Source: Candidatus Cloacimonadota bacterium (GTDB lineage: Bacteria; Cloacimonadota; Cloacimonadia; JGIOTU-2; B8-G9). From it: DNA of 5,648 nt. Made by a program: the position numbers and the translations under genes. Of this stretch, positions 1 to 5,648 are shown piece by piece (the first letter of the stretch is position 1; each line of letters opens with the position of its first letter). The stretch is from NCBI GenBank assembly GCA_003647765.1, contig QMNM01000121.1, positions 1-5,648 of the forward strand, written 5' to 3'. The notes under the pieces are model-generated. The model was not told the DNA's origin. It worked only from the letters and a program-made list of their open reading frames with translations, and ran no database searches.

Positions 1-353
1 GGATTTTTTTCTTTTTTTGCTTTGTCATCTTCAATCATTTGAACTAAACCATCTTTAACTAGTGATTCATATTTGGCTTTTGAAGAAGGTCCAGCAATAT
101 TACCATATACATTTCCATCTCTAAGAAACAGAACAGCTGGTAGTGTATTCATTTGGAAGTATTCACCAGTTCTTTTTTGTTTTTCTATTTCACAAGTGTA
201 AACATCCACCTTACCTTTTAATTGAGACTCAAAGCCTTCAAAAATCGAAATAATCCCATCAAGTGTAGGAATATTCTCAGAATAAAATAAAATAAGTTGT
301 GTTCCCTTATGTGACATTACCTTGTCTATGTTATTATCGTCTAATACAATCAT
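1..353 (-). CDS. Thioredoxin-fold protein lacking CXXC, partial (3' end off window)
   Basis: This leftward gene is open from ATG at 353-351 to the window edge, giving 117 visible residues and no stop. A beta strand LILFY at residues 20-24 is followed by SENIPT where thioredoxins carry WCGPC. Further on, VDVYTCEIEK (49-58) resembles the second core strand. NTLPAVLFLRDG (69-80) matches the thioredoxin cis-proline strand, with Pro72 as the cis-proline. The CXXC pair is absent and Cys54 is the only cysteine seen, so ordinary disulfide reductase activity is unlikely. A binding or scaffold role is an inference. The visible end becomes rich in Lys, Glu and Asp (about 108-117). It is the last visible gene of the operon, 30 bases after the nuclease stop. 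AAAGG at 366-362 is a good ribosome site and fixes the start. The fold call is fairly secure; the function is unknown. Confidence 0.7.
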   Translation of the reverse strand, partial: MIVLDDNNIDKVMSHKGTQLILFYSENIPTLDGIISIFEGFESQLKGKVDVYTCEIEKQKRTGEYFQMNTLPAVLFLRDGNVYGNIAGPSSKAKYESLVKDGLVQMIEDDKAKKEKN

Positions 354-383
354 TGTTTTTCCTTTTTTTATACTAATTATACA

Positions 384-1094
384 TTAATACTCTATATTGT
401 ATTTATCTCTACAAGTGTTGATAAACTTACAATATTCACATGATTTAGAAGGATTCAATTCAAATTCGTCTGTTGCTTCAATAATATTGATTGAAACACC
501 AAGATTATTCCGAAGTTCTATTACATCTTCCAATGTAACGGTTTTGAAAGCATATTTTTGTTCTTCAACAAAATAGTATAATAAATCAACTTCTTTAATT
601 TCTGAATAAGTCTGAAAAAGCCATAACGCATATAGTTCCAACTGTTTGAATTTTTGAGTTGGTCTATATTGACCACTCTTCCAGTCTATAACAGTTGCAA
701 ACTCACCATCCACAGCATAATAGTCTACATAACCATTCACAGCATAATCACCATTTGTTGGTAGTAAATTAGAATCTAGTCTAATTTCTTTTTCAACATT
801 TGTTACTTCAAAACCAAGTGTTAATGCTACATACTCGTTGCTTAAAGTATTCTCTGCATCTTCAATTAGTTTCAATCGGTCAGCAATCTCTACATTATTG
901 TAACCATAAACTTCACCAGCACCACCAGTTAATCTATGAGCAAGATAAGCATGAACAAATCGTCCTCTTTGAAAGAATATAGGATCTCTGTATTCTACAT
1001 CTGGGCTAATTTTATTGACATAAGTAAATTCAAATTGTTTTTGGCAATGTTCAAAAGAGTTAATCTTTGAGAATGAGTATGGAGCGTATTTCAT
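384..1094 (-). CDS. PD-(D/E)XK nuclease, RecB/Cas4-like, with probable Fe-S cysteines
   Basis: This 236-aa protein has the motif order of RecB/Cas4/AddB-type nucleases. The N-terminal FSKINSFEHCQKQF (8-21) resembles the family's opening helix with its first cysteine. RGRFVHAY (43-50) supplies Gly44 and His48. GYVDYY (121-126) gives Asp124, VIDWKSG (135-141) gives the Asp137-x-Lys139 pair, and QLELY (151-155) is the QxxxY motif. Cys17 together with Cys219, Cys222 and Cys228 matches the one-plus-three pattern that holds a 4Fe-4S cluster in Cas4 and AddB. The expected activity is metal-dependent cleavage or end trimming of DNA in phage replication or recombination. The size suits a stand-alone nuclease, and no helicase or cas1/cas2 lies nearby, so this is not evidence for CRISPR. 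CAAAGG at 1106-1101 sets the start. The superfamily call is secure; substrate and exact role are not. Confidence 0.88.
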   Translation of the reverse strand: MKYAPYSFSKINSFEHCQKQFEFTYVNKISPDVEYRDPIFFQRGRFVHAYLAHRLTGGAGEVYGYNNVEIADRLKLIEDAENTLSNEYVALTLGFEVTNVEKEIRLDSNLLPTNGDYAVNGYVDYYAVDGEFATVIDWKSGQYRPTQKFKQLELYALWLFQTYSEIKEVDLLYYFVEEQKYAFKTVTLEDVIELRNNLGVSINIIEATDEFELNPSKSCEYCKFINTCRDKYNIEY

Positions 1095-1115
1095 AGTTGA
1101 CCTTTGTGTTGGAAT

Positions 1116-1583
1116 TTAATCCATTTCGTTCCTGATGTGCCAGTCGGCAGATTTAGAAATTTTTATGTTGTAAGTATCTAATGTTTCTAATAGAGAATTT
1201 TTATCACCAAGTAAATAAGAACGACATAATTTATCCGTTGGGACTATTTCCCACTGACCTATTAGTCCATAAGTTACAAGGAAGGCACTAAGCCCAATCC
1301 CATTGTAGAACTTCTCATTGGTGGTATAAACTATTTCTTTTTTTTCTTCATCAACTAAATCAATTCTTAGAGTTGGTTGCCCAGACTCTTCGTCAATATA
1401 CTTACCAATACGACATACAAGTGAAGATTTTAGTTTTAGTTTCATCAATTCAAAGCCATCTACTACAAGTAAATCGTGTAATCTGTATGACATTTTAATT
1501 GATTTTTTGTCAGAAACAAAAATAGAAGAAGAATCGGATAAATTCTTTAGATCCAACCCACCAACATTTTGCTCTTTACTCAT
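1116..1583 (-). CDS. Hypothetical protein, 155 aa, translationally coupled to ClpP-like gene
   Basis: I do not recognise this protein. The frame is open upstream to 1679, but that extension runs through the lysine codons of the ClpP-like gene in another phase and encodes only Lys/Arg-rich sequence. The natural start is therefore ATG at 1583-1581, which begins MSKEQNVGG. It lies one base after the ClpP-like stop (TAACATG). No strong Shine-Dalgarno is present apart from AG-rich sequence inside the upstream gene, so coupled translation is likely. The protein looks soluble and mixed alpha/beta. It has a Ser/Asp-rich N-terminus, a central stretch with alternating hydrophobics (about residues 37-60 and 70-90), two cysteines and a charged C-terminus ending RNEMD. 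No transmembrane segment or known motif was found. Its tight junction suggests work linked to the protease, for example as partner or substrate, but this is inference only. Confidence 0.75.
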   Translation of the reverse strand: MSKEQNVGGLDLKNLSDSSSIFVSDKKSIKMSYRLHDLLVVDGFELMKLKLKSSLVCRIGKYIDEESGQPTLRIDLVDEEKKEIVYTTNEKFYNGIGLSAFLVTYGLIGQWEIVPTDKLCRSYLLGDKNSLLETLDTYNIKISKSADWHIRNEMD

Positions 1584-1584
1584 G

Positions 1585-2445
1585 TTATTTTTCTTTCTTA
1601 GCTTTTTTCTTTTTTTCTTTCTTCTTCTGTTTAGTATCTTTTTTTGGTTTTTTGATTTTGATTTTCTTTGGTTTCTCAAATTCAGTTACATTAGCGATAC
1701 CGTATAAGTAGTCCGTCATATCAGTAATATATTCCATACCGAAATCACAAGTCACCGATCTATATGTATCAGTATCTCCATCAAACATAAATGTCTTACC
1801 ATCTTGTGTCTTGTAGATTTCACCAATTTGATATGGGTTTTTAGCTTCAATATATTCATCGTAGCTAATAATACCTTCTCTTGATCTTAAGTCTTTGAAT
1901 GAAATCCATGCTTCACTTCGTTCAGCGATTTGTTTTTCTTTCTCTGTTAAGATAGTTCCAAAACATTCTTCAAATAATTCTTCATAAACTACACCGAAAA
2001 TATCTGCTGCATGTTTGTGTTCAGACGTTTTACCATACATACCATAAGACTCTCTGTGAGCCATATACATAGAATAATCTGTAACTACCTTTACATTTCC
2101 AATTGACCACAACATAAATGCAGCGGAAGCAATTTCACCTTTACCAATCGTAATAATATACTTAAAATTGTTAATTATTGATATAATATCAACAGTAGTA
2201 TTTAAGCTACCACCTGGCGAGTTTAATGTGATTTCAACGGCATCATATTGTGTAGCCAAAAAATCCAATTTTGCTAACTCTTCAATGTATTCTTCTGGCT
2301 CTTCAATACTACCATAAATTCTAACTATTGCCATGGACCGAGCTTTATCATCAACAACTTGTATATTTTTAGGTTTGGCAAAAGGATTAACTACCTCAAC
2401 TTCTTCTTCGTGTGCTCTTGGAGCTTTATGTGCTTTAGTTCTCAT
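1585..2445 (-). CDS. ClpP-like serine protease with polylysine C-terminal tail
   Basis: This 286-aa protein carries a ClpP/crotonase-fold protease core at roughly residues 38-200. IVRIYGSIE (40-48) is the opening strand and ITLNSPGGS (72-80) is the ClpP oxyanion-type segment. GEIASAAF (103-110) places the nucleophile at Ser107, and MYMAHRES (127-134) places His130 where ClpP has MIHQP. The segment around 175-193 (ERSEAWISF...REGIIS) aligns with the region of the third ClpP catalytic residue, but the expected Asp appears to be Ser177, so the triad is uncertain. Residues 257-286 are overwhelmingly lysine, which is unusual and could bind nucleic acid or polyanions. No Clp ATPase lies in the window. 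ClpP-fold enzymes serve some phages as head maturation proteases, but this one sits among DNA-metabolism genes. AAAGG at 2456-2452 supports the start. The fold is secure; the function is inferred. Confidence 0.85.
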   Translation of the reverse strand: MRTKAHKAPRAHEEEVEVVNPFAKPKNIQVVDDKARSMAIVRIYGSIEEPEEYIEELAKLDFLATQYDAVEITLNSPGGSLNTTVDIISIINNFKYIITIGKGEIASAAFMLWSIGNVKVVTDYSMYMAHRESYGMYGKTSEHKHAADIFGVVYEELFEECFGTILTEKEKQIAERSEAWISFKDLRSREGIISYDEYIEAKNPYQIGEIYKTQDGKTFMFDGDTDTYRSVTCDFGMEYITDMTDYLYGIANVTEFEKPKKIKIKKPKKDTKQKKKEKKKKAKKEK

Positions 2446-2480
2446 AATTTACCTTTAAGTTTTTGATTTTGTGGGGTGGA

Positions 2481-2502
2481 ACAGAAGAGCTTAGTCTTCT
2501 GT
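2481..2502. other. Hairpin spanning the stop codon of the DsbA-like gene
   Basis: ACAGAAGA (2481-2488) pairs perfectly with TCTTCTGT (2495-2502) around a six-base loop that holds the stop codon of the DsbA-like gene (2493-2491). On the transcribed strand it is followed by TCCACCCC, not a U-run, so it is a poor intrinsic terminator. It could be an RNA stability or processing element between the DsbA-like and ClpP-like genes. Confidence 0.45.
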
Positions 2503-2796
2503 GTCTTGTGATGTTGTTTCTAATAAATCTTCTGGGTCAAAAGACATATTCTCTAAACTATCAATCATTACATCTGCATTTGCTAAACTAGAGCGTTCAT
2601 CTTCTAACTTTTCACTTGTCTTTTCTAATGTATCTTTAGCATATGCAGTTACAATTTTCTTTGCTAATGATTTGCTCACTCCAAAGTCTCCTGCTAATTC
2701 GCCTAACGCTTCACCTAAAATCTCATTTTGTTGTTGTATGATTAATGAGCAACGCATTGCCGCTTCCATTGTTTCTTGTTTAAATTCTACTGCCAT
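2491..2796 (-). CDS. dsbA: DsbA-like dsDNA-binding late-transcription protein
   Basis: This 101-aa protein is predicted to be mostly helical. From memory, residues about 23-70 follow the layout of phage T4 DsbA: a QNEIL segment (like YNELI), then an Ala/Glu-rich helix, GDFGVSK (like DELGVDGK), and a helix ending AYAKD (like LYHKD) followed by acidic helix. T4 DsbA binds double-stranded DNA near late promoters and enhances late transcription. In T4 it lies downstream of genes 59 and 33 in a leftward operon, broadly similar to this setting. Here the C-terminal 20 residues are strongly acidic (SFDPEDLLE and following). The start is supported by AAAGG at 2809-2805, about eight bases upstream. The gene has a 60-base upstream gap with a candidate promoter and ends inside a hairpin. 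Unrelated small helical DNA-binding proteins could look similar, so the call is moderate. Confidence 0.55.
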   Translation of the reverse strand: MAVEFKQETMEAAMRCSLIIQQQNEILGEALGELAGDFGVSKSLAKKIVTAYAKDTLEKTSEKLEDERSSLANADVMIDSLENMSFDPEDLLETTSQDTED

Positions 2797-2802
2797 AATT
2801 GG

Positions 2803-2821
2803 TCCTTTGTTTTGTTTTAAT
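2803..2821 (-). promoter_or_regulatory. Shared ribosome-binding leader, copy before DsbA-like gene
   Basis: The plus-strand sequence tcctttgttttgttttaat differs from the 4088-4106 copy at two positions. It places AAAGG about eight bases before the ATG at 2796 and supports that start. Confidence 0.6.
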
Positions 2822-2833
2822 TTGTCGTTCTGT

Positions 2834-2847
2834 TATTATTATACAAT
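2834..2847 (-). promoter_or_regulatory. Candidate internal promoter before the DsbA-like gene
   Basis: ATTGTATAATAATA on the leftward strand contains a perfect TATAAT (2843-2838) and nearly repeats the candidate promoter context ahead of the dUTPase-like gene. No good -35 box is visible. An internal promoter would let the DsbA-like and downstream genes be expressed separately. Confidence 0.35.
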
Positions 2848-2856
2848 TAAAATTGA

Positions 2857-3285
2857 TTAAGAGTACTTTTTTCTTAATGTTTTGAGATGCTTTTTGATAA
2901 CGGCATCTGGCACATTATTCATCTTCGCCGTTGTAATCAATATAGCTTGGGCATGTTCCACTGTCATGTTACCAACAATAAATGCTAAATCTTTTCCTGG
3001 TGATACACTTAGTAAGAACTTTGCATGGTGTTCCAAGTGTTCTTTAATTGTCATTTTTGGTTGATTTGCATTATGAGAATCTTCAAGCACCTTTGTTATT
3101 TGCACTGACTTCATAGCTTCAGCCATCGCACCTTTATCATCTGCTTGAGAAATGTCTCTAAATCCCATTGCTTTCAATTCAGCAGCACTTTCTTCTAAAG
3201 AATTTGCCGGTTGTTGGATTGGTTCCATCATTGCCGCAACGATGTCTTCAGTCGTTAAATCTTCTCTCTTAAGTTCATCAGACAT
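2857..3285 (-). CDS. Hypothetical protein, 142 aa, coupled to dUTPase-like gene
   Basis: I do not recognise this protein. It starts one base after the stop of the dUTPase-like gene (TAATATG), so translation is probably coupled. The N-terminal third (about 1-45) is acidic, with EDLTTEDIVAAMMEP. The middle (about 46-75) looks like flexible helix. The C-terminal half (about 78-142) is alpha-helical, contains paired histidines (EHLEHHAKF) and ends in a basic tail, LKTLRKKYS. No transmembrane segment or catalytic motif is seen. Its place immediately upstream of the DsbA-like gene brings to mind the gp33-dsbA order in T4, but I see no gp33-like clamp-binding C-terminus, so I do not assign it. An acidic N-terminus with a basic helical C-terminus would suit a small DNA-associated or adaptor protein. 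That is conjecture. Confidence 0.8.
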   Translation of the reverse strand: MSDELKREDLTTEDIVAAMMEPIQQPANSLEESAAELKAMGFRDISQADDKGAMAEAMKSVQITKVLEDSHNANQPKMTIKEHLEHHAKFLLSVSPGKDLAFIVGNMTVEHAQAILITTAKMNNVPDAVIKKHLKTLRKKYS

Positions 3286-3286
3286 A

Positions 3287-4081
3287 TTATACTTCTTTGA
3301 TTTCAGGGATTAAAGCATCAGTTGGCATAGTGTCAACAATTAATTCTGCCCACTTCATGATATTCATTCTGTCAGTTTCATCAACTTTGAATGTATCATA
3401 CACACCAGCTATAATTTTATCAGAAACAGTATTGAAATCTTCTTCCATATCTGAAATTGTTATACCATCAATAATGATATGTAATAACTCATTATCTTCT
3501 ACACCATCATTAACTTTGACATATGAACCATCTTTATAACCATTCAGTTGTCTAATATGGTTTAATGTATGTTTTGCGACATAGTATGCAGAAATATTAA
3601 AGTCCATTTTTTCTGCCAATAATAATACAAGTTTAAGTGCATTTCCAGGTTGTTGTAGTAAATTATATGCGGAAATCGTTACAAAATTAATCCAATCATT
3701 GGTGTTTAATTCAACATCTCCTAATGGATCAGACATGTCACCAAGACCTTTTTGAGAAAGTGTAAAGAATAATAAATCAGTAAGCTCAATCTTAATGTTT
3801 GCTATTACTGCTGGATGCAAATCTTCCCATTTAACGGAGTCTGTAGTAATATCACCACTCTTACCTTTCCACCATTTCCAACCAGTGTTATGTTTAATTG
3901 TCTTCTGTTTTCCATCAATAGTAACTGTTTCAGAAAATTCAGAATCAATAAGTTCAGCCATTTCTTGCGTTGAAGCAATCATAAAATCAAGCTCTGTTCT
4001 GTTTTCTTTCCAATTTGGAGTAATCAGTTCATTTAATGAATCTTGTAACAGAGTCAATTTATCTAGTGTTTCTTGTGTCAT
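3287..4081 (-). CDS. Dimeric-type dUTPase / gp56-like dCTPase-dUTPase
   Basis: This 264-aa protein carries the all-alpha NTP pyrophosphatase pattern of dimeric dUTPases and T4 gp56. STQEMAELIDSEF (37-49) supplies the first acidic pair, Glu40 and Glu43. GWKWWKG (67-73) is the conserved Trp/Lys segment. IKIELTDLLFF (96-106) supplies Glu99 and Asp102 of the second metal-binding helix. AKHTLNHIRQLNGYKDGSY (169-187) is the characteristic AKxxxNxxRQxxGYxxGxY substrate region. The expected reaction is hydrolysis of dUTP, and perhaps dCTP, to the monophosphate plus pyrophosphate, keeping these bases out of phage DNA. Whether dCTP is a substrate cannot be read here. About 75 residues follow the GxY motif, whereas T4 gp56 (about 171 aa) ends near it. 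It is the first gene of the leftward operon, and AAAGG at 4094-4090 sets the start. The family call is strong. Confidence 0.85.
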   Translation of the reverse strand: MTQETLDKLTLLQDSLNELITPNWKENRTELDFMIASTQEMAELIDSEFSETVTIDGKQKTIKHNTGWKWWKGKSGDITTDSVKWEDLHPAVIANIKIELTDLLFFTLSQKGLGDMSDPLGDVELNTNDWINFVTISAYNLLQQPGNALKLVLLLAEKMDFNISAYYVAKHTLNHIRQLNGYKDGSYVKVNDGVEDNELLHIIIDGITISDMEEDFNTVSDKIIAGVYDTFKVDETDRMNIMKWAELIVDTMPTDALIPEIKEV

Positions 4082-4087
4082 ATATGT

Positions 4088-4106
4088 ACCTTTGTTTTGA
4101 TTTAAT
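4088..4106 (-). promoter_or_regulatory. Shared ribosome-binding leader, copy before dUTPase-like gene
   Basis: The plus-strand sequence acctttgttttgatttaat matches 17 of 19 bases with 2803-2821 before the DsbA-like gene. It contains the AAAGG ribosome site on the coding strand. Looser versions precede the ClpP-like and nuclease genes. Confidence 0.6.
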
Positions 4107-4109
4107 ATT

Positions 4110-4139
4110 ATTTTACAATAATTGTATGTTAAAAGTGAA
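4110..4139 (-). promoter_or_regulatory. Candidate host-type (early) promoter of the dUTPase-like operon
   Basis: On the leftward strand TAAAAT (4115-4110) could be a -10 box, with TTCACT (4139-4134) 18 bases upstream as a weak -35. The 14-base context ATTGTAAAATAATA matches 13 of 14 bases with the sequence before the DsbA-like gene. That recurrence is the main support. Confidence 0.35.
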
Positions 4140-4156
4140 AGAAAAGTGATTTTATC

Positions 4157-4164
4157 TATAAATA
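4157..4164 (+). promoter_or_regulatory. T4-type late promoter (TATAAATA) for the endonuclease
   Basis: A perfect late-promoter box reads rightward, 115 bases before the endonuclease start, within TTTTATCTATAAATAA. In T4 such boxes are read by the gp55-containing polymerase and transcription starts several bases downstream, so the leader would begin near 4170. The box alone is weak evidence in AT-rich DNA. Its intergenic position and its match to the flanks of the boxes at 4250-4257 and 5222-5229 make it credible. Confidence 0.65.
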
Positions 4165-4178
4165 AGAGAAAGGATAAT

Positions 4179-4246
4179 GTGAGTAATCTTTAAGAATGCC
4201 CGTTCTTAAAGAAAATGGTGGAAAATAGATACCATCTGTCCTCACA
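4179..4246. other. Predicted three-way-junction stem structure in the intergenic leader
   Basis: A closing stem pairs TGTGAG (4179-4184) with CTCACA (4241-4246). Inside it, CTTTAAGAA pairs with TTCTTAAAG around a TGCCCG loop (about 4188-4211), a nine-base-pair hairpin extendable by one T-G pair to leave a GCCC loop. A second, weaker hairpin pairs ATGGT with ACCAT (about 4215-4235). No T-run follows the hairpins on either strand, so a normal intrinsic terminator is not indicated. The structure would lie in the leader of either late transcript. Its function is unknown. Confidence 0.55.
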
Positions 4247-4249
4247 GTT

Positions 4250-4257
4250 TATTTATA
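4250..4257 (-). promoter_or_regulatory. T4-type late promoter facing left, toward the dUTPase-like operon
   Basis: The complement of TATTTATA is a perfect TATAAATA reading leftward. Its flanks on that strand (ATTTTATTCTATAAATAA) nearly equal those of the rightward box at 4157-4164. Transcripts would start near 4243, cross the structured region and the opposing promoter, and enter the leftward operon with a leader of about 160 bases. The chance of a random match is not negligible at this base composition. Confidence 0.5.
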
Positions 4258-4278
4258 GAATAAAATAAGGAAAATAGA

Positions 4279-5208
4279 ATGAAAAAAGAATATAAATACC
4301 ATTATGTTTATAGAATTACAAATATTAAGACAAACTACTACTATTATGGTAGTAAAAGTACAAATGAATTACCAAGTAACAACATAGGGAGAAATTACTT
4401 TTCTTCTTCATCAAACCAATTCTTCATTGAAGACCAGAAGATCAATCCACAAGATTATAAATATAAAGTGATTAAAGTATTTAGTTCATCAAGAGAAGAT
4501 GCAATCAATTTAGAAAGTATCCTACATTTAAAATTTGATGTCAAAAACCATACAAAGTTTATTAACAAGGCTAACCAAACACCAAATGGGTTTGATATGA
4601 CTGGAAAAGTGGTAATCAAAGATAAAGGTAATGGAAAAACAACTATTATTCCAATCAATTTATATGATAATAATATTCATGAATCTGTTCATGCAGGTAA
4701 AATAACAGTATTTAACAAAAAGAAGAATAAATATAAATTTGTTTCAGTTGAAGAGTATAATGCAAATGATAACTATAAATCTATACATTCAGGTAAGGTA
4801 TCAGTTCTTGATACAAGGGATAATACTAGACATTATATTGATACGGATAAACTACATAAATCAAAATATTATAAAGCTACTACATTTGGTCAAGTAACCG
4901 TGTATGATATAATAAATAAAATAGTTAAAAATGTTTCAAAACATGATTATGACAATAACTCAAGCCTTGTATTTATTGATAGTAAAGTATTCAAAATATA
5001 TAATTCAAATGGAGAGCTAGTTGACATTGCTTACGGTAATTTTATAAACTTTTGTAATACAAATGGGTACCCTTCAAGTGCATTTTCTAATTCTGCAAGA
5101 GCGAATGGCGCACCGATATACCAATCGTTGAAAAGTAATACAAGTAAAAAAATGAAATACAAAGGTTGGTTTGTAATTTCAAAAAAAATAACTAGTTTGG
5201 TGGAATAA
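4279..5208 (+). CDS. Free-standing GIY-YIG homing-type endonuclease with tandem repeats
   Basis: This 309-aa protein opens with a GIY-YIG nuclease domain (about 5-100). YVYRI (9-13) and YYYG (21-24) form the two signature strands at the usual spacing. Arg38 in IGRNYF is a candidate catalytic arginine, Glu79 in NLES a likely metal ligand, and Asn97 or Asn103 a candidate late motif. Residues 109-234 are four tandem repeats of 31-32 residues, each starting GK/GQ-[VI]-x-V. Residues 235-309 begin VFKIYNSNGELV and end KYKGWFVI, resembling the C-terminal DNA-recognition module of phage homing endonucleases. The expected role is site-specific cleavage of related genomes lacking the gene. It stands alone between a leftward operon and a rightward virion gene, with a late promoter upstream and AAGG at 4267-4270. 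The catalytic-domain call is secure; the target site is unknown. Confidence 0.85.
   Translation: MKKEYKYHYVYRITNIKTNYYYYGSKSTNELPSNNIGRNYFSSSSNQFFIEDQKINPQDYKYKVIKVFSSSREDAINLESILHLKFDVKNHTKFINKANQTPNGFDMTGKVVIKDKGNGKTTIIPINLYDNNIHESVHAGKITVFNKKKNKYKFVSVEEYNANDNYKSIHSGKVSVLDTRDNTRHYIDTDKLHKSKYYKATTFGQVTVYDIINKIVKNVSKHDYDNNSSLVFIDSKVFKIYNSNGELVDIAYGNFINFCNTNGYPSSAFSNSARANGAPIYQSLKSNTSKKMKYKGWFVISKKITSLVE
4603..4980 (+). repeat. Four tandem protein repeats in the GIY-YIG endonuclease
   Basis: The coding stretch for residues 109-234 contains four diverged repeats starting at Gly109, Gly140, Gly172 and Gly204. Each begins G[KQ][VI]x[VI], then a polar Asp/Asn/Lys turn, a short second strand, and a segment with Tyr and Asn before the next Gly. 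The DNA has diverged and only the protein pattern repeats. Similar GKVxVxD repeats are known to me from phage endonuclease-like proteins, where DNA recognition is plausible but unproven. Confidence 0.7.
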
Positions 5209-5221
5209 ATAAGTTTTATAT

Positions 5222-5229
5222 TATAAATA
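5222..5229 (+). promoter_or_regulatory. T4-type late promoter for the virion protein gene
   Basis: TATAAATA lies 19 bases before the ATG at 5249, in the 40-base gap after the endonuclease. The flanks (TTTTATATTATAAATAAACT) resemble those of the leftward box at 4257-4250. The position is right for a late structural gene and leaves a very short leader containing AAGG. Confidence 0.75.
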
Positions 5230-5248
5230 AACTAACAAGGATTTGAAT

Positions 5249-5648
5249 ATGTCAAAAGATTATATATTACACCAACATCTTAAGATGTCCCCAAACGCAC
5301 AAGTTAAAAATTTAGTGCCTGAAACTCTTTCAGAAGTACCAACAGAAGCTGAATGGAAACTTGGAAGAATATGGTTCAACAGCACACTTGGTAAATTCCA
5401 ATGCGTATCTTTAAAAATGGATTCTAATACTGGATTACCAATTGAACCAAACGAATTAGAAGTAATTTTATTAGGGTCTGATGAATTAGGATTTACTAGA
5501 GATGGAGAATATTATCCGGATGGGTTATTCAACTTCAATACAACAACCAAAGTATCACTAGCAGTTGATGAAATTAATGAAGCACTTAAAGATTTAGCAC
5601 CTGCAGAAGCAACAGGACTAAATGGTGATTTAGATATTACTACTACTA
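5249..5648 (+). CDS. Probable virion structural / tail-fibre-type protein, partial
   Basis: This rightward gene starts at ATG 5249 and is open to the edge, giving 133 residues and no stop. AAGG at 5237-5240 lies eight bases upstream, and a perfect late promoter box at 5222-5229 precedes it. The segment WKLGRIWFNSTLGKFQCV (36-53) matches the GRIWFN...KFQ pattern often seen at the start of T4-like virion and fibre proteins, where a short strand pair packs on a preceding domain. Residues about 100-126 (VSLAVDEINEALKDLAPA then TGLNGDL) resemble the linker seen in such structural proteins before repeated beta-rich domains. Asn, Thr, Leu and Gly are common and no catalytic motif or signal peptide is visible. 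The late promoter fits a structural role. Which particle component it forms cannot be told from this fragment. Confidence 0.65.
   Translation, partial: MSKDYILHQHLKMSPNAQVKNLVPETLSEVPTEAEWKLGRIWFNSTLGKFQCVSLKMDSNTGLPIEPNELEVILLGSDELGFTRDGEYYPDGLFNFNTTTKVSLAVDEINEALKDLAPAEATGLNGDLDITTT

Follow-up and report, generated by a model that had tools for sequence, protein, structure and literature searches.

What is made where two late-type promoters face each other between a dUTPase-like gene and the gene for a homing endonuclease is the question raised by this locus. The stretch of DNA that we analyzed, called the window here, is 5,648 nucleotides long and makes up contig C147 in its entirety, one of 360 contigs in a 1.97-Mb assembly; because its genes look phage-like, we regard it as a phage contig that was binned with a bacterium. 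A sequence search of the window located TATAAATA at 4157-4164 (+) and 4257-4250 (-), exactly where the original prediction had placed two facing boxes as arms of an inverted repeat, and the arms themselves (4150-4165 and 4249-4264) are 16 nt long, 88% complementary and separated by 83 nt. The window contains five matches to TATAAATA compared with a mean of 1.12 in dinucleotide shuffles, 1/200 of which reached five; the matches at 4291 and 4456 lie inside the endonuclease ORF. Another, at 5222-5229 (+), lies ~20 bases 5' of the start of the next ORF at 5249 and is likely a late promoter there. An equally good inverted repeat arose in 6/300 dinucleotide shuffles of the intergenic region; the arms alone are out of the ordinary, yet not decisive, and the decisive evidence lies between the boxes and in the relatives of the locus. 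Transcript starts estimated at ~4170 (rightward) and 4243-4245 (leftward) would be consistent with T4-type spacing. The features of the locus are as follows.

3287..4081, minus strand: dUTPase-like gene (PF08761, E 4.7e-09), possible read-through gene of the antisense transcript
4157..4164, plus strand: late-type promoter TATAAATA, proposed promoter of the endonuclease mRNA
4179..4245, minus strand: putative antisense 'anti-RBS' RNA with a three-way junction (covariance model R1, 65.5 bits, the window copy belonging to the R1 training set)
4245-4241/4183-4179, minus strand: P1 helix (RNA fold)
4240-4236 (GACAG), 4214-4212 (TTT) and 4187-4184 (ATTA), minus strand: junctions (RNA fold)
4215..4235, minus strand: first hairpin, with guide loop UCUAUUUUCC at 4229-4220 (complementarity to mRNA 4269-4278)
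4188..4211, minus strand: second hairpin, structural in class A (fold; covarying helix 3)
4250..4257, minus strand: late-type promoter TATAAATA, 4 nt before the RNA 5' end, proposed antisense RNA promoter
4269..4278, plus strand: target ribosome-binding region GGAAAATAGA, directly before the AUG at 4279 (sequence; exact match to the hairpin copy)
4279..5208, plus strand: GIY-YIG-type homing endonuclease of 309 aa, target gene (phrog_314, E 2.5e-10)

RNA folding arranges the 83 nt between the arms into a three-way junction, and we predict a 67-nt RNA gene between the boxes on the minus strand (4245-4179). Its guide loop UCUAUUUUCC is complementary to GGAAAAUAGA (4269-4278), the ten bases before the endonuclease AUG, in 10/10 Watson-Crick pairs, with a predicted loop-RBS duplex energy of -13.0 kcal/mol (duplexfold). 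The original prediction, which had proposed that the two transcripts share a complementary leader, missed this conserved folded RNA, whose loop perfectly complements the endonuclease ribosome-binding site (RBS). A second covariance model, R2, built without the window copy, recovers the element on the minus strand only (E 3.6e-07). No terminator was found 3' of the RNA in the window, so that it may serve as leader to a dUTPase message.

Scanned for paired boxes, the same assembly yielded one other clear case, contig C231 (L004/L014), in which the same junction lies between facing TATAAATA boxes before a different ORF with a YVYKITN start. A pattern derived from the window and C231 identified a copy before each of three GIY-YIG genes on contig L030 and another before an endonuclease related to phrog_559 on L031; a structural descriptor run over the collected loci returned exactly the window, C231, L030 and L031 copies, with zero spurious sites, and in both the descriptor and the covariance searches the element behaves as a discrete unit. 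Pattern matches at L023-L029 and L032-L035 were judged to be chance and rejected as copies. With scaffold-only DNA patterns and covariance models we collected at least 66 distinct related copies, mostly from viral metagenome contigs; the patterns behind most of these fixed the scaffold only, leaving loop and RBS free. Two degenerate copies with GTTG for GTTTC and no clear target (L142 2746-2804 (-) and L151 5216-5274 (+)) are possibly decaying. The consensus on the R strand reads 5'-P1-GACA(G)-hairpin 1-UUUC-hairpin 2-GAUUA-P1', and the copies are found in two arrangements. The 19 class A copies, that of the window among them, are divergent from their target genes and use hairpin 1 as the guide. 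The 45 class B copies form the leaders of their own targets, on the target's strand and most often 23-41 nt before the gene, with hairpin 2 as the guide.

The fold is supported by covariation in both arrangements. Among 14 class A copies, 15/17 pairs display two-sided changes and 94% of cells are paired, giving a covariation score of 0.579 compared with 0.195 when shuffled and at most 0.18 when slid. A score of 0.577, compared with 0.161 when shuffled, came from 44 distinct aligned rows that are mostly class B; this alignment was fitted to the model, which favors structure, although the two-sided changes are still real letters. Rfam 15 offered no counterpart: the window at E<=1 yielded just a sub-threshold snoR19 match elsewhere in the window, and ten loci with other copies yielded tRNAs only at the gathering threshold. 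Because of the three-way junction we considered hammerhead-like ribozymes, whose core letters differ from the core of this RNA, and rejected them for this misfit and the lack of an Rfam match. In cultured phages, blastn for close relatives gave only a weak match to the endonuclease gene, element-sized queries gave chance matches only, and the endonuclease relatives of Vibrio, Alteromonas and Escherichia phages lack the element by both descriptor scan and model. An R2 scan of genomes of the host phylum gave no match under strict filters that also lost the window's own copy. A description of the family was likewise not found in the open-licence literature, an absence that is weak evidence, and the RNA scaffold is apparently undescribed.

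Correspondence between the guide loop and the RBS extends well beyond the window. Loop and target are likewise complementary, with letters that differ from copy to copy, in C231 (AGUAAAUCC/GGAUUUACU), L030b (UGUUAAUCC/GGAUUAACA), L031 (AUUGCUCC/GGAGCAAU) and L062 (UGUUUGUGU/ACACAAACA), and the majority of targets fall roughly between -13 and -1 relative to the start codon. The mean longest Watson-Crick run was 7.95 for class A hairpin 1 compared with 4.55 when targets were permuted, and 6.67 for class B hairpin 2 compared with 4.23 (0/10000 in each case), where the relatedness of some copies means that permutation P values are not strictly independent. The cross-controls with the non-guide hairpins were null for class B hairpin 1 and near null for class A hairpin 2 (57/10000, attributed to relatedness). 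Predicted duplex energies follow the same trend (-12.2 vs -5.9 in class A and -10.5 vs -7.4 in class B; 0/5000). Among copies with runs of 6 or more, the guides are distinct in 17/17 of class A and 38/42 of class B, and this diversity implies that loop and RBS change together and that the match is not a single inherited sequence. L044 and L058, for example, share a scaffold and differ jointly in loop and RBS (CCUACAU/AUGUAGG vs CCCUAUU/AAUAGGG). The guide of L030a is weak, at 5 nt, and a clear target was not found for L154, L137 and L157. On the strength of these sequence comparisons, we regard the fold, the family and the gene-matched loop as established beyond reasonable doubt.

The strand on which the RNA operates bears directly on the role of the leftward promoter. 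Gene orientation settles the strand in class B; counts of G-U versus A-C in the stems left the strand undecided. Our initial reading was of a sense-strand leader carrying a copy of the RBS, and this was dropped once class B showed that the complementary strand is commoner. Both boxes look like real promoters, as had been proposed: a TAAATA-type box lies 4-8 nt before the R-strand 5' end in 13/19 class A copies, compared with a mean of 0.24 and a maximum of 3 after shuffling, and on the gene side in 17/19, compared with a mean of 1.26 and a maximum of 6. Relatives that lacked one box while keeping the genes had been named as evidence against paired promoters, and most class A copies retain both facing boxes (12/19). 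This recurrence identifies facing promoters as the usual architecture around the RNA, in light of which the window's leftward box is best read as the antisense RNA promoter. The product of the leftward promoter is thus likely an antisense RNA rather than chiefly a message for the dUTPase. Weighing against this, transcription in class A seems to run on both strands, and the sense leader can adopt the mirror fold. Of the suggestion that late transcription might couple or antagonize the two sides, antagonism of the transcripts was the right kind of idea, but coupling to the dUTPase operon is not what the copies have in common, because C231, L057, L059, L062 and L064 have no convincing leftward gene.

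We favor, at a probability of roughly three in four, the explanation that a conserved RNA transcribed leftward from TATAAATA blocks the endonuclease RBS with its loop and keeps the selfish nuclease low. Transcription from the box at 4257-4250 would yield an RNA that starts at 4245 and extends to 4179 or beyond (~67 nt or more), in which the fixed three-way-junction scaffold would present the gene-specific 10-nt loop UCUAUUUUCC for pairing with GGAAAAUAGA, the RBS just before the homing endonuclease AUG. The rightward TATAAATA would drive the endonuclease mRNA, and the two transcripts would pair loop-to-RBS, possibly followed by duplex formation across the shared leader, so that translation would be blocked. 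Since the loop is complementary to the neighbor's translation start, the RNA most likely switches off the neighbor's translation; since both window promoters look late, the silencer would be transcribed in the same phase as the endonuclease message. In class B, the nuclease mRNA would carry this RNA as its sense-strand 5' leader, whose second loop would pair with the mRNA's own RBS in cis, whereas in class A an antisense RNA from the opposite promoter would cover the RBS. Loop-RBS complementarity, the coordinated change of loop and RBS, the fold, the family and the promoter positions can be read from the letters themselves, and from them we infer expression, repression and timing. A regulatory role is likely on these grounds, and action of class A copies in trans, also inferred, is somewhat less certain. 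Conservation of the junction points to a binding partner or to a tertiary fold that is essential.

Other explanations assign the boxes or the strand differently. In T4, RBS hairpins that late transcripts bypass keep homing endonucleases in check, and the corresponding design has been described for I-TevI, segB, mobE, e and soc (PMC2988022, PMC3014915). A stage switch of this type, which we consider unlikely here, would put the rightward late promoter within a long hairpin, in its 5' arm, with the 3' arm (4249-4266) covering the RBS, so that read-through transcripts would be masked, late transcripts without the 5' arm would be translated and the leftward box would be a mere complement. The outer arms do pair in the fold of 4145-4278 (z -4.7); at C231 the SD itself is paired to the arm, and a gene on the same strand precedes the element. 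The SD of the window (4267-4271), however, lies just beyond the end of the arm at 4264-4266, and with a divergent gene upstream no read-through is evident; moreover, the boxes of most class A copies form no such arms, and the switch leaves the inner three-way junction and the RBS copy unexplained. An RBS-sequestering read-through hairpin was thus not found in the window and is possible in C231, where, as in some other copies, it could form an extra layer.

That the functional class A strand is instead the sense leader, acting as an RBS-copy decoy or with a loop that guides a protein to DNA at the gene start, strikes us as distinctly unlikely. Read on the sense strand, the hairpin does duplicate the RBS, and for guidance at the DNA level either strand would match. 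Class B, however, relies on the opposite strand, and its loop is complementary to the RBS, not identical; R2, a model built mostly from class B copies, recovers the window on that opposite strand only; and the placement of the targets relative to the start codon fits translation and not DNA recognition. Very improbable, in our judgment, is a pair of ordinary divergent late promoters whose overlap and fold are incidental, or whose leftward transcript just expresses the dUTPase operon. Both boxes match the late-promoter consensus and the dUTPase-like gene does lie leftward, but the intervening RNA is conserved across dozens of unrelated settings, its helices covarying and its loops matched to the RBS, and several copies have no leftward gene, so that this reading was already disfavored.

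The genes next to the RNA copies cover several protein families. Profile searches assigned GIY-YIG or homing-endonuclease targets to the window, L049, L052, L092, L100, L129, L150 and, weakly, L159, and HNH, endonuclease, NUMOD or related targets to L031, L048, L083, L088, L094, L101, L104, L108, L117, L130, L136, L149, L152 and L118. TnpB-type targets with a PF07282 domain were detected by profile at L057 and L061, with L050 and L053 similar by eye; these four TnpB-like (RuvC/TNB) genes sit in viral contigs. That TnpB-like genes and homing endonucleases have this RNA in common suggests shared regulation of unrelated mobile nucleases. Replication initiator or primosomal proteins (L058, L126, L134, L139) and tail or DUF5055 proteins (L071 and L077, with L045 and L046 similar by eye) are also targets, and the remaining targets had no family match in the profile search. 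The copies before these replication-initiation and tail genes are of class B, i.e. ordinary phage genes may be regulated too, or former nuclease sites may be marked. From this range, the RNA is mainly, not exclusively, a companion of mobile nucleases. The phage contig L030, with its three GIY-YIG genes that each have their own RNA copy, also carries (1-783 (-) and 4544-5767 (+)) an apparent intein fragment fused to terminase-like sequence and a threonyl-tRNA synthetase-like ORF. A second, different structured leader in the same assembly (L013 1240-1404 in C228; L003 ~1170-1330, minus strand, in C243) is common to two endonuclease genes and consists of TATAAATA, GAGGyTTTTTyACTAAGACTTCTA ... GGGGTCTGAACTTTTAGT and then a hairpin over the RBS; neither example matched model R1.

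Antisense control of mobile-element enzymes is known from IS10 RNA-OUT/RNA-IN. The RNA described here appears similar in that a divergent antisense RNA would pair via its loop with the translation start of a mobile-element enzyme; unlike in IS10, the guide does not arise from the overlap itself but is an additional, separate copy of the RBS complement, held in a conserved three-way junction, and the scaffold is common to unrelated nuclease families and would also act in cis. Riboswitch leaders such as SAM-II and preQ1 mask the RBS by a loop or pseudoknot, and the class B copies resemble them in being structured leaders with a loop complementary to the RBS further along; the conserved junctions would be compatible with ligand binding. 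Unlike in riboswitches, the loop is re-tailored for each gene and the RNA also occurs antisense to its target. With T4 I-TevI, segB and Aeh1 mobE it would share the combination of RNA structure and a late promoter limiting translation of a phage homing endonuclease, but those systems are simple gene-specific sense-strand hairpins with neither a conserved scaffold nor an antisense RNA.

To our knowledge, restraint of phage selfish nucleases is known for only a few T4 examples. A broader reading, which we advance tentatively, is that the family represents a widespread, re-programmable phage RNA regulator in which a conserved core senses a metabolite or a phage or host protein, for instance, or needs a protein partner, and an exchangeable loop is re-matched to each gene, in cis or antisense, mainly to restrain GIY-YIG, HNH-type and TnpB nucleases. 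The near-invariant core poses the question of its binding partner. One scaffold that stands before nucleases of unrelated folds, with its loop fitted to each start, would provide a testable form of control across many phages, and its rule (a conserved core and an exchangeable anti-RBS loop, on either strand) allows targets to be predicted from sequence and may be usable as a designable translational switch.
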